The position numbers and the translations under genes are program-made. From Gemmatimonadota bacterium (GTDB lineage Bacteria; JAAXHH01), in the NCBI GenBank assembly GCA_009838645.1, contig VXRC01000024.1:82494-146493 (forward strand): DNA of 64,000 nt, written 5' to 3'. This document shows, piece after piece, positions 1-64,000 of this stretch (position 1 is the stretch's first letter; each line of letters begins with the position of its first letter). The notes below the pieces were generated by a model, which was given only the letters and a program-made list of their open reading frames with translations, ran no database searches and was not told the DNA's origin.

Positions 1-1
1 C

Positions 2-931
2 CCCGACCGCGTGGCCCGCTACTGCTGCGAAAGCCAGGACCACGGCCTGGAGAAGAAGCTCGACCAGCGGCTCATCGAATTGTCCACGGAGGCCCTGGAG
101 GACCGCCAACCGGTCGCGCTGCGGCACGCGATCCACAATATCGACCGGACGACGGGCGCCATGCTCAGCGCGGAGGTATCGCGCAGGCACGGCGAGGAAG
201 GCCTCCCGGAAAATACGATCCGGGTCCGGCTGCACGGCTCGGCTGGCCAGAGTTTCGGCGCCTTCCTGGCGCCGGGCATCACCTTCCTCCTGGAAGGCGA
301 ATCGAACGACTACACGGGCAAGGGACTGTCCGGCGGCATCATGGCCGTTTTCCCGCCCGAGAACGCGAGCTTCGTGCCCACCGAGAACGTGATTATCGGC
401 AACGTGGCCCTCTACGGCGCCACCGGAGGGCAGGCCTATTTCCGCGGCCGGGCCGGGGAACGGTTCGCCGTGCGGAACAGCGGCGCCGAGACCGTGGTCG
501 AAGGCGTCGGCGACCACGGCTGCGAATACATGACCGGCGGCCGCGTGGTCGTCATCGGTCCGGTGGGACGCAACTTCGCCGCGGGCATGAGCGGCGGTGT
601 GGCCTACGTCCTCGACGAGAAGGGCGTCTTCCCCGGGCTGTGCAACCAGGAGATGGTGGACCTGGAACCGCTGATCGAGGAAGAGGACGTCGCCGAGGTG
701 CGGCGGCTGATCGAGGCCCACGTGCGCTATACCGGCAGCGACCGGGGCGAGGACGTGCTGGCCCGGTGGTCCGAACTCCGGGACACCTTCGTCAAGATCA
801 TGCCCGTCGACTACCGCCGAGCACTCAAGGAAATGGCGGAACGGGCGGCGCAGGAAGCCGAGACCAACGGACATCCCGCCGAGACGGTGCCCGAAGCGGT
901 CCCCGTGGGCGTCAACGGCGGCAAGGGATAA
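2..931 (+). CDS. gltB: Glutamate synthase large subunit, C-terminal part (5' end outside window)
   Basis: This is the C-terminal 310 or so residues of the NADPH-dependent glutamate synthase alpha chain, which converts glutamine plus 2-oxoglutarate into two glutamates. The visible part is the right-handed beta-helix (GXGXG) domain with repeated glycine motifs ([61 protein letters not shown]). The reading frame is open to the left edge, so the amidotransferase and FMN domains lie outside the window. A GTG at 11 is in frame but is not a real start. The short hydrophilic tail rich in E and P after the domain is ordinary. gltD follows 18 bases downstream, so the two form an operon and one heteromeric enzyme. 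Confidence 0.93.
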
Positions 932-949
932 CTTTCAACAGACGGATTT

Positions 950-2446
950 ATGGGTAAAACAACCGGCTTCATGGAGTACGAGCGGGGGACGGCAGGTTAT
1001 AGGGATCCCCACGAACGTGTCGGCGACTGGGAAGAGTTCGTCCTGCCCATGGCGGAAGATTCGCTGCGGGAGCAGGGCGCCCGCTGCATGGACTGCGGCA
1101 TTCCCTTCTGCCACACCGGGGTTCCGATGGGCAAGGGACCCGGCGCGTCGGGCTGCCCCCTGAACAACCTCATTCCCGACTGGAACGACCTGGTCTACCG
1201 GAACCACTGGAAGGAAGCCCTCCAGCAGCTGCACAAGACCAACAATTTCCCCGAGTTCACCGGGCGTGTCTGCCCCGCGCCCTGCGAGGGATCCTGCGTC
1301 CTGGGCATCAACTCCGATCCGGTGACCATCAAGAGCATCGAGTGCGCCATCGTGGACCGCGGATTCGAGGAAGGCTGGATCCAGCCGGAGCCGCCGCCGA
1401 ATCGCACCGGAAAGAAGGTGGCCGTCATCGGGTCCGGGCCCGCCGGCCTGGCCTGCGCCGCCCAGCTCAACCGCGCCGGCCACCACGTGAAGGTCTACGA
1501 ACGGGCCGACCGGCCGGGCGGACTGCTCATGTACGGCATCCCGAACATGAAGCTCGACAAGGAAAAGGTCGTCCAACGCCGTCTCGACCAGATGTCGGCC
1601 GAGGGCGTCGAGTTCGTGACCGGTGTCGAAATCGGGAAAGACGTGCCCGCGGCGGATCTGGGCAGCGAAAACGACGCCGTGGTGATCTGCACCGGCGCCA
1701 CCAAACCCAACGACTTCGTGCGCAACGCGCCGGGCCGCGGCCTGGACGGCGTCCATTTCGCCATGGAATTCCTCCACGCGAACACGAAGAGCCTGCTGGA
1801 CTCGGGTCACGAGGACGGCAACTACATCTCGGCCAAGGACAAGCACGTGATCGTACTGGGCGGCGGCGATACGGGCACCGACTGCGTGGGTACGGCTATC
1901 CGCCACGGCTGCAGGACGATGAACCAGTTCGACGTGATCCCCAAACCGCCTCCCGAACGTGCGCCGAACAACCCCTGGCCCCAGTGGCCGGTGGTCTACA
2001 AGCTCGACTACGGCCAGGAAGAAGGCAAGGCCCTCTTCGGCGCCGACCCCCGGCGCTACGACACCAGCACCGTCGAGTTCATCGACGACGGCCAGGGCCG
2101 GGTCAAGGCCCTGCGCACCATCGACCTCGACTGGTCGGTCCCCAGCAATGGCGCGCCCTTCAGCCCGAAGAAGGGCACGGAGCAGGAGTGGCCCGCCGAC
2201 CTCGTCCTCCTGGCGATGGGCTTCTCCGGTCCGGAAGATCCGGTGATCGAGCAGCTCGAAGTGGAACGGGACGCCCGGTCAAATGCCCAGGCCGAATACG
2301 GGAAGTACGCCACGAGCGTGGAGAACGTCTTCGCGGCCGGCGACGCCCGCCGCGGCCAAAGCCTCGTAGTCTGGGCCATCCACGAAGGCCGGGGCGCCGC
2401 CCGGGAAGTGGACCGCTACCTCATGGGGAGCACGGACCTGCCTTAG
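950..2446 (+). CDS. gltD: Glutamate synthase small (beta) subunit
   Basis: This is the 498-residue NADPH-oxidising, FAD-containing subunit that passes electrons through Fe-S clusters to GltB. N-terminal cysteines C46, C49, C54 and C69 and the later group C108, C112 and C116 match the cluster-binding region of the family. The FAD site GSGPAG is at residues 161-166 and the NADPH site GGGDTGTD at 304-311. The C-terminal [16 protein letters not shown] segment is the usual second FAD contact. Length is normal for GltD. No strong ribosome binding site is seen, which fits translational coupling to gltB 18 bases upstream. With the ammonium transporter and P-II protein at 33.5-35.3 kb it points to ammonium assimilation by the GS-GOGAT route. 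Confidence 0.95.
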
Positions 2447-2470
2447 GCGGACCTACCGTAGGCCCCATAG

Positions 2471-3316
2471 TCACGCCGACTTCCTCGACCTCTCCTGCAG
2501 ATCGTACAGCGACGCGACCTCGTCTTCATAGCGCGGAATGGGGAAATCCGCCATGGTGAAGCGGGCCTGTGAAGCCCGTTCGCCGCGGACCAGCCGGCTG
2601 TGCGCCTCGACCTTGTCCGACATGACCCCGCAGTGGATGGGGAAGGCGTCGGCCGCGCGGTAGCTGAGGATGAGCGTCTTCCGCGGCCGGTCCGACGAGT
2701 TGATGGCCGAAGCGTGGGGCGTCATGGCGCTCATGAAGATCGCCGTGCCCCCGGTGCCTTCCAGCAGCACGGCCTCGGTATCGTCCACTTCCTCCGTGAC
2801 CTTGCCCCGGAAGAATCCCTCGGTGCTGTGGCTCATCAGCGCTTCCGTGTGGCGCCGGGGAATGACCTTCAGGCAGCCGTTCTCCTCGGAGGTGTCGTCG
2901 AGGTAGAAGAGGATGGACACAGAATCGCGGTTGGTCAGGGGGTAGTAGGACAGGTCCTGGTGCCACTCCACGATGGACCCGATGTTCTGGGGTTTCATGT
3001 TGATCTTGCTGTAGTGGAAGAGCAGGTTCGGGCCGAACAGCTGTTCGACGCAGTCCAGCAGGGCGGTCGATTCCGAGAAATCCCGGAAGGGCTGATAGTA
3101 GGTGCACGGTTCATAGATACGCCGCACCAATGTGCCGTCCGGTTCCTGGTTCGGTTCCATCTCCATGCGCGCGGCGTCGTGATTCGCCTTCGTGTTTCCT
3201 TCCGATGCCCGGTCTATTTCCGACTTCAAGGCTGCGAGGTCCTCACCTGATATGAAATCCGGGTAGACGACGTATCCCTCGCGGTTGTAATGATCGATTT
3301 GATCCGGGGTGAACAT
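2471..3316 (-). CDS. Phytanoyl-CoA dioxygenase (PhyH) family protein
   Basis: A 281-residue Fe(II)/2-oxoglutarate-dependent oxygenase of the PhyH family. The facial triad is visible: H119-x-D121 in WHQDLSYY and the distal H201 in TPHASAIN. R212 (RKTLILSYR) is placed to bind the 2-oxoglutarate carboxylate. The substrate cannot be told from sequence; the family hydroxylates acyl chains, halogenates or modifies small metabolites, and is expanded in many environmental bacteria. It converges on gltD with 24 bases between the stops and is followed on the same strand by nothing obvious. It is the first of three diverged PhyH genes in the window (others at 32398 and 36034), which share only the triad and not obvious close similarity. 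Confidence 0.88.
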   Translation of the reverse strand: MFTPDQIDHYNREGYVVYPDFISGEDLAALKSEIDRASEGNTKANHDAARMEMEPNQEPDGTLVRRIYEPCTYYQPFRDFSESTALLDCVEQLFGPNLLFHYSKINMKPQNIGSIVEWHQDLSYYPLTNRDSVSILFYLDDTSEENGCLKVIPRRHTEALMSHSTEGFFRGKVTEEVDDTEAVLLEGTGGTAIFMSAMTPHASAINSSDRPRKTLILSYRAADAFPIHCGVMSDKVEAHSRLVRGERASQARFTMADFPIPRYEDEVASLYDLQERSRKSA

Positions 3317-3410
3317 GCTTAGTCTCCGGGGGCTTCGTGGGAGTTTTTGGCTGGTCGATTATGAGGAGGAAGGTAGGCGGACAGGGGAGGAGCGTCAAGG
3401 CCGAAACGGC

Positions 3411-4757
3411 TCATGGCACCAGCCACCCAGGCACATTCGAGATGCCCGCCAAACGGCGCACCATCTGCCGCCGCGAGATGGCCACGGTCGCACGGGAGCG
3501 CTGCTCGGTGACCGCCCCATCGATTTCCCTGGCCGCCCGAAGGCCAGACTCGAGGGCGCGCTGCATCCACCCCCGATGCCCCGAGGCATGCTCGCCGGCG
3601 AAGTGAATGGGGCCCTCGGGCGATGCCAGTTCAGGATGCTCCGAGAACGGAGGATTGTAATTGGCGAAGGCCGCCCCGATCCAGGGCTGATGCTCCCACG
3701 CGAAGTGGGTACCATGTTCCGCCACCTCGCGCGTACCGGGGAACAGGTTATTGAAGCGACCGATGAAGCCGGGCACGATGGCACCGGGAGAGGTCGCCGC
3801 GATCCTGCGTGCCAATTCTCCAAACATATAGGACATCAGAATACCCCGAGGCCCCTCCTGGTTCCAGGTGGGATGCCAGAACTCCGAGTATCCCTCCGAG
3901 AACGTCAACCCCCATCCGTTCAAGCCGTCGCCCTCCCAGATTCGCTGCGCATACTGGACGTAAACCCGGGTGACGTCCTGGTAGGATGTGGCTTCGAAGG
4001 CCGCTTGCTTCGATGCCGAGAGGACGGGGTCAAACTCGATCTTGTCGATGACCGGGAGGGGGACCGTGCAGATGAGTTTGCGGCCCCGCAGTTCCTTCGC
4101 GGCGGGTCCGTAGGTGGCCCCCACCCCGCTCTCGTCCCGGACTACTTTCGTCACCGGCAAGCCGGTCCGCACGCGGTCTCCGAGCGCTTCGGCAAAGGCC
4201 ATCGGCAAGGCATCGATCCCGGCCGGAATCTTGAGCCATGCGTCCCGACCCCCACTGAGGAACACGGCCGGTGTCTGCCGCTGGCGGACCCCCTGATTGG
4301 AGACGACGAGGTACTCACCCTCCTGGGTATAGAAGGGCGATGTCTCGATGCCGAAGTGATTGATGTAACCGAGCGTCAGATCGTGGGAGGGCGGGATGCG
4401 GGCCGGACCGGTTTCGGCGATGAGCCCGTCGTCGAAGGGCTCGCGAAGTGTCTGTGCCCGGCCCCCGATTACGTTTGATGCTTCCAGGACCTGGACGTTG
4501 TGCCCTGTCCGGACCAACTCGTACGCGGCGACCAGCCCCGACAGACCGCCGCCCACCACGATCACGTCGACCCGTTCTTCAGGTGGCGCCGGTGTCGGCG
4601 ACGTCGGTTCGGGCGGCGCCTCGGTCGGGTCACTTTCGTCGGGGCCCATGACGTTGTCCGAGCAGGCGGTGCCCAGGACTAGAGGAACCAGGGCAGTGCC
4701 GCTCCGGGCGAGAAAGTTCCGGCGGCTGAGCGAATTCTTTTTCTTGTTGGCCGTCAT
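3411..4757 (-). CDS. Tat-exported flavin-containing amine oxidoreductase
   Basis: A 448-residue FAD enzyme of the monoamine oxidase/phytoene desaturase superfamily. The N-terminus has a twin-arginine signal ([10 protein letters not shown]) followed by a hydrophobic stretch ending in LGTAC, so it is probably exported folded with FAD and possibly lipid-anchored. A Pro/Glu-rich linker (residues about 40-60) leads to the dinucleotide-binding motif VVGGGLSGL and the family motif GGRAQT. The C-terminal FAD contact is [20 protein letters not shown]. The substrate is probably an amine or amino acid but cannot be fixed. A short basic tail after the FAD motif (ISRRQMVRR) is unusual for the family. The start is the ATG at 4757, which gives a complete Tat signal. 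Confidence 0.87.
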
Positions 4758-5028
4758 CTAGTCGGAAGTCATCGGTATTCGGTCACCATTTGGCGAAGGT
4801 TCATGATAGATGGTCGGCCGTCGGCGGACGGTAGGTGTAAAGTCCGCGCGGCTTGGACTGGCCGGATCGTGCGTTGGCGCTTCGCGCTGATTATGGAGTT
4901 TAAACGACCACTTCATTTACTTCAATGTTAAAAGTTAGTTATGTTTCATGATAGTCGTGGCTGGGAAGACGCTTGCCGCCAACGCGTCATACTGTTTCAA
5001 TATAGGCAAGGGAGTCTAAACAAAACTG
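4758..5028. other. Intergenic region, no gene seen
   Basis: This gap separates the amine oxidase, transcribed leftward, from the gene remnant at 5029. It must hold the amine oxidase promoter, but no convincing -35/-10 pair stands out. The right half is markedly more A+T-rich than the flanking genes and marks the start of the TA-rich zone. No repeat, hairpin terminator or coding frame could be supported. Confidence 0.5.
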
Positions 5029-5160
5029 ATGCCAACGCCATTCGTATCCAACGCCCGTATGTACGCCTTGAGCCCAGAAGCCGAGACGTTCTGGAAGGAT
5101 CTCATCGCCCACATCGCCGAGGATGTCGGCACGGCAGATCCTGGAACCCTGATGCAGTGA
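5029..5160 (+). pseudogene. Truncated copy of the binding-fold gene at 6938
   Basis: A 43-codon frame whose first 36 or so residues are nearly the same as the N-terminus of the intact gene at 6938: MP(TP)FVSNARMYA, then SPEAET, a W-K-x-LIAH stretch and AEDxGTA. After codon 36 the likeness stops. The next bases CCTGGAACC also occur at the extreme 3' end of the intact gene (7737-7745), there in the codons for its last residues. The simplest reading is a full duplicate that lost about 230 internal codons, leaving its two ends joined out of frame. The two copies flank the zeta/NTase/HEPN module. Expression of the 43-residue peptide is possible but not supported. Confidence 0.75.
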
Positions 5161-5335
5161 TGTGTTGCGTCAAGCGTATCGAGTTTTAGTGAAATCGCTA
5201 ACCTGATGACAATTGATGACGGATATTGTACATTCCAATAAGAAATAGCAGATGAGAAACGATGGAAAATGAGCGGATTCTAGATGAATTCTAGGGTAAG
5301 ATAAAAGAAGAGAAAAGACAGGATGCGGTCCGCTT
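5161..5335. other. A+T-rich leader of the zeta/NTase/HEPN operon
   Basis: This non-coding stretch should carry the operon promoter. It is A+T-rich with long purine runs just before the start. The only structure noted is CTAGA-TGAAT-TCTAG at 5279-5293, an inverted repeat that also contains a direct repeat of ATTCTAG. It could be an operator, though it is short. No convincing -35/-10 pair was found. Confidence 0.35.
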
Positions 5336-5866
5336 TTGCAAAATACGATCGAAAAGACGATATTCGTGATTGCCGGACCGAATGGTGCGGGGAAGACGAC
5401 ATTTGCTACCGAATTCCTGCCCAACGAGGCTGACTGCTCCGTCTTCATAAATGCCGATTTCATCGAGCAGGGTCTGAACCCAATTCGTCCTCATCAAACA
5501 ACCTTTACGGCCGGACGGTTAATGCTGAAACAGATACACGAACACGTTCGAAAAGGCGAAAGTTTCGCATTTGAGACTACACTGAGCGGACGTATCTATG
5601 CCCGCAGGATTCCTCGCTGGCGTGAACAAGGATACCGGATTCGGCTGTTCTTCTTGCGTCTTCCGAACCCGGAAGCAGCGATTGCACGCGTTGCGCAACG
5701 TGTGTCAGAAGGAGGATACGATGTGCCCGAGACCTTGATTCGTCGTCGGTTCGATGCCGGCTGGAGAAACTTTAAGAAGATATATCGAGACCTTGTAGAC
5801 GAATGGGCTCTATATGATAACTCAGGCGATGAACCAAGACTACTGCAGGAGACTGTCAAAGGATGA
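5336..5866 (+). CDS. Zeta-toxin-like P-loop kinase
   Basis: A 176-residue protein of the zeta toxin/AAA-like kinase group, whose founding members phosphorylate UDP-N-acetylglucosamine and so block wall synthesis. The Walker A motif GPNGAGKT is at residues 14-21. INADFIEQGLNP then gives the substrate-side Asp, and FAFETTLSGR is the conserved family motif. RVAQRVSEGGYDVP and RRRFDAGWRNF match the arginine-rich lid. The TTG at 5336 is chosen as start because the P-loop begins only 13 residues later and AGGA lies nine bases upstream; no in-frame ATG fits. The stop overlaps the next start as ATGA, so it is coupled to the NTase gene. No classical epsilon antitoxin is present. It may act as a toxin or a small-molecule kinase. 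Confidence 0.8.
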   Translation: MQNTIEKTIFVIAGPNGAGKTTFATEFLPNEADCSVFINADFIEQGLNPIRPHQTTFTAGRLMLKQIHEHVRKGESFAFETTLSGRIYARRIPRWREQGYRIRLFFLRLPNPEAAIARVAQRVSEGGYDVPETLIRRRFDAGWRNFKKIYRDLVDEWALYDNSGDEPRLLQETVKG

Positions 5867-6366
5867 GTTCGGGGAATCGACAACAGCCTGAAGCGCAACG
5901 CGATCCGGTTTTTATCGGTGCCGAGGCCGCCATGCATAGGGCCGCCAAACGCGCACGCATACGAGCCGAGGCCTTCGCCAGGACCACTACGGTTTCAGAG
6001 CAATCCGTGGCGGAACCTGGTGTAATGAATGCAGCATGGCCTGTTCTCTACGCGAGAAACAGGGCTCTTGACTTAATGAGCAAAGACACCGTCCTGAATA
6101 TGTTCCGAACGCATAAGGCGACCCTCATGAATCTATTCGGTGTTACCAAACTCGCCCTTTTCGGTTCCTTTGCCCACGACCAGACAATTGACGGCAGCGA
6201 CATCGGTGTTGTAGTACGTTTCGACTCGCGGGCGACATCGGATCGGTATCATGGTGTCCAGTTTTACCTGGAAGACCTGCTGGGTTGTCCGGTCGATCTG
6301 GTAACAGACAAAGCGTTGCGTGCGGAGATACGACCGTATGTAGAAAGGGAAATGGTCGATGTCTGA
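5863..6366 (+). CDS. MNT-type nucleotidyltransferase with an extra N-terminal segment and altered active site
   Basis: A 167-residue frame. Residues about 72-167 form a minimal nucleotidyltransferase fold of the MntA/HepT-antitoxin type, which normally AMPylates and silences the HEPN RNase encoded next door. The motif reads GSFAHDQTIDGSDIG (residues 101-115). The usual R-G after GSxx is H-D, and the second catalytic Asp of D-x-D is Gly115, so catalysis is doubtful. Residues 1-54 (AEAAMHRAAKRARIRAEAF) look like the small partner often found after zeta-like kinases, here run into the NTase frame. Internal ATGs at 6025 and 6076 could be the true NTase start; a +1 frame would end the small partner at 6025, just where the ATG 6025 begins. 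It overlaps the HEPN gene by eight bases. Confidence 0.65.
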   Translation: MSSGNRQQPEAQRDPVFIGAEAAMHRAAKRARIRAEAFARTTTVSEQSVAEPGVMNAAWPVLYARNRALDLMSKDTVLNMFRTHKATLMNLFGVTKLALFGSFAHDQTIDGSDIGVVVRFDSRATSDRYHGVQFYLEDLLGCPVDLVTDKALRAEIRPYVEREMVDV

Positions 6367-6730
6367 AATCCACAACGAAGCGCATTATTGCCGACTTCAT
6401 ATTCAGGATATGATCGACTACTGCGAGAAAATACTTACGTATACGAAGGGGCTGAAACATGAGGCGTTCAGTGCCGATACACTCGTCTATGATGCCATAC
6501 TGCGCAATCTCGTACTGATCGGCGAGGCGGCAATTCATATTCCTGACGATATACGTGGTGCGCACCCCGAGATATACTGGCGCCGCTTCATAGCAACACG
6601 TCACCGTCTGGCTCACGGATACCCGGGTATAGACGTCGACGTAATCTGGGACGTCATCCGGACCGACGTACCAAATCAGCTGCCCGAACTGCGAAACCTG
6701 TTGAACGAGGTGAAAGAGGAATCCGGGTAG
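6359..6730 (+). CDS. HepT-like HEPN-domain RNase toxin (DUF86)
   Basis: A 123-residue all-helical HEPN protein of the HepT/DUF86 family, typically the toxic RNase of a HEPN/MNT pair. The catalytic Rx4-6H motif is intact: R81-HRLA-H86, followed by Y88 (RHRLAHGY), the tyrosine that the partner MNT AMPylates in characterised systems. The start ATG lies inside the end of the NTase gene with an eight-base overlap, so expression is coupled. Toxin residues are intact while the partner NTase has lost an active-site Asp. This suggests either neutralisation by binding alone or an element on the way to decay. Confidence 0.82.
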   Translation: MSEIHNEAHYCRLHIQDMIDYCEKILTYTKGLKHEAFSADTLVYDAILRNLVLIGEAAIHIPDDIRGAHPEIYWRRFIATRHRLAHGYPGIDVDVIWDVIRTDVPNQLPELRNLLNEVKEESG

Positions 6731-6743
6731 AGGATTTCACTTT

Positions 6744-6806
6744 TCAGTGTTCCGGCCGGTTATTCGCATCCTCCATGAATCAATCTTCTGCAGGTTTCCG
6801 TTCCTC
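6744..6806 (-). pseudogene. Ghost of a ribbon-helix-helix antitoxin C-terminus
   Basis: Read on the minus strand this stretch aligns without gaps to the last 21 codons of the MazE-like antitoxin at 9950-10012. By my count 47 of 63 bases match. The encoded residues EER-xx-AED-x-(stop)-FMEDANNRPEH correspond to EERELAEEGIEEDADNWPEY. An in-frame TGA replaces the Gly codon, and farther upstream the likeness fades. The partner toxin that should follow on the minus strand is absent, its place taken by the HEPN gene. It is the residue of a second mazEF-like locus. Confidence 0.6.
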
Positions 6807-6937
6807 GATCCATATTTAGTGACGTGTTGGTCTTCGAGATATCAGTTCTGGATGACCAATAGACACCCTGTCATAATTGCTTCCCGCATCCGTACCTTGC
6901 TTCTCCATCCTTCGCCCAATTCGAAAGTCCTTGGCCC

Positions 6938-7750
6938 ATGCCATTCGTATCCAACGCCCGCATGTACGCCGTTAGCCCCGAGGCCGAGACGGCCTGGAAG
7001 GAACTCATCGCCCACGTCGCCGAGGATGCCGGCACGGCGTTCGATTACGTCGCCTACCCGGCGCCGCGGCCGCTCGAGGACCTCTGGCGCCGCGATGACC
7101 TCGGGTGCGTGCAGATGTGCGGATACCCGATCGCGCTCGACCTTGCCGACGTCGTGCCCCTGGCCTCGCCCATCCCCGCCGCGTCCTGGGCCGGTGGCAA
7201 AGCGCTTTCCCGGACCGACCTGATCGTGCGCGTCGATGCGCCCTTTCGCACGCTGTCCGAGACCTTTGGCGGGACCGTGGGATGGACCGTGGTCCACTCG
7301 CAGTCGGGCTTCAATGCGCTGCGCTATCATCTTCTGCCTTATCGCAAAGAGGACCGCCCGCGCCTCTACCGCCGTTCGGTCGGCCATCTCGTCACAGCCC
7401 GGCGGATCCTCGACAGCGTGGCGGACAGGAGTATCGACGTAGGGCCACTGGACGCCTACTGGCACATGTTGGTCAGGAAGTACCTGCCGGGGCTTACAGA
7501 GAAGGTCCGCATACTCGAATCGACCGAAACCGTACCGATGCCGGCATTCGTCACCGTCCCCGCGATGCCCCGGCACACGGTCGATCACCTGCGCGAGGCT
7601 TTTGCGGCAGCCCATACGCGGCCCTGGTTCGCCCCGTTCCGAGCATCGCTTCTGATCGATGGGTTTGAGCTCGTGACGCGCGAGGCGTTTCATCGTACTT
7701 TGGAATGGGCGCGGGCCGCAGAAGTCACGGGTTACCTGGAACCGGGGTGA
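6938..7750 (+). CDS. PhnD-like periplasmic-binding-fold protein without signal peptide
   Basis: A 270-residue protein resembling the substrate-binding component of phosphate/phosphonate-type ABC transporters (type 2 periplasmic-binding fold). Supporting segments are LGCVQMCGYPIAL, TDLIVRVDAPF, GTVGWTVVHSQSGFNALRY and SIDVGPLDAYWHML, which match the two lobes and hinge of that group. It begins directly with the first strand and has no signal peptide or lipobox, so it is probably cytoplasmic and not a transport subunit. No permease or ATPase is adjacent. The TPR gene follows 66 bases downstream on the same strand and is likely co-transcribed. A truncated duplicate of its 5' end lies at 5029. 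Confidence 0.7.
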   Translation: MPFVSNARMYAVSPEAETAWKELIAHVAEDAGTAFDYVAYPAPRPLEDLWRRDDLGCVQMCGYPIALDLADVVPLASPIPAASWAGGKALSRTDLIVRVDAPFRTLSETFGGTVGWTVVHSQSGFNALRYHLLPYRKEDRPRLYRRSVGHLVTARRILDSVADRSIDVGPLDAYWHMLVRKYLPGLTEKVRILESTETVPMPAFVTVPAMPRHTVDHLREAFAAAHTRPWFAPFRASLLIDGFELVTREAFHRTLEWARAAEVTGYLEPG

Positions 7751-7816
7751 TCCCGGCCGCCGATATGCCGGCAACCGCATAGGTTCCGGCCGCCAATCAA
7801 CCACGAGCAACCCACC

Positions 7817-9466
7817 ATGAGCTACCCATTCGATCTTGGAACCTGGTCCCGCAAAATCACGACGGACTCGGATGCCGCCCAGCGCTGGTTCGACCGCGGG
7901 TTGAACTGGACTTACGGATTCAATCACGAAGAAGCGGTGGACTGCTTCAGGCGCGCGGCCGACGCGGATCCCGCCTGCGCGATGGCCTGGTGGGGGATCG
8001 CCTATGCGAACGGACCCCACTACAACCGGGCCTGGATCCGATTCACCGAAGCCGAGATCGCCCGGGTCCTGCCAGTTTGCCACGACGCGGTGACGACCGC
8101 GGTCTCGCTCGCCGGTGACGGTACGCCGGCCGAGCAGGCCCTCATCGAGGCGCTGGCAAAACGTTACCTGAATGGCGACGAGCGCGACGCGGGGGTGCTG
8201 GACGCCTGGCACCGGGACTTCGCCGATGCGATGCTCGACGCCCGTCTGGCGCATGAGGATGATCCCGACATCGCCGCCTTCTATTTCGACGCGGCGCTGA
8301 ACTGCACGCCTCGTCAGCTCTGGGATCTACGCACCGGGCAACCAAACCCACGCGGCCACACGGTCGAGGTATTGCCGGTGATGAAATCCTGGATAGAACG
8401 GATCGCGCGTGAGGGGCCCGTCCATCCGGGGATCTGCCACCTGTACATCCATATGCTGGAAATGTCGCCCATGCCGGAGCAAGGGCTCAACGCGGCCGAC
8501 CTGTTGCGCGGGTTGCTGCCCGACGCCGGCCACCTGGAGCACATGTCAGCGCACATCTACGTCCTTTGCGGCGACTGGGCGCAGTCGGTTGTCCAGAGCG
8601 AACGGGCAGTCGCCGCCGACGACAAGTACCTCGACTACGCCGGTGATCAGAACTTCTACACCACCATGCGGTGTCACGATCTCCATCTCTACATGTACGT
8701 GGCCATGTTTCTGGGACAGTTCGGCAAGGCCACCCATGCCGCGGAGCGGATCCGCGCGATGGCCACGCCCGAACTGATCGCCGGGAGCGCGCCATTTATG
8801 GCCTCCATCCTCGACGGCTACGCCGCCATGACTACGCACGTACTGGTTCGCTTCGGCCGCTGGCACGACCTGATCGCATCGCCCGAACCGGAGGAGCCCG
8901 ATCTTCGCCCCATCGAAACCGCCATGCACGCCTACGGTCAAGGCGTGGCGCACGCCGCCCTCGGTCAGATCGAAGGGGCCGAAGCCGCCCGCGAAGAATA
9001 CGATCGAGCGGTGGCCGCGATTTCCGAGGAAGCGATATTCTTGAGCAACACGGTGCGCGACATGCTCCGCATCGGCGAGGCCATGCTCGACGGCGAACTC
9101 GAATACCGCAGGGGGAACTACGACCGGGCGTTCGATAGCCTGCGTCTCGCCGTCTCGCGGGACGACGCACTCAACTACACCGAACCCTGGGCCTGGATGC
9201 ATCCCCCGCGCCACGCCCTCGGCGCGCTACTCACCGAGCAGGGCGAGTTCGATGAAGCCGAAGCCGTGTATCGCGCCGACCTCGGCTATGACGGAAGCCT
9301 GCCCCGATGCTGCCAGCATCCCGACAACGTGTGGGCGCTCCAGGGGCTGGTGGAATGCGTCGAACACGCAGGAGACGCCAACGAGCTTCGGTTCCTGAGA
9401 CAGCGGCTGGCGTTCGCCAAGGCCCGGGCCGACGTCCCCATAGAAACGTCCTGCTTCTGCCGGTAG
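7817..9466 (+). CDS. Tetratricopeptide-repeat protein of unknown function
   Basis: A 549-residue helical repeat protein. The N-terminal unit W-F-D-R-G-L-N-W-T-Y-G-F-N-H-E-E-A is followed by DADPACAMAWWGIAYANGPHYN and further TPR-like helix pairs through to AEAVYRADLGYDG near the C-terminus. It has no signal peptide or transmembrane segment. Proteins with this N-terminal signature are common in environmental bacteria and are annotated only as TPR proteins. The neighbouring solute-binding-fold gene ends 66 bases upstream, so both probably share a transcript. Cysteines near the C-terminus (PRCCQHPDN and ETSCFCR) are conspicuous and could bind metal. Function is not inferable. Confidence 0.75.
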   Translation: MSYPFDLGTWSRKITTDSDAAQRWFDRGLNWTYGFNHEEAVDCFRRAADADPACAMAWWGIAYANGPHYNRAWIRFTEAEIARVLPVCHDAVTTAVSLAGDGTPAEQALIEALAKRYLNGDERDAGVLDAWHRDFADAMLDARLAHEDDPDIAAFYFDAALNCTPRQLWDLRTGQPNPRGHTVEVLPVMKSWIERIAREGPVHPGICHLYIHMLEMSPMPEQGLNAADLLRGLLPDAGHLEHMSAHIYVLCGDWAQSVVQSERAVAADDKYLDYAGDQNFYTTMRCHDLHLYMYVAMFLGQFGKATHAAERIRAMATPELIAGSAPFMASILDGYAAMTTHVLVRFGRWHDLIASPEPEEPDLRPIETAMHAYGQGVAHAALGQIEGAEAAREEYDRAVAAISEEAIFLSNTVRDMLRIGEAMLDGELEYRRGNYDRAFDSLRLAVSRDDALNYTEPWAWMHPPRHALGALLTEQGEFDEAEAVYRADLGYDGSLPRCCQHPDNVWALQGLVECVEHAGDANELRFLRQRLAFAKARADVPIETSCFCR

Positions 9467-9530
9467 GTGGCGGCAAAGGTGAGAGGGGTGAGTGGACCGG
9501 GTCTCTATTCTGATTCTGCGGAAATTACGC

Positions 9531-9552
9531 TATTGAGTGATTTTACTCAATA
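9531..9552. repeat. Inverted repeat between convergent genes
   Basis: A perfect 8-base inverted repeat, TATTGAGT-N6-ACTCAATA, lies between the convergent TPR gene and mazF. There is no T-tract on either side, so it is a weak candidate for a bidirectional terminator or a processing hairpin. Confidence 0.4.
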
Positions 9553-9626
9553 CAGTAAACGGGAGAGTACTGGCTGTTGGCCGTAAGGCCGAAATCCCGG
9601 GAGCCGGCAGTTCTCTCCTACAGTCG

Positions 9627-9965
9627 TTATGGACCTATAATCTCGCAAAGTCCTTCTATGATCCTATCCAATTCGTCACCGGTGGCATGGCCCAACCTGC
9701 TACCGATTCTCTGTGTTGAAAGGGTTCGGACCTGGCCGATCTTAACCCACGACTGTTTTGGAAGATCTGCCGAATTGAGCGAAAGGGTCAGCGGGAAACC
9801 GGCACGTTGAGGCTGACTCGTAATCGCCATGGAAATTACCGTCTCGGTTCGCTGATTAAAAATCTCGTGGCTCAAGATTAGAACAGGCCGTCGTACAGCT
9901 TGCTCCCGGCCACGTGTGGGACTCAAATTCGCCCAGCGGATTTCACCCCTCAATATTCGGGCCAA
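9627..9965 (-). CDS. mazF: MazF/PemK-type endoribonuclease toxin
   Basis: A 112-residue MazF-family toxin, an mRNA endonuclease. The hallmark N-terminal strand GEIRWANLSPTRGREQAVRRPVLILS is clear (residues 7-32) and includes the conserved RGxEQxxxRPxL motif. The later segment WVKIGQVRTLSTQRI holds the conserved Q-x-R-T-L that helps form the catalytic and RNA-binding surface. Length is typical. Its start overlaps the end of the upstream antitoxin gene by 16 bases, the normal type II arrangement, and both share the promoter at 10210-10237. The gene is more A+T-rich than the housekeeping genes around it. It appears intact. Confidence 0.9.
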   Translation of the reverse strand: MARILRGEIRWANLSPTRGREQAVRRPVLILSHEIFNQRTETVISMAITSQPQRAGFPLTLSLNSADLPKQSWVKIGQVRTLSTQRIGSRLGHATGDELDRIIEGLCEIIGP

Positions 9966-10189
9966 TTATCCGCATCCTCCTCTATTCCTTCTTCAGCCAG
10001 TTCCCGTTCCTCTACCGGGTCCAGTTTCGCACATTCCCGCGCCAGCCTTCCCCGCTTGAGACGATCCAGCTTCTCCGACACGGCTTCCTCAATCGCCTGA
10101 CTTCTGTTTTTATATGACTGCTGCATGATTAGATAGTCGAGTTGCCTGACGATTTCCTCGTCCAGCGTTATCGCGATTTTGGATTTCAT
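9950..10189 (-). CDS. Ribbon-helix-helix antitoxin, partner of MazF
   Basis: A 79-residue antitoxin. The N-terminal SKIAITLDEEIVRQLDYLI is a ribbon-helix-helix strand and first helix, and NRSQAIEEAVSEKL is the second helix. The acidic C-terminus (VEERELAEEGIEEDADNWPEY) is the expected toxin-wrapping tail. The ATG at 10189 has AGGAGG seven to eight bases upstream. A promoter with a perfect -35 box and a palindrome lies directly upstream, so autoregulation by the antitoxin or the complex is likely. The last 21 codons have a decayed relative at 6744-6806. Confidence 0.88.
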   Translation of the reverse strand: MKSKIAITLDEEIVRQLDYLIMQQSYKNRSQAIEEAVSEKLDRLKRGRLARECAKLDPVEERELAEEGIEEDADNWPEY

Positions 10190-10203
10190 AACTTAATCCT
10201 CCT

Positions 10204-10224
10204 GGTATGATAATATGTCATACC
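10204..10224. promoter_or_regulatory. Palindromic operator of the mazEF pair
   Basis: A perfect inverted repeat GGTATGA-N7-TCATACC sits between the -35 box and the Shine-Dalgarno sequence of the antitoxin gene and covers the -10 box at 10210-10215. Palindromes at this place are the normal binding site of ribbon-helix-helix antitoxins, which fits repression by occlusion of RNA polymerase. Confidence 0.7.
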
Positions 10225-10237
10225 TTCTGATTGTCAA
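10210..10237 (-). promoter_or_regulatory. Sigma-70-type promoter of mazEF
   Basis: On the minus strand a consensus -35 box TTGACA (10237-10232) is followed by a 16-base spacer and TATTAT (10215-10210). Transcription would begin near 10203, leaving a very short leader that includes AGGAGG before the ATG at 10189. Confidence 0.7.
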
Positions 10238-10310
10238 GTGCGATACCAGGTTTTATTCGGATGACGTTAGGATTTTGCAGACGACCCAGTTGTGTCAACT
10301 TCCGCGGGTC

Positions 10311-10344
10311 TGACGATAAGGTGTGATTGACGATGAGGTGTGAA
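10311..10344. repeat. Two tandem 17-base repeats
   Basis: TGACGATAAGGTGTGAT is followed at once by TGACGATGAGGTGTGAA, two copies with 15 of 17 bases alike. They lie between the mazEF promoter and the repair gene at 10425 and could be a regulator site or simple slippage product. Confidence 0.45.
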
Positions 10345-10424
10345 TATGGAATGCTTGCCCAGGGTACCGAAATCGGTGTAGGTTTTAGAAGAAAGTCGAC
10401 CCGTCGAGTTCGGAGCCTGACACC

Positions 10425-10766
10425 ATGCGCATCTGGGACCTTCCCCCCGAAATCCTGTGCCGACAGCACCTCCTCGGTGAGCACCGGGAGTTGCACGGGC
10501 TATGGAACGTCATAACGCTGGGGAAAACAGGATACCGGAAGCATCCGGAGACGAAACGTTGGGTCGGCCGACTCGCGGCGCTGTACGACCGGCACGAAGC
10601 ATTGGTTGCGGAGATGCAACGGCGGGGTTACCGGCACAATACACCGCTGGATGGTACGCTTGCCGATGGCCGGAAGGAGCAGGATGTTCTGATCGACAGC
10701 CTGGATGAACAGATCCAGATGTTGACCGAGAAGCCTTGTCCGTGCCCGATGGCGCCCTGGCCATAG
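10425..10766 (+). CDS. T4 endonuclease V-like pyrimidine-dimer DNA glycosylase
   Basis: A 113-residue protein of the pyrimidine-dimer glycosylase/endonuclease V family, which excises UV photoproducts. Q14-H15-LL-x-E-x-R21-E22-L aligns with QHLMAEYREL of phage T4 enzyme, keeping the catalytic glutamate (E23 in T4) and neighbouring arginine. RHEALVAEMQRRGYRHNTPL matches the later helix. The T4 catalytic N-terminal threonine (Thr2) is absent: the protein begins M-R-I-W. Either the amino terminus of another residue acts or substrate use differs. The start ATG at 10425 has GGAG ten bases upstream. The C-terminus ends in an odd PCPCPMAPWP tail, which may be ragged. Confidence 0.75.
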   Translation: MRIWDLPPEILCRQHLLGEHRELHGLWNVITLGKTGYRKHPETKRWVGRLAALYDRHEALVAEMQRRGYRHNTPLDGTLADGRKEQDVLIDSLDEQIQMLTEKPCPCPMAPWP

Positions 10767-10841
10767 GATATAACGCCGCCTTATTCCGCCCCTTCACTCG
10801 TTCTCCGTTACGTTTTGCGTCCTCTTCTAGATTTTCAGTGT

Positions 10842-11789
10842 CTATACGGACTCCCAATCCTCGTTCTCCAACGCCCTTCGTACTGCATCGGCCATACCCC
10901 TCGGGCGGATGGGGAATACTTCCAGAGCAGACTCGTCGACAACGACCGTTTCGTTCCGGAGGCTTTCGACGAGTTTTCGTCCGACCCGCGCGTAGACGGG
11001 TGTGAACAGGCCGAGCCACAGGCTGGAGAGGCGGGGTGAAAGGACAGGCACGGAGATCAGCATGCGCTTCAAGCCGCGCAGCCGGGCGTATTCCGTCATG
11101 AGATCCCGGTAGGAGGCGCGGTCCGGTCCACCGATTTCGAATACCTGACCGCGGTCAGAGTCCGTGCTGGAAATATCGAGTGCGGCGGCCAGGTAGTCGA
11201 GAACGTCATCGATGGCAATGGGCTGACACTGGGTATGTACCCATTTTGGAGTCAACATCACCGGGAGTTTTTCGACAAGGGCCCGGATTAATTCAAACGA
11301 TAGACTGCCGGAGCCGATGATGATGGATGCCCTGAATTCGATCGTCGGCACGCCGGAGTTTCGAAGGATTTCCCCGACTTCCCGCCTGCTTGCCAGGTGG
11401 CCGGACAGTGGCCGTCCATTGCCCAGGCCGCCAAGGTAAACGATTCGCCCTACCCCGGCCGCAAATGCCGCCGCCGCAAAGTTTGTCGCGGCCTTTCGAT
11501 CTTCCAGTGCGAAGTCACCGCCGGACGCCATGGAATGGACCAGGTAGTAGGCCGTCGATACGCCTCGCAGGGCATCCGGCAGTGTTGCCGGCCGCAGCAG
11601 GTCGCCGCCTGCTACATCGACATCGTTCGCTGCCAACGAGGACAACGCATCCGGGCGTCGAACGAGACAACGCACCCGATGTGATCCGTTTACCAGACGC
11701 CGAAGCAACCGGCTCCCGATGTACCCCGTGGCTCCGGTGATGAGGACTGTCTCTGGCTGCGATGAATTCGTCGGCTGGGACCCGGTCAT
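10842..11789 (-). CDS. NAD(P)-binding NmrA/atypical SDR family protein
   Basis: A 315-residue extended short-chain-dehydrogenase fold protein. The Rossmann motif TGATGYIGSRLL is near the N-terminus, followed by VRCLVRRPDAL (NADP-type basic residues), AYYLVHSMA and VYLGGLGN. IEFRASIIIGSGSLSFELIRALVEKLP and the QPIAIDDVLDYLAAAL stretch match NmrA-like proteins acting as ubiquinone-oxidoreductase subunits or redox sensors. The ATG at 11789 is chosen over one at 11897 because the extra 36 residues are low-complexity, precede the core strand and would overlap the upstream gene by 74 bases. The upstream DUF1801 gene ends 34 bases away, so the two are probably one operon. Confidence 0.8.
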   Translation of the reverse strand: MTGSQPTNSSQPETVLITGATGYIGSRLLRRLVNGSHRVRCLVRRPDALSSLAANDVDVAGGDLLRPATLPDALRGVSTAYYLVHSMASGGDFALEDRKAATNFAAAAFAAGVGRIVYLGGLGNGRPLSGHLASRREVGEILRNSGVPTIEFRASIIIGSGSLSFELIRALVEKLPVMLTPKWVHTQCQPIAIDDVLDYLAAALDISSTDSDRGQVFEIGGPDRASYRDLMTEYARLRGLKRMLISVPVLSPRLSSLWLGLFTPVYARVGRKLVESLRNETVVVDESALEVFPIRPRGMADAVRRALENEDWESV

Positions 11790-11823
11790 GCACCCTCTGT
11801 CCAGAAACGAGATGAGCAGGCCT

Positions 11824-12303
11824 TCAAAACCCACGCCAGCCCGGCATGTCGGCCGCCTGCCGGATCCACCTCGCCATCTGCTCTGTATCGAGTTCATCCT
11901 CGTAGATGTCGATCCAGCGCGAGTCCCTGTCCTTGCCCGAACCGGGAGGAACGGGTCTCAGTGCCGCGCCCTGGAAGAACGTCACCTTCACGTAGCGGGT
12001 GAATACGTGGTAACTCAGGAACCAGCCCTGGTCCTCGATGCCGTAGAAGGGCGAGTTCCATCGTACGGCCTTGCGCACGCCGGGTACGGTGCGGACGATG
12101 AGTTCGTCGAGGCGGCGTCCCACGTCGCTCTTCCAGCCCGGCATGGCCGCGATGTAGGCCTGCACGGGGGCGTCTCCGTCGGCCTTCGCGATTTGAGGGT
12201 TGCCGCCCGAGAGGAGGACCGGCTTCGGGCCAGCCTCTTTTGCGACGGCCTTCACTACCGCCTTCGCCGGTTTCCCGGCCGTCTTGCCTTCCATGATGTT
12301 CAC
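11824..12303 (-). CDS. DUF1801 (YdhG/YjbR-like) domain protein
   Basis: A 159-residue protein. Residues about 50-159 form a DUF1801 domain: VQAYIAAMPGWKSDVGRRLDELI, then VRWNSPFYGIEDQGWFLSYHVFTRYVKVTFFQGAAL, and a C-terminal SRWIDIYEDELDTEQMARWIRQA. The W-x-x-P-F/Y-G motif is typical. The first 45 residues are Lys/Ala-rich (GKPAKAVVKAVAKEAGPKP), resembling histone-H1-like basic tails seen on related bacterial proteins and perhaps binding nucleic acid. No enzymatic role is established for the family. It is the first gene of a likely operon with the NmrA-like gene. Confidence 0.78.
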   Translation of the reverse strand: MNIMEGKTAGKPAKAVVKAVAKEAGPKPVLLSGGNPQIAKADGDAPVQAYIAAMPGWKSDVGRRLDELIVRTVPGVRKAVRWNSPFYGIEDQGWFLSYHVFTRYVKVTFFQGAALRPVPPGSGKDRDSRWIDIYEDELDTEQMARWIRQAADMPGWRGF

Positions 12304-12706
12304 TCCAGTCCGCGCCTTTTGGCCGTGCGTGGCACCAGGGTCGGCACTTGGTGCTCTAACGTCGTAGCGCCACCGGCTCCTGGCGTCGATGGCGGATCCT
12401 GTTCCGAAAAGAAACAGGAGACGGAAGCGGCGTCAAGCGGACTTCCCGGCCGGGCGCAAAAACCAACAATCATGCATGATCACGCGACAGGCACAGGGCG
12501 TCCGCCCGGTCGTTATACTGCATTGGCACAGGAAAGATCGCCCGCCAGGCCTGAGCGTCCGACTTCCCGTGGTTTTGCGTTGACACCGATAGAACGCGGT
12601 GGGTAATTGGATGGACGAGCGTGGATGAGTGCGGACGAGCGTGGAAGGACAAGGACGGCCTGCGGGTAGTCCAGGACAAAAGCTATTAGACACGAAGGGT
12701 GGCTTG
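12304..12706. other. Intergenic region between divergent genes, with a short repeat
   Basis: This 400-base gap contains the promoters of the DUF1801 gene (leftward) and the antiporter gene (rightward), none of which could be recognised with confidence. The only structure seen is the 13-base word GGACGAGCGTGGA at 12613-12625 and 12633-12645, part of a degenerate 20-base period running into GGACGGCC at 12653. No coding frame in it is convincing. Confidence 0.4.
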
Positions 12707-14314
12707 ATGGATTTCGAATGGATCACCATTGCACTGGGTGACATCACATGGCTCGCCGTGGCGTTCGCGCTGGGTCTGCTTTCCCGGGCCGTAGGGCTGC
12801 CTCCCCTGGTTGGATTCCTCGCTGCGGGATTCGTGCTCAACCTGTTCGGCATCGCCAGCGGGGATGTGCTCCGGAAGCTGGCCGATCTCGGAATAACGCT
12901 GCTGTTGTTCGTCGTCGGCCTGAAGCTCAACTTGCGGACCCTGGCGCGACCCCAGGTATGGGCCGTCACCGGCCTGCACATGGCACTGGCTGTGTTGATC
13001 CTGGGAACGATCGTCCTATTGCTCGCCATGCTGAATGCGCCTTCCTTCTCCGATATCGGGATTTACCCGTCGTTGCTGATTGCCTTCGCACTGAGTTTTT
13101 CCAGTACGGTCTTCGTCGTGAAGGTCCTGGAGGACAAGGGGGAGACGGCCGCCTTGCATGGCCGTATCGCGGTCGGCATTCTCATCGTTCAGGACCTGGC
13201 TGCCGTGGCTTTTATCGCGATCTCGGTGGGCATGTGGCCATCCCTTTGGGCGTTGCTCGTCCTGCTCCTCATACCGGCGCGTCCGCTGCTGTTGTTCGTT
13301 CTGCAGAAAGTCGGCCATGGCGAGCTCCTGGTGCTGAGCGGGCTGCTCCTGGCCCTGGGCGGCGCGGAAGTATTCGAACTGGTCGGACTGAAGGGCGACC
13401 TGGGCGCACTCGCCCTCGGTGCGCTGATCGCCAACCATGCGAAAGCCAATGAAATGGCGAAGACCATGATCGGATTCAAGGACCTGTTCCTGCTCGCCTT
13501 CTTTTTGTCCATAGGGCTTTCAGGTCCGCTGACGCTGGACGCGGTGCTCATCGGCGCAGCCGTCACGCCGCTTGTTTTCCTGAAGTCGGCCCTGTTCTTC
13601 GGCCTTTTGACGGCGCTCAAGCTGCGTGCGCGCACCTCGCTGCTCGCGACGCTGAACCTGACCAACTTCAGCGAGTTCGGACTCATTGTGGCGGCCATCG
13701 GGGTAGCCAATGGCTGGATCGACGGCCTTTGGCTGATCGTCATCGCGATCTCCCTGGCGCTGTCCTGTGTCATCTCGGCGGCGCTGAACGTCGCCGCCCA
13801 CCAGATCTATGCCCGGCACCGGGCGTTGTGGGACCGGCTTCAAAAGTCCGAGCGTCTTCCCGACGACCAGCCGCTCGATACCGGTGGAGCAACGATCGCC
13901 ATCATCGGCATGGGCCGCGTGGGCACCGCGGCCTATGACAACATGCATCAGGAATTCGGAGACACCGTCGTAGGCGTAGACCTCGATCACGTCAAGGTGG
14001 AACGGCAGCAGTCGAGTGGCCGCCACGTACTGCTCGGCGATCCCAGCGATGCGGACTTCTGGGACCGCGTTCAGGCCGCCCACACCCTCGAACTGGTTCT
14101 GCTGGCGTTGCCGAACCTGGCGTCCAACCTCGCCGTACTCGACCAGCTCAAGGCTTCCTCGTCCTACTGCCGGGTCGCCGCCACGGCAAGGTTCCCTGAT
14201 GAGATCGAGGTGCTCAAAGCGGCCGGCGCATCGAGCGTGTACAACCTCTACGCGGAGGCCGGCTCGGGATTCGCTGCGCACGTGGCGGCGCAGACGCCGA
14301 ATGCGGGTACGTAA
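12707..14314 (+). CDS. KefB/YbaL-type monovalent cation:proton antiporter
   Basis: A 535-residue CPA2-family antiporter. Residues 1-380 hold about twelve transmembrane helices, opening with WLAVAFALGLLSRAVGLPPLVGFLAAGFVL; FALSFSSTVFVVKVLEDKGE and GRIAVGILIVQDLAAV are the hallmark CPA2 motifs with the ion-binding Asp. A cytosolic TrkA-N (RCK) domain follows at about 405-530, with the dinucleotide motif IIGMGRVGTAAY and acidic VVGVDLD. There is no RCK C-terminal domain. It probably exchanges K+ or Na+ for H+ under nucleotide control. The start at 12707 is preceded by GAAGGGTGG, a fair ribosome site, and begins right at the first helix; upstream in-frame codons are ignored. Confidence 0.87.
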   Translation: MDFEWITIALGDITWLAVAFALGLLSRAVGLPPLVGFLAAGFVLNLFGIASGDVLRKLADLGITLLLFVVGLKLNLRTLARPQVWAVTGLHMALAVLILGTIVLLLAMLNAPSFSDIGIYPSLLIAFALSFSSTVFVVKVLEDKGETAALHGRIAVGILIVQDLAAVAFIAISVGMWPSLWALLVLLLIPARPLLLFVLQKVGHGELLVLSGLLLALGGAEVFELVGLKGDLGALALGALIANHAKANEMAKTMIGFKDLFLLAFFLSIGLSGPLTLDAVLIGAAVTPLVFLKSALFFGLLTALKLRARTSLLATLNLTNFSEFGLIVAAIGVANGWIDGLWLIVIAISLALSCVISAALNVAAHQIYARHRALWDRLQKSERLPDDQPLDTGGATIAIIGMGRVGTAAYDNMHQEFGDTVVGVDLDHVKVERQQSSGRHVLLGDPSDADFWDRVQAAHTLELVLLALPNLASNLAVLDQLKASSSYCRVAATARFPDEIEVLKAAGASSVYNLYAEAGSGFAAHVAAQTPNAGT

Positions 14315-14483
14315 TTGGGAAGAGCGGTATGCTGCGAACTTCCCGGCCACGAAACTTCATGGTGAAATCAGTTTGTATTTTAAACTTCGTGTGGTAAATT
14401 TGGCCAATCTGCGCCCGGTAGCAACCATGATTCACTTGGGATGCCTCCAGTCATTCAGTCAAATCCGCTAAGGGAATTCTCAT

Positions 14484-17189
14484 ATGCTTTTCGACCATGA
14501 TACCAGGGGAAAATCAGCTTCGCCCTCCTCAGCCGGTTACGGTATTGCACGATACACCAAAAAGGCCATCCTATGGAATCCGATCCGCCTCTTCTGCTTA
14601 CTCGCGCTTCTTGTGGTGACCTCCTGTGGCAAGGATAGTCCAACCGGACCGGCCGGACCGGCAAACGTCGTCGTGACGCCCAACACAGTCACACTGACCG
14701 CGATCGGCCAGACCGTGCAGCTCGACGCAAAGGTGCAGTACGAGGCCGGCGCGACATCATCAGGACACACGGTGGTCTGGGCAAGCCGGAATCCATCCGT
14801 GGCATCCGTGAATAGCGGAGGGCTTGTCACCGCGCTCAGCAACGGTACGGCCGATATCACGGCCACCGCGGGACAGAAACAGGGCAAGTCCACGATTACC
14901 GTATCCCAGGCTGCGCGAACGATAACGGTTGAGCCGTCGTCGGTAATACTGACCATGGCCGACGAAACCGCGACGCTGAAGGCATCGGTGCTGGACGAAA
15001 ACGGCCGAGCCGTGGAAAACGCGGTGGTGAAATGGTCGATCAGCGACGAGTCCGTGGCGACGGTAAGCGACGTCGGCCTGGTCACGGCCGTGCGAAGCGG
15101 CAGCGCGGTCGTGACCGCTACCTTCGGCGAGGTTTCGGCCAGCGTGACGGTCACGGTATCCATCGATGTCAGCAATCGCACCACGCTGATCGATTTCTAC
15201 CACGCGATGGACGGTGCGAACTGGAATGAGCGCGATAACTGGTTGAGTGAAGAACCTCTGACCGAGTGGCACGGTATCACGACCGACGCCAACGGAAGGG
15301 TGATCCGGCTGGAACTGCGCTCGAACAACCTGTCGGGCACGTTACCTGAAAACCTGGTCAATCTGTCGCTGTTGCGGGAACTGGATTTAGCGGGCAACCA
15401 GGTATCGGGCGCCATCCCGGTCATTCTTTCTCAACTCGAGGAGCTTAGGATTATCGACCTGGGCGCCAATGAAATTTCTGGATCCGTTCCGGCTGCGCTC
15501 GCGTTGCTTGACCATCTGGAAATACTGAACCTCGGAAACAACAGCCTGTCCGATTCGGTCCCCGCGGAACTGGGGCAGATGACCACCCTGACACGGCTGG
15601 ACATTGGCGGCAACGACCTGACCGGTACGATTCCGCCGGAACTGGGCCGGCTTTCCAGTCTGGAGCACCTGGAGTTGGACAAAAACGAACTGGATGGATC
15701 GATTCCTGCCGAACTGGGCGACCTGTCTCAACTGGAAATACTGCACTTGGACACGAACAAACTGACCGGTCCGATCCCGCCGGAACTGGGTAATCTGGAA
15801 AGCCTGGAGTTTTTGAACCTCTGGCGGAACAAGCTTTCAGGAGAGATTCCGGTTGAATTGAGTCAACTGGAAAACCTGGAACGTATGGATCTGGATGAGA
15901 ATCAGTTGTCTGGACCGATCCCCACCGACCTGGGACAGTTCCACAATCTCGAGATACTCTACCTCAATTCCAACAATCTGTCGGGCGAGATCCCGGCGGT
16001 CTTAGGCGATCAACCCAGGCTGCGTCTACTGAGTCTGTATGGAAACGAGCTCACCGGACCACTACCGGTCGAGTTGAGCCAACTCCCCAATCTCGAAATT
16101 CTTTATCTCCATAACAACGAACTGTCCGGACCGATCCCATCCGAGTTTGGACGGCTCCAGGATCTCGAAGCGCTGTATCTCCATGGCAACGAACTGTCCG
16201 GGGCTGTTCCATCCGGACTGGGACAACTCGACGATCTGGAGGTATTGTACCTTCATGACAATCAGCTCACCGGTTTGATACCCGATACGTTTTCGGGCCT
16301 TACGGACGTCACCCACTTTTTCTTTCAAGAAAATGACGGCCTGTGCCTACCGAGCACCCCGGCCTTGCTGAACTGGGTCGACGGCCTGGATGATTGGAAC
16401 GGGTCGCGGTGCGACGAAGCCGGCTTCGCCGAGGGGCTGCTCATGGTGGGCAAAGGCGCCGACCGGCTGTACCAATTGAATCCGAATACGGGGGAAGCCA
16501 AACCCGTGGGAGAAGCCGTGCGATTCGGCGTCGACGAATATGAGCCTTACGGCCTGGCCGCGCATCACGGCACGTTGTACATGACGGGCGGATGGAACGC
16601 GGCGCTGTACACGCTGGATCCGGAAACGGGCGTGGCAACGCGGGTCGGCGACGCCGTGGAATTCGGAGTCGGCGAAAGCCAGGCCTTCGGTCTGGCGTCC
16701 CACAACGGAACGCTGTACATGTCCGGCGGGACGAATTCCAGACTCTACACGCTGGATACGGCAACGGGGGAAGCCACCCCGGTCGGCGACGCCGTGGAAT
16801 TCGGGGTCGGCGAAGACCACCCCTTCGGCCTCGCATCCCACGAGGGCGATCTGTTCATGGTCGGCTACAACTCGGCCCGGTTATACGTACTGAATCCTGC
16901 CACAGGGACCGCGTCACCCGTTGGCGACACGGCCGACTTCGGCGTCGGAGAAGATCTGCCGACCGGGCTGACCTCACACCGAGGCGTGTTGTACATGGCC
17001 GGCGGGTGGACGGCGAAACTATATACACTGGACGCGGAGACAGGGATGGCCTCGCCGGTCGGGAATGAAGATGAGGAAGTCAGTCAGTTCGACGTCGACG
17101 AAAACGGTCCAACGGGGTTGGCCTCGCTGATGCGGGAGGTGTCGGCGCGGAGAACGGTAGTACCGGTTTTGAATCTGTACAAGGAGTGA
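14484..17189 (+). CDS. Lipoprotein with two Ig-like (BIG2) domains, plant-type LRRs and a C-terminal repeat domain
   Basis: A 901-residue surface lipoprotein. A 40-residue lead precedes a hydrophobic segment and a lipobox (VVTSC). Two BIG2 domains follow (about 60-140 and 145-228; NGTADITAT and SGSAVVTAT strands). The sequence FYHAMDGANWNERDNWLS opens about 16 leucine-rich repeats of 24 residues with the plant-type pattern LSGxIPxxLxxLxxLxxLxL (about 265-625). The last 250 residues carry five 48-residue repeats (GTLYMTGGWNAALYTLDPETG and variants) that look like beta-propeller blades. It is likely an adhesin or carbohydrate/protein-binding surface protein. ATG at 14484 has AAGGGAA upstream. 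It seems monocistronic. Confidence 0.82.
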   Translation: MLFDHDTRGKSASPSSAGYGIARYTKKAILWNPIRLFCLLALLVVTSCGKDSPTGPAGPANVVVTPNTVTLTAIGQTVQLDAKVQYEAGATSSGHTVVWASRNPSVASVNSGGLVTALSNGTADITATAGQKQGKSTITVSQAARTITVEPSSVILTMADETATLKASVLDENGRAVENAVVKWSISDESVATVSDVGLVTAVRSGSAVVTATFGEVSASVTVTVSIDVSNRTTLIDFYHAMDGANWNERDNWLSEEPLTEWHGITTDANGRVIRLELRSNNLSGTLPENLVNLSLLRELDLAGNQVSGAIPVILSQLEELRIIDLGANEISGSVPAALALLDHLEILNLGNNSLSDSVPAELGQMTTLTRLDIGGNDLTGTIPPELGRLSSLEHLELDKNELDGSIPAELGDLSQLEILHLDTNKLTGPIPPELGNLESLEFLNLWRNKLSGEIPVELSQLENLERMDLDENQLSGPIPTDLGQFHNLEILYLNSNNLSGEIPAVLGDQPRLRLLSLYGNELTGPLPVELSQLPNLEILYLHNNELSGPIPSEFGRLQDLEALYLHGNELSGAVPSGLGQLDDLEVLYLHDNQLTGLIPDTFSGLTDVTHFFFQENDGLCLPSTPALLNWVDGLDDWNGSRCDEAGFAEGLLMVGKGADRLYQLNPNTGEAKPVGEAVRFGVDEYEPYGLAAHHGTLYMTGGWNAALYTLDPETGVATRVGDAVEFGVGESQAFGLASHNGTLYMSGGTNSRLYTLDTATGEATPVGDAVEFGVGEDHPFGLASHEGDLFMVGYNSARLYVLNPATGTASPVGDTADFGVGEDLPTGLTSHRGVLYMAGGWTAKLYTLDAETGMASPVGNEDEEVSQFDVDENGPTGLASLMREVSARRTVVPVLNLYKE

Positions 17190-17286
17190 GGACTTCTTTA
17201 GGTATAGCCCATTAAGGAATGGCCTGTACCGTCGGAAATAGCCGGCGTCAGCAAGTGGATAAGAAGGGTCGTAAAAGGTCCGGCCG

Positions 17287-18000
17287 ATGAAGAGAAAGTG
17301 GATCTGGTGGGCAGGCGGCGCTGTACTGGCAGTACTTGTGCTTGCCTACACCGTCTTGTTCTGGTTAGATCCGGCGCGGCGCACGACCGACCCCGAATTC
17401 TCCGGATTGAGCAGAACCGTTACCGGAAATACGCTTTTCTCACAAAGCGATCCGCCGGTGCGAATGACATTTGACGAGCGATTCCGGCATATCGGAGGGC
17501 AGAAGTTCGTGCTCTACGGCACCGCCAACGTCGAGCAACATTTCTTTGTCGAAGAACATCCGGACGGTACCCTGAAGAGTTTTATCTGGATCCAGTTCGA
17601 AGGCTTCCTGCCCGATAACGACTACACCTACGACTATTCCGGTTCTCCGATGCGATTGCGGATCGGGGCGTTCGATTTCTACTCCGACACCGAACCTGGA
17701 GCGTCAAACCGGTTTCTGCGACTCGGCTGGCCTGGGACCGACGGGTATCTCGCCCGCAAGTTTGCGGCCGACAAAGGCTATACCATGCCGGACAACTACG
17801 CCTACGCGCGGCTTGTACACATTCCGGACGACGCCAGCCGTAAAGAGCTGTTGATCATCTTCATGGAAGACCTGGCGCCAACGGGCTGGACCGGCGAGGC
17901 ATTGCGCGAGGGTGGGGAGCACGAAGAACGCTGGCCCGAGGTCGAGGCCGCTCATCTTGATCGGATCAAGCGGGTGATGTCGCTGACGCGGCCCGGGTAA
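17287..18000 (+). CDS. Membrane-anchored protein of unknown function
   Basis: A 237-residue protein with a basic start (MKRK) and one strong hydrophobic helix at residues 6-27, after which the chain is soluble and probably extracytoplasmic. The body is rich in aromatic residues (FVLYGTANVEQHFFVEE, FIWIQFEGFLPDNDYTYDYSG, FLRLGWPGTDGYLARKF) and seems to be a single alpha/beta domain. I do not recognise a family. There is a short tandem TTTGGGTA repeat in the gap just after the stop. The neighbours (LRR lipoprotein before, dehydrogenase after) do not suggest a role. Confidence 0.65.
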   Translation: MKRKWIWWAGGAVLAVLVLAYTVLFWLDPARRTTDPEFSGLSRTVTGNTLFSQSDPPVRMTFDERFRHIGGQKFVLYGTANVEQHFFVEEHPDGTLKSFIWIQFEGFLPDNDYTYDYSGSPMRLRIGAFDFYSDTEPGASNRFLRLGWPGTDGYLARKFAADKGYTMPDNYAYARLVHIPDDASRKELLIIFMEDLAPTGWTGEALREGGEHEERWPEVEAAHLDRIKRVMSLTRPG

Positions 18001-18107
18001 TGCTGAAGTAGCACAAGTATCGAGTTCTGGGCCTTTGGGTATTTGGGTATTTAGGCAAGCGTTCTAAGGCGGTATATGAAGTATGGATCACAGGAAGGAG
18101 TCGGGTC

Positions 18108-19058
18108 GTGCGTTCACTGAGTCTTCAGGGCTTGCCTGACAAGAGAAGGCAGAAGGTCCTCGTGCCGGATTGGCCGGACCCGGAAGGGCCATCGGGCAAC
18201 GAAGTAAAGACCAGAACGATTTACACGGGCGTGACGAACGGAACGGAACGCAATCAGCTGACTGGCGGAAATTACGCCCCAGCCGACAGCGAACTGCCCA
18301 CCGGGGGCAACGGCTACCAGAACGTGGGGAAAGTCATCGAGGTCGGGCAGGACGTCTGCGAACTGAAGATCGGCGACGTGCTGTATATGAGCGCGGTCCA
18401 CGCCGAGTATGCCGTGATGCCGGAAGACGGCCTGCTCGTGAGGCTGCCCGATTCGATGGATCTTACTGAGGCCGCCCTGCTGGGCATATGCAGTGTCGCG
18501 ATGCGTACCTGCCGCAACGCGGAACTGAGCGTGGGCGAACGCGTGTTGATCGTGGGCGCGGGCATCCTCGGACAGGTCGCCGCGCAGGTCGCCGCCGGCA
18601 TGGGCGCGCGCGCTACGATCTGCGACATCGATGGAGGGCGGCTGGCGATCGCGAGGGAGATCGGAGCAGCGGAAGCTGTGCTGGATGTTTCGGGGGAGCA
18701 ATGGACGCAGAATGTCAGTGAGGCCTCATTTGACGTCGTGATCGATTTCGCCGGCGTTCCGGGTATGGAAGACCAGCTGATAACCTCGTTGCGTCCGCAA
18801 GGCAGGATGCTGTTCATCGCCGGCCGGGACAAAGTGACATATACCTTCAATCTGGGTCAGGGCCGTGAAATCCGTATAAGGCAGAACAGTCATTTCGATC
18901 GAGACGACTTACACAATACGTGCCGCCTGGTTGCCAGGGGGATGATTAAGATTGGACCGCTGATCCGCGATGTCGTCCCGGTCAGCGAAGCCAAAAGGAT
19001 CTACGACACCTTGCGGGATGCCCCGGATCAACTGCTGGGAACGGTGTTTGCCTGGTAG
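18108..19058 (+). CDS. Medium-chain dehydrogenase/reductase (alcohol dehydrogenase family)
   Basis: A 316-residue MDR-superfamily oxidoreductase. The N-terminal GroES-like half contains NGYQNVGKVIEVGQDV, LKIGDVLYM and HAEYAV; the coenzyme half has the Rossmann motif VLIVGAGILGQVAAQVAA (about residues 146-163) and an acidic D at the end of strand 2 (CDIDGG), which favours NAD. No canonical catalytic Cys/His or structural four-Cys zinc site is seen, so it resembles the zinc-free members of the superfamily. The N-terminus is shorter than usual. Substrate unknown. The start codon at 18108 is a GTG after GGAAGGAGTCGG, a good ribosome site. Confidence 0.78.
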   Translation: MRSLSLQGLPDKRRQKVLVPDWPDPEGPSGNEVKTRTIYTGVTNGTERNQLTGGNYAPADSELPTGGNGYQNVGKVIEVGQDVCELKIGDVLYMSAVHAEYAVMPEDGLLVRLPDSMDLTEAALLGICSVAMRTCRNAELSVGERVLIVGAGILGQVAAQVAAGMGARATICDIDGGRLAIAREIGAAEAVLDVSGEQWTQNVSEASFDVVIDFAGVPGMEDQLITSLRPQGRMLFIAGRDKVTYTFNLGQGREIRIRQNSHFDRDDLHNTCRLVARGMIKIGPLIRDVVPVSEAKRIYDTLRDAPDQLLGTVFAW

Positions 19059-19159
19059 GTGTGCGTTTATATGTAAGTGCGCAACTTCCGGTCGCAGGAT
19101 TTGGACCGGAGGGCAAAGCTGCCTCTTCGGTCCGCGAGGGCCGAGTCTTCACAAAGCAC

Positions 19160-19203
19160 TTGCGTAGTGAACGGTATTACCGTACACTTAAGTATGGTAA
19201 TAC
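19160..19203 (+). promoter_or_regulatory. Candidate higBA promoter and palindromic operator overlapping the start codon
   Basis: TTGCGT (19160-19165), a 17-base spacer and TACACT (19183-19188) form a plausible promoter. A perfect inverted repeat GTATTACC-N14-GGTAATAC (19174-19181 and 19196-19203) straddles the -10 box and the ATG of higB at 19194. Initiation six to eight bases after the -10 box would start the RNA at about the ATG, and no Shine-Dalgarno sequence precedes it, so a leaderless message repressed by HigA is possible. Confidence 0.45.
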
Positions 19204-19484
19204 TTTCGGTACGTCACAAGGGCCTGCGTCGGTTGCTAACAGACAACGACCCCCGGTTTGTGAATTCAGACCTGGTCGCCCGAGTGCGTAGAATCTTGAC
19301 CGTGCTTGTCTTGGCCGAGGATATAGAAAGCTTCGCGGCAGATGCACCTCGCGGCTGGCGGCTTCACCGCCTCACGGGTGACAGGCAGGATGTGTGGAGC
19401 GTTTCGGTTTCAGGTAATTGGCGAATAACCTTTAGTGAAGTTGACGGTTACATCGAGCGATTAAATCTGGAGGATTACCACTGA
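19194..19484 (+). CDS. higB: HigB/RelE-family toxin
   Basis: A 96-residue RelE-superfamily ribosome-dependent mRNA endonuclease of the HigB type. Residues VRHKGLRRLLTDNDPRFVN and VARVRRILTVL give the N-terminal helices; DAPRGWRLHRLTGDRQDVWSVSVSGNWRITFSEVDG holds the conserved core, with the W-R-I/L-x-F strand typical of the family. The C-terminal LEDYH with a terminal His matches HigB active-site tails. The ATG at 19194 is preferred because the extra upstream codons do not belong to the fold. The stop TGA overlaps the antitoxin start. Toxin-first order is diagnostic of higBA. Confidence 0.88.
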   Translation: MVILSVRHKGLRRLLTDNDPRFVNSDLVARVRRILTVLVLAEDIESFAADAPRGWRLHRLTGDRQDVWSVSVSGNWRITFSEVDGYIERLNLEDYH

Positions 19485-19795
19485 TGACTACCACCGGAAT
19501 CACTGTAAAAATGACCCCGTCCCATCCGGGTGACTTCATTCGTTCAGAGATCATCGAGGAATTGGACCTTAGTGTCACGAAGGCTGCTGAGATTCTTGGC
19601 GTCCGAAGAGCAACGCTATCCGCACTGCTGAATAGCAACGCCGCTTTATCGGCGGAGATGGCCCTTCGCATCGAGAAGGCCTTCGACGTGAACATGGACA
19701 TGTTGTTAAGGATGCAGGCGTGGTACGACGCTACGCAAATGCGTGCTCGCGCAGGAGAGATTGACGTAGAGCGCTACGAGCACCAGACGGCGTGA
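19484..19795 (+). CDS. higA: HigA-type helix-turn-helix antitoxin
   Basis: A 103-residue XRE-family antitoxin. HPGDFIRSEIIEELDLSVTKAAEILGVRRATLSALLNSNAALSAEMALRIEKAF is the classic HigA helix-turn-helix domain (residues about 14-67), and DMLLRMQAWYDATQMR matches the following helix. A variable acidic tail ends the protein. Its start shares bases with the higB stop, so translation is coupled. It probably neutralises HigB and represses the pair from the palindrome upstream. Confidence 0.9.
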   Translation: MTTTGITVKMTPSHPGDFIRSEIIEELDLSVTKAAEILGVRRATLSALLNSNAALSAEMALRIEKAFDVNMDMLLRMQAWYDATQMRARAGEIDVERYEHQTA

Positions 19796-19886
19796 AGTAG
19801 TTTTTCTAATGTGGTGATGAGTGCAATTACTTAGCGAGAGGGGATTTTGACTAGTAATGTCGGGGTAGCAAAATTCAGGATTACAA

Positions 19887-19958
19887 CTCCTCGGGTTGGA
19901 TTCGAACCAACAACCTAGTGGTTAACAGCCACCCGCTCTGCCATTGAGCTACCGAGGA
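19887..19958 (-). tRNA. tRNA-Asn (anticodon GTT)
   Basis: A 72-base cloverleaf on the minus strand. Acceptor TCCTCGG pairs with CCGAGGA, discriminator G. The D arm is GCTC/GAGC, the anticodon loop CTGTTAA gives anticodon GTT, and the T loop is TTCGAAT closed by GTTGG/CCAAC. CCA is not encoded. No integrase or attachment duplication is seen nearby. Confidence 0.95.
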
Positions 19959-20109
19959 AAACGCTGTCCGCGCAATGCGAAAAAGCGCGGTCACAACAGC
20001 AACGGAATATAGCGCGCAGACGCCTTTGTGTCAAGCGATATGTAAGCCATGTAAGCCGCTCCACGTCCGACGAATCTGAGGCTATACCCCGAGTGCCCGC
20101 ACCCACACC

Positions 20110-21066
20110 TCAGAAACTGTACATCATATTCAGACTGACGCCGACCATTGAAAGCTCGTCGGTCGAAATCCCGTAAATGACGTCGAATCCCCGCCCCACG
20201 GACGAGGCGTGGCTTCGAAGCTGCGTCCACATTTCTTCGTCGTCGAATTCGCTGAACTTTGACCAGCGAACCTTTGCCCCGATCCCCAGGTTACCGCTGA
20301 GGGCGTAGTCCACGCCCACGACCGCCTGGTAGGCGGCCAGGAGATCGTTCATCTTGTGTCGGCCGATGGTGGTGGTCCCGGCGAGTCGCGCTTTTCGCTC
20401 CGGATGCAGGAAGGTCGAGATCGCGGCCGGGTCGTCATTGCGCTTGAATCGTCCGTAATAGTCGAGCGAAGTGCTGGAAAGCCCCACGCCGACCCCGATG
20501 TAGGGCGTGTAAGGCGAGTTGCTCTTGAACTCGTAATACACGTTGGCGAAGACGCTGTGCGAAAGCAGATCTTCCAACCCGCCGTCGATGATTTCGAGTT
20601 CCTGCTGCTGCTTTTCCTGGGTCACGGCATCCAGGATCTGACCGTCGCCCTCGCCGCGTGTGTAGGTCGTGGTCCGGTAGAGGTATTCACCCTCGAACCG
20701 CAGGCTTTTCCAGGTGTATCCCAGGGCCAGCACGCTCTGCACGCCATCGCCCGCTCCGACTTCGTGCGTCCACTCCGCGGGCGGCGGCGCGCTCGCGCAT
20801 TCATCCGGACGTGTTTCGGCGAGCCCCGGATTAGACAGCTTGTCGCAACGGGTCCCCCAGTCATTGTCCCTGGCATGGACGGTCAGGCCCGGGGCTACCG
20901 CGAAACCCAGGTTGGTCCGCAGGTACCAGCCATCCTGTGATAAGGCCTGTGCCGATGCCGAAGTGGAGGTCTGCGCGGATACCGGCGTGGTGGCCTGAGC
21001 GGATGCGCGTCCGGTGATAGCTGCTACGATCAGGCACAGGGTCAGAACCCCGATTCTGTGTATCAT
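20110..21066 (-). CDS. Outer-membrane beta-barrel protein
   Basis: A 318-residue protein with a signal peptide (MIHRIGVLTLCLIVAAITGRASA, cleavage after ASA) followed by alternating amphipathic strands and a C-terminal Phe (VGVSLNMMYSF), the signal for BAM-dependent insertion. Segments such as SVFANVYYEFKSNSPYTPYIGVGVGLSS and AYQAVVGVDYALSGNLGIGAKVRWSKF are typical of 8-stranded OmpA/OmpW-like or surface-antigen barrels. ATG at 21066 has AAGGAG nine bases upstream, which decides against the much longer upstream extension. A Ser/Thr/Gln-rich linker follows the signal. Function unknown; perhaps a porin-like or adhesion barrel. Confidence 0.82.
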   Translation of the reverse strand: MIHRIGVLTLCLIVAAITGRASAQATTPVSAQTSTSASAQALSQDGWYLRTNLGFAVAPGLTVHARDNDWGTRCDKLSNPGLAETRPDECASAPPPAEWTHEVGAGDGVQSVLALGYTWKSLRFEGEYLYRTTTYTRGEGDGQILDAVTQEKQQQELEIIDGGLEDLLSHSVFANVYYEFKSNSPYTPYIGVGVGLSSTSLDYYGRFKRNDDPAAISTFLHPERKARLAGTTTIGRHKMNDLLAAYQAVVGVDYALSGNLGIGAKVRWSKFSEFDDEEMWTQLRSHASSVGRGFDVIYGISTDELSMVGVSLNMMYSF

Positions 21067-21212
21067 GATGCGGTCTCCTTTTGATTCGGGGAGAGGAGGC
21101 CCCGGTTGAAGCGATGCTCTCCGGTGGAAGAGGCGCTCTTCTGCAGAAGTAGTGCGCTCAGATTGAAGCGGCGTGCTCCGGTCCGGTCGCGATGTACGCA
21201 GTAGTCCCACCG

Positions 21213-22382
21213 TCACGCCGCGGTCGGCGCATCCAGACCGCTTCCGGTCTCCTCGACCACGAGATCCACCACGGCCCGCAGGGCTTCCTCTTCGGTGTCT
21301 CCTTCGAGGCGGCGCAACCTGTAGTGATCGATCTGCCGGTCCGACCCGGTGCCGTACCGGATGAGGTCGAGAATGTGGCGCAGTTGGTCCTCGCACTCCA
21401 TGGCGCGCGCGTCATCGGACAGTGTTTCGACCAGGGCTTCGGCGTACTCGTCGATATCGAGCCGGCCCGATCCCTCCGTATCCCCCAGGAAGGCCACCAC
21501 GCCGTACCGCTGGGCGAGCCAGCAGTTCTCCTTAATCAGTTCCGTCGGCGGTTCCGGCGGAAGGCGGCCTTCCATGTCCAGGCGAAGCAGATACCGAACG
21601 AGACAGGTGTAAAGCGCCACCACGCACATGGCGTCGTCCACGGTCTGGCAGATGTCGCAGATCCGCAGTTCAAGGGTGGGGAAAGCCCGGGACGGCCGGA
21701 TGTCCCACCAGAGCTCGCTGCTGTCCTGGATGAACTCCATCCGCTGGAAGTCTTCCACCAGTTTCTCGAATTCCTCCCAGGAGTGCAGCGGCCCGGGCAG
21801 CCCTGTGCGCGGCATGCTGCCGAAGAGGGTCAGGCGGTAGGATTTGAAGCCGGTCTCCCGCCCGCTGCTGAATGGCGAGGATGCCGAGAGCGCGTGGAGC
21901 AGCGGCAGGTAGCGGCGCATGGCCGTCATCACCCGGACGCGGCTGCCGCCGTCGCCGAAACCCGCGTGGATGTGCATCCCGCCCACGAGCAGTTCCCGGA
22001 CGGCCTGCTGGTAGGTCATGGCGAACTGTTCGTAGCGACGCCCCGCCGTGACGACCTGGTTGTGCCAGGCCGCGAAGGGATGGGTGGAGGCGGCCAGCAC
22101 CGCGGCGCCGTGCTGCGTAGCCGCGTCGATGACGAGGCGGCGGGTCTCGATGAGGGCCGAATGGACGTCCGCCACGGACGTGCAGACCCGGGTGGTGGTT
22201 TCGATCTGGGACCGGAGGAACTCGGCCACGACCTTGTGTTCCCCGCGGTTTTCGTTACAATACTCGAAGATCCGTGGATCGGGGTCGGGCAGCAGGTCGC
22301 GCGTATCCGGGTCGACCAGGAAGAACTCTTCCTCGACGCCGAGGGTGATGGAGAGGGGATCTGCGGTGCTGCCTTTTGCCAT
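21213..22382 (-). CDS. YbdK-type carboxylate-amine ligase (glutamate-cysteine ligase 2 family)
   Basis: A 389-residue ATP-dependent ligase of the GCS2/YbdK family. LSITLGVEEEFFLVDPDTRDLLP is the family's opening strand with the metal-binding glutamates, and LLVGGMHIHAGFGD, SSPFSSGRETGFKSYR and LELRICDICQTVDDA are its later motifs. E. coli YbdK has weak gamma-glutamylcysteine ligase activity; relatives act on other carboxylates and amines, so the substrate is open. The ATG at 22382 is preceded by GGAGGAACC, which fixes the start; the longer frame beginning at 22439 overlaps the next gene. The C-terminal helices (RQIDHYRLRRLEGDTEEEAL) are usual. Confidence 0.87.
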   Translation of the reverse strand: MAKGSTADPLSITLGVEEEFFLVDPDTRDLLPDPDPRIFEYCNENRGEHKVVAEFLRSQIETTTRVCTSVADVHSALIETRRLVIDAATQHGAAVLAASTHPFAAWHNQVVTAGRRYEQFAMTYQQAVRELLVGGMHIHAGFGDGGSRVRVMTAMRRYLPLLHALSASSPFSSGRETGFKSYRLTLFGSMPRTGLPGPLHSWEEFEKLVEDFQRMEFIQDSSELWWDIRPSRAFPTLELRICDICQTVDDAMCVVALYTCLVRYLLRLDMEGRLPPEPPTELIKENCWLAQRYGVVAFLGDTEGSGRLDIDEYAEALVETLSDDARAMECEDQLRHILDLIRYGTGSDRQIDHYRLRRLEGDTEEEALRAVVDLVVEETGSGLDAPTAA

Positions 22383-22435
22383 GGTTCCTCCCGGGCTGGA
22401 TTCCGGGGAGATTTTACATGGCGGGCAAGACATAG

Positions 22436-22657
22436 TCAACCTGTATCGAGTAACGCGTTCCGGACCTCTTGCCAGTCCATGGTGCTGTCTGCGGGGTCTT
22501 GCAGACGCTCGTCGGCCAGGTTGAAATCTTCAACGTCTTCTACGTAACGCTGAAGTGCCCGGCGAATCAGGGTTGATCGGCTTGTATCGAGTTCCGCGGC
22601 GGCCCTGTCCAGTGCTTCGAGGAGGCTGTCCGGTACCCAGACTGAGATTTTAACCAT
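22436..22657 (-). CDS. Orphan ribbon-helix-helix (CopG-like) protein
   Basis: A 73-residue DNA-binding protein: MVKISVWVPDSLLEALDRAAAELDTSRSTLIRRALQRYVED is a complete ribbon-helix-helix domain with strand, two helices and the S-R-S-T-L-I turn. The acidic tail resembles an antitoxin toxin-binding segment. No toxin gene follows; the next gene downstream is the ligase. The ATG at 22657 has GGAAACCG just upstream. A decayed TA locus starts 183 bases away on the other strand, so this may be a surviving antitoxin or a solitary repressor. Confidence 0.75.
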   Translation of the reverse strand: MVKISVWVPDSLLEALDRAAAELDTSRSTLIRRALQRYVEDVEDFNLADERLQDPADSTMDWQEVRNALLDTG

Positions 22658-22778
22658 GTGACGGTTTCCTTTGTGGATTGAAGGTGAGTTTGAAATCGTT
22701 ACAATCCATAGTAGGAAACCTCACTGGATTTCTCGAATGTCCACGAAAACTCTCACTTTTTAGGAACGCTCTATCAAG

Positions 22779-22807
22779 TTGACACTTCATGACTTATGGG
22801 CTAACTT
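22779..22807 (+). promoter_or_regulatory. Sigma-70-type promoter before the decayed TA locus
   Basis: TTGACA at 22779-22784, a 17-base spacer, and TAACTT at 22802-22807. It would drive the remnant at 22841 with a leader of about 30 bases. The consensus -35 box survives although the gene behind it is broken. Confidence 0.5.
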
Positions 22808-22840
22808 CTACGAACCCAATCGGTATGGCGGGAGTGCCCC

Positions 22841-23198
22841 ATGTCAAATAAGACTCCTAATGAACGTCCCCTAGACGATGAATCCTCTACGACGAAAGAT
22901 CGAGCCTACTGGCTGAGCAGGACGTCTGAAGAACGCCTCGCTGAAGTTCAACGTCTGCGTCGTCAAGTATATGGAGACAAACTCGACGACCCCATACAAC
23001 ACGTTGCTCGGATCGTCAGGCGAACCTCAAGAGGAGTTGTTGAAATTCGAAATTTACCGTCAAAGTCCTCGACATCAGACGCGACAAGCTCGATAAGACC
23101 AACTCATCAAGAACAAGCGGGCAACGGGGAGGCACCGGGACCTGGCAGACCTGGAGATGCTTGAAGTTGAGAAACGTAATTCAATAAAGGAAACCACC
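22841..23198 (+). pseudogene. Decayed NTase-type toxin-antitoxin locus spread over three frames
   Basis: The first part (frame of ATG 22841) encodes DRAYWLSRTSEERLAEVQRLRRQVYGD then IQHVARIVRR, the pattern of small partner proteins encoded before AbiEii/MNT-like nucleotidyltransferases. From about 23050 another frame gives KFTVKVLDIRRDKL, and from 23103 a third gives LIKNKRATGRHRDLADLEMLE, the usual C-terminal end of those nucleotidyltransferases. The middle of the NTase, including its GSx10DxD site, is missing. So a two-gene locus has collapsed by an internal deletion and at least one frameshift. The 107-codon frame that runs 22841-23164 is therefore not a natural protein. The third frame reads on into the next gene's start. 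Confidence 0.65.
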
Positions 23199-23762
23199 AT
23201 GCGACGTTTATTCTTCCTGCTGGCGATGCCCTGTATGCTGGCGATGCCCTTTCTGACGGCCGGCAAAGCCCAAGCCCAGGTTTCACTTGAAATCGAGGGG
23301 CATGCGTCTTTCGCCCTGGAAGAACTGAGCAGGCTGGCGGACGGACAGGGGGTCGGTGGATTAGTGACGGCTGTCTATCCGGTCCGGCCTTCGAGTATGT
23401 TCAACATCATCGGCAAGGTTGGATTCAATCATTATGGTACCAAGTCGGGTGAGGTTGAACGAGGCATATCCGTGAGGTTCGTCGACTCGGTGTACCAGGG
23501 CATTCCGATCACCGCGGGCGGCAGGCTGTATTACGATCAGGACCGGCTATTCTACACCGAAGGACATATGGGCCTGGAGATCAAGCGGGGCGACCTGGAC
23601 CCCTTCGACGATAATGACCAGACTTTAACGATCCATCCAGTGCTGGCGATAGGCGCCGGATACTCCGTCTCCCAGAGACTGGCCTTGATTGCATCGCTCG
23701 GCTTGAGCAGTGATCTGTGGAGATATGCGAATCTGGGGGTATCGATTCGATTGAGGGATTGA
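23199..23762 (+). CDS. Exported beta-barrel-like protein of unknown function
   Basis: A 187-residue protein with a signal peptide (MRRLFFLLAMPCMLAMPFLTAGKAQA, cleavage after AQA). The rest alternates polar and aliphatic residues (MFNIIGKVGFNHYG, IPITAGGRLYYDQDRLFYTEGHMGLEIKRGD, LTIHPVLAIGAGYSVSQRLALIASLGLS), as in small outer-membrane barrels. The ATG at 23199 has AAAGGAAA upstream. Codons before it belong to the TA remnant. No specific family was recognised. A terminator shared with dnaK follows. Confidence 0.7.
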   Translation: MRRLFFLLAMPCMLAMPFLTAGKAQAQVSLEIEGHASFALEELSRLADGQGVGGLVTAVYPVRPSSMFNIIGKVGFNHYGTKSGEVERGISVRFVDSVYQGIPITAGGRLYYDQDRLFYTEGHMGLEIKRGDLDPFDDNDQTLTIHPVLAIGAGYSVSQRLALIASLGLSSDLWRYANLGVSIRLRD

Positions 23763-23851
23763 GTAACCGTCGAGGTTCAGGTACGCTGCTGCGGTAGCGT
23801 GATGCTTCGTATGCCGCCGGCGTTCGTGTGCGTTATTTGATTTAACATCAA

Positions 23852-23884
23852 AAAACGCGGGACTCACCTCGAGCCCCGCGTTTT
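23852..23884. terminator. Bidirectional rho-independent terminator
   Basis: Stem AAAACGCGGG (23852-23861) pairs with CCCGCGTTTT (23875-23884) around a 13-base loop, with A-runs on the left and T-runs on the right. It lies between the convergent barrel gene (+) and dnaK (-) and can end transcription of both. Confidence 0.85.
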
Positions 23885-23929
23885 GGTTTTTCTAAGCTAA
23901 TGAACTTCGGCCCGACCTCGGGCCCTCCC

Positions 23930-25906
<1,977 letters not shown>

Positions 25907-26005
25907 GTGTTTCGCTCCTTAGAAACGGGTGAAGCCCGCCTCCCTATGGAGACGAGCCGTGCCCGTTTGCGTGATGAGGCGGGTGCTCCCGCCTCGAGTT
26001 GTGCC

Positions 26006-26045
26006 GGTCCCGCCTGGTCCCGCCTGGTCCCGCCTGGACCCGTCC
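26006..26045. repeat. 10-base tandem repeat between hsp20 and dnaK
   Basis: GGTCCCGCCT occurs three times in tandem, followed by the variant GGACCCGTCC. It sits in the dnaK leader region and may reflect slippage; an effect on dnaK expression is possible. Confidence 0.6.
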
Positions 26046-26098
26046 AGTCCCCGGTTGGAGGACCGGCCGGGTTCGTCCATTTCCAGCCGCGCGGCCCC

Positions 26099-26521
26099 TC
26101 AGGCCACGGTAATCGGAATCTGCCTGGGCTGCGACTCCTTCGACTTCCGCAGCGTGAGGGTCATGACGCCGTCCTTGTACGTGGCGTCGATAGATTCGGT
26201 ATCCACTGCGTCCGGCACAGGAAACGCGTGCTCGAACTTTCCGCGGGGCTGCTGCTCCGCGTCGCCGTTGAGACCGAAGGGACTCTTGCGCTCGCCGCTT
26301 ACGGTGAGCACGCCCTTTTCCAGGCTGATCGACACGTCCTCCGAGGCCACGCCCGGAAGGTCGACCGCGACCAGGAAGGCGTCCTCGGTCTCGTGGGTGT
26401 CCACGCGAGGCGACCAGCGGGACGGGAATCCGGACCGCAGCGGGAACGGCCGGAACATGCCGTCGAGTTCGGTCCGCAGGTTATGCAGGTTCGACAGTGG
26501 GAAAATGGTCGTCGCTCTCAT
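26099..26521 (-). CDS. Small heat-shock protein (Hsp20/alpha-crystallin)
   Basis: A 140-residue ATP-independent chaperone. PRVDTHETEDAFLVAVDLPGVASEDVSISLEKGVLTVSGERK is the alpha-crystallin core with the A-x-x-x-G-V-L motif, and a C-terminal IPITV tail provides the I-x-I motif for oligomer contacts. The ATG at 26521 has GGGAGGAGC six bases upstream; codons farther upstream (to 26605) lack a ribosome site and are not part of the family. It lies before dnaK on the same strand, giving a small stress cluster. Confidence 0.9.
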   Translation of the reverse strand: MRATTIFPLSNLHNLRTELDGMFRPFPLRSGFPSRWSPRVDTHETEDAFLVAVDLPGVASEDVSISLEKGVLTVSGERKSPFGLNGDAEQQPRGKFEHAFPVPDAVDTESIDATYKDGVMTLTLRKSKESQPRQIPITVA

Positions 26522-26910
26522 GATGCTCCTCCCTTTAAAGTTACCAACTGACCTCTTCACCATCTCTTCGAAATCTCTTTGCCCCTTTCGGAACCGAATG
26601 GCCATCCCCGGCGTACATTAGTTTAGAAACGCGGGTGATGCGGCAGTTCCGTCATCTGCAACATAGTTAGCGCAAAGAGCGTGCCAGTTCGAAAGGATGC
26701 ATCCGAAAGTAAGTAAGGGGAGCACCGTAAGTCGTTGATATTGGGCTGGTTAGTTTGTTGTAAAAAAAAGCGCAAGATTTGCGTGGTGGAATTTGACTAA
26801 TCTGATGTAAGAGCACATTGAATATGCCAAATTGGCAGAACATGACAAAATGGCATATCGTGACTGCCAACAATAATCGCGTAACAGGGCTGGCAGGGAG
26901 GTGATACGGT
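26522..26910. promoter_or_regulatory. Divergent control region of hsp20 and the sigma factor, with clustered palindromes
   Basis: Several symmetric sites are packed here. CGCAA-GAT-TTGCG lies at 26771-26783. TGCCAA-A-TTGGCA lies at 26825-26837. ATATGCCA (26822-26829) is mirrored by TGGCATAT (26851-26858), and a further TGCCAAC is at 26865-26871. The TTGGCA-type half-sites suggest a dimeric repressor or activator. GGAGGTGAT at 26897-26905 is a near-perfect Shine-Dalgarno sequence for the sigma gene. No clear -35/-10 pair and no CIRCE element was found. Confidence 0.45.
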
Positions 26911-27777
26911 ATGAAACTGACCACGAAGATCCAGGTCAGAGATGACGAGTCACTTGATTTATACCTGAAAGAGATCGGCGATACGGAACTGCTCACGCCC
27001 GAGGATGAGGAGGAACTGGCCCGCCGCATCCGGGACGGCGACGAGAAGGCACTGGAGACCATGATTCACGCGAACCTGCGTTTCGTCGTCGTGGTCGCCA
27101 AGCAGTACCAGAACCAGGGCCTCGCCCTTTCCGATCTGATCAGCGAGGGGAACATCGGCCTGATGAAAGCCGCGCGTCGTTTCGACGAGAAGAAGGGGTT
27201 CAAGTTTATCTCATACGCAGTCTGGTGGATCCGGCAGGCGATCCTCCACGCGCTGGCCGAGCAAGCCCGGCTGATCCGGCTGCCCGTCAACAAGATCGAG
27301 GAATTGCGACGGATCGAGCGTTCCATCAAGAAGCGTGAGGCCGAAATCGCACAGGCCGGGGAAGCTTCCGGTGACGGCGCCGACGAGAGCGAAGAGCGGA
27401 TTTACGGCAAGGGTCGCCACCACGCCCTGCCGGAATGGGCAAGCACGCCGCTTTCGCTGGACGCGCCGGTCGGCGACCAGGATGCCTATACCCTGATGGA
27501 CCGGCTCCGGGACCAGGACAGCAAGATGCCGGACGAAGCGCTGCAGGAAGAGCTTCTGCGTACGGAAGTGAGGCGTGCGGTTTCGAACCTGACCGATCGC
27601 GAGAGCGAGGTGTTGAACCTGTACTTCGGTCTGAACTCGGACCGGGCGTACACGCTGGAAGAGATCGGGGTTCGATTCGGCCTGACGCGGGAACGGATCC
27701 GCCAGATCAAGCAGAAGGCCATCAACAAGCTGCGCCATACCCGCCACGGCAGCCGCCTGGCCGCCTACGCGGACTAA
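26911..27777 (+). CDS. rpoD: Primary-type RNA polymerase sigma factor (RpoD/SigA group)
   Basis: A 288-residue sigma-70 factor. Region 1.2 (DDESLDLYLKEIGDTELLTPEDEEELARRI), region 2 (ANLRFVVVVAKQYQNQGLALSDLISEGNIGLMKAARRFDEKKGFKFISYAVWWIRQAI), a region 3 with an acidic insert (about 145-180), and region 4 (RESEVLNLYFGL, TLEEIGVRFGLTRERIRQIKQKAINKLRH) are all present. It lacks region 1.1 and the long non-conserved region of proteobacterial RpoD, like the short primary sigmas of several other phyla. Group 1 against group 2 status cannot be proven here. The start has a strong ribosome site. Its place beside hsp20 might indicate a stress link. Confidence 0.9.
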   Translation: MKLTTKIQVRDDESLDLYLKEIGDTELLTPEDEEELARRIRDGDEKALETMIHANLRFVVVVAKQYQNQGLALSDLISEGNIGLMKAARRFDEKKGFKFISYAVWWIRQAILHALAEQARLIRLPVNKIEELRRIERSIKKREAEIAQAGEASGDGADESEERIYGKGRHHALPEWASTPLSLDAPVGDQDAYTLMDRLRDQDSKMPDEALQEELLRTEVRRAVSNLTDRESEVLNLYFGLNSDRAYTLEEIGVRFGLTRERIRQIKQKAINKLRHTRHGSRLAAYAD

Positions 27778-27844
27778 TTCGCGGACTAGACTAAAACGCG
27801 GACAATGAGGAGTTAAGAAGGAAGGGTCCGGTGGGCACGGGATA

Positions 27845-27871
27845 TGGCCGACCGGGCCGACCGGGCCGACC
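27845..27871. repeat. 9-base tandem repeat
   Basis: GGCCGACCG is repeated three times in tandem between the convergent sigma factor and thioredoxin-like genes. No hairpin terminator with a T-tract was seen in this gap. Confidence 0.6.
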
Positions 27872-28003
27872 GACGATCGAATCGGCCGGCGTATGACAAA
27901 GCGGCCGACTTCGAGCAATCTGCGGCGTCACGTGAACTCTTGAACGGATTTGACACAGTCCGTCTGCCATTGCCCCGGCGGGAGTTCACCGGCGCCGCTT
28001 TGT

Positions 28004-28612
28004 TTATTTCTCGCCGCGCTTCTCCCGCTCCATGTACATGTCGAAGTCCATCTTCTCGTACCATCCGCCTTCGACGAAACGCAACATGGGCGCGAAGAGA
28101 TCGGGACCGTAGTATCCCATGACGGGTAAGAGGGGACGGCCTTCCGAGGTAAGAAACCACGTGGTGGGATAGCTGCCCACACGGAACATCAGGGCTACCT
28201 GGTATTCCGTCAGGGTCCGGCCTTCGATGATCAGCGGTTGGGAGGACTCCGCGTTCAGTTTCACGGAAATGAAGGATTTGGCCAGTTGCTTCAGGATGCC
28301 CTCGTCCCGGTAGGTCTTCTCGTTCATCCTTCTGCAGTTGGGACACCAGTCGGTGTAGAAGTTGACGATGATGAGCTTGCCGGAGTCCCTGGCCATCGCC
28401 AGGGCCTTGTCGAGCCGCTGCCAGTCGGGTTCGGCCAGCTTTTTCTCATTGACTTCGCCAGCCGTGGCGACCGGAACACCAATGGTCGCACCGGCAAAGA
28501 TCGCCATGCAGAGTATGGCCAAGAGGATGACCGCAAGGGCGGTACCTGGCCGTCGTCCTGTGCATCTTTTCACGGACCGCGTTTCGATTACTACTGAATG
28601 CTTGGACGGCAT
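28004..28612 (-). CDS. Membrane-anchored thioredoxin-fold protein
   Basis: A 202-residue extracytoplasmic thioredoxin-like protein. After a basic N-terminus comes a hydrophobic segment (ALAVILLAILCMAIFAGATIG, about 25-45) serving as signal or anchor. The redox motif is C90-P-N-C93 in VNFYTDWCPNCRRM, and the cis-proline loop is VGSYPTTWFL. The insert between them (MNEKTYRDEGILKQLAKSFISVKLNAES) is that of the SoxW/thioredoxin-7 type that reduces or repairs periplasmic disulfides. The C-terminal FVEGGWYEKMDFDMYMEREKRGEK is a charged helix. A DsbD-type partner is not in the window. Confidence 0.83.
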   Translation of the reverse strand: MPSKHSVVIETRSVKRCTGRRPGTALAVILLAILCMAIFAGATIGVPVATAGEVNEKKLAEPDWQRLDKALAMARDSGKLIIVNFYTDWCPNCRRMNEKTYRDEGILKQLAKSFISVKLNAESSQPLIIEGRTLTEYQVALMFRVGSYPTTWFLTSEGRPLLPVMGYYGPDLFAPMLRFVEGGWYEKMDFDMYMEREKRGEK

Positions 28613-28880
28613 GGATTGAAATCCCGGATGGGTAAGTCATCGGTCATCTTGGTACTGAGATTTCCAATAACCAACCTACTATCTACACGCCGAAAGTCAA
28701 GCCGAAACCCCCGCATCGCCCCGTTTAGATAGGCCTTGTCATCCCCCCGCATACCCCGTATTTTTAGGGATTCGACAACCACGCCACACTTCCTGTCATA
28801 GCACGGCACACGGCCGGTCATTGCACTCCAAAGACTCCGGCGTTTCCGGTGCGGAGGGCAGTTTCTGCGGGACGACCTCC
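28613..28880. other. Intergenic region between divergent genes
   Basis: This gap between the thioredoxin-like gene and the aminotransferase must contain both promoters. I see no firm -35/-10 pair, repeat or hairpin in it. An in-frame ATG at 28821 exists upstream of the chosen aminotransferase start, but its codons do not match the family. Confidence 0.35.
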
Positions 28881-30194
28881 ATGACCATGCTCGAAACAAC
28901 TTATCGGCAGGCCTTCGGCCAGTCGGCCGCGCTGTATGAGCGCGCGCTCGAGCGGTTCCCCAACGGGGTGACCCACGACGGCCGGTTCATGCGCCCCTTT
29001 CCGGTGTACATCGACCGAGCCCAGGGGTCGCGCAAGTGGTCGGTGGAGGGCCGGGAGATCATCGACTACTGGATGGGGCACGGATCCCTGATCCTGGGTC
29101 ACAGTCATCCGGTGATCGTCGAGGCGATCGCGGAACAGGCGGCCCGGGGCACCCATTACGGCGCCTGCCACGAACTCGAGATCGAATGGGCGGACATGAT
29201 CCGGCAGCTCATGCCCTCCGCGGAGACGGTCCGCTTCGTTTCTTCCGGCACGGAAGCCACGCTCATGGCCATCCGGCTGGCGCGGACCTTCACGGGACGG
29301 CGCAAGGTCATCAAGTTCCGGGGGCATTACCACGGCTGGCACGACCAGGTGCTGGACGGGGTCGGACCGGGGAACAGACAGCCCATGCCGGGCGTGCTGC
29401 GGGAGGTGTTCGATACACTGATCAGCCTGCCGGAGGTCAACCTGGACCGCGTGGCGGACATCCTCAGGCGCGACAACGACGTCGCTTGTCTCATCCTGGA
29501 GCCGACGGGTGCCATGTTCGGCGGCGTCGAGCTGTCCGACGACATCGTCCCGGGTCTGCGGGAGCTCACCGAGCGGTACGGCGTGATCTTCGTCATGGAC
29601 GAGGTGGTCACGGGGTTCCGTTGCGCGCCGGGCGGCGCGCAGGAGTATTACGGGGTCCGGCCGGACCTGAGCACGCTGGCCAAGATCGTGGCCGCGGGCC
29701 TGAACGGCGGCGCCCTGGTGGGTCGCGCAGACATCCTGGAACTGCTGGAACTTCGGGACGACGCGGAGTGGCAGACCGACAAGAAGATGCTGCACTACGG
29801 GACCTTCAACGCGAACCCCCTATCCGCGGCTGCGGGCATCGCCATGCTCAGGCGCATCGCCGATGGCCGCGATATCGCCGTGGCCAACGAACGGGCGGCG
29901 GAACTGCGTAAGCGCATGTCGGAGGTGCTGGCCGCCAACGGGCTGGATGACTGGCGGGTCTACGGCTCCTTCTCCGGGTTCAAGATCCTGTCGGCGGGAA
30001 CGGCCACCGCGGACCGCCGGGGCGACGCGGACATGCTGCACGCCATACGCCAGGCTTTGCTCTTGAACGGCGTGGACTGCATGGGGGTCGACGGTCTTAC
30101 TTCTTCGGTCCATACCACCGAGGACGTGGAACGTACGACAGAGGCCTTTGACGGCGCGATTTCGCTACTTAAGCGGGACGGGATAATCCCTTGA
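28881..30194 (+). CDS. Class III PLP-dependent aminotransferase (glutamate-1-semialdehyde aminomutase-like)
   Basis: A 437-residue fold-type I PLP enzyme close to HemL and related aspartate aminotransferase-family proteins. GREIIDYWMGHGSLILGHSHP, VRFVSSGTEATLMAIRLARTFTGRRKVIKFRGHYHGWHD and VIFVMDEVVTGFR are the class III landmarks. The Schiff-base lysine is in LAKIVAAGLNGGALVG. The SSGTEATMxAIRLAR block and YHG motif favour the aminomutase subgroup, but hemL proper is usually followed by other haem genes, which are absent, so an alternative amino-group transfer is possible. ATG at 28881 is chosen (another ATG is two codons later) because the extra upstream codons are not conserved in the family. 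Confidence 0.82.
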   Translation: MTMLETTYRQAFGQSAALYERALERFPNGVTHDGRFMRPFPVYIDRAQGSRKWSVEGREIIDYWMGHGSLILGHSHPVIVEAIAEQAARGTHYGACHELEIEWADMIRQLMPSAETVRFVSSGTEATLMAIRLARTFTGRRKVIKFRGHYHGWHDQVLDGVGPGNRQPMPGVLREVFDTLISLPEVNLDRVADILRRDNDVACLILEPTGAMFGGVELSDDIVPGLRELTERYGVIFVMDEVVTGFRCAPGGAQEYYGVRPDLSTLAKIVAAGLNGGALVGRADILELLELRDDAEWQTDKKMLHYGTFNANPLSAAAGIAMLRRIADGRDIAVANERAAELRKRMSEVLAANGLDDWRVYGSFSGFKILSAGTATADRRGDADMLHAIRQALLLNGVDCMGVDGLTSSVHTTEDVERTTEAFDGAISLLKRDGIIP

Positions 30195-30219
30195 CAGCGC
30201 GGGTGCCCGCGCGTAGGTT
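30191..30219 (+). promoter_or_regulatory. Candidate tpx promoter with a palindrome in the spacer
   Basis: TTGACA (30191-30196), overlapping the stop of the aminotransferase gene, is followed by a 17-base spacer and TAGGTT (30214-30219). The spacer is itself a perfect palindrome, GCGCGGG-TG-CCCGCGC (30197-30212). A regulator binding here could control tpx in response to oxidants; the same hairpin could also stall transcription from upstream. Confidence 0.5.
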
Positions 30220-30277
30220 GCGCCGGTGTTGAGCAAGCCGTTTCCAACCAACGATTCGTACAAGGAGAACAGACATC

Positions 30278-30796
30278 ATGGCGACTGAAAGAGCCGGTGC
30301 GGCGACCTTTCAAGGCAATGGTTTGACCCTGGTGGGCGACGAGGTGAAGGTGGGAGACGCGGCGCCGGACTTTTCGGTGCTGGCTGACGACCTTTCCGCC
30401 GTCACGCTGGCGAGTTACGCAGGCAAGGTGAAGGTCATCTGTCTCGTGCCGTCCCTCGACACCCCGGTCTGCGACACCGAAATCCGCCGGTTCAACCAGG
30501 AAGCCTCGGGGCTGGGTGACAACATCGCGGTGCTGGCGGTGAGCGCGGACTTGCCCTTCGCCCAGAAACGCTGGTGCGGCGATGCGGGTGCCGACAACGT
30601 GACGGCACTGTCCGACCACCGCGAAACTTCCCTGGGCGTGGCCTACGGCGCCGTGATCAAGGAACTGCGCCTGCTGTCGCGCGCCGTCTTCGTCATCGAC
30701 GCTTCCGACACCGTGCGGTACGTGCAGTACGTGACGGAAATCACCGAGGAACCGGATTACGACGCCGCCCTGGCGGCCGCCCGCGCTGCCGTCTAA
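30278..30796 (+). CDS. tpx: Thiol peroxidase (atypical 2-Cys peroxiredoxin)
   Basis: A 172-residue Tpx that reduces hydrogen peroxide and lipid hydroperoxides with thioredoxin. The peroxidatic cysteine is C65 in SLDTPVCDTEIRRFN, and the resolving cysteine is C100 in AQKRWCG, the spacing of the Tpx class. FQGNGLTLVGDEVKVGDAAPDF is the family N-terminus and VYGAVIKELRLLSRAVFVID the later core. AAGGAG lies 12 bases before the ATG. The metallo-hydrolase gene follows 27 bases downstream and is probably co-transcribed. Confidence 0.94.
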   Translation: MATERAGAATFQGNGLTLVGDEVKVGDAAPDFSVLADDLSAVTLASYAGKVKVICLVPSLDTPVCDTEIRRFNQEASGLGDNIAVLAVSADLPFAQKRWCGDAGADNVTALSDHRETSLGVAYGAVIKELRLLSRAVFVIDASDTVRYVQYVTEITEEPDYDAALAAARAAV

Positions 30797-30823
30797 ACGC
30801 CGTCTGATCGAGGAACTTAAGCC

Positions 30824-31510
30824 ATGGCCGAACTCACCTATCACGCCCACGCCAGTTACTCGCTGTCGGACGGCCGCCACGACCTGCTTTTCGATCCCTT
30901 CATCACGGGCAATCCACTGGCGACGATTTCAGCGGACGACCTGAATCCCGACTACATCCTGCTGACCCACGGGCACGGCGACCATATCGGCGACGCGGTG
31001 CCCATCGCCCGGCGCAGCGGGGCGACGATCATCGCCTCCTACGAACTCGCCAATTACTGCGAGGCCCAGGGCGCCGAGACGCACGACCTTGGGATCGGCG
31101 GTTCGTACACCTTTCCCTTCGGGCGGGTCAAGCTCACGCAGGCGACCCACAGTTCGTCGATCACCACGGACGACGGGACCATTGTGTACCTGGGCAATCC
31201 GGCGGGTATCATCGTGCGTTTCGACGGGAAGACGATCTACAACACGGGCGACACGGGGCTCTTCGGCGACATGGCACTGATCGGCCGCCTGGAGAAGCCG
31301 GACGTGGTGATCATGCCCATCGGGGACAACTACACCATGGGGATCGACGACGCCGTGGAGGCGGTGAGGATGATCGGCGCCGGCACCGTGATCCCGGTCC
31401 ATTACAATACCTTCCCGGTGATCGAGCAGGACCCGAACGAATTCGCCGACAAGGTGGGCGACCTGGCCCGCTGCGTCGTGCTGAATCCGGGCGAGTCGGT
31501 CCGGTTGTAG
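30824..31510 (+). CDS. UPF0173-type metal-dependent hydrolase (metallo-beta-lactamase fold)
   Basis: A 228-residue metallo-beta-lactamase-fold protein of the UPF0173/YtkL-like group. The metal-binding motif H49-G-H51-G-D53-H54 is intact, with later ligands in QATHSSS, GDTGLFGDM and VIPVHYNTFP. AELTYHAHASYSLSDGRHDLLFDPFITGNP is the characteristic start of the group. Members are predicted hydrolases with unknown substrates. It follows tpx closely on the same strand and converges on the methyltransferase gene with a six-base gap. No signal peptide, so it is cytoplasmic. Confidence 0.88.
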   Translation: MAELTYHAHASYSLSDGRHDLLFDPFITGNPLATISADDLNPDYILLTHGHGDHIGDAVPIARRSGATIIASYELANYCEAQGAETHDLGIGGSYTFPFGRVKLTQATHSSSITTDDGTIVYLGNPAGIIVRFDGKTIYNTGDTGLFGDMALIGRLEKPDVVIMPIGDNYTMGIDDAVEAVRMIGAGTVIPVHYNTFPVIEQDPNEFADKVGDLARCVVLNPGESVRL

Positions 31511-31516
31511 GTTGTC

Positions 31517-32353
31517 TCAGTCCATCCGCCGTAGCCGCACGGCCATCATGGGCGGTGTTTCCCTGAAGTTCGCCCAGGACAACTCGCGGTCGGCTTCCAC
31601 GCTTTCGTCGAAGGCGCGTTCCTCCAGGCCGTCCAGCACGAACCCCGCTTCGAAGCACATGGCCAGCAGTGCGGACAGGGGCCGGTGAAAGATCAAGTTG
31701 GGCACGGGCTGACCCACGATGGCCAGTCCCTCGAAGGGCTGCGGCGTCAGATAGCGGTCGATCTTGATTCCGACTTTCTGAATCATTCTCCCATCCTGGT
31801 CCACCTGTTCCGCATACCGAACGGCGTACGGCGCCTGGAAACACGGGTGCGTGAGACTGAAGACAAAAACGCCGCCAGGTTTGAGAAGGCCGTGAACGGC
31901 GCCTAACATCGGTCCGATCTCGGCCATGTCCATGACGGCCATGTTCGACACGGCCGCATCAAAACAATTCGTCCCCAGTGCCACCAACTCCTGTGTATCC
32001 GTCACATCGATCACGCGGTAGTCGATTTCGCCCGCGGTTTCGTTTTCTGATGCGCCGGTCCCATGGCCTTCCGAACGATTCCGCGCCTTTTCGATCATCC
32101 CGGCGCTTCCGTCGATCGCCGTGACCCGGGCGCCCAGCCCGGCGAGAAAACGCGAGAAGTTCCCGTTCCCGCAAGCAATATCCAGCACTTCGTCCCCGGC
32201 TTCAACGGCCAGCAGCCGATCCATGGCGGGCCGCACCAGCAGGTTGTGGAAATCGTTGCTGTGTTCGCCCATGTAGTCGTCCCAGAACCCGGCGTTCAGG
32301 TTCCATCTATTCTGCGCGTCTTCGGCTAGTTCCGGCCAGTCTGACGTGGGCAT
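31517..32353 (-). CDS. Class I SAM-dependent methyltransferase
   Basis: A 278-residue methyltransferase. Motif I is VLDIACGNGNFSRFLAGLGARVTAIDGS (about residues 57-84). A motif-II-like stretch reads CFDAAVSNMAVMDMAEIGP, and GVFVFSLTHPCFQAPYAVRY is the typical post-motif strand seen in small-molecule or ubiquinone/menaquinone-like methyltransferases. The N-terminal WNLNAGFWDDYMGEHSNDFHNLLVRPAMDRLL is also family-like. Substrate unknown. It lies 44 bases after the upstream PhyH gene on the same strand, hinting at a shared small-molecule pathway. Confidence 0.85.
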   Translation of the reverse strand: MPTSDWPELAEDAQNRWNLNAGFWDDYMGEHSNDFHNLLVRPAMDRLLAVEAGDEVLDIACGNGNFSRFLAGLGARVTAIDGSAGMIEKARNRSEGHGTGASENETAGEIDYRVIDVTDTQELVALGTNCFDAAVSNMAVMDMAEIGPMLGAVHGLLKPGGVFVFSLTHPCFQAPYAVRYAEQVDQDGRMIQKVGIKIDRYLTPQPFEGLAIVGQPVPNLIFHRPLSALLAMCFEAGFVLDGLEERAFDESVEADRELSWANFRETPPMMAVRLRRMD

Positions 32354-32397
32354 GTTGGCTCCTTTCTACGGTCACGCGCTGAATAACGCCCGGCCCG

Positions 32398-33225
32398 CTA
32401 CACAAACACTCGCATGGGCGGATCTTCCACCGGCAGGCCGTGTTCCGCCGCCCATGCGCGCAGGGGCACGTCGTCGCCCTCCCGGGGCTGGCAGAAGAGC
32501 TGCGCCGTGATGGGATCCATGGTCTCGAGCACCTCGTCAGGCGGGGTGGGATGCTGCTGGGCCCACCAGCGGTAGGCGTAGCTGACGAGCAGGGCCTTGG
32601 TGGTATCACGGGTGAAGTTGACGGCGGGCGTGTGATAGGTACTGGTGCTGAAGAGGTAGGCGTCGCCCGCCTTGAGCGATGGCTCGATGAACTCCGGAGG
32701 ATCGAGCGCACCTTTCTTGAACCGCAGGGCCTCGTTCAGCCTGTGGCTGCCGGGGACGAGCATGGTCACCCCCGCGTCGGGCGAGGGGAAATCCGTCAGG
32801 CAGTAGCCCACGCGGATCGCCACCGTGCCCCGGATGGGGTGGTCCGGCGTGAAGTTGTTCAGGTCGCGGTGCCAGTTGCGGAACGAGCGACCATCGCCGT
32901 CGGGATAGAGCGGCTCGTCGGAGGCGGCCTGTGGGTACTTGTAGATGAGGTGTCCCCGCATGAGGTGTATGTTATAGGAAAGCAGTTGGACGACCAGGGG
33001 TACCGTACGGCTGTTGGTGGTGAGTTCGACCAGGGCGTCGTCAAAAGTAAGGTCGATATACCGGTTGGCGTAGTAGTTGTGGATCGGCCCGGCGGTCTCC
33101 ATGAACCGATCGCCGACGGCCACGACCCGGTTCCGCAGATTGTCGTCGAGGGCGTTCTTGACGATCAGGTAACCGTGTTCCCGGAAGTGATCCCGCTGCT
33201 CGGGGGCGAGTGGTGTGAACTCCAT
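32398..33225 (-). CDS. Phytanoyl-CoA dioxygenase (PhyH) family protein
   Basis: A 275-residue Fe(II)/2-oxoglutarate oxygenase. Its triad is H-x-D in NWHRDLNNF and the distal His in TYHTPAVNF; an Arg follows. A long segment after the N-terminus (AGPIHNYYANRYIDLTF) differs from the other two PhyH proteins. The ATG at 33225 gives the usual family start EFTPLAPEQRDHFREHGYLIVKNAL; the codons from 33270 are ignored. The methyltransferase gene is 44 bases downstream in the same direction. Substrate unknown. Confidence 0.85.
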   Translation of the reverse strand: MEFTPLAPEQRDHFREHGYLIVKNALDDNLRNRVVAVGDRFMETAGPIHNYYANRYIDLTFDDALVELTTNSRTVPLVVQLLSYNIHLMRGHLIYKYPQAASDEPLYPDGDGRSFRNWHRDLNNFTPDHPIRGTVAIRVGYCLTDFPSPDAGVTMLVPGSHRLNEALRFKKGALDPPEFIEPSLKAGDAYLFSTSTYHTPAVNFTRDTTKALLVSYAYRWWAQQHPTPPDEVLETMDPITAQLFCQPREGDDVPLRAWAAEHGLPVEDPPMRVFV

Positions 33226-33536
33226 GGTGTACCCTTGGAAGATGTCGGAGGATTCGGGCGGCATGCGCAAATATAGAACCCGGTAAGAGGTCCGTCAACG
33301 CTCCGGTACATTGGCCAGGACGCCATCCTGCGGCGTTGTCATCCTGCCGTCCGCGGTCGGCATCCTGAATCACGTTGGCCAATACACCGGTTTGATACGC
33401 TACCTTTTTTCCACATTCCTTCGCAGTTTACAAGGATTTAACCTCCGGGAAATATCCCTGTAACAGATGGGGATTATATTGGAAGCTCAGTTTTACATGG
33501 AAGTTTCCAATCCATCACAACAGGGAGGTTTTCCGT
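33226..33536. other. Divergent intergenic region of PhyH and amt
   Basis: This 311-base gap should contain the amt promoter, and nitrogen control would be expected. I looked for a sigma-54 element (TGGC-N8-TTGC spacing) and found none. The right half is A+T-rich (33391-33480). GGAGG at 33522-33526 serves as the ribosome site for amt. No repeat or terminator is evident. Confidence 0.35.
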
Positions 33537-34838
33537 ATGTCCCTTAGCGGCATATTACGTATCACCGCGTGCCTGGCGCTTGCCGTTCCCGGCGCGGCCA
33601 TCGCGCAGGAAGAGGCGGCGGCCCCGGCGGCCGTGCTGAACTCCGGAGACACCGCCTGGATGCTCGTCAGCTGCGCCCTGGTGCTGCTCATGCTGCCCGG
33701 CCTGGCCATGTTCTACGGCGGGCTCACGCGCACCCGGAACGTGCTGGGCACCATGATGCACAGTTTCGCGGCCATGGGCATCATGGGCGTGCAGTGGACG
33801 ATCTTCGGATTCGCCCTGGCCTTCGGCGCGAGCTCGATCATACCGGGCGTCCTCGGCTGGAGCACCGACTACTTCCTGCTGGGCGGCGTCGATCCCGGAA
33901 CCCTGTGGGACGGGACGAACATACCGACGTACCTGTTCGCCATGTTCCAGGGCATGTTCGCCATCATCACCCCCGCCCTGATCGCCGGGGCCATCGCCGA
34001 ACGCGTGAAGTTCGGCGCCTACTGCCTGCTGATCCTGCTCTGGGGATTCGTGGTGTACGAACCCCTGTGCTACATGGTGTGGAACGCGGACGGCATGCTC
34101 TTCAAGGACGGCGCCATTGACTTCGCCGGCGGCACGGTGGTGCACATATCTTCCGGCGTGGCGGGCCTGGTGGCCGCTATGGTGCTCGGTCCCCGTCTCG
34201 GCTATCCCTCCCGGGCCATGAAGCCCAACAACCTGACCATGACCCTCATCGGCGCGGGCCTGCTCTGGATCGGCTGGTTCGGCTTCAACGCCGGTTCCGC
34301 CGTGTCCGCGGGTGAAACAGCCGTCCAGGCCCTGACGGTGACCCAGATCTCCGCCGCAGCGGGGGCTGTAGGCTGGATCGTCACGGAACTGATCCACCAC
34401 GGCAGGGCCTCGAGCCTCGGTATCGTCTCCGGCATCCTGGCCGGCCTGGTCGCCATCACGCCGGCCGCGGGCAGCGTAACCCCGGCCTGGGCCCTGGTCT
34501 TCGGATTCGGCGCGGCCGTGGTCTGCTTCCTTATGGTGCAGCTCAAGGGCAAGCTGGGGTACGACGATACGCTCGACGTCTTCGCCATCCACGGCATCGG
34601 CGGCATGTTCGGCGCCCTGCTCGTCGGTCTGGTTGCCACAGACGTCGGCGGGTGGTCTCAGTTCCTGATCCAGATCAAGGGCGTGGTCATCGCCATCGCG
34701 CTGTCGGCCGTCGGTACGGGCGTCCTCGTGTGGTTGATCGATCGGACGATCGGGCTCCGCGCCACGGACGAGGATCAGCTGGTCGGCCTGGACCACTCCC
34801 AGCACGGGGAGGACGGTTACGGACTGACGCACCTGTAG
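33537..34838 (+). CDS. amt: Ammonium transporter with signal peptide
   Basis: A 433-residue Amt/Mep/Rh channel. A cleavable signal (ending PGAAIAQ) precedes eleven transmembrane helices. The pore's twin histidines are seen in VVHISSGVAGLVAA and FAIHGIGGMFGALLVG. WTIFGFALAFG and the GFFGFNAG-like segment (LIGAGLLWIGWFGFNAGSA) are strong family signatures. The P-II gene follows 77 bases downstream, forming the common amt-glnK pair in which P-II plugs the channel when nitrogen is plentiful. The cytosolic C-terminal tail (LDHSQHGEDGYGL) carries the usual GlnK-responsive motif. Confidence 0.96.
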   Translation: MSLSGILRITACLALAVPGAAIAQEEAAAPAAVLNSGDTAWMLVSCALVLLMLPGLAMFYGGLTRTRNVLGTMMHSFAAMGIMGVQWTIFGFALAFGASSIIPGVLGWSTDYFLLGGVDPGTLWDGTNIPTYLFAMFQGMFAIITPALIAGAIAERVKFGAYCLLILLWGFVVYEPLCYMVWNADGMLFKDGAIDFAGGTVVHISSGVAGLVAAMVLGPRLGYPSRAMKPNNLTMTLIGAGLLWIGWFGFNAGSAVSAGETAVQALTVTQISAAAGAVGWIVTELIHHGRASSLGIVSGILAGLVAITPAAGSVTPAWALVFGFGAAVVCFLMVQLKGKLGYDDTLDVFAIHGIGGMFGALLVGLVATDVGGWSQFLIQIKGVVIAIALSAVGTGVLVWLIDRTIGLRATDEDQLVGLDHSQHGEDGYGLTHL

Positions 34839-34915
34839 TCGACCACGCTGAGGTCACGTGCCTGGAACAGGCCCGAATCTATCATTAGACCTTTACTTCA
34901 GGAGTCGTCAGACCT

Positions 34916-35260
34916 ATGAAACTAATCGTAGCCATCATCAGACCGGAGAAGCTCGACGACGTCCGGAACGCGCTCGACGAGAAAGGCATCCCCGGCATGA
35001 CCCTGTCCAGGGTGTCGGGGCATGGCCGCACCGCCCATCGCACGGGGCTTTACCGGGGACAGGAGATCGACATCCCCCTCGCGGCCAAGATACGCATGGA
35101 AATTGCCGTAACCAACGATCAGAAGGACGAGATCGTGGACGTGATCTGGAAGGCCGCCAGGTCGGGCGGCGACCGAACAGGAGACGGCAAGATATTCGTC
35201 GTGCCCGTCGAAGAGAGCGTCCGCATCAGCAGCGGGGAACGCGGCGAGGACGCGGTGTAG
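34916..35260 (+). CDS. glnK: P-II nitrogen regulatory protein lacking the uridylylation tyrosine
   Basis: A 114-residue P-II signal protein. MKLIVAIIRPEKLDDVRNALDEKGIPGMT is the canonical first half and TGDGKIFVVPVEESVRIS the C-terminal signature with the ATP-binding loop. The T-loop reads GHGRTAHRTGLYRGQEIDIPLAAK: Tyr46 is kept but position 51, the tyrosine uridylylated by GlnD in proteobacteria, is Ile. So it probably signals only by binding ATP/ADP and 2-oxoglutarate, or a different residue is modified. Its place behind amt indicates control of ammonium uptake. A rho-independent terminator follows. Confidence 0.92.
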   Translation: MKLIVAIIRPEKLDDVRNALDEKGIPGMTLSRVSGHGRTAHRTGLYRGQEIDIPLAAKIRMEIAVTNDQKDEIVDVIWKAARSGGDRTGDGKIFVVPVEESVRISSGERGEDAV

Positions 35261-35311
35261 GGGCGTGGTGCGGAGTAGTGTTAGAAGGGGTTTGTAAGTG
35301 CTTAAGTAGTG

Positions 35312-35351
35312 ACCGCCGGTCCGGTGGCGTCATCGGGCCGGCGGTTTTCTT
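35312..35351 (+). terminator. Rho-independent terminator of amt-glnK
   Basis: Stem ACCGCCGGTCC (35312-35322) pairs with GGGCCGGCGGT (35335-35345) with one G-U pair; the loop is 12 bases and TTTTCTTT follows. It ends the amt-glnK transcript before the convergent lipoprotein gene. Confidence 0.85.
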
Positions 35352-35430
35352 TACCTGGCAACAGCCGTCGCCATTCCCTGGCATCGGGCAGGCGTTTTAC
35401 GGCCAGAGGACGACGTACAGGGTATCGGCC

Positions 35431-35985
35431 TCAACTCCCCTGGTCCACGAACCGTACGTGGGTGTTCGGTCGATAGACCTCGCCTTCCGTGTACGGCCGT
35501 TCTTCTTCTTCCGTCCTTAGCACGATCAACTCCAACTTTCGGTCCTCACAGTCGCCGAACAGCAACAGGGAATTCCTGTACGGATCACCCACCAGAAAAT
35601 CACGGTAAACCCACGTCCCGCCCGGTTCGATGGGGTCGAATATATACTGGTAACCTTCCTCCTCCGCCACGGCGGCGCTCCAGCCGGTAAATCCGTCACT
35701 GCGTGAATTACACTGGAAATCCAGCAAGACCATGATGATGGGCTGATCCATCTGGTTGCGAAAACCCCAGTCCACAAAAGGGAATCCATCGAGGCTCCTT
35801 TTGGTGATGATGAGCACGACCTCTATGGGCGGGTTGTCGTTTATACCAACAGACGGAATCGGGTTAGGTGCCGGGTGGTTATATGTAATGGGCGAACGGA
35901 CGGGATCAGGCTCCGAAACCGGATTACCGCAGGACAAGGCAAAGGCAGTGAGCGCGAAAAGAAGCCGCGGAAACTGTTTCGACAT
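35431..35985 (-). CDS. Lipoprotein of unknown function
   Basis: A 184-residue protein with a signal peptide and lipobox (FALTAFALSC), so probably outer-membrane anchored. The mature part begins with a Pro-rich linker (EPDPVRSPITYNHPAPNPIPS) and then a beta-rich domain (IEVVLIITKRSLDGFPFVDWGFRNQMDQPIIMVLLDFQCN). No family was recognised. ATG at 35985 gives a complete signal; codons from 36033 are ignored because they precede a normal signal peptide. It lies 48 bases after the PhyH gene on the same strand. Confidence 0.65.
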   Translation of the reverse strand: MSKQFPRLLFALTAFALSCGNPVSEPDPVRSPITYNHPAPNPIPSVGINDNPPIEVVLIITKRSLDGFPFVDWGFRNQMDQPIIMVLLDFQCNSRSDGFTGWSAAVAEEEGYQYIFDPIEPGGTWVYRDFLVGDPYRNSLLLFGDCEDRKLELIVLRTEEEERPYTEGEVYRPNTHVRFVDQGS

Positions 35986-36033
35986 GATTTGTTTTACCAA
36001 CGCTTTAAAACAGGACATTTGGACGGTAAACAC

Positions 36034-36822
36034 TCAAAGCGCTTCGGCCCGCGCTCTGAGATCTTCAATTCCTTCTGCCATGGTCCGCAGGCGCGGGCTT
36101 TCCGACCGCATGATCCGCTCATGGGGCTCCAGGGTGTAGGGACTGAACCGCTTGATGGACGCCAGGTGGGCGTCCGAAGTGGGACGGGCCGCGTACTTGA
36201 GGGCGACATAGCGCCTCCGCCCGGCCTTGCCGTAGACGGCGTGGTAGAGACTTTGGTTGAATACGACCGCGTCGCCGGGATCCGTCTCGAGGGGGTGACA
36301 GGGGACCTCGCTGCCCGGAGATCCGAAGAAGGCGGGATCGTCGAGTCCGTGCCGCTGCTGGAACGGGGTAAGTTCTTCGTGGAAGGGAGACCGGTGCGAT
36401 CCGGGTATGACGCGCAGCGCTCCCCCGTCCTTCCGCATGGGATCCAGGTACATCATGACCTTGATGCGCAGGTAGCCGAGTTCCTGCGGCCCGGGCCGGT
36501 CCGCGTGCCAGTGGTGAAAGGGTCGCCGGGTCATGGTGCCCTGTACGCCTTCCGACCCCGACCAGATCATGTCCTGGCCGAGCAGCTGCACCATGGGCGT
36601 ATAGAATCGGTCGTCCTCGATCATCGGCAGGGCGGCCGGGTGCAACTCGAGGAACGGCGCGATGGACACGTGCTCGTCCTCCGAGGGCTGATGTCCCAGC
36701 TCCGCCGTCCATATCACGTCCGCCAGGCGTCCCAGTTCTTCGGTTTCCTCCACATTCAACACCTGCCTGAGCATGATAAATCCGAACACCCTGAAATGAT
36801 GGATATGGTCTTCTGTCAGCAT
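36034..36822 (-). CDS. Phytanoyl-CoA dioxygenase (PhyH) family protein
   Basis: A 262-residue Fe(II)/2-oxoglutarate oxygenase, the third in the window. The HxD motif is in HHWHADRPGPQ and the distal His in SLYHAVYGKAGRRRYVALKYA, where the arginines probably bind 2-oxoglutarate. The MLTEDHIHHFRVFGFIMLRQVL start is typical of the family. FLxxHPGSHRSPFHEEL-like features (VIPGSHRSPFHEEL) match bacterial PhyH proteins acting on small molecules. The downstream lipoprotein gene may be co-transcribed. Substrate unknown. Confidence 0.87.
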   Translation of the reverse strand: MLTEDHIHHFRVFGFIMLRQVLNVEETEELGRLADVIWTAELGHQPSEDEHVSIAPFLELHPAALPMIEDDRFYTPMVQLLGQDMIWSGSEGVQGTMTRRPFHHWHADRPGPQELGYLRIKVMMYLDPMRKDGGALRVIPGSHRSPFHEELTPFQQRHGLDDPAFFGSPGSEVPCHPLETDPGDAVVFNQSLYHAVYGKAGRRRYVALKYAARPTSDAHLASIKRFSPYTLEPHERIMRSESPRLRTMAEGIEDLRARAEAL

Positions 36823-36950
36823 GGTGGGATCCTGCCTGAAGGTGGTTTACGTGGCCGCGTGATGTTGCAAGAAGGTCTTGAACAATAGCCGTATCCTTAA
36901 TAACATGGGTGCATTGCGAACCGCAAGACTAATTCAACTGGACACGTAGC

Positions 36951-37060
36951 CGGCGCGGCGCGACCAGCCCAAGGGCCGACGCGACTGATTCAAGCGCGGC
37001 GCCACCTGCTCAGGTGCGACGCGGCCTGCTCCAGTGTTGCGCGACCGGCTCATGCGCGAC
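36951..37060. repeat. Degenerate ~20-base GC-rich tandem repeat
   Basis: About five imperfect units of 19-22 bases, each built around GCGCGAC...GCTCA or a variant, run up to the start of the next gene. They are too diverged to align exactly by eye. They are not coding in any convincing frame. Confidence 0.4.
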
Positions 37061-37119
37061 CTGCCTTGCATGGTGTGGCCAACCTTAGCGCGGCCGACCT
37101 ATCACTGGATCAATTGACG

Positions 37120-37572
37120 ATGGCCCTTACCGAAGGCAAGACCGTAAACGGCAAGAAGGACGGATACTGGGTCACCTATTTCGCCAACGGAAACAAGCGG
37201 TCCGAAGGCAACTACCGCATGGGCGTGAAGGACGGGAACTGGATCCAGTACCACAGCAACGGAAAAAAGAAGAGCGAAGGACGGTTCAAGAACGGCCTCA
37301 ACGAGGGCTGGTACGTCTGCTGGCACGAGAACGGAACCAGGCAGTGGGAAGGCGATTACGGTCCCCACGTGGGCAAGTCCTACGACGGCAAGAAAGAAGG
37401 CCGTTGGATGTGCTACTCGGCGAAGGACGGCGAGACCGTGTGGCGCACCATTGAGTACAAGCACGGCACGCGAACGAAACCCGACGAGTATCCCCTCGGA
37501 CCGTGTTCCTCATGCGGAGATCCCATCCACGATCTCGATACGGATCTGTGCCCGGTGTGCGGCCGCCCGTGA
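37120..37572 (+). CDS. YwqK/MORN-like repeat protein with C-terminal zinc ribbon
   Basis: A 150-residue protein with four to five repeats of the type GxxxGxWxxYxxNGxxxxEGxYxxG (GKKDGYWVTYFANGNKRSEGNY, GVKDGNWIQYHSNGKKKSEG, GLNEGWYVCWHENGTRQWEGDY), the pattern of MORN and YwqK-family proteins. The end, C-S-S-C-G...C-P-V-C-G, is a zinc ribbon. YwqK proteins have been annotated as antitoxins but this copy has no toxin partner. The ATG at 37120 starts the first repeat; a longer start at 37066 is possible. It touches the ABC binding-protein gene. Confidence 0.68.
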   Translation: MALTEGKTVNGKKDGYWVTYFANGNKRSEGNYRMGVKDGNWIQYHSNGKKKSEGRFKNGLNEGWYVCWHENGTRQWEGDYGPHVGKSYDGKKEGRWMCYSAKDGETVWRTIEYKHGTRTKPDEYPLGPCSSCGDPIHDLDTDLCPVCGRP

Positions 37573-37580
37573 AACCCCGG

Positions 37581-38948
37581 ATGACGCGCCGCGCATTCCT
37601 CCAGTCGTCGACCGCCGCGGGCCTGGGCCTGGCGGCCGGCTGCAACCCGGCGCCGGCGCCCGGCGTCATCTTCAAAGGCTGGGTCTACGAACCCGACCTG
37701 GTCCGTGAGAACCTGGACTACTTCGAACGGCAGACCGGCATCCGGGTGGACTACAACGCGGTGTCGGGCAACTACCACGACAAGATGGTGGCGCTGCACG
37801 TGGGCGGCGCACCCATGGAATGCTGCTACGTACGCGACGACGACTTCGCCGAATGGGTCGAGGCCGGCTGGCTGCGTCCCTGCGACGACCTCCTTGCCGC
37901 GGATCCTGATATGTCGGCGACGACCGCGGATCTCTTCCCCTACAACCTCTCGTCCATGACCTACGGCGGCAAGCGCTACGGGCTGCCGTACTACACCGAC
38001 TTCAACATCTGGATCTACAACGCGCCCATGCTCGAGGCGGCGGGGTTCGACACCCCGGCCCGCACGCTGGATGAACTGACCGAGCAGGCCATCAAGGTCC
38101 GGGAGGCGCGGGTCCGCACGCCGGCCGGGGACGTCATCGAGTACCCGATCATGCTGAACTTCCGGCAGAGCGTGCTCGGATTCCTCGACTGGTGGACGCT
38201 GAATTACGCCAGCGAGGCGACGCTGTTCGACGATGACCTCAACCCCACCTTTCCGGACGACGAGGACCGCCGGGCCGAGACCATCCTGCAGTGGCTCACC
38301 GATGGGATCCACCGTCACCGCATCATCTCCCCCTCGTCGCTCACCGCGGGGCAGATGCGCGATCACGTCGCCAGCGGCCGCCAGGTCTACGGCATCCTCA
38401 ACAAGTACGACCTGGAGTACGTGAACAATCGCCGGAACTCGGCGGCCGCGGACAACAAGCTGAAGCGGCGGGGATCCGACGCGCAGCACTCGAAGGTGTA
38501 CCGGATGGCGCCGGTGCCGTCGATCTCGGCGGAACAGAACGGCACCCTGGGCTGGACGCGCATGTACTGCCTGACCTCGAGATGCCGGGAAGACCGGATG
38601 CAGGACGCCTGGGCGCTGATGAAGTTCCTGGGCGCAAAGGACGCGGAAGGGGAGTACTACACGGCGCGGCGCTGGTTCCGCCTGCGGGGACTGGGGTTCG
38701 CCTACCGGTCGCTTCTGGACGATCCCGACATCGTCGCGCAGACGGAGCAGTGGGGTGAAATCGACAAGGTCCGGGAGCAGTCCCGCCACGTCCGGCCGCG
38801 GGAGAACATCAAGGCGCCGTGGTTCCCCGATTTCAAGATCTACTACCAGCCGGAGATCCAGAAGGTCCTCCTGGGACAGCTGACCCCCCGCGACGGTCTC
38901 GCCCGGATCGCGGGGCGCTGCCGCCAGCTGATCGCGGAATGGAGCTGA
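37581..38948 (+). CDS. Tat-type lipoprotein, sugar-family ABC transporter substrate-binding protein
   Basis: A 455-residue extracellular solute-binding protein (family 1, carbohydrate CUT1). The N-terminus has a twin-arginine signal (TRRAFLQSS) and a lipobox (GLAAGC), so the protein is exported folded and lipid-anchored. FKGWVYEPDLVRENLDYFERQTGIRVDYN, DKMVALHVGG and YGLPYYTDFNIWIYNAPMLEAAGFD match family 1 binding lobes. It overlaps or abuts the previous gene (a GTG at 37569 also fits, sharing GTGA with that stop); ATG 37581 is preferred because it keeps the Tat motif near the end. It heads a four-gene importer operon. Confidence 0.86.
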   Translation: MTRRAFLQSSTAAGLGLAAGCNPAPAPGVIFKGWVYEPDLVRENLDYFERQTGIRVDYNAVSGNYHDKMVALHVGGAPMECCYVRDDDFAEWVEAGWLRPCDDLLAADPDMSATTADLFPYNLSSMTYGGKRYGLPYYTDFNIWIYNAPMLEAAGFDTPARTLDELTEQAIKVREARVRTPAGDVIEYPIMLNFRQSVLGFLDWWTLNYASEATLFDDDLNPTFPDDEDRRAETILQWLTDGIHRHRIISPSSLTAGQMRDHVASGRQVYGILNKYDLEYVNNRRNSAAADNKLKRRGSDAQHSKVYRMAPVPSISAEQNGTLGWTRMYCLTSRCREDRMQDAWALMKFLGAKDAEGEYYTARRWFRLRGLGFAYRSLLDDPDIVAQTEQWGEIDKVREQSRHVRPRENIKAPWFPDFKIYYQPEIQKVLLGQLTPRDGLARIAGRCRQLIAEWS

Positions 38949-38958
38949 ACACGCAAAT

Positions 38959-39888
38959 ATGACCGTATTGAGACCCTCCCTTCTAATGACGAGGACGCGG
39001 GACTTCCTGCCCCTGCTGCTGAACCTGCCGGCGGTGATCCTGCTCCTCGCCTTCATCGCCTATCCCATCGGCATCTCCTTCTGGATGAGCCTGCACCGGT
39101 ACAACCTGCGGCGGCCCGACCAGGTGTATTTCCACGGCCTGGAGAACTACGCGACCATCCTGGCGAGCCCCGAGTTCTGGAACGCGCTGTGGATCTCGCT
39201 GTACTTCACCTTCATGGCCGTCCTCCTGGTCATCGCGACCGCCATGGCCATCGCCCTGCTGCTCCACGAGTCCTTCCGCGGCCGCGGCGTCGTGCGCGCC
39301 TTGCTGCTCATACCCTGGGCCATACCCGGTGTGGTGAACGGTCTCATGTGGGTGGGTCTGCTCGGGGACTACGGCGCCTTCAACGCCATGCTGGAGGACA
39401 CGGTCGCCGCCGTCAACTACCTGTTTGGTATAAACATTGTATATACGGGCATGGCGTCGCCCTTCGTGGCGCTGAACGCCGCCATCGGCGCCCACGTGTG
39501 GCGGAGCGTGCCCTTCGCCTGCATCATTTTCCTGGCGGCCATCCAGGCCATTCCGACGGAACAGTACCGGGCCGCCCGGGTGGACGGCGCCACGTCGTGG
39601 AACCGCTTCCGGTTCATCACGCTGCCCTGGCTTTACCACGCCGTGCTCGTCGTCGCCATCTTCGAGACCATGAACGGCTTCCGGGCCTTCGACCTGATCT
39701 ATGCGCTCACGGGCGGCGGGCCCGGCGACGCGACCCACGTCATCGCCTGGCAGACCTACAAGGAGGCCTTCGCCCGGCTCGATTTCGGCGGGGCCAACGC
39801 CTATTCCTACCTCATCACGCTGATTACCATGACCCTGGCCATCATCTACATCCGGCTGCTGTACCGCCGCGGACTCGTCCAGGGATAG
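38959..39888 (+). CDS. Sugar ABC transporter permease (MalF/UgpA type)
   Basis: A 309-residue inner-membrane permease with six transmembrane helices. The cytoplasmic EAA loop is seen as EQYRAARVDGATSWNRFRFITLP (about residues 196-218), the contact for the ATPase. The start MTVLRPSLLMTRTRDFLPLLLNLPAVILLLAFIAYP and helix 2 resemble MalF/UgpA without the extra MalF loops. It begins ten bases after the binding protein and is followed by the second permease after ten bases. With it and the ATPase it forms the CUT1 importer. Confidence 0.9.
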   Translation: MTVLRPSLLMTRTRDFLPLLLNLPAVILLLAFIAYPIGISFWMSLHRYNLRRPDQVYFHGLENYATILASPEFWNALWISLYFTFMAVLLVIATAMAIALLLHESFRGRGVVRALLLIPWAIPGVVNGLMWVGLLGDYGAFNAMLEDTVAAVNYLFGINIVYTGMASPFVALNAAIGAHVWRSVPFACIIFLAAIQAIPTEQYRAARVDGATSWNRFRFITLPWLYHAVLVVAIFETMNGFRAFDLIYALTGGGPGDATHVIAWQTYKEAFARLDFGGANAYSYLITLITMTLAIIYIRLLYRRGLVQG

Positions 39889-39898
39889 GGGATTTGCC

Positions 39899-40744
39899 AT
39901 GTGGCGACGCGCCTCGCTCTATATCTACGCTTTGGTGGCCGTGATCTACCTGACCCTGCCCTTCGCCTGGGTGGCGGCCGTCAGCTTCATGCCCGAACGG
40001 GAGGTGACGCAGCAGCGCTGGTGGCCCGAGGAGCCCACCATCGGGAACTACAGCCTCTATTTCGACGTGGAGGGACAGTCAGCGGACGTGGGCGCCGCCA
40101 TCGCCCGGCAGTTTCCCCGGGCCATCGTCAACAGCCTGATCATCGGGACCGCGGTGATGCTCCTGAACCTGACCTGCGGTTCCCTGGCGGCCTACGCCCT
40201 GTCGCGCCTGCCGTTCCGGGGCAACCTGCTGCTCCTGCTGTTCTATCTGGGTTCGCGGAGCGTACCCGGCGTGGCCATCATGATCCCCATGTACCTGCTG
40301 ATGCGGAGCTACGGACTCCTGGACACGCACCTGTCGGTGATCCTGTCCCACACGACCTTCACCCTGCCCTTCACCATCTGGATCCTGAAGGGCTATTTCC
40401 AGACCGTGCCTCTGGACCTGGAACGGGCCGCGCGGGTCGACGGCTGCACGCCGCTGGGCGCGCTGCTGCGGGTGTTCCTACCGGTAACGACCCCCGGGCT
40501 GGTCGCCGTGGGCATCTTCGCCTTCATTGCATCCTGGGGCGAGTTCCTCTTCGCCCTGCTCTTCACCACCACCATCGCCTCCCGGCCGGTGACGGTGCTG
40601 GCGTCGGATTTCGCCCAGGAACTGCAGGTGCCCTTCACCGTCATCGCCGCGGGCGGCGTGCTGGTCATCCTCCTGCCCCTGGTCCTGTCCTTCCTCTTCC
40701 AGCGGCTCATCATCCAGGGTATCGGCGGGTCGGTGACGGGGTAA
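39899..40744 (+). CDS. Sugar ABC transporter permease (MalG/UgpE type)
   Basis: A 281-residue partner permease with six helices. The EAA loop is LDLERAARVDGCTPLGALLRVFLPVTTPG, and the C-terminal QRLIIQGIGGSVTG is the usual MalG-family end that reaches the ATPase. The segment VEGQSADVGAAIARQFPRAIVNSLIIG is the periplasmic loop. It follows the first permease by ten bases. A 70-base gap then precedes the ATPase gene. Substrate specificity cannot be read from these proteins. Confidence 0.9.
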   Translation: MWRRASLYIYALVAVIYLTLPFAWVAAVSFMPEREVTQQRWWPEEPTIGNYSLYFDVEGQSADVGAAIARQFPRAIVNSLIIGTAVMLLNLTCGSLAAYALSRLPFRGNLLLLLFYLGSRSVPGVAIMIPMYLLMRSYGLLDTHLSVILSHTTFTLPFTIWILKGYFQTVPLDLERAARVDGCTPLGALLRVFLPVTTPGLVAVGIFAFIASWGEFLFALLFTTTIASRPVTVLASDFAQELQVPFTVIAAGGVLVILLPLVLSFLFQRLIIQGIGGSVTG

Positions 40745-40814
40745 GCGGGCGACTGAATAACTAGATGTCCGATGATCCCGCGGCCGGTTCATCGTTAGTT
40801 AAGGAGAAACTTCA

Positions 40815-41990
40815 TTGGCTCGAGTCCGGTTGAACAACCTTACGAAGCACTTCGGCGACGTGGTGGCCGTGGACGACGTGACGCTCGACATCGCCGACCG
40901 CGAGTTCCTGACGCTTCTGGGCCCCTCGGGCTGCGGCAAGACCACCCTGCTCAACATGATCGCCGGCCTGGAATCGCCCACGGCGGGCGAGGTGTGGTTC
41001 GACGACCGGAACGTGACGGCCGTGCCGCCCGAGCGGCGGGACATCGCAATGGTATTCCAGACCTACGCCCTCTATCCCCACATGAGCGTCTTCGACAACG
41101 TGGCCTTCGGTCTCAAGATGCGCGGCGTACCGGCGGAGGATCGAAAAAGACTCGTGCTGGCGGCGTCAAAGACCATGGAGATCGAACACCTGCTGGACCG
41201 CAAGCCCCGGGCGCTGAGCGGCGGGCAGCGGCAGCGGGTCGCCCTGGCCCGCGCCATCGTCCGCGATCCGGGCGTGTTCCTCCTCGACGAACCGCTGTCC
41301 AACCTGGACGCGCAGCTTCGCGTGGTGATGCGCACGGAACTGAAGCGCCTCCACGGCGAGCTCGAAATGACCTTCGTCTATGTCACCCACGACCAGGCCG
41401 AATCGCTCATCCTCTCCGACCGTATCGTGGTCATGAAGGATGGGCAGATCCAGCAGATCGGCACCCCCGAGTCCATCTACGACAGCCCCGCCAACACATT
41501 CGTGGCGGGTTTCGTGGGGAGCCCGCCCATCAACCTGCTCAAGGGTACGCTGGAGCAGACGGCCGGTGGCGCCTGGCGGGTGGTCGGCGAGGGGTACACC
41601 TGCGGCGTGGCTAAGTCATTGGTCGAGCGGATGGAACCGCCGGAAGGGCGGGAGGTTTACCTGGGCGTTCGGGCGGAGGATATCGAGGTGGGCGAGGTGA
41701 CGGCTGCGGAATCGACCGATGAGGCGCCGGTTGCGGCGACTGCGGTAGTAGCGGCGTCTGATTCCGAGTCGGACAACCCCGCGGCGAATGCCCGGGCCTC
41801 CGTGGTCGTGCGCGAACCCATGGGCAGCGACCTTTACCTTACGGTTGACGTCGGAGGTATCAACGTCAAAGTGCGCACCCGGCCGGACGTTCGTTTCGAC
41901 CGGGGCGACAGCGTGGACCTCTCTTTCGACACTGAGAAGATTCACCTGTTCGACGGGGAGAGCGGGACGTCGTTGACACCTGTTATTTAA
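40815..41990 (+). CDS. Sugar ABC transporter ATP-binding protein (MalK/UgpC type)
   Basis: A 391-residue ATPase. Walker A is [11 protein letters not shown] (about 35-45), the signature [19 protein letters not shown], and Walker [33 protein letters not shown] is the MalK-type helical part. The C-terminal OB-like TOBE domain is broken by a 40-residue Ala/Ser/Glu-rich low-complexity insert ([20 protein letters not shown]). The start is TTG at 40815 with AAGGAG eight bases upstream, a good site. It probably powers the permeases just before it, although the spacer of 70 bases leaves room for a promoter. Confidence 0.9.
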
Positions 41991-42058
41991 GTCAGGGAAG
42001 TCCGGCCAGGTGTTCTTGCGCACGTATTCTGATCCCGGTTTGAAATCACGAGGTTAAA

Positions 42059-42478
42059 ATGACCGCAACATCACAGCGCGTATTGGTGGTACTGGCTTGG
42101 GCTTGTGCAGGTTGCTGGCTGATCTATTGCCTGATGCTCAGGAGCCAGTTGCCCGCTGACATGGCCATTAAGTTCAGCATGGACGGCGATCCGAACCTGT
42201 GGCTGGGGCGCGAGATGTTTATATTGATAACCGTCCTGTTGATCGCTGTCGATGCCGGAATTTTCCATCGCATGGTCAGCCAGGTCGGTGACGCATTAAC
42301 TTCAGTGGTTGTTTATGTTTTCTTTCTGTTCTACGGGGGTGTGATCGGTGTATTCTGGGAGGTCCTGGCGTTTAATTTGAGTGATTCACCCATCCAATGG
42401 ATGTGGATCGGTACATTCGCTGTCGTATCGGGTCTGATTACCCTGGTGGTCGATATGGCGGGGAGGATGTCAAAATGA
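42059..42478 (+). CDS. Small four-helix membrane protein (DUF1648-like)
   Basis: A 139-residue inner-membrane protein with about four hydrophobic helices (residues 6-24, 53-68, 80-101, 115-133). The loop LRSQLPADMAIKFSMDGDPNLWLGRE resembles the LP-x-H-F-x-x-x-G-x-P-D-x-W-G motif of DUF1648/SdpI-type proteins. Its stop overlaps the next ATG as ATGA, so the two are coupled. Role unknown; some DUF1648 relatives give immunity to membrane-active peptides, but that is only an analogy. Confidence 0.62.
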   Translation: MTATSQRVLVVLAWACAGCWLIYCLMLRSQLPADMAIKFSMDGDPNLWLGREMFILITVLLIAVDAGIFHRMVSQVGDALTSVVVYVFFLFYGGVIGVFWEVLAFNLSDSPIQWMWIGTFAVVSGLITLVVDMAGRMSK

Positions 42479-42978
42479 GATTCGGGGCACCCTGGAGTAC
42501 GTCTGTAAAAGTAACCACGATGCTGGTAGTCGTGACGATTGCCATCGTAGTGATTGTTGGAATTTCCCTTTGGGAGGATGTTAGATCCGGTTCAAGCGTC
42601 CTGATTGCCCTGTTTGCGATCGTAATTCCTGCGCTGACGCTCGTCGTGTCCGCATGCTGGATGATCCGGGGCTACACAGTCACAGGTGAAATGCTATTGG
42701 TTCTACGCCTGGGCTGGCAATCGAAGCTGGACCTGAAGGCACTGGAGTCCGTGGAGGCCGATCCGGAGGCGATGGCTCGCTCTCTCAGGACGTTCGGTAA
42801 CGGCGGGTTGTTCTGCTTCTGCGGCCGTTTCAGGAACAAGCAACTAGGCGCCTATCGCGCATACGCGACCGACCCGAAGCGGTCCGTCGTTCTGAAGTTT
42901 CAGGACCAGACTGTCGTGGTCACGCCGGACAGGCCGGATGATTTCGTCGCCTGTATTAAAGACCGGACCGGGCTTTAA
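42475..42978 (+). CDS. Membrane-anchored bacterial PH-domain protein
   Basis: A 167-residue protein with two N-terminal transmembrane helices (about 15-34 and 41-63) followed by a bacterial pleckstrin-homology-like domain: YTVTGEMLLVLRLGWQSKLDL, GNGGLFCFCGRFRNKQLGAYRAYATDP, VVLKFQDQTVVVTPDRPDDFVACI. The G-N-G-G-L-F...G-x-Y-R-A-Y-x-T-D motif is characteristic. The start is the ATG overlapping the previous stop. It is probably the partner of the upstream small membrane protein. No function can be given. Confidence 0.72.
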   Translation: MRFGAPWSTSVKVTTMLVVVTIAIVVIVGISLWEDVRSGSSVLIALFAIVIPALTLVVSACWMIRGYTVTGEMLLVLRLGWQSKLDLKALESVEADPEAMARSLRTFGNGGLFCFCGRFRNKQLGAYRAYATDPKRSVVLKFQDQTVVVTPDRPDDFVACIKDRTGL

Positions 42979-43035
42979 AATGCCACGTGTCCGAACATCG
43001 CTGCGGAGTTTTTCAGTGTGTACAAGAGGTCTGTA

Positions 43036-43743
43036 ATGGACGGTATACAGGCTGCCAGAACTTTTATGAACGTTTACTTCCCAGACTGCATCTCGGTCGT
43101 ACTATTCGGCAGCGTTGCGAGAGGCGAAGCGTCACCCCGTTCTGACCTGGATCTTCTCGTGCTCATGCCCCATGAGGTTCAACCATATCGCAGATCGTAC
43201 GCCGAGTACGGATGGTTTATCGAAGTATGGGTCGTTTCCCGGCGGTATGCTGAGGCAACAGTACGCCGACCTGATCGTAACCAAAACCCGGTCGCATTAA
43301 CTGCCTACGCCGAGGGGCTCGTTCTGAAGGACGAGCAGGATTTCGCCAAGTTACTCCGAGGAAAAGCCCGCGCGATCCTGAAAGAAGGGCCACCGCCACT
43401 GACAAACCAGGAGATCGATACGTACCGCTACGTGATTACAGACTGGCTGGACGATTTCGTGGATACGTCACAGTACGACCAGGCGATTTTGGTCGCCCAC
43501 GACCTGACGGTGAAGGCAGCAGAATTCATGGTAGCCCTGCACGGCCATTGGATCGGAGAACGCCGATGGTTGTATCGGGCGCTTCAAGATATCGATCACC
43601 CGCTAGCAGGCCGGTTTCTGGAGCAACTTGTCGGATACTGCAAGACCGGGAAAAAGGACGGCCTGGCCTCACATATAGAAGCCGTTCTGGCGTTGGCCGG
43701 TGGCAGGTTATACGCGGGATTTCAACAGGCTTTGGATGATTGA
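43036..43743 (+). CDS. Nucleotidyltransferase with C-terminal HEPN-like domain
   Basis: A 235-residue protein. The N-terminal NTase fold has an intact site G25-S26-VARG-x5-S-D37-L-D39 (VVLFGSVARGEASPRSDLDLLV). Residues about 125-225 are helical and resemble a HEPN/substrate-binding domain as in kanamycin-nucleotidyltransferase-like proteins (YRYVITDWLDDFVDTSQYDQAILVAHDLTVKAAEFMVALHGHWIGERRWL). The start ATG at 43036 has AAGAGG eight bases upstream, better than the GTG at 43018. No separate toxin gene is next to it, so a stand-alone antitoxin-like or modifying enzyme is possible. Confidence 0.75.
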   Translation: MDGIQAARTFMNVYFPDCISVVLFGSVARGEASPRSDLDLLVLMPHEVQPYRRSYAEYGWFIEVWVVSRRYAEATVRRPDRNQNPVALTAYAEGLVLKDEQDFAKLLRGKARAILKEGPPPLTNQEIDTYRYVITDWLDDFVDTSQYDQAILVAHDLTVKAAEFMVALHGHWIGERRWLYRALQDIDHPLAGRFLEQLVGYCKTGKKDGLASHIEAVLALAGGRLYAGFQQALDD

Positions 43744-43781
43744 CCCATCCTCCCCCTATACGAACCCCACGCGGCATCCCC

Positions 43782-44609
43782 TCAATACTTCTGCTCATCC
43801 GGCGCGTTCGGCTGGCCCGGATGGGATCCGCCCGCGTTCTTGGCCGTGTTCCCGCCGTCCAGCGGCATCAGCGCCCCGGTGACCCAGCTTGAGGCGTCGG
43901 AGGCGAGGAAGATGGCCAGTCCCTGGATGTCTTCCGACTTGCCCAGGCGGCCGATGGGGATGCCCCGCAGGTAGGTGTCGCCAAGCTTGGCGTCGGCGTC
44001 GATGCGCTTGCGCAGGCCTTCATTCATGATCTGGGCGCATACGATGGCGTTGACGCGCACGCCCTTGCTGCTCCACTCCGTGCTCATCTCCCGCGTCATC
44101 TGGGCCACGCCACCCATGGCGATGCTGTAGGACATGTGGCCGCGGCCGAGGGCCGACAGTCCGGCGATGGACACGATGTTGATGATGCTGCCCCGTCCGC
44201 CCTCGATCATGCGCTTCGCGCCTTCCTGGCAACTGACGTACCTTCCGACGACCAGGGTGTTCAGGGTCTGGATGAGCCCGGCCTCGGTGATTTCCAGCGG
44301 CAGTTGGTTGATGCCGCCCTCCCCGGCGATATTGGCCAGCACGTCGATGCGTCCGTAGGTTTCGTCCAGCCGTGCGAACATCTTTCGGATCTGCGCCCCG
44401 TTGGAGACGTCGCATACCACCGGCTCCGCGCGCCGGCCCCGGCGTTCGATCTCCCGGACCGTATCCTGCATGCCTTCTTCATTGATATCGGCCAGCATGA
44501 GATCCGCGCCCGCTTCGGCATAGGCGATGGACGTCGCCCTGCCCATGCCGGCGGCCGCGCCGGAGACCAGGGCCACGCGTCCGCTCAGGTCGAATAATGG
44601 ATGAGACAT
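43782..44609 (-). CDS. Short-chain dehydrogenase/reductase with a missing catalytic lysine
   Basis: A 275-residue classical SDR. The cofactor motif SGAAAGMG (residues 16-23), the D41 that favours NAD(H), NIAG at 93-96, catalytic S147 and Y161 are in place, and [15 protein letters not shown] and [13 protein letters not shown] complete the fold. The lysine of the Y-x-x-x-K motif is replaced: SYSIAMGG has Met165, codon ATG at 44115-44117 on the minus strand, where AAG would give Lys. That should cripple normal catalysis. ATG at 44609 follows GGGGGAG, and is chosen over an in-frame GTG two codons upstream. Substrate unknown. Confidence 0.87.
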
Positions 44610-44714
44610 TGCCACTCCCCCTTTGCATTTGAGACTTCTACGGCTATATTATATGGGTCGTTGCGCCCATTTATCCAGTCGAAATTACGGCCAGCCATCT
44701 CGACGGACATTCGT

Positions 44715-46697
44715 ATGCCTCCCTTCACTGTCGTCTCCGATTACGAGCCCCGGGGTGACCAACCCAGGGCGATCGAAGAACTCGTCCAGGGCGTGAACCG
44801 GGGGGACAGGCACCAGTGCCTCCTCGGCATTACGGGCAGCGGCAAGACCTACACCATGGCCCAGGTCATTGCCGAGTTGCAGAAACCCGCCCTGGTGATT
44901 TCGCCCAATAAGACCCTGGCCGCCCAGCTTTACGGCGAGTTCAAGGGGTTCTTCCCGAAAAACGCCGTCGAATACTTCATCAGCTACTACGACTACTACC
45001 AGCCGGAAGCGTACATGCCGGTGACGGATACCTATATCGAGAAGGATTCGTCGGTCAACGAGGATCTGGACAAGCTCCGTCTTCGGGCGACGAGCGCGCT
45101 GCTGGAACGGCGGGACGTGGTGATCGTCGCCTCGGTGTCCTCGATCTACAGCCTGGGGTCCCCCGACGAGTGGAAGGAGTTCATCCTTCTCGTGGACCGG
45201 GGCGAGGCATACGAGCGGGACATGATCATGCGCAAGCTGATCGACATGCACTACAACCGGAACGATTACGATTTCGCGCGGGGCACGTTCCGCGTGCGGG
45301 GGGACACCCTCGACATCCTGCCCGCGGACCAGGAGAAGGGCATCCGCATCGAGATGTTCGGCGACGAGGTCGACCGCATCACCGAATTCGATCCACTTAC
45401 GGGCGAGGTGCTGGCCGAACGGGACCGCATCGCCGTGTACCCGGCCCGCCACTTCGTCACCACGGCGCCTCGCCTGGATCAGGCCATGAAGGCCATCGAG
45501 GAGGAACTGGACGAGCGGCTTCGGGTGCTGTACGACGAGAACAAGTTGCTCGAGGCCCAGCGACTGGAACAGCGCACGCGCTTCGACCTGGAGATGATGC
45601 GGGAGATCGGGTTCTGCGCCGGCATCGAGAACTACTCCATGCACCTGTCGGGGCGGTCCCCGGGCGAGCGTCCCTTCTGCCTCTTCGACTTCTTCCCCAA
45701 TGATTTTCTGCTGGTCATCGACGAGTCCCACGTTTCCCTGCCCCAGCTCAGGGCCATGTACAACGGCGACCGGTCGCGGAAGACCACGCTGGTGGAGCAC
45801 GGATTTCGGTTGCCGTCGGCGCTGGACAACCGGCCGCTGACCTTCGAGGAGTTCGAGACGATGGTCAACCAGGTGATCTACGTGTCGGCCACGCCGGCCG
45901 ACTACGAGCTGAGCCAGTGCCAGGGCGTCGTGGTCGAACAGATCATCCGGCCCACGGGGCTGATGGACCCCGAGATCAGCGTGCAGCCCGTGGAAAACCA
46001 GATGGACGATCTCCTGACCCGGATCCGGGAGCGCGCGGACCGGCAGGAGCGGGTGCTCGTGACGACGCTGACCAAGCGGATGGCCGAGGACCTGACCGAC
46101 TATCTCAGGCAGCTGAACGTGCGGGTGCGCTATCTCCATTCCACCATTGATTCCATCGAGCGCGTCGAGATCCTCCGCGACCTGCGCCTCGGCAAGTTCG
46201 ACGTGCTCGTGGGCATCAACCTCCTCCGCGAGGGGCTCGACCTGCCCGAGGTCTCCCTGGTCGCCATCCTGGACGCGGACAAGGAGGGGTTCCTGCGGTC
46301 GGAACGCTCGCTCATCCAGACGGCGGGACGGGCGGCGCGGAACGTGCGCGGCGAGGTGATCTTCTACGCCGACAACATCACCGACTCCATGCGGCGGGCC
46401 ATGGAGGAGACGAACCGGCGGCGGGTGCTGCAGCAGGAGTTCAACGAACTGAACGGAATCGAGCCCGAGACCGTGTACAAATCCATCGAGGAGATCATCA
46501 AGACCACGGCCGTGGCCGACGTGAAAGCGGTGGACGACGACATGCCGATCCTGAACACCATCGCGAAGATGGACCAGAGCACCGTTCTGGAGGAACTAAA
46601 GCACGCCATGTACGAGGCCGCCGCCAACCTGGAGTTCGAGAAGGCGGCCAGGCTGCGCGACGAGATCAACCGGCTGGAGTCCCAACCCACGAAATGA
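44715..46697 (+). CDS. uvrB: Excinuclease ABC subunit B
   Basis: A 660-residue UvrB, the damage-verifying helicase-like subunit of nucleotide-excision repair. [24 protein letters not shown] opens the protein, Walker A is GITGSGKT, and the beta-hairpin [12 protein letters not shown] inserts between strands. [10 protein letters not shown] is the DEAD-like motif. The C-terminal [43 protein letters not shown] is motif V/VI. The final UVR helix pair ([28 protein letters not shown]) binds UvrC. The ATG at 44715 fits the family start; codons from 44601 overlap the divergent SDR promoter and are not used. Confidence 0.96.
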
Positions 46698-46763
46698 GGC
46701 GGGCCGTTGCCTGCCGGGTCGGTTCGCTCCCTCCCGGGCCGGCCGCGACCCGTCCACCTGCCC

Positions 46764-47486
46764 ATGCTCCTACCTCTCCAGGCTGAAAGCCCGTCCTATG
46801 GCCGGCCCGTGATCACCTACGGGCTGCTCGCGGCCAACGTGGCCGTCTTCCTGTTCCAGTTCGTCCTGGGACCGGTGGGCGAACAGATCTTCATCTTCAA
46901 GACCGCGGCCATTCCCTTCGAACTGACCCATTTCGTCGACCGGAACGAGATACCCATTCCGGGCACCTCCCTGCTTTATCCGGACGCCCTCGTGCCCTTC
47001 CCCCTGACCCTTTTCACGGCCATGTTCGTCCACGGGGGGTTCATGCACCTCGCCGGCAACATGCTGTACCTATGGATCTTCGGCAACAGCGTGGAAAGCG
47101 CCATGGGGGCGGGCCGCTACCTGCTCTTCTACCTCCTGACCGGCCTGTGCGCCACCATGGTGCACGTGGTATCCGAGCCCGATTCCGCTATCCCGATGAT
47201 CGGCGCCAGCGGGGCGATCGCGGGCATCCTGGGCGCCTATTTCATCCTGTATCCCAGGGCCTACATCAAGACCTTCGTCCTGCTGTTCATCTTCATCCAG
47301 ATCATCCACGTGCCCGCCATCATCGTACTCGGGATCTGGTTCCTGCGGCAGATCCTGGGCATCGGCAGCGACGGCGTGGCCTGGTACGCCCATATCGGAG
47401 GATTCCTCGTCGGCATGGCTCTCGTGCGGCGCTTCCTGCAGCGGCGGCCCCGAACGATTCATATCCGTCCGGGGGGCGAGTGGTGA
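46764..47486 (+). CDS. Rhomboid-family intramembrane serine protease
   Basis: A 240-residue rhomboid with about seven helices. The catalytic dyad is S149 in G-A-S-G and H210 in YAHIGGF; the oxyanion-side motif HLAGNM (95-100) and the G-x-x-x-G packing are present. MLLPLQAESPSYGRPVITYGLLAANVAVFL is the usual bacterial rhomboid N-terminus, which supports the ATG at 46764 over one at 46707. It cleaves transmembrane substrates, none predicted here. The stop overlaps the next gene by GTGA, so the two are coupled. Confidence 0.9.
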   Translation: MLLPLQAESPSYGRPVITYGLLAANVAVFLFQFVLGPVGEQIFIFKTAAIPFELTHFVDRNEIPIPGTSLLYPDALVPFPLTLFTAMFVHGGFMHLAGNMLYLWIFGNSVESAMGAGRYLLFYLLTGLCATMVHVVSEPDSAIPMIGASGAIAGILGAYFILYPRAYIKTFVLLFIFIQIIHVPAIIVLGIWFLRQILGIGSDGVAWYAHIGGFLVGMALVRRFLQRRPRTIHIRPGGEW

Positions 47487-48262
47487 GCGGACCTGCGGCG
47501 GAAACACCCTTTCTCGACACGCTCGGGATTCGCCGGGGAGACGCCGTGGCCATTGTCGGAAGCGGCGGCAAGGCCACGCTGATGTACCGGCTGGCCGGCG
47601 AGGCCGTCGACCGGGGTTACGCCGTCATCACGACGTCCACCACGCACCTGCATCCGCCGACGTCGAGGCAGACGCGCGGGTTCTACGTGACCGACGAGAC
47701 GCCGGAGTGGCTGGCGCTTGTACCCCCTGACCTGAAAACGTGCCGCCACGTGACCGTCCTGGGCGCCCGGCCCCGGCCCGACAAGCTCAAGGGGCTGGAC
47801 GCGGAGGAATTGGCGAAGTTGCGGGAGGTCTGCGCGCCCGACTTGCTGCTCATCAAGGCCGACGGCGCCCGCGCCCGTCTGTTCAAGGCGCCCGGGGACC
47901 ACGAGCCCGTGGTGCCGGCGGGGACGACACGGGGCGTGGTCGTCGCCACCCTGAGGGCCGTCGGCATCCCGCTGGACGAGCGGCAGGTGCACCGGCCGGA
48001 ACGCGTGGGCCGTCTGACCGGGTTGGGGCAGGACGAGCCGGTAACGCCCGAGATCATCGCCGGCGTCGTGAGTCATCCAGAGGCGTACCGGCGGGCCTTT
48101 CCGGAATCCGTACCCCTTTCCCTGTACCTCTCCTGCACCGGCGACGGGGAAAGCCTGGACCTGGCCCGGCGAATCGTCGCGGCCGTGCCCGGCTCGGTAT
48201 TCGAAGGTGTCTACTGCGGGGATATACAGCGGTCGAAGGCGGTGGTGTATCGGCTCGCATGA
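47483..48262 (+). CDS. YqeC-like protein (putative selenium-cofactor biosynthesis)
   Basis: A 259-residue P-loop protein resembling YqeC: AVAIVGSGGKATLMYRLAGEAVDRGYAVITTSTTHLHPP has the G-G-G-G-K-T-T-like loop (here G-S-G-G-K30-A31-T32) and the T-T-T-H motif. LLIKADGARARLFKAPGDHEPVVPAGT and VVATLRAVGIPLDERQVHRPERVG are strong YqeC blocks. YqeC is linked to selenium-containing molybdenum hydroxylases through genome context. No other selenium gene lies in the window. The GTG start at 47483 shares the GTGA with the rhomboid stop and is preferred on that ground. GGGGGG at 47471-47476 can act as ribosome site. Confidence 0.72.
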   Translation: MSGPAAETPFLDTLGIRRGDAVAIVGSGGKATLMYRLAGEAVDRGYAVITTSTTHLHPPTSRQTRGFYVTDETPEWLALVPPDLKTCRHVTVLGARPRPDKLKGLDAEELAKLREVCAPDLLLIKADGARARLFKAPGDHEPVVPAGTTRGVVVATLRAVGIPLDERQVHRPERVGRLTGLGQDEPVTPEIIAGVVSHPEAYRRAFPESVPLSLYLSCTGDGESLDLARRIVAAVPGSVFEGVYCGDIQRSKAVVYRLA

Positions 48263-48453
48263 CCTGGCGTGCGCGAGGCAGGTGCGGCCGTGTCCCCGCT
48301 GTCTCGTGCGACCCGCCATTCCGCTAAATCCGCGTTGACACTCGACGCCCGCCGTGGTACTTTCTTGCCACGTCCCGGGGCTTTCCGGATTCGGAGAAAC
48401 GGAGCGCCGCAGCGAAGGTTACGCGGGATTACCAGGGAAATCAGAGGAACGCG

Positions 48454-49506
48454 ATGAAGACGGGTATGCGCTTTTCGACACTGGTACTGTGTGCGGCCGT
48501 TTCGGCATGCACGGTCATCCTCGCCTGGGGCTGTGGCGGCGGCGATCCGGACCGGCGCGTCGTGACGGTCTATTCGCCCCACGGCAAGCCGATCCTGCCC
48601 GAGTTCGAGAAGCTCTTCGAGGCCGCTCATCCCGATGTGGACGTCCGCTGGCTCGACATGGGCTCGCAGGATGTGCTGGACCGGGTGCGTTCGGAGCGGT
48701 CCAATCCCCAGGGCGACGTCTGGTGGGGCGCGCCGGCGACCAATTTCATCCAGGCCGCCGACGAGGGCCTGCTGAGTCCCTACCGGCCGACCTGGGCGGA
48801 CGCCCTTCTTCCCGAATTCAGGGACGAGGAAGATAGGTGGTACGGCACGGCGCAGTTGATCCCGGTCATCACCTTCAACAATCTCGAGCTGACGAAGGAG
48901 ACGGCGCCCGGGGACTGGGACGAACTCCTCGATCCCCGGTGGCGGGACCTGATCGTGATCCGGTACCCGCTCGCGTCCGGCACGATGCGGACGGTCTACT
49001 CGGGGATGATCTGGCGCACGTACCGGGACACCCAGATCCCAGATGCGGGTTACGAGTGGCTCACGCGGCTCGATGCCAACACGAAGGACTACGCCGCCGA
49101 TCCGAACATGATGTTCCAGAAGCTCGCCCGCAAGGAAGGGCTGGTGTCCATCTGGCTGATGAGCGACATCATGCTGCAGGTGGACCGGTACGGCTATCCC
49201 TTCGATTTCGTGGTGCCGAGGAGCGGCGCGCCCGTGCTGACCGACGGCATCGCGCTGATCGCCAACGGCAAGAACCCCGACGACGCCCGGCTTTTCTACG
49301 AATTCGTCACCAATGTGGACCACACCGTCCTGCAGGCCACGGAGTACTACCGGATCCCTACCCGGGGCGATATCCCGAAGGACCGCCTGCCCGCGTGGAT
49401 GGCCGATCTCTCCGTCGCCCCCTTCGATATCGACTGGAAGGTCTTCTCCGAACAGTCCAGAACCTGGATGAAGTACTGGGACGACAATATCAAGGACCGG
49501 GGATAG
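48454..49506 (+). CDS. Iron/Fbp-type ABC transporter substrate-binding lipoprotein
   Basis: A 350-residue binding protein of the iron(III)/thiamine/spermidine-related family (FbpA/AfuA-like). A signal peptide (ending in ILAWGC, a slightly atypical lipobox) is followed by VVTVYSPHGKPILPEFEKLFEAAHPDVDVRWLDMGSQDVLDRVRSE. WDELLDPRWRDLIVIRYPLASGTM and GLVSIWLMSDIMLQVDRYGYPFDFVVPRSGAPVLTDGIALIANGKNPDDARLFYEFV are the family's core. The tyrosine pair used by FbpA for iron is not clearly visible, so the ligand may not be iron. It heads a three-gene importer with the ATPase and permease below. Confidence 0.87.
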   Translation: MKTGMRFSTLVLCAAVSACTVILAWGCGGGDPDRRVVTVYSPHGKPILPEFEKLFEAAHPDVDVRWLDMGSQDVLDRVRSERSNPQGDVWWGAPATNFIQAADEGLLSPYRPTWADALLPEFRDEEDRWYGTAQLIPVITFNNLELTKETAPGDWDELLDPRWRDLIVIRYPLASGTMRTVYSGMIWRTYRDTQIPDAGYEWLTRLDANTKDYAADPNMMFQKLARKEGLVSIWLMSDIMLQVDRYGYPFDFVVPRSGAPVLTDGIALIANGKNPDDARLFYEFVTNVDHTVLQATEYYRIPTRGDIPKDRLPAWMADLSVAPFDIDWKVFSEQSRTWMKYWDDNIKDRG

Positions 49507-49581
49507 CTCTATTCGCCCGCCGTTACGGCCCGTTTCGATCTAAGCCTTGTTCTGATCCGCGCCCCATTCTGATCTCCGCCC

Positions 49582-50691
49582 ATGGCCCAGGTCACCCTCA
49601 ATCGCCTCACCAAGCACTTCGATGACACCCCGGTCGTGAAGGGCATCAGCCTGACGGTGGCCGACGGCGAGTTCTTCAGTCTCCTCGGCCCGAGCGGATG
49701 CGGCAAGACGACCATACTCCGCATGATCGCCGGGTTCATCTTCCCCACCTCCGGCACCGTGCTCTTCGACGACCAGGACGTCACCCACGTACCCGCCAAC
49801 CGGCGGAACACCGGGATGGTGTTTCAGAACTACGCCCTCTTCCCCCACATGACCATATTCGAGAACGTGGCCTTCGGCCTGCGCACTCGGAAGGTGGCTG
49901 CGGCCGAGGCTTCGGATCGCGTGGCGCGGGCTCTCGACCTGGTGGGACTGGCCGGCTTGGAACAGCGCCCCGTACCCCAGTTGTCCGGCGGACAGCAGCA
50001 GCGAGTGGCCCTCGCGCGGGCCGTGGTCATCGAACCCGACCTGCTGCTGCTCGACGAGCCGCTGTCCAACCTGGACGCCAAGCTGCGGGAAGAGACCCGG
50101 GACCAGATCCGGGAACTGCAGACCAAGCTGGGCATCACGGCCGTCTACGTCACCCACGACCAGGAGGAGGCGCTGGCCGTTTCCGATCGGATCGCGGTGA
50201 TGGAGGAGGGCGAGTGCCGGCAGCTGGACCGCCCCGACGCGATCTACCGCAGGCCGGCCAACCGGTTCGTGGCCGCCTTCATGGGCAACATGAACCTCTG
50301 GGAAGGCGTGCTGGAGAAGGACGGGGAAAGGACGGTTTTCCGGCACGCGAGCGGACTGGCCGTCACCTTGTCCGCGACGCTCTCGACGTCTTCGCCGGCC
50401 GAGGCCGACACCGCGCCGGCCGATGACGCGCCGGCCGGTCCCGAAGGCCCCGTTTTCCTGGCCCTGCATCCCCAGGCCGTGCGGTTGACCGACGAGGATA
50501 CGGAAGACACGGTGGACGGCGTCGTGACCACCCGGCGTTTCAAGGGCGCGACGGTCGAGTTCACCGTCGATGCCGGGGGCGTTTCCATCCAGGTCGTGGA
50601 GAACGCGGAAGGCCCGATGGCCGGGTGTCAACCCGGCGATGCCGTGCGCGTCCGCACCCCCGGCGACCAGGCGGTCATCCTGAGGGATTGA
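49582..50691 (+). CDS. Fbp/Pot-type ABC transporter ATP-binding protein
   Basis: A 369-residue ATPase of the FbpC/PotA group. Walker [13 protein letters not shown] (34-45), signature [19 protein letters not shown], Walker [38 protein letters not shown] is the D-loop/H-loop region. The C-terminal TOBE domain is present (FLALHPQAVRL, TRRFKGATVEFTVDAGGVSIQV), interrupted by a short Ala/Glu/Pro-rich linker. The ATG at 49582 starts after ATTCTGATCTCCGCCC; no strong ribosome site. It overlaps none of its neighbours but follows the binding protein by 75 bases and precedes the permease by eight. Confidence 0.9.
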   Translation: MAQVTLNRLTKHFDDTPVVKGISLTVADGEFFSLLGPSGCGKTTILRMIAGFIFPTSGTVLFDDQDVTHVPANRRNTGMVFQNYALFPHMTIFENVAFGLRTRKVAAAEASDRVARALDLVGLAGLEQRPVPQLSGGQQQRVALARAVVIEPDLLLLDEPLSNLDAKLREETRDQIRELQTKLGITAVYVTHDQEEALAVSDRIAVMEEGECRQLDRPDAIYRRPANRFVAAFMGNMNLWEGVLEKDGERTVFRHASGLAVTLSATLSTSSPAEADTAPADDAPAGPEGPVFLALHPQAVRLTDEDTEDTVDGVVTTRRFKGATVEFTVDAGGVSIQVVENAEGPMAGCQPGDAVRVRTPGDQAVILRD

Positions 50692-50699
50692 ACCGGACC

Positions 50700-52394
50700 A
50701 TGAACCTGTACGCCGTCCTCCGGCAACCCCGAGTCCTCGTCTTCATCCTGCTGGGATTCATCCTGCTCGGCTACATCGTCTATCCCGCCGCGCTCGTACT
50801 GTGGGAGAGCCTGTTCCGGGACGGACAGTTCGGCTTCGGCAACTACGGGGAGTTCTTCGATCCGGACAGTCCGTCCTACATGGAAGGCCTCTTCAACAGC
50901 GTCATGGTCTCCGTGGGCAGCGTGCTGCTCTCGGCCCTCATCGGCGTCCCCCTGGCCCTCATCTTCACCCACTACGAGTTTCCCGGGCGGTCCGTGTTTT
51001 CCGCGCTGGCCATCCTGCCCATCGTCCTCCCGCCCCTGGTGGGCGTGCTCGCATTCCTGTTTCTCTACAGCGAAAGCGGCATGGTCCCGCGCCTCATCCA
51101 GGCAGCCCTGGGACTGGAGCGGCCACCCTTTTCGCTGAACGGGGTGTGGGCCGTGCTGCTCGTGCACGGTTACACCATGTACGTCTTCTTCTACCTCTTC
51201 ACTTCGGCAGCGCTCCGGGGCATCGATCCCGCGGTCATGGAGGCTGCCCGCAACCTGGGCGCGTCGTCCTGGTTCAGCTTCCGGACCGTCACCCTGCCCC
51301 TGCTCACGCCCGCCATGGTGGGCGCGACGCTCCTGGTCTTCATGACGTCCATGAACTCCTTCAGCGCACCCTTCATCTTCGCGGGTGGATTCCGTTTCCT
51401 GAGCCTCAACATCTACACGTCCAAGCTGAACGGCGACATGGCCATGGCCGTCACGCAGACCGTGGTCCTCTCCGCCTTCTCCATCGCCTTCCTGTTCTGG
51501 ATGCGCCGGTACGAGGGGCGGCGGCAGTACGCCATGAGCACCAAGGGCACGGCGAACGTCCGGCGCGAAATCCGGGGCCGCTGGGCGCGCCTGCTCGCGG
51601 GCGCCGCCGGCATCGTCATGGTGGTGGTACTCCTGCTGCCCCACCTGACCATCCTCCTGCTGTCCTTCGTCCAGGACGGCACGTGGACCCACCAGATCCT
51701 GCCCCAGGTATATACATCGGACAACTACGGCCGGCTCTTCCAGGATCCCACCTTCTGGGAACCGATCCGGAACAGCCTGAACATGGCGGTGGTTTCCACG
51801 GCGGCCGACGTGGCGATCGGCGTCACCGCGGCCAACCTGGTCGTCAAGGGCACGTTCCGGGGGCGCAAGCTGCTCGATGCCCTCGTGATGGTGCCGTGGG
51901 CCCTGCCCGGCACGGTGGTGGCCATCAACCTGATCGTCGCGTTCAGCCAGGGCACGCCCTTCAGCTTCGGACAGGTGCTGGTGGGTTCATTCTGGCTGCT
52001 GCCCATCGCGTACTTCGTCCGCCACCTGCCCATCGTGTTCCGGGCGTCCTCGGCGGCCTTCAGACAACTGGACGACTCCCTGGAGGAGGCGGCGCGCAAC
52101 CTGGGGGCGGGGTGGTTCTACGCCTTCCGCCGGGTCACGCTGCCCCTCATCGGCCCGGGCGTGCTCGCCGGTACGCTGCTGGCCTTCGTCACCGCCCTGG
52201 GTGAATTCGTGGCCTCCATCCTGCTCTACGTCTACGACAACCGGCCCATCGCCATGGAGATCCTATCCCACCTGCGCCAGTTCAACATCGGCAGCGCCGC
52301 GGCCTACGCCGTCCTGCTCCTGCTCCTCGTGTCCGTCGTGCTGCTGGGTTCCAACTACTTCTCACGCGGCACGGCACAGCGAAGCCTGTCATAG
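50700..52394 (+). CDS. Fbp-type ABC transporter permease (fused double permease)
   Basis: A 564-residue permease formed of two homologous halves, each with six helices, as in FbpB/AfuB. The two EAA-like loops are at DPAVMEAARNLGASSWFSFRTVTLPLLTP (first half) and DDSLEEAARNLGAGWFYAFRRVTLPLIGPG (second half). The ATG at 50700 gives MNLYAVLRQPRVLVFILLGFILLGYIVYP as first helix; the frame from 50625 is the end of the ATPase read in another phase and is rejected. It belongs with the two preceding genes as a single importer. Substrate could be ferric iron, thiamine, or an organic anion. Confidence 0.9.
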   Translation: MNLYAVLRQPRVLVFILLGFILLGYIVYPAALVLWESLFRDGQFGFGNYGEFFDPDSPSYMEGLFNSVMVSVGSVLLSALIGVPLALIFTHYEFPGRSVFSALAILPIVLPPLVGVLAFLFLYSESGMVPRLIQAALGLERPPFSLNGVWAVLLVHGYTMYVFFYLFTSAALRGIDPAVMEAARNLGASSWFSFRTVTLPLLTPAMVGATLLVFMTSMNSFSAPFIFAGGFRFLSLNIYTSKLNGDMAMAVTQTVVLSAFSIAFLFWMRRYEGRRQYAMSTKGTANVRREIRGRWARLLAGAAGIVMVVVLLLPHLTILLLSFVQDGTWTHQILPQVYTSDNYGRLFQDPTFWEPIRNSLNMAVVSTAADVAIGVTAANLVVKGTFRGRKLLDALVMVPWALPGTVVAINLIVAFSQGTPFSFGQVLVGSFWLLPIAYFVRHLPIVFRASSAAFRQLDDSLEEAARNLGAGWFYAFRRVTLPLIGPGVLAGTLLAFVTALGEFVASILLYVYDNRPIAMEILSHLRQFNIGSAAAYAVLLLLLVSVVLLGSNYFSRGTAQRSLS

Positions 52395-52450
52395 ACCCGC
52401 GGATGCAAGCGTCTCCCTCCACCCAGGCCACCCGGAGTCCTACGTAACCC

Positions 52451-53593
52451 GTGCTCAAGCGTTCCGACTACTTCCTCTTCACTTCCGCTTTCGTCATGGA
52501 CTTCTGCACGGGCCTGGTGTCCTTCGCCGTGCCCCTCCGGGCCCTCGACATGGGCGCTTCCGTGGTGGAACTCGGGTTCATAGGCACGGCGGGCTCCCTC
52601 AGCTTCACCCTGGCCTGCACCTTCACGGGCAAACTGGCCGACCGCTTCGACCGGCGCCGGATCCTGGCCATCGCCGCCGGGTTGACCGCGCTGGTGTTCG
52701 GCATGCTCTTTCTGGCGGTGAACTACTGGATGCTGCTCGCGGGCACGGCCATGGGCTGGGGGCTGCTGGCCCTCTTCTGGCCGTCGGTGCAGGCGATGCT
52801 GGCCGAGGGCCGCAGCCGGACCCAGCTGGTCAAGACCCTCGGCACGTTCAACATGTTCTGGACCATGGGATTCATGCTGGGCCCTTTGGCGGGGGGCTAT
52901 CTCTACCTCGTGGGTCCGACAGTGCCCTTTGCCACCGGCACGATCGGCATGGTCGTGCTCACGGTGGCGATCACGTTTCTGCGCTTCCGGTCCGTCACAA
53001 CGCAGGTTGAGGATCCGGCAGAGGAGGCACAGGGACGCACGCGCGAGGACACGGCGCGCTTCCGCTGGATCGCCTGGACGGCCAATTTCACGGCATTCTT
53101 CATGATCGGCATGCTCAACAACCAGTTTCCCAAGCTCGCTACCGAACTTTTCATCCGGCCCGATACGCTCGGCATTCTGCTCGCCATCCCGCGGCTCCTG
53201 CAGATGTCGGTCTTCCTCATCGCGCGGTACACGACGTGGTGGCAGTTCCGCCTCAGGCCCCTCGTCATACCCCAGATCGCCGCCGTAGCCGGCATGATCG
53301 TCGTCGCGACGCAGGATGCCACCGTGGTACTGGCCTTCGCCTTCGGGACTGTCGGGTTGCTGGTCGGCGCCGCCTTTTCGGCCAGCCAGTTCTATTCCTT
53401 CTTCCAGGAGGAACGCAAAGGGGAAAAAGGCGCGCGCAACGAGATGATCGTCGGCATGGGCATGGTTTCGGGACCCCTGGTCGGCGGCCTGCTGGCGCAG
53501 CTCATCGGACTGCGCATGCCCTACGTACTGTGCTGCATCGTGCTGATCGCGGGAATGATCGTCGAGTACCGGTGGTACCGGAAGCGGAAATAG
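52451..53593 (+). CDS. Major facilitator superfamily transporter
   Basis: A 380-residue MFS permease with about twelve helices. FTGKLADRFDRRRILAIAAGLTAL is the MFS motif A between helices 2 and 3, and the second half repeats the pattern (ITYRTTWWQF-like region VFLIARYTTWWQFRLRPLVIPQ). Start is GTG at 52451. There is no clear ribosome site. It follows the Fbp-type importer by 57 bases and may be co-transcribed, possibly exporting a product or transporting a siderophore, but no substrate is implied by sequence. Confidence 0.85.
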   Translation: MLKRSDYFLFTSAFVMDFCTGLVSFAVPLRALDMGASVVELGFIGTAGSLSFTLACTFTGKLADRFDRRRILAIAAGLTALVFGMLFLAVNYWMLLAGTAMGWGLLALFWPSVQAMLAEGRSRTQLVKTLGTFNMFWTMGFMLGPLAGGYLYLVGPTVPFATGTIGMVVLTVAITFLRFRSVTTQVEDPAEEAQGRTREDTARFRWIAWTANFTAFFMIGMLNNQFPKLATELFIRPDTLGILLAIPRLLQMSVFLIARYTTWWQFRLRPLVIPQIAAVAGMIVVATQDATVVLAFAFGTVGLLVGAAFSASQFYSFFQEERKGEKGARNEMIVGMGMVSGPLVGGLLAQLIGLRMPYVLCCIVLIAGMIVEYRWYRKRK

Positions 53594-53745
53594 GGATAGG
53601 GATCAGGGGCTTGGGATCGGGGACTGAGGATAGCTCGAACGCCGCAATTGTGGTCCCAATAAAAAGATGCCGAGATGTCTTCGCTCAAATCTGACTAATC
53701 CGTAAACAGTCCGATTTACCGCATTCAACCGATGCAGGAGACGCC

Positions 53746-54324
53746 GTGTCCTATTATCCCATTGATACCCACGCCACGGTCCGCGAATTCGAAGCGGCGG
53801 GCATCGAGACGAGGCAGGCGGAAGCCATCGTCAAGGCGATGTCGTGGAGCCGCAACGACCTGGTGACGAAGACGGATCTTTCTGGATTCGCGACCAAAGA
53901 GGATCTGGCCGGGTTCGCGACGAAGCAAGACCTGGAGCGATTCGCAACCAAGGAAGATCTGACCGGGTTCGCGACGAAGCAAGACCTGGAGCGATTCGCA
54001 ACCAAGGAGGATCTGGAGGGACTTAAAACGCGTCTGGATTCTTTAAGTGCGAAGATGGAGCGATTCGCGACCAAAGAGGATCTGGCCGGGTTCGCCACCA
54101 AGGAAGACCTGGAGCGATTCGCGACGAAGGAAGACTTTGAACTGTGCGCCACGAAAGAGGACCTGGAACGATACGCCACGAAGGAGGATCTGGTTGTTTT
54201 AAGAGCCGAGATGGCTGCGATGAAGTCGGACTTGGAAAAGCAGATCAGCGGCGCTGTCAACAAGATGATGGTATGTATGATCACCATGTCCGCGCTGATC
54301 GTCGGTATGATGAAATACCTTTGA
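53746..54324 (+). CDS. DUF1640-like helical protein with ten 9-residue repeats and a C-terminal anchor
   Basis: A 192-residue protein. An N-terminal THATVREFEAAGIETRQAEAIVKAM domain, as in DUF1640/CCDC90-like proteins, leads to two arrays of five nonapeptides of consensus F-A-T-K-E/Q-D-L-x-x (residues about 48-92 and 107-151), separated by a 14-residue linker (LKTRLDSLSAKMER). A heptad-like coiled coil (VVLRAEMAAMKSDLEKQI) and a C-terminal hydrophobic segment (VNKMMVCMITMSALIVGMMKYL) complete it. So it is a long helical rod anchored to the membrane. Many relatives in bacteria have a variable number of repeats. No function known. GTG at 53746 is the start. Confidence 0.72.
   Translation: MSYYPIDTHATVREFEAAGIETRQAEAIVKAMSWSRNDLVTKTDLSGFATKEDLAGFATKQDLERFATKEDLTGFATKQDLERFATKEDLEGLKTRLDSLSAKMERFATKEDLAGFATKEDLERFATKEDFELCATKEDLERYATKEDLVVLRAEMAAMKSDLEKQISGAVNKMMVCMITMSALIVGMMKYL
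53887..54198 (+). repeat. 27-base in-frame tandem repeat (10 copies in two arrays)
   Basis: Five copies run 53887-54021 and five more 54064-54198, each 27 bases and encoding FATKEDLxx. Units alternate between two sub-types ending in Gly and in Arg, giving a 54-base higher-order period in the first array. Synonymous third-position differences show selection for the protein rather than recent slippage alone. Confidence 0.85.
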
Positions 54325-54376
54325 CCACTGAAGGGCACACAGGGCACATGGGGCAATACAACGATTAAAACGCCGG

Positions 54377-54832
54377 TTATCCTTCGGCGATCCGCTTGAT
54401 CTCGTCCAGTCCCTTGGGCCAGGTCTCGTTGAAGTACTCCACGTAGTCGTTAAACGTGTCCGTTTCAACGGTCAGGTGGGTGCCGCCTTCCACGTCCTTC
54501 AGCGTGTAGTTCTCGAACGCCGGCGTCCATGCTTTCACCTCGTCGCTTTCCGTGTCCTCCACGCCATTGACGATATACCCGAGATGCCGAATGGACATGA
54601 ATTCGTGGGGCCGGTTTACGTCGATCATGCTGATCATGCCGTCGCTGCCCGCGTTCAGGAACCGTATTTCACTGCCTTCGCTCCAGTCTCCGACAAAGTA
54701 GGAACCCTCGGCAAACAAGCTCGTCCACTTCCGAAATGACTCGTCCTCGAACAGGGCCTGCCACACCCGGTCCCTCGGAGCGTTTATTGTAATCGAGTAG
54801 CTGAGTTTCTCGGTGGCGTTCTGTTCTGACAT
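54377..54832 (-). CDS. SRPBCC (AHSA1-like) ligand-binding protein
   Basis: A 151-residue START/SRPBCC fold protein. YSITINAPRDRVWQALFEDESFRKWTSLF, then GSYFVGDWSEGSEIRFLNAGSDGMISMIDVNRPHEFMSIRHLGYI and a C-terminal HLTVETDTFNDYVEYFNETWPKGLDEIKRIAEG helix match the AHSA1/polyketide-cyclase-like family. Members bind hydrophobic ligands or co-chaperone surfaces. ATG at 54832 is used because MSEQNATEKLSYSI fits other members; the frame from 54901 is longer but unsupported. It converges on the repeat-rich protein gene and lies before gltX in the minus direction. Confidence 0.82.
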   Translation of the reverse strand: MSEQNATEKLSYSITINAPRDRVWQALFEDESFRKWTSLFAEGSYFVGDWSEGSEIRFLNAGSDGMISMIDVNRPHEFMSIRHLGYIVNGVEDTESDEVKAWTPAFENYTLKDVEGGTHLTVETDTFNDYVEYFNETWPKGLDEIKRIAEG

Positions 54833-54928
54833 CGCTTTACCCCTTCTCCAGGTCTGTTTCTCTAGTGTTGTTTGCTTTCCAGGTCTGTTTTCGTCAATCA
54901 CTTCGCGCTTCGTCTTGCGTCATGGGCA

Positions 54929-56437
54929 TTATCCTCCACCAACCGCCGCCTGTTCGACCACCTCCGTCAGGCGCGCCAGTGCCTTTTCCAATCGCTGAAC
55001 ACACGCCTCTTTCCCCAGGGCGGCGATCAAATGGAACAGGGACGGTCCGGCCATTTCCCCGGTTAGCGCCACGCGGCAGGGATGGATGAACTGGGCTGCC
55101 TTCAGTCCTTCCCGTTCCGACAGGTTCCGGACGACCTCCTCCACCGCTTCCGTGTCGAATTCAGCAAGCGCGGCGAATTCGTCGCGAAGCCAGCCGATCC
55201 GCGTAACCACGCAATCCGGATCTTTCGACCAGTGCTTCCGGACGGCCTTTGGATTGTAGTCGAAGTCGTCCGTGAAGAAGAACCTGCCCTGGACCGCGAA
55301 TTCGGCCAGCGTGCGGCACCGTTCCCGCAGCAGGCCGATGACCTCCATCGCGTAGGCGTGGTCTACGGGCCGTCCGTCCGAATCTACATCGGTCTGTCCG
55401 CCCGGCTCTCCCTCGCCGATGAGACCCGCGCGTACCAGGAACGGCTTCGCCAGCGTCCACAGCTCCTCGTTGGACAGGGCCATGATGTGCTGGCCGTTGA
55501 GCCACTCGAACTTGCGCAGGTCGAAGACGGTGTCCCGCTTGTGGACCTGGTCCAGGGAGAACCGCTCCATGAGCTCGGCGCGGGTGAAGAACTCCTGGTC
55601 GTCGCCGGTCTGCCACCCGAGCAGCGAGAGGAAGTTGACCACGGCGTCGGACAGGTAGCCGGCGTCGCGGTATTCGGAGACGGACACGGCGCCGTGGCGT
55701 TTCGACAGCTTCTTCTTGTCCTCTCCCAGGATGCTGGGCAGATGAGCGAACTCGGGAAGTTCGGCGCCCAGAGCATGGAACAAGTGGATATGCTTGGTGG
55801 TGTTGGTGACGTGATCGATGCCGCGGATGACGTGTGACACGTTCATGTCCACGTCGTCGGCCACCACGGCCAGGTGGTACAGGGGCGTGCCGTTGGACCG
55901 CACGATGACGAAATCGTCGATGGTCTCGTTCTCCACCGCAATCTCGCCCAGAATCCGGTCCTGGAATACGGTTTTCCCTTCGGGGATCTTGAGACGGATG
56001 ACTGGTTTGCGGCCGTCGGCCTCCAGGGCTTGCGCCTCGCCATCGGTAATGTCCGCATAGCGGCGGTCGTTCCGCCAGGACCGGCCCTCCGCGAGGGCTT
56101 CCTTCTTTTTGGCGTCCAGCTCTTCGGGCAGATAGTAGCACCGGTAGGCTTGGCCGCTTTCGACCAGTGCCCGGGCCCGGTCGACGTGCCGGTCGAACCG
56201 GCGGGACTGGTAGACCACCTCTTCGTCCCAGTCCATGCCCATCCACTCCAGCACCTCGAAAATGGCATCTACCCACTCGGGCCGGGAGCGGGCGGTGTCG
56301 GTGTCTTCGATGCGAAGGAGGAATCGGCCCTCCTCCCTGCGGGCGAAAAGCCAGTTGAACAGGCCCGTGTGGGCGCTGCCGATGTGGAGCAGCCCGGTGG
56401 GACTGGGAGCGAAGCGAACGCGTACGGTCCGGGACAT
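54929..56437 (-). CDS. gltX: Glutamyl-tRNA synthetase
   Basis: A 502-residue class I aminoacyl-tRNA synthetase that charges tRNA-Glu (and perhaps tRNA-Gln if non-discriminating). The signature HIGS (H18-S21, from PSPTGLLHIGSAHTGLFNWLFARREEGRFLLRIEDTD) and the second signature KLSKRHG (LGEDKKKLSKRHGAVSV) are clear. VIRGIDHVTNTTKHIHLFHALG and the C-terminal anticodon-binding region are normal. ATG at 56437 is preceded by the next gene within seven bases. Together with the DUF3566-like gene it may be a small operon. Confidence 0.96.
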   Translation of the reverse strand: MSRTVRVRFAPSPTGLLHIGSAHTGLFNWLFARREEGRFLLRIEDTDTARSRPEWVDAIFEVLEWMGMDWDEEVVYQSRRFDRHVDRARALVESGQAYRCYYLPEELDAKKKEALAEGRSWRNDRRYADITDGEAQALEADGRKPVIRLKIPEGKTVFQDRILGEIAVENETIDDFVIVRSNGTPLYHLAVVADDVDMNVSHVIRGIDHVTNTTKHIHLFHALGAELPEFAHLPSILGEDKKKLSKRHGAVSVSEYRDAGYLSDAVVNFLSLLGWQTGDDQEFFTRAELMERFSLDQVHKRDTVFDLRKFEWLNGQHIMALSNEELWTLAKPFLVRAGLIGEGEPGGQTDVDSDGRPVDHAYAMEVIGLLRERCRTLAEFAVQGRFFFTDDFDYNPKAVRKHWSKDPDCVVTRIGWLRDEFAALAEFDTEAVEEVVRNLSEREGLKAAQFIHPCRVALTGEMAGPSLFHLIAALGKEACVQRLEKALARLTEVVEQAAVGGG

Positions 56438-56443
56438 GGGTCG

Positions 56444-56926
56444 TCAGGACGCCTGGGGATTCGAACCGCCGGCGTCTGCTGTCGAGGTCGAAGCATCAGA
56501 AGCGGGGGACGAGGCGGGAGGCGTGGCGTCCTCCGATGCGGGTGTTGTCGTCGGTGCGGGTGTTGCCGCCGGGGCGGCCGCCGGCACGGCTGACGGTAAG
56601 GCTTCGAAGGTCAGGTTCAATCCGCCTATTGCGCCTGCCAGCAGGTTGTACAACCAGGTCGCCAGAGAGATCACCAGGGCGCCGAGCACGGCGTACAGGA
56701 CGGTAATCACGATCCACGCTATGACCGCGATCAAACCCGTGGCTCCCACGATATAACCCATCTCGTCGGGCATGCCTTCGGACATCCCCATCACGCCCAT
56801 GAAACTCGCCATCAACGTGATCATCACGGCGTACAGCGCTCCGACCACGAAACCCACGGCGCCGGCGATGAGAAAGGTAATCTTGCACGCGGACCATGGG
56901 TCGATACGCTTCAGCTGGTATCTCAT
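56444..56926 (-). CDS. Small DUF3566-like membrane protein with Ala/Pro-rich tail
   Basis: A 160-residue inner-membrane protein. YQLKRIDPWSACKITFLIAGAVGFVVGALYAVMITLM begins with the R-x-D-P-W-S-x-x-K motif of DUF3566. Three or four helices follow (about 16-45, 60-105), then a low-complexity Ala/Pro/Thr-rich tail (PAAAPAATPAPTTTPASEDATPPASSPASD) with no predicted fold. DUF3566 is known mainly from actinobacteria. The gene abuts gltX by six bases. Function unknown. Confidence 0.62.
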   Translation of the reverse strand: MRYQLKRIDPWSACKITFLIAGAVGFVVGALYAVMITLMASFMGVMGMSEGMPDEMGYIVGATGLIAVIAWIVITVLYAVLGALVISLATWLYNLLAGAIGGLNLTFEALPSAVPAAAPAATPAPTTTPASEDATPPASSPASDASTSTADAGGSNPQAS

Positions 56927-57029
56927 AATGGTACTCCCGGTGGCATTACGTGGAAGGGGCTTCCGGACCGGACCGCAAACCCGCGGCGGCCGCTATGCCG
57001 CCAATGAAGAACAGCGAACTGACTACGAA

Positions 57030-57117
57030 CGGAGAGGGAGGGATTCGAACCCTCGGTAGGTTTTTGACCCACAATCGCTTAGCAGGCGATCCGATTCAGC
57101 CACTCTCGCACCTCTCC
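57030..57117 (-). tRNA. tRNA-Ser (anticodon GCT)
   Basis: An 88-base class II tRNA on the minus strand. Acceptor GGAGAGG pairs with CCTCTCC, discriminator G. The anticodon loop CTGCTAA gives GCT, and a long variable arm is present (GTGGGTCAAAAACCTACC). The T arm GAGGG-TTCGAATC-CCTCC is normal. No encoded CCA. Confidence 0.95.
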
Positions 57118-57140
57118 CAAGGGATTTCCGCGTCGCTGGA

Positions 57141-57227
57141 CGGTGGGGGTGGGATTCGAACCCACGGTACCCGCAAAGGTACAACGGTTTTCAAGACCGT
57201 CTCTTTCGGCCACTCAGACACCCCACC
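57141..57227 (-). tRNA. tRNA-Ser (anticodon TGA)
   Basis: An 87-base class II tRNA, 23 bases from the previous one and upstream of it in the direction of transcription. Acceptor GGTGGGG pairs with CCCCACC. The anticodon loop CTTGAAA gives TGA. The variable arm GTACCTTTGCGGGTACC forms a stem. A possible tandem transcription unit with the other tRNA-Ser. Confidence 0.95.
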
Positions 57228-57552
57228 TGACAGGCGGCAATATAGGCTGATCAAGCGGCGGGTGTCAAACGAAAACGGCTGTCAGCATGGCCTGTGAGGC
57301 CCCAGTTGAACGTCCTGCAACTCCCCGGAGCGCTTGACCTGATCTAAAGGTCCATTTAGTTTACATTTTTAACCATTGGCATGGCTGAAAACCCTTGTAT
57401 GCGGAGCATCGATTACGAAACACCGGGCAGCACCGCATCCGGCCCGAATTCGGGATCGCCGCGGGATGTCCAAATAGACTGCAATACAGTGCCCGTGAAC
57501 AGTGCCTGTGAGAAGTGCCCGTAAAAAGTTCCTGTTACTGGAGACCAGTTCC
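57228..57552. other. Intergenic region with a 13-base tandem repeat at its right end
   Basis: This gap separates the tRNA genes (leftward) from the secreted protein gene (rightward). Four tandem 13-base units, AGTGCCCGTGAAC, AGTGCCTGTGAGA, AGTGCCCGTAAAA and AGTTCCTGTTACT, occupy 57488-57539, just upstream of the ATG at 57553. They cover the place where a ribosome site would lie, and no Shine-Dalgarno sequence is seen. The rest shows nothing recognisable. Confidence 0.5.
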
Positions 57553-58707
57553 ATGATACGGCGAATCTGGCGACTCATCGGTTACGTGCTGTGCTCCCTG
57601 TTCATCGGGACGTACCCGGCTACCCACTACGCATCGCCGGGGGATGCCGCGCCGGGTAATGCCGCGCAAGTTGACGAAGACTGTTACGTGGAGATCGCGT
57701 CCATCGACTTCGGGGACGGGAGCGGAAAGCTCGAGAACAACCGGTTCCGCCATGTCTTCCAGTACATCGATACGCATCCCTACTATCGTCGAGTCAGCGA
57801 CGTGTACGTGGGCATCGAGACGGTCCGGTACTTTCCGAATTCGACCCGGCCGAACCGGTCCTACTGGAGCATCGTGGACGGAAGAAAGGGCGTCGGCGCC
57901 GAGGAACATTACTCGCTCATCCAGGACTTTCGCGGTGAAGCAAACGTCCTGGGCGTCGCGGTCGGTATCAATGTAGCCGACGAGTTCGCGTTCTTCCTCT
58001 ACGACCGGAACAGCGATACAAACGCCGGTCACTATGCGCACGGCGCGAGGGACGGCCTGCTCGGTGTGATGACGACCATCGAAAACAAAGCGGAATTCAT
58101 CAACGTGGAGAAGGCGTCGAGCTGGCGCATCGGTTCCAATACGAAGCTACGAGCATGGAGCGCGCGCTTCGTGGATTCGGACGGGGATTGGAACGAAGGG
58201 ATTTACTCGAACAAGCTGTTCAGGACGTTGTACTTCATCAACAGCAAGGTGACCGTTGCGGGCGTCGAGCGTGAAGTGAACAAGATCTGCAGGCTGGCCT
58301 GGTCTCCCGTGGTGGTGACGAATTCAGACAAGCTGGTCCCGGCCATCGAGGCAGAACTGGCACGCCGGGCGGACCGAATTCACGCGTTGCGGATCGTCAA
58401 CAACGAAGTGCCGGCATCGCCGGCGGAATGGAGGGCCGCTTTCAACAGCTTGCGTCCCGAGACGTTCATTCATGTGCTGACAGTGCCCAGGAATCATTCC
58501 GGCGACATCGGCGTGATTACGGAAGTCGGTGAAATCGCGATCACCTTTACGCGGGACCCCTACAGCGACCTGATCTACTACCGCCCTGAGAAGGTGTGGA
58601 GGCTGGACGGAGCACAGCACAACACAACTCCGGGTTGTATCACTTTTACATTCAGGGACGTCTGTCCGTTGACGGACGGGACCTGGGATGGATCATCGAA
58701 GCCATGA
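57553..58707 (+). CDS. Secreted protein of unknown function
   Basis: A 384-residue protein with a signal peptide (MIRRIWRLIGYVLCSLFIGTYPATHYA). The mature part is a mixed alpha/beta protein with many aromatic and acidic residues (CYVEIASIDFGDGSGKLENNRFRHVFQYIDTHPYYRRVSDVYVGIETVRYF) and several periodic charged loops. No family was recognised. The last residues (FTFRDVCPLTDGTWDGSSKP) fall directly at a stop that overlaps a second coding frame at 58704, so this may be two coupled genes or a frameshifted single gene. The ATG at 57553 gives a clean signal peptide; codons from 57502 lie in the tandem repeat. Confidence 0.6.
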   Translation: MIRRIWRLIGYVLCSLFIGTYPATHYASPGDAAPGNAAQVDEDCYVEIASIDFGDGSGKLENNRFRHVFQYIDTHPYYRRVSDVYVGIETVRYFPNSTRPNRSYWSIVDGRKGVGAEEHYSLIQDFRGEANVLGVAVGINVADEFAFFLYDRNSDTNAGHYAHGARDGLLGVMTTIENKAEFINVEKASSWRIGSNTKLRAWSARFVDSDGDWNEGIYSNKLFRTLYFINSKVTVAGVEREVNKICRLAWSPVVVTNSDKLVPAIEAELARRADRIHALRIVNNEVPASPAEWRAAFNSLRPETFIHVLTVPRNHSGDIGVITEVGEIAITFTRDPYSDLIYYRPEKVWRLDGAQHNTTPGCITFTFRDVCPLTDGTWDGSSKP

Positions 58708-58868
58708 TCGGCACCTACTGGCGATGCTGCGACGAGAACACCCACAATCTGAAGCACCAGAAGTTCAAGATGCAGTGGAAGAATGTAGACCGGGATGAAT
58801 TCCGTATGCGGTGCGGATCCGACGCGTGCGAGGTTTATATCAGGAAGCGAAGCCTGCAGTTACGCTGA
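58704..58868 (+). CDS. Small Cys-rich coding frame overlapping the previous stop
   Basis: A 54-codon frame starting with ATG in an ATGA overlap with the preceding gene. The product begins MIGTYWRCCDENTHN and includes QWKNVDRDEFRMRCGSDACEVYI, with four cysteines in 40 residues and no signal peptide. It reads as the continuation of the same domain (F-x-x-x-C and aromatic spacing) and could be the frameshifted end of the 57553 gene rather than an independent gene. Confidence 0.4.
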   Translation: MIGTYWRCCDENTHNLKHQKFKMQWKNVDRDEFRMRCGSDACEVYIRKRSLQLR

Positions 58869-58981
58869 CTGAACAGATATCTCAATGTATGTGATGCCCA
58901 ATCACGGGTCCGAGATCCTCTTTGTGAATTTTCCTCTCAATCCATTTTGCAAGCTTCTGATAAAAAGCTGGTTATTGTACC

Positions 58982-59308
58982 TCAGCCAGATCTCTCAATC
59001 AATCGCATCAGATTCGACACATGATCCTTCAGGCGACGTCTGCCCTTATCGGTGAGCTGGTACCAGGTCACGGGTCGCCTATCCCTGAACGTCTTCTCGA
59101 TCTTCAGGTATCCGGCGTCCTCGAGCTTGCGCAGGTGCGTACCGATGCTTCCGTCCCGCTCATCGAGCACCTGCTTCAAACGGCTGAAGGACATCATTTC
59201 GTGTTTCGATAGCAGTACGCAGATGGCGAGGCGTACGCGGTGTTCCAGGAGTCCCGCCAGTCCTTCCAATTCCTGCAGAGACGATATGTCGGGATCAGTC
59301 GGTGGCAT
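58982..59308 (-). CDS. Winged-helix transcriptional regulator
   Basis: A 108-residue DNA-binding protein with a winged helix: LAGLLEHRVRLAICVLLSKHEMMSFSRLKQVLDERDGSIGTHLRKLEDAGYLKIEKTFRDRRPVTWYQLTDKGRRRLKDHV. This resembles the ArsR/MarR-related HTH_34 group that regulates adjacent membrane-protein genes. Its start overlaps the end of the upstream membrane-protein gene by 14 bases, so they are co-transcribed. It may respond to a membrane or small-molecule cue, and it may bind the palindrome at 59903-59921. Confidence 0.82.
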   Translation of the reverse strand: MPPTDPDISSLQELEGLAGLLEHRVRLAICVLLSKHEMMSFSRLKQVLDERDGSIGTHLRKLEDAGYLKIEKTFRDRRPVTWYQLTDKGRRRLKDHVSNLMRLIERSG

Positions 59309-59864
59309 CGGATTTTCCCCCGCCGTATAAGGCTACCACAAAGAGGGCTGCTGCAATGACGATACCCGAGGCGGTCGAACCATAATCCGGAAGGTACAGG
59401 ATGATGGGGAAACAGATCCCTATGAGAATACCGACCGGTACTAGACGTCGATCCAGGTGCAAGCCAGCATGAAAATAGGATAGGGCGAGCAGAAGCACCG
59501 AGAGGGCGCCTATGCCGGAATCGGTTAACTTCCCACCCGCGACCAGCAACCCGCCTAGCAAGCACGCGACTACATATGCCAGCCAGTGCTTTACCCAACG
59601 CATCCCTCTTTCCCTATCCGCCTGGCCTATGCGTGCGCTGGTTCGTGAGCCTAGCCACATGGACAGGAGGAATCCGACTGGAACGGCGACCCACCAGTAC
59701 CAACCTATCCAACTCTTATCATCCACGAATTCTCTTAAGGGAATACTGATGAGAATGATGACTGCCCAAAGCATATAAACCGAACGGAAGGGGACGTTAT
59801 CCGAACGGTCCGTCGCGGCGCGGACATACGCCACGTCTTCCCTGAGCTTATCGATGTCTGTCAT
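59295..59864 (-). CDS. Multi-pass membrane protein paired with a winged-helix regulator
   Basis: A 189-residue protein with a short cytoplasmic N-terminus (MTDIDKLREDVAYVRAATDRSDN) and about six hydrophobic helices. Similar proteins are often encoded before small ArsR/HTH_34 regulators. The gene is first in a two-gene operon with a recognisable promoter at 59911-59939. No motif identifies transport or enzyme activity. The segment GSRTSARIGQADRERGMRWVKHWLAYVVACLLGGLLV is the middle cytosolic loop and fifth helix region. Confidence 0.7.
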   Translation of the reverse strand: MTDIDKLREDVAYVRAATDRSDNVPFRSVYMLWAVIILISIPLREFVDDKSWIGWYWWVAVPVGFLLSMWLGSRTSARIGQADRERGMRWVKHWLAYVVACLLGGLLVAGGKLTDSGIGALSVLLLALSYFHAGLHLDRRLVPVGILIGICFPIILYLPDYGSTASGIVIAAALFVVALYGGGKSDATD

Positions 59865-59902
59865 GATATTCTCCTTATCAATGAGTACTATTATTAAGAG
59901 AT

Positions 59903-59939
59903 TACTCTGGAATATAGAGTATAAACCCGCTCATGTCAA
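59903..59939 (-). promoter_or_regulatory. Promoter with overlapping palindromic operator
   Basis: On the minus strand TTGACA (59939-59934), a 17-base spacer and TATATT (59916-59911) form a near-consensus promoter for the 59864 gene. A 6-base inverted repeat TACTCT-N7-AGAGTA at 59903-59921 covers the -10 box and start point, a fit for negative autoregulation by the winged-helix protein of the same operon. Confidence 0.65.
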
Positions 59940-60075
59940 CAGAAAAACGAAATACGCTAAGATTTAAAGGGATATGAGAGGAATTTGAAGTCGTCGCTAA
60001 CCTGCTGCACTGGTTGGCTGGTACGCCGTCCTAGTCCGGTATCGAACCTGGTGGCCGGGTTCGAGCTGAAAGCCC

Positions 60076-61731
60076 CTACACCCGCACGGTCAGCCCGTCG
60101 TGGAGGGCGGTGCGGTAGGCTTTGATGGCGGGGACGAAGCCCATCAGGAAACCGGCCGTCACCACAGCGCCCATGAAGAGCAACTCGACGGAGCCGGGGG
60201 GCCGGATTGGGATGAACAGACCAACCTGTGCTTCGACGAGAGACTGTCCGATTGAGAGCAATACATACACCAGGGCAAGTCCGGCGATTGCCCCTGCCGC
60301 GGCCAGGCACACCGACTCGAGCACCAGCAGGGCGACGATCCGGTTGGGACCGGCTCCTACGGCGCGCAGGATCGCCATCTCCCGGCGGCGCTCATTGAGC
60401 GAGGTGTAGAGCGAGACGAGCATACCCAGCAGCCCCACCAGCACGACGAAGATGGTCACGAGACGGAGGCCGGTCTCGGCGTATCCCAGGCTTCGCCACA
60501 TCTCGTTCAGGGCGACACCGGGGATCACGGCCATCATCGGCTCCTCCTCGAAGTCGTTGATCTCGCGCTGCAGCATGAGTACGTCCCGGCGGTCGGTCGT
60601 GCCCACGAAGAACGAGGTCACCTGCGTAACTTCGACATCCTCGATCGAGAGTTCCGCTTCGCTGTGGACGTGTCCGTCGTCTGCGGTAGCCGCCACCGTC
60701 TCCTCATCGTCGTGCCCGTGGTCGTCGTCCGTGGTAGCCGTTCCCACCTCCTCGTCATCATGCCCGTGTCCTTCGTCCGCGTCAGCCGTCTCCTCGTCGT
60801 GGGCGTGTCCGTCATCCGTGTCAGCCGCCTGTACTTCATCGTCGTCGTGCCCGTGTCCTTCGTCCGTGTCAGCCGTTTCCACCTCGTCATCGTCGTGCCC
60901 GTGTCCGTCGTCTGCCGCCTCCTCCTCGTGCGTGTGTCCTTCGTCCGCGTCAGCCGCTTCCACCTCATCATCGTGTGCGTGCCCGTCGTCTGCGGCAGCC
61001 GACTGCACCTCTTCGTCGTCATGCTCGTGTCCGTCTTCCGCCGGGGCCGCCTCTGTCTCATCGTGGACGTGCCCATCGTCCGTCGGCGCACCGTCCTCCC
61101 AGTGGATGGCCTCCATGCCCTCGAGGGTCACGTAGAGGGCGCGGTCAACGGGGGTGAACGTCTTGGCGAGGACGCCCACTACCGTGAAGGGCATGTGGTC
61201 GTGGACCAGGAAGCCCACCTCGCCGATTCCGTGCGTCACCGCGATCTCGTCGCCCAGTGTATAGTTCAGTTCGGACGCCACGTCGGCGCCCAGGGTCACG
61301 TCGTACAGGTTCTCGCTCGCCCGTCCCTCCGCGAGCACGATTTCCTGACCGCCTCGATAGCGATAGTGGCGATAGAAGTCTTCGTTCGTTCCGATGACCC
61401 GGAATCCTCGGTGGCTGTCCCCCAGGCTGTAGGGGATGGTCCACTCAACGGCCGGGTGATCCGCCCACTGCCGGTAGGCCTCCCACGAAACGTTCTCCGT
61501 CGGCGCGCCCATGCCGAAGACCGAATACAGCAGTAATTGGATCGTGCCGCCCTTGGTACCCACGATCAGGTCGGTCTGGCTGATGGTGTTGGAGAAGCTT
61601 TCGCGCATGCCCACGCGCACGTTCTCGACGCCGATCAGGAGGGCGACGCTAAGGGCGATGGAACCCACTGTGAGCGAGGTGCTGAAGGCGCGGTTGCGGA
61701 GCGACTTGAGCGCGAGGTCCAATACCAGCAT
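60076..61731 (-). CDS. FtsX/MacB-type ABC permease with a large His/Asp-rich insert
   Basis: A 551-residue inner-membrane protein. An N-terminal helix (about 14-40) is followed by a MacB-like periplasmic domain, which is broken by a roughly 140-residue insert (about 218-358) made of ten units of (D/E)(G/D)HxH, such as DGHVHDE, DGHEHDDEE and EGHTHEEE, with acidic spacers. Then come three C-terminal helices typical of FtsX-like permeases (VTIFVVLVGLLGMLVSLYTSL, LLVLESVCLAAAGAIAGLALVYV, LLFMGAVVTAGFLMGFVPAI). The insert should bind several Zn2+ or Cu2+ ions. The start at 61731 shares one base with the ATPase stop (TGATG), and DUF3299 is in the same operon. Export or import cannot be told. Confidence 0.85.
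   Translation of the reverse strand: MLVLDLALKSLRNRAFSTSLTVGSIALSVALLIGVENVRVGMRESFSNTISQTDLIVGTKGGTIQLLLYSVFGMGAPTENVSWEAYRQWADHPAVEWTIPYSLGDSHRGFRVIGTNEDFYRHYRYRGGQEIVLAEGRASENLYDVTLGADVASELNYTLGDEIAVTHGIGEVGFLVHDHMPFTVVGVLAKTFTPVDRALYVTLEGMEAIHWEDGAPTDDGHVHDETEAAPAEDGHEHDDEEVQSAAADDGHAHDDEVEAADADEGHTHEEEAADDGHGHDDDEVETADTDEGHGHDDDEVQAADTDDGHAHDEETADADEGHGHDDEEVGTATTDDDHGHDDEETVAATADDGHVHSEAELSIEDVEVTQVTSFFVGTTDRRDVLMLQREINDFEEEPMMAVIPGVALNEMWRSLGYAETGLRLVTIFVVLVGLLGMLVSLYTSLNERRREMAILRAVGAGPNRIVALLVLESVCLAAAGAIAGLALVYVLLSIGQSLVEAQVGLFIPIRPPGSVELLFMGAVVTAGFLMGFVPAIKAYRTALHDGLTVRV
60664..61077 (-). repeat. Array encoding ten metal-binding DGHxH-type units
   Basis: About ten units of 39-48 bases encode the (D/E)(G/D)HxH motifs inside the permease. 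DNA identity between units is moderate, with GACGGGCAC/CACGAC-type codons and varied acidic linkers, so the array has expanded and drifted. Unequal crossing-over would change its length among strains. Confidence 0.8.
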
Positions 61732-62414
61732 CAAAGCACCGCCTGGTTGACGTCGGGGAGCGAGATGGTGCGGGAGAACATGCCTTCCAGGGCGCGGTCG
61801 TGGCTCACGAACACCAGCGTTGCGCCGGCGCGCTCGCACTCCTGGAAGAGCAGCTCGAGAAAGTCCTCGCGCCGGTCGAAGTCCAGGGAGGAGGTCGGCT
61901 CATCGGCGACGATGAGCTCCGGCGCGCCGATGAGCGCACGGCAGGCCGCCACCCGCTGTTGCTGGCCCACCGAGAGTTCGGTCACCGGCTTATTCAGCAG
62001 ATCGCCGATGTGGAGATGACCGGCCAGCAGCGCGGCGGACTCCTTCACGCCCGCGCCGTCCAGCCGGGCCCGGCGCCCCGCGTGCATGCGCACCGGCAGG
62101 ATGATGTTGTCGAGCACCGACAGGTAAGGGATGAGGTTGAACATCTGGAAGACATAGCCGATGTGCTCCGCCCGGAAGGCGTCCCGCTGTGGGGCCGAGA
62201 GTGAGGCGAGGTCCTCGCCCAGCACCGTGACGTCGCCCTCGTTCGCTTCCAGGACCCCCGCCAGCACGCCGAGCAGCGTCGTTTTGCCGCTGCCGCTGGG
62301 GCCGAACAGGAACGCGCGTGTCCCCCGTTCGAGGGCCAGCTCGGGGATGTCCAGCACCCAAGGGCCGCCGCCGTAGCGGAAGCGCAGATGCCGGATGTCG
62401 ATGGCGAGGCTCAT
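61731..62414 (-). CDS. LolD/MacB-type ABC ATPase
   Basis: A 227-residue ATPase. Walker A is FGPSGSGKTT (residues 37-46); the signature is LSVGQQQRVAACRALIGAPE (V in place of the more common G) and Walker B LIVADEPTSSLD. ETRFDRREDFLELLFQECERAGATLVFVSHD is the later part of the family. It resembles ATPases that serve FtsX-like permeases. The stop overlaps the permease start by one base, so the pair is coupled. It probably lies in one transcript with the DUF3299 gene upstream. Confidence 0.88.
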   Translation of the reverse strand: MSLAIDIRHLRFRYGGGPWVLDIPELALERGTRAFLFGPSGSGKTTLLGVLAGVLEANEGDVTVLGEDLASLSAPQRDAFRAEHIGYVFQMFNLIPYLSVLDNIILPVRMHAGRRARLDGAGVKESAALLAGHLHIGDLLNKPVTELSVGQQQRVAACRALIGAPELIVADEPTSSLDFDRREDFLELLFQECERAGATLVFVSHDRALEGMFSRTISLPDVNQAVL

Positions 62415-62543
62415 CTAAAACATATTCCTGCGAATCGTAGCTTCAAAAAAACCGGCGCATCCCCGGAAAAAGCGAGTGCGCGCGCTGAATGCATGCAGGC
62501 GTCCTGGTCGTGTCGAGCAGGCGTCCACATCGTGACGTGCGGA

Positions 62544-62577
62544 TGTTCGCGTCGCGTCATGTACGTGTTCGCGTCGC
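62544..62577. repeat. Short GC-rich repeats in the gap before the ATPase
   Basis: TGTTCGCGTCGC occurs at 62544-62555 and 62566-62577 within a broader run of GTCGCGTC-like words between 62500 and 62600. The gap of about 190 bases between the DUF3299 stop and the ATPase start is otherwise unexplained and may hold a processing site. Confidence 0.4.
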
Positions 62578-62602
62578 ATGTTGCCGGCGTCCGCGTCGCG
62601 GA

Positions 62603-63130
62603 TCAATACTCGTATGGATAGACCCGCTTGCCGGTGATGGTGAAGCCGACGTAGCCGTACACGCTCTTGGTCATCTCGATCTTGAGCACGCCTTCGACCC
62701 ACACCGGGTTCCACCCGTTTAAAAACGCCCATTTGTCCTTTTCCATCTCGATGTAGATGAGCTGGTTGGGCGGGGGAGGCGGCGTATGGATGCAGGCGCC
62801 GACATAGGGTACGAGGAGGAACTCCGTTACCGAGGACGCCCAGTCTTCAAGCGGTACCGCAAATCCAGGGACCTTGACGACTTTACCGTCGAGTTCCGCC
62901 AACTCCTCGCCCGGCTTGCCGGTGCGGTAGTTGAGGCTGGCCAGGAGGTGCCAGCCCACCTTGATGGGCTCGTCGGCCGGCGCGACCGGCGGTGCGTACG
63001 CCGGTGCGTCGACCGGGGGCTCCGGATCGGCCTTCGGGACGGCCTCCGGAGGTTCGGGCACAATGCTGAGGGTTACCACGACCAGCAGGGCGGCGGATAC
63101 AAAGAGTAGTTTACGGGTGACGCCGATCAT
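62603..63130 (-). CDS. DUF3299 protein with signal peptide
   Basis: A 175-residue exported protein. The signal anchor (TRKLLFVSAALLVVVTLSIV) precedes a Pro-rich linker (EPPEAVPKADPEPPVDAP) and a compact DUF3299 domain: VKVPGFAVPLEDWASSVTEFLLVPYVGACIHTPPPPPNQLIYIEM. The VPYVGACIHTPPPPPNQ core is the hallmark of the family. DUF3299 proteins occur next to ABC transporters of zinc-responsive loci in Vibrio and other bacteria, from what I recall. The ATG at 63130 is chosen for the signal peptide; codons to 63175 are ignored. It is the first gene of the leftward cassette. Confidence 0.82.
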   Translation of the reverse strand: MIGVTRKLLFVSAALLVVVTLSIVPEPPEAVPKADPEPPVDAPAYAPPVAPADEPIKVGWHLLASLNYRTGKPGEELAELDGKVVKVPGFAVPLEDWASSVTEFLLVPYVGACIHTPPPPPNQLIYIEMEKDKWAFLNGWNPVWVEGVLKIEMTKSVYGYVGFTITGKRVYPYEY

Positions 63131-63213
63131 CGAAAAACTCCGGTTGTCAGGTCGTCTGTTCGATATATATAGCATTCAGCCAACTATTGGCAATATAAAT
63201 GTATATGTTCCGT

Positions 63214-63225
63214 TTAACGCGTTAA
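63214..63225. promoter_or_regulatory. 12-base perfect palindrome between divergent genes
   Basis: TTAACGCGTTAA lies about 84 bases upstream of the DUF3299 start and ten bases upstream of the ATG at 63235. Its place in the short divergent region between the metal cassette and the lipoprotein gene makes it a candidate operator. The region around it (63160-63213) is strongly A+T-rich. Confidence 0.45.
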
Positions 63226-63234
63226 CTGCTTGAA

Positions 63235-64000
63235 ATGAAAACACGAGCCTGTCATTTCCATCTGATCCTTCTCCTGGCGTTCGCGACTCCCGCTTGCGAC
63301 AAACCGACGTCCAGCGTCTTCAGCGAACTGCAGATCCGGCTTGCGGCGCAGTCACCGAACCAGCAGCACGTCGGATCCGTAGTCGTGCGATTCTCCGAGA
63401 TGGCCGTTCGCTCCGCCGCGAACAGCGAGTACGGGACCCCTGGCGCCGTGCCCCACACGATCGACCTGGCCGAACTCGGCGGGAGTGAAACCCGTATCCT
63501 GGACGTGTTTTCCGTGGCCGAAGGCAGGTACGACGCGGCACGGCTCAAACTCGACGGCGTAACCGTGACGCTGACGAACGGTTCGCAGTTCAGCGAGGTG
63601 TTCTCGCCACCACTCGGCGTGGAGATCGTCGTCCAGGGATCTACCCCCGTAGTCGTCGAGCGAAATCGAAAGGCCGATGCGGTCATCGATTTCGATCCGA
63701 TGCGATCGATCACCCTCGAGGGGGACACGCGGCAGGTCCACGACATCACCGGCTTCAGGTTCCAGCCCAGGGCCCGGCTGGTCGACCTGGCGAGTTCGGG
63801 ACAGGTCTCCGGAACCGTCAAGCACGATAACGGCACGCCGGCAGTCCTCCGGGACGACGTGCCATTGCCCGGATACCCGATTACCCTCTTTCAACCCGGC
63901 GGGACGGATTCGGTGACGGTCCGTACCAATGACTCCGGCCGGTACACCGTTTTCTTCATGCCCGCCGGGTCTTACGCCATGTACGTACCGCAGACCGAAG
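63235..64000 (+). CDS. Lipoprotein with DUF4382-like and carboxypeptidase-regulatory-like domains (3' end outside window)
   Basis: The first 255 codons of a gene that runs off the window. A signal peptide with lipobox (FATPAC) is followed by a beta-rich domain resembling DUF4382 (SPNQQHVGSVVVRFSEMAVRS, ETRILDVFSVAEGRYDAARLKLDGVTVT). The end begins a second domain like the carboxypeptidase-regulatory (CarboxypepD_reg) fold (SGQVSGTVKHDNGTPAVL, YPITLFQPGG, TNDSGRYTVFFMPAGSYAMYV). The open frame is continuous with no stop. It is divergent from the DUF3299/ABC cassette and may share its control. Confidence 0.72.
   Translation, partial: MKTRACHFHLILLLAFATPACDKPTSSVFSELQIRLAAQSPNQQHVGSVVVRFSEMAVRSAANSEYGTPGAVPHTIDLAELGGSETRILDVFSVAEGRYDAARLKLDGVTVTLTNGSQFSEVFSPPLGVEIVVQGSTPVVVERNRKADAVIDFDPMRSITLEGDTRQVHDITGFRFQPRARLVDLASSGQVSGTVKHDNGTPAVLRDDVPLPGYPITLFQPGGTDSVTVRTNDSGRYTVFFMPAGSYAMYVPQTE

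What the first reader, a model, noticed from the sequence alone, without database searches (positions are those of the whole stretch)
22841..23198. TA locus collapsed into three reading frames
A YWLSRTSEERLAEVQRLRRQ-type partner, then VKVLDIRRDKL, then LIKNKRATGRHRDLADLEMLE appear in frames 2, 1 and 0 in the order expected for a partner plus nucleotidyltransferase, with the NTase core deleted. The consensus promoter at 22779 remains. Automated annotation would call a false 107-residue hypothetical protein here.
Basis: partly seen in the sequence, partly recalled or inferred. Interest (0 to 1): 0.5.

Follow-up and report, generated by a model that had tools for sequence, protein, structure and literature searches.

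The report
Wrecked toxin–antitoxin pair, toxin core lost
This is the wreck of a small bacterial toxin–antitoxin-like gene pair whose enzyme half has lost its catalytic core; related bacteria show similar losses, far more often of the enzyme than of its small partner, which hints at which half is the poison.

Summary
ORF 22841-23164 starts with a ~64-residue partner protein (profile E 4e-14) and 23097-23171 keeps 25 C-terminal residues of a nucleotidyltransferase (NTase; E 8.5e-6); each is the only significant hit of its kind in six frames of the window. The frame-1 piece VKVLDIRRDKL is not independently supported. In the same genus, four genomes have an intact pair at this site, two (with G000) the window's form, three other deletions. 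The 107-aa ORF shows no purifying selection in its own frame (20 nonsynonymous, 2 synonymous). The promoter lies upstream of the pair and of the next gene, which probably needs it. The intact pair is a widespread module with a fixed +2 overlap; the NTase models close to the toxin MenT1 (Z 13.2). In the same 384 genomes 22 of 57 partner genes lack an NTase match, against 1 of 62 assessed NTases lacking a partner ORF; in a wider sample 5 of 79 assessable NTases lack one. I infer NTase = toxin, partner = antitoxin, repeated toxin loss. Such decay is known in kind.

The parts
22779..22807 (+). sigma-70-like promoter TTGACA-17-TAACTT
   Evidence: read; TTGACA kept in 9 of 9 genus loci printed, including G009 where the whole pair is gone
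22841..23032 (+). partner (putative antitoxin) reading frame, 64 codons, its usual stop lost
   Evidence: partner profile E 4.3e-14; 82% identical in G002, 46-61% in the other matching genus members; alignment with intact alleles
23033..23164 (+). read-through extension that completes the 107-aa ORF
   Evidence: ORF list; codons 62-107 differ from G002 by 8 nonsynonymous and 0 synonymous changes
23041..23096 (+). junction of unknown origin (left end approximate) in place of the NTase core; holds the frame-1 peptide VKVLDIRRDKL (23059-23091)
   Evidence: alignment; no DNA relative outside G000/G002 in 16 phylum genomes; profile tests
23097..23171 (+). C-terminal remnant of the NTase (profile positions 120-144 of 146), frame 0, without a stop of its own and in frame with the next gene
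23199..23762 (+). downstream gene (187 aa), signal-peptide-like N-terminus by eye, weak outer-membrane beta-barrel match; probably served by the same promoter
   Evidence: PF13505 E 0.0022, below its cut-off; close copy (53-100% identity) in 10 of 12 genus genomes, 9 of them at this site; G009 deletion joins promoter region to this gene
22436..22657 (-). neighbouring ribbon-helix-helix gene (not part of the pair)
   Evidence: RHH_1 E 1e-9, above its cut-off; only the last ~24 residues match in G002 and G007

Best explanation
The locus is a decayed two-gene module, small partner upstream + MenT1-like nucleotidyltransferase, in which a deletion/rearrangement removed the NTase's catalytic core (VGG...PRFTGDLD) and left its last ~25 residues in another frame, while the partner frame lost its stop and runs into the debris. 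The intact module most likely works as a toxin-antitoxin pair of the MenAT1 sort: the NTase adds nucleotides to an RNA, perhaps tRNA 3' ends, and stops growth; the small helical partner, encoded first and overlapping the toxin gene start, binds and blocks it. Shown here: homology, synteny, intact and broken sister alleles, fixed overlap geometry, predicted MenT1-like fold, excess of NTase loss over partner loss. Inferred: toxicity, tRNA target, antitoxin action, shared transcript, and the order of events.
For: Partner and NTase hits, the only significant ones in six frames of the window, lie next to each other. Intact pair at the same site in G003, G006, G007, G011; core deleted in G000 and G002; a different internal deletion in G001; NTase gone in G004; whole pair gone in G009. 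Intact NTases are under purifying selection (dN/dS 0.07-0.19 over 6 pairs); the 107-aa frame is not (20 N: 2 S). Partner ORF in the +2 frame with its stop 38-44 nt after NTase profile position 1 in 17 of 17 reference loci, and 32-44 nt in 27 of 29 further loci; a 28th (L311) runs on to +110. In 384 genomes 22 of 57 partner places lack an adjacent NTase match; of 63 NTases of >=140 bits, 62 were assessed and 61 have a partner ORF. Sign test 22 v 1 p 5.7e-6, a lower 17 v 1 p 1.4e-4; 20 v 1, counting shared events once, p 2.1e-5. NTase model pLDDT 87.5; best solved match by Z MenT1 8rr5, Z 13.2, rmsd 2.9, 131 aligned; profile hit to MenT1 8an4 E 2.7e-6.
Against: No toxicity data. TM1012 (function unknown) is tied with MenT1 (Z 12.3) and ranks first in Foldseek; antibiotic adenylyltransferases ANT(2'') and LnuA reach Z 9.8-10.2, so the fold does not fix the substrate. 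No MenA1 relation of the partner is detectable by sequence. Partner and NTase searches differ in sensitivity, and the 140-bit limit was set afterwards. In the wider genome contigs sample NTases without a partner ORF do occur: L159, L160, L161 and the distant L175, L176, 5 of 79 assessable of 80. The junction is unexplained. Among the 22 losses the partner is itself broken in 3 (G001, G101:C68, G369:C20).
Confidence: 0.78

Rival explanations
1. The 107-residue ORF, or another frame of the debris, is a real, selected product, for example a stand-alone antitoxin with a rebuilt C-terminus.
For: The ORF is open in both G000 and G002; the partner helix part is 118 of 119 bases identical between them while its flanks are 77-78% identical. 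Read in the frame of the NTase remnant, the same 324 bases give 10 synonymous and 12 nonsynonymous differences (ratio 0.38; one-sided p 0.02, uncorrected for three frames).
Against: 20 nonsynonymous against 2 synonymous differences in the ORF's own frame, tail 8 against 0; the remnant's frame has a stop just before the C-terminal piece; the identity tract is more simply explained by recent recombination, as the joined flanks place G002 with G007.
Confidence: 0.1
2. Polarity is reversed: the NTase is the antitoxin (as MntA of MNT-HEPN, type VII) and the small partner the toxin.
For: MntA, an NTase, neutralises a HEPN toxin (start of the PMC7641770 abstract in the listing).
Against: The partner is a ~62-aa protein with two predicted helices and no HEPN match in Pfam; in 19 of 22 cases the partner frame is open to its conserved end although the NTase is gone or broken, the opposite of what loss of an antitoxin should allow; one of the two closest folds is the toxin MenT1.
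Confidence: 0.08
3. The pair is not a toxin-antitoxin system but a small-molecule- or RNA-modifying NTase with a helper protein; the enzyme is simply dispensable.
For: Fold matches to ANT(2'') and LnuA; Pfam Aminoglyc_resit matches at E<=0.1 in 11 of 18 members; a few NTases stand without a partner ORF.
Against: A dispensable enzyme does not predict that its partner's frame stays open while the enzyme goes; patchy two-gene occurrence in records of many phyla is usual for toxin-antitoxin pairs (inference).
Confidence: 0.15
4. Chance resemblance of short peptides in three frames.
For: The frame-1 peptide is within chance in the profile search.
Against: Two profile hits side by side, no other significant one in the window or its reversed copy; intact alleles at the same site.
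Confidence: 0.01

Closest known systems
MenAT1 (Rv0078B-Rv0078A), M. tuberculosis nucleotidyltransferase toxin-antitoxin system
   Same: Small upstream partner (68 aa there, ~62-64 here) without a recognised DNA-binding domain, then a single-domain NTase; fold match Z 13.2; PRFT-x-D-x-D shared; by the alignment, with its numbering one below the paper's (my reading), MenT1 T39, D41 and K137 (named in passages) fall on T40, D42 and K132 here. In print 15 of 21 menA1 genes lay upstream of a menT-like gene (passage).
   Different: 18% identity in the structural alignment; the partner profile finds no MenA1 chain at E<=5; whether MenAT1 genes overlap in the same way was not checked; the window copy is broken.
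AbiEi/AbiEii and MenA3/MenT3
   Same: NTase superfamily; the AbiEii Pfam model matches 16 of 18 members at E<=0.1, best 8.9e-6.
   Different: [quoted passage not shown] the partner here is ~64 aa with no such match.
MNT-HEPN (type VII)
   Same: Mobile two-gene pair with an NTase (passages).
   Different: No HEPN match in the partner; inferred polarity is opposite.
Decay of chromosomal ccdO157 in E. coli (Mine et al. 2009)
   Same: A chromosomal toxin-antitoxin pair decaying within a species, as cited in passages of PMC7167474 and PMC2654758; the 2009 paper itself was not opened.
   Different: Another family; here loss of the NTase core recurs in genomes of 15 families.

Membership tests
MenT-type NTase toxin (intact sister alleles) | Pol-beta-like NTase fold close to MenT | tested here: met
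   VIA-align Z 13.2 to 8rr5, 131 of 149 residues; Foldseek E 6.8e-5 to 8an5_B; TM1012 is tied (Z 12.3), so the match is not exclusive
MenT-type NTase toxin (intact sister alleles) | GG...DxD metal site and catalytic Lys | tested here: met
   G27, R38 F39 T40 G41 D42 L43 D44 and K132 invariant in 18 sequences; alignment to MenT1
MenT-type NTase toxin (intact sister alleles) | Blocks growth by tRNA modification | not testable with these tools
   no experiment
MenA1-type antitoxin (partner) | Relation to MenA1 | tested here: inconclusive
   no 8an5 antitoxin chain at E<=5 by sequence; partner model has two helices, pLDDT 77, and was not searched by fold
MNT-HEPN | HEPN partner | tested here: not met
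   no HEPN family among Pfam matches at E<=1 for 14 partners
AbiE (type IV) | COG5340/AbiEi-type two-domain antitoxin | tested here: not met
   partner ~64 aa, no such Pfam match; PADLOC no match for the one partner scanned
Functional toxin-antitoxin locus (window copy) | Complete toxin with catalytic core | tested here: not met
   only profile positions 120-144 of 146 remain

The most novel reading that the evidence does not exclude
Core-deleted forms that keep the partner plus the NTase's C-terminal lobe are not mere debris: repeated independent loss of the catalytic core turns an addiction module into a stand-alone antidote (anti-addiction gene) that protects hosts against incoming active copies, in some lineages as an in-frame partner/C-lobe fusion (G265, G090) or an N+C mini-protein (G191, G021).
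Probability: 0.12. Interest if true: 0.7.

Novelty: new variant of a known kind. Interest (0 to 1): 0.42.

Why it matters
The decay itself is ordinary, but the broken alleles act as a natural genetic test: because the NTase is lost far more often than the partner, they point to the NTase as the toxin in a widespread pair whose small partner found no family of its own (Pfam: no family shared by two of 14 members; NCBIfam, PHROGs and PADLOC: none for the one member scanned). They also show that this ORF and an upstream-extended start of the next gene (23157 instead of 23199) could mislead automatic annotation.

Tried and rejected
Frame-1 peptide as NTase: profile search no better than shuffles; fixed-position test suggestive but post hoc; left open. 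Source of the ~55-nt junction: DNA search of 16 phylum genomes found none outside G000/G002. A short duplication (GACAAGCTC/GACCAACTC) was considered by eye and not established. Families: for the G007 NTase and the G006 partner nothing reached a curated cut-off in Pfam or NCBIfam; PADLOC AbiEii E 0.039 and a PHROG of unknown function E 0.11 for the NTase, none for the partner; across 18 NTases DUF6036 reaches E 2.5e-8 in its best member, NCBIfam one match at E 0.076; across 14 partners seven unrelated families each match one member, best E 9.8e-4. Clustering of deletion ends (right-hand pieces begin at profile positions 91-132) was noticed; I could not separate mechanism or selection from my own ascertainment, since NTases that keep most of the core count as matches. 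Selection for the retained C-lobe: not supported, since G000/G002 tails show 8 N: 0 S and the G128:C66 relative of the G265 fusion is frameshifted. Literature: 'DUF6036' in 0 papers; seven searches listed no paper that I recognised as describing this pair; listings were capped, so this is no proof of absence. The NTase list had 65 rows because I added two weaker ones that pair with a partner (G342, G070); the count given uses the 63 of >=140 bits, of which G278 at a contig end was not fetched.

Full report
What is there. The window is a stretch of contig C24 of G000, a 3.8-Mb genome. Two members of the same genus can be named through contig length and position: G003 = JAPOZT010000027.1 (titled Gemmatimonadetes) and G006 = JAJEEG010000006.1 (titled Candidatus Latescibacterota); a sponge habitat is only my guess from an isolate label. 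In a six-frame scan of 64 kb (1885 peptides) the partner profile has one significant hit, the ORF at 22841, and the NTase profile has one hit, at 23097-23171; the reversed window gives no NTase hit and one partner match at E 0.72. The NTase profile (66 sequences, built) holds no sequence of this genus; the partner profile (30 sequences) holds one, from G006.

Sister alleles. Of 12 genus genomes nine match the locus DNA. They show: intact partner + NTase in G003, G006, G007, G011; the window form in G000 and G002; another internal deletion plus a partner frameshift in G001; partner alone in G004; nothing between promoter and next gene in G009. G010 has a close copy of the downstream gene and no pair in the 239 bases available before it; G005 and G008 lack a close copy of that gene. 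A tree of joined flanking DNA groups G002 with G007 (0.99) and G001 with G004 (1.0), G000 with G009 weakly (0.22); the dnaK-like half alone instead puts G007 with G009 (0.90). G000 and G002 are thus probably not sisters. Their identity is 118/119 in the partner helix part, 69/73 in the junction and 64/68 in the C-terminal remnant, but 50/64 before and 428/559 in the next gene: recent recombination of this tract is the likely cause.

Anatomy. The partner frame has lost its usual stop and runs to 23164. Its helix part is diverged from the intact alleles and equally from G004 (proportion of synonymous differences ~0.8); its C-terminal part is nearer to G004 (0.33) than to the intact alleles (0.68-0.81). 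The NTase tail, in contrast, is 97% identical in DNA to G007 over 64 bases. About 55 nt between them have no relative found. The NTase tail has no stop of its own left and is in frame with the downstream gene, so that gene's ORF can be started at 23157 rather than 23199.

No sign of a selected 107-aa protein. Between G000 and G002 its codons differ by 20 nonsynonymous and 2 synonymous changes (about 5 of 22 synonymous expected by site counts; p 0.06 for so few), while intact NTases give dN/dS 0.07-0.19 in 6 of 6 pairs. Against this, the same bases read in the NTase remnant's frame give 10 synonymous and 12 nonsynonymous changes (ratio 0.38; p 0.02 uncorrected); I take this as leftover or chance, since that frame has a stop before the remnant.

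The module elsewhere. A scan of genome contigs with NTase alignment A2 found 87 relatives and kept the best 80, from records of many phyla. 46 show the partner motif just upstream by pattern; of the other 34 a partner profile scores above 8 bits in 26, some weakly; of the remaining 8, two have a partner-like ORF (L164, L170), L128 lacks the upstream DNA, and five have none (L159, L160, L161 and the distant L175, L176). The partner lies in the +2 frame and stops 38-44 nt after NTase profile position 1 in 17 of 17 reference loci, and 32-44 nt in 27 of 29 NTase loci that had no table partner (L292 too short, L311 running on).

Asymmetry of loss. In the same 384 genomes, profile A4 (partner, E<=1e-5) finds 57 places and A3 (NTase) 63 of >=140 bits. 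35 partner places have an adjacent NTase in my table, 22 do not. Of these 22: 11 keep an NTase C-terminal piece with the core gone or cut (G000, G002, G001, G057, G191, G114:C3, G202:C22, G128:C66, G265, G090, and G021, which keeps positions 1-38 and 91-141 and so its DxD); 9 keep no C-terminal piece (G004, G103, G320, G128:C25, G054, G270, G114:C96 with nothing or only the part overlapping the partner; G039:C91 and G241 with the first 32 and 38 positions); 2 have both genes broken (G369:C20, G101:C68). The partner frame is open to its conserved end in 19 of 22. They fall in 15 families by the handles; G000/G002 and G128:C66/G265 probably share events. Conversely 33 of the 63 NTases have a table partner, and of 29 further ones fetched 28 have a partner ORF, so 1 of 62 (G217, L292) lacks it; by the broad partner profile alone 17 of those 29 reach E<0.01. 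Sign tests: 22 v 1, p 5.7e-6; 17 v 1, p 1.4e-4; 20 v 1, p 2.1e-5. The searches were not equal in depth and places are not fully independent.

Mechanism. The intact NTase models well (pLDDT 87.5); best solved matches by Z are MenT1 (13.2) and TM1012 (12.3), then ANT(2'') and LnuA (about 10). MenT1's PRFT/DxD motif and K137 align with T40, D42 and K132 here. Apart from G021, the forms that keep the C-lobe have lost the DxD segment; the window remnant still holds the lysine. The partner is predicted as two helices (pLDDT 77); the resolved part of MenA1 is also two helices (passage), but no sequence relation was detected. Toxin = NTase is inferred from loss asymmetry and fold; it is not shown.

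Literature. Seen as passages: PMC10435456, PMC2701414, PMC7167474, PMC2654758, PMC11375011. [quoted passage not shown] decay of ccdO157 is a cited precedent. Names of neighbours such as DnaK (23930-25906) and a glutamate-cysteine-ligase-like gene (21213-22439) are my reading of the translations, not a tool result.

Noticed in passing
window 22436-22657 (-): Ribbon-helix-helix gene with no toxin gene seen by eye beside it; only its last ~24 residues match in G002 and G007, so a second orphan antitoxin-like gene may be decaying next door.
   Followed up: partly
window 23157-23201: The NTase remnant is in frame with the downstream outer-membrane-type gene, giving a possible false 14-codon N-terminal extension (ATG 23157 versus 23199).
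   Followed up: no
L272 (G265), L268 (G090): Partner fused in frame to the NTase C-terminal motif as one short ORF; the related G128:C66 copy (L271) is frameshifted.
   Followed up: partly
L277 (G191), L269 (G021): NTase N-terminus joined in frame to its C-terminus, giving mini-NTase reading frames without the full core.
   Followed up: no
G002:C36:28500-28934 (L039): A second, distant NTase (36% identical, open frame) with its own partner match in a genome whose copy at the window locus is broken.
   Followed up: no
G039:C92:41561-41926 (L036, L206): NTase lacking its first ~20 residues with an abnormal partner end, possibly an early decay stage.
   Followed up: no
L292 (G217:C2:608946-609371); L159, L160, L161: NTases of >=140 bits without a usable partner ORF upstream: exceptions to the pairing rule.
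   Followed up: partly
L026 and L028 (G003, G006), upstream of the pair: The DNA just upstream of the pair does not align with the other genomes, so the whole intergenic site seems to turn over.
   Followed up: no
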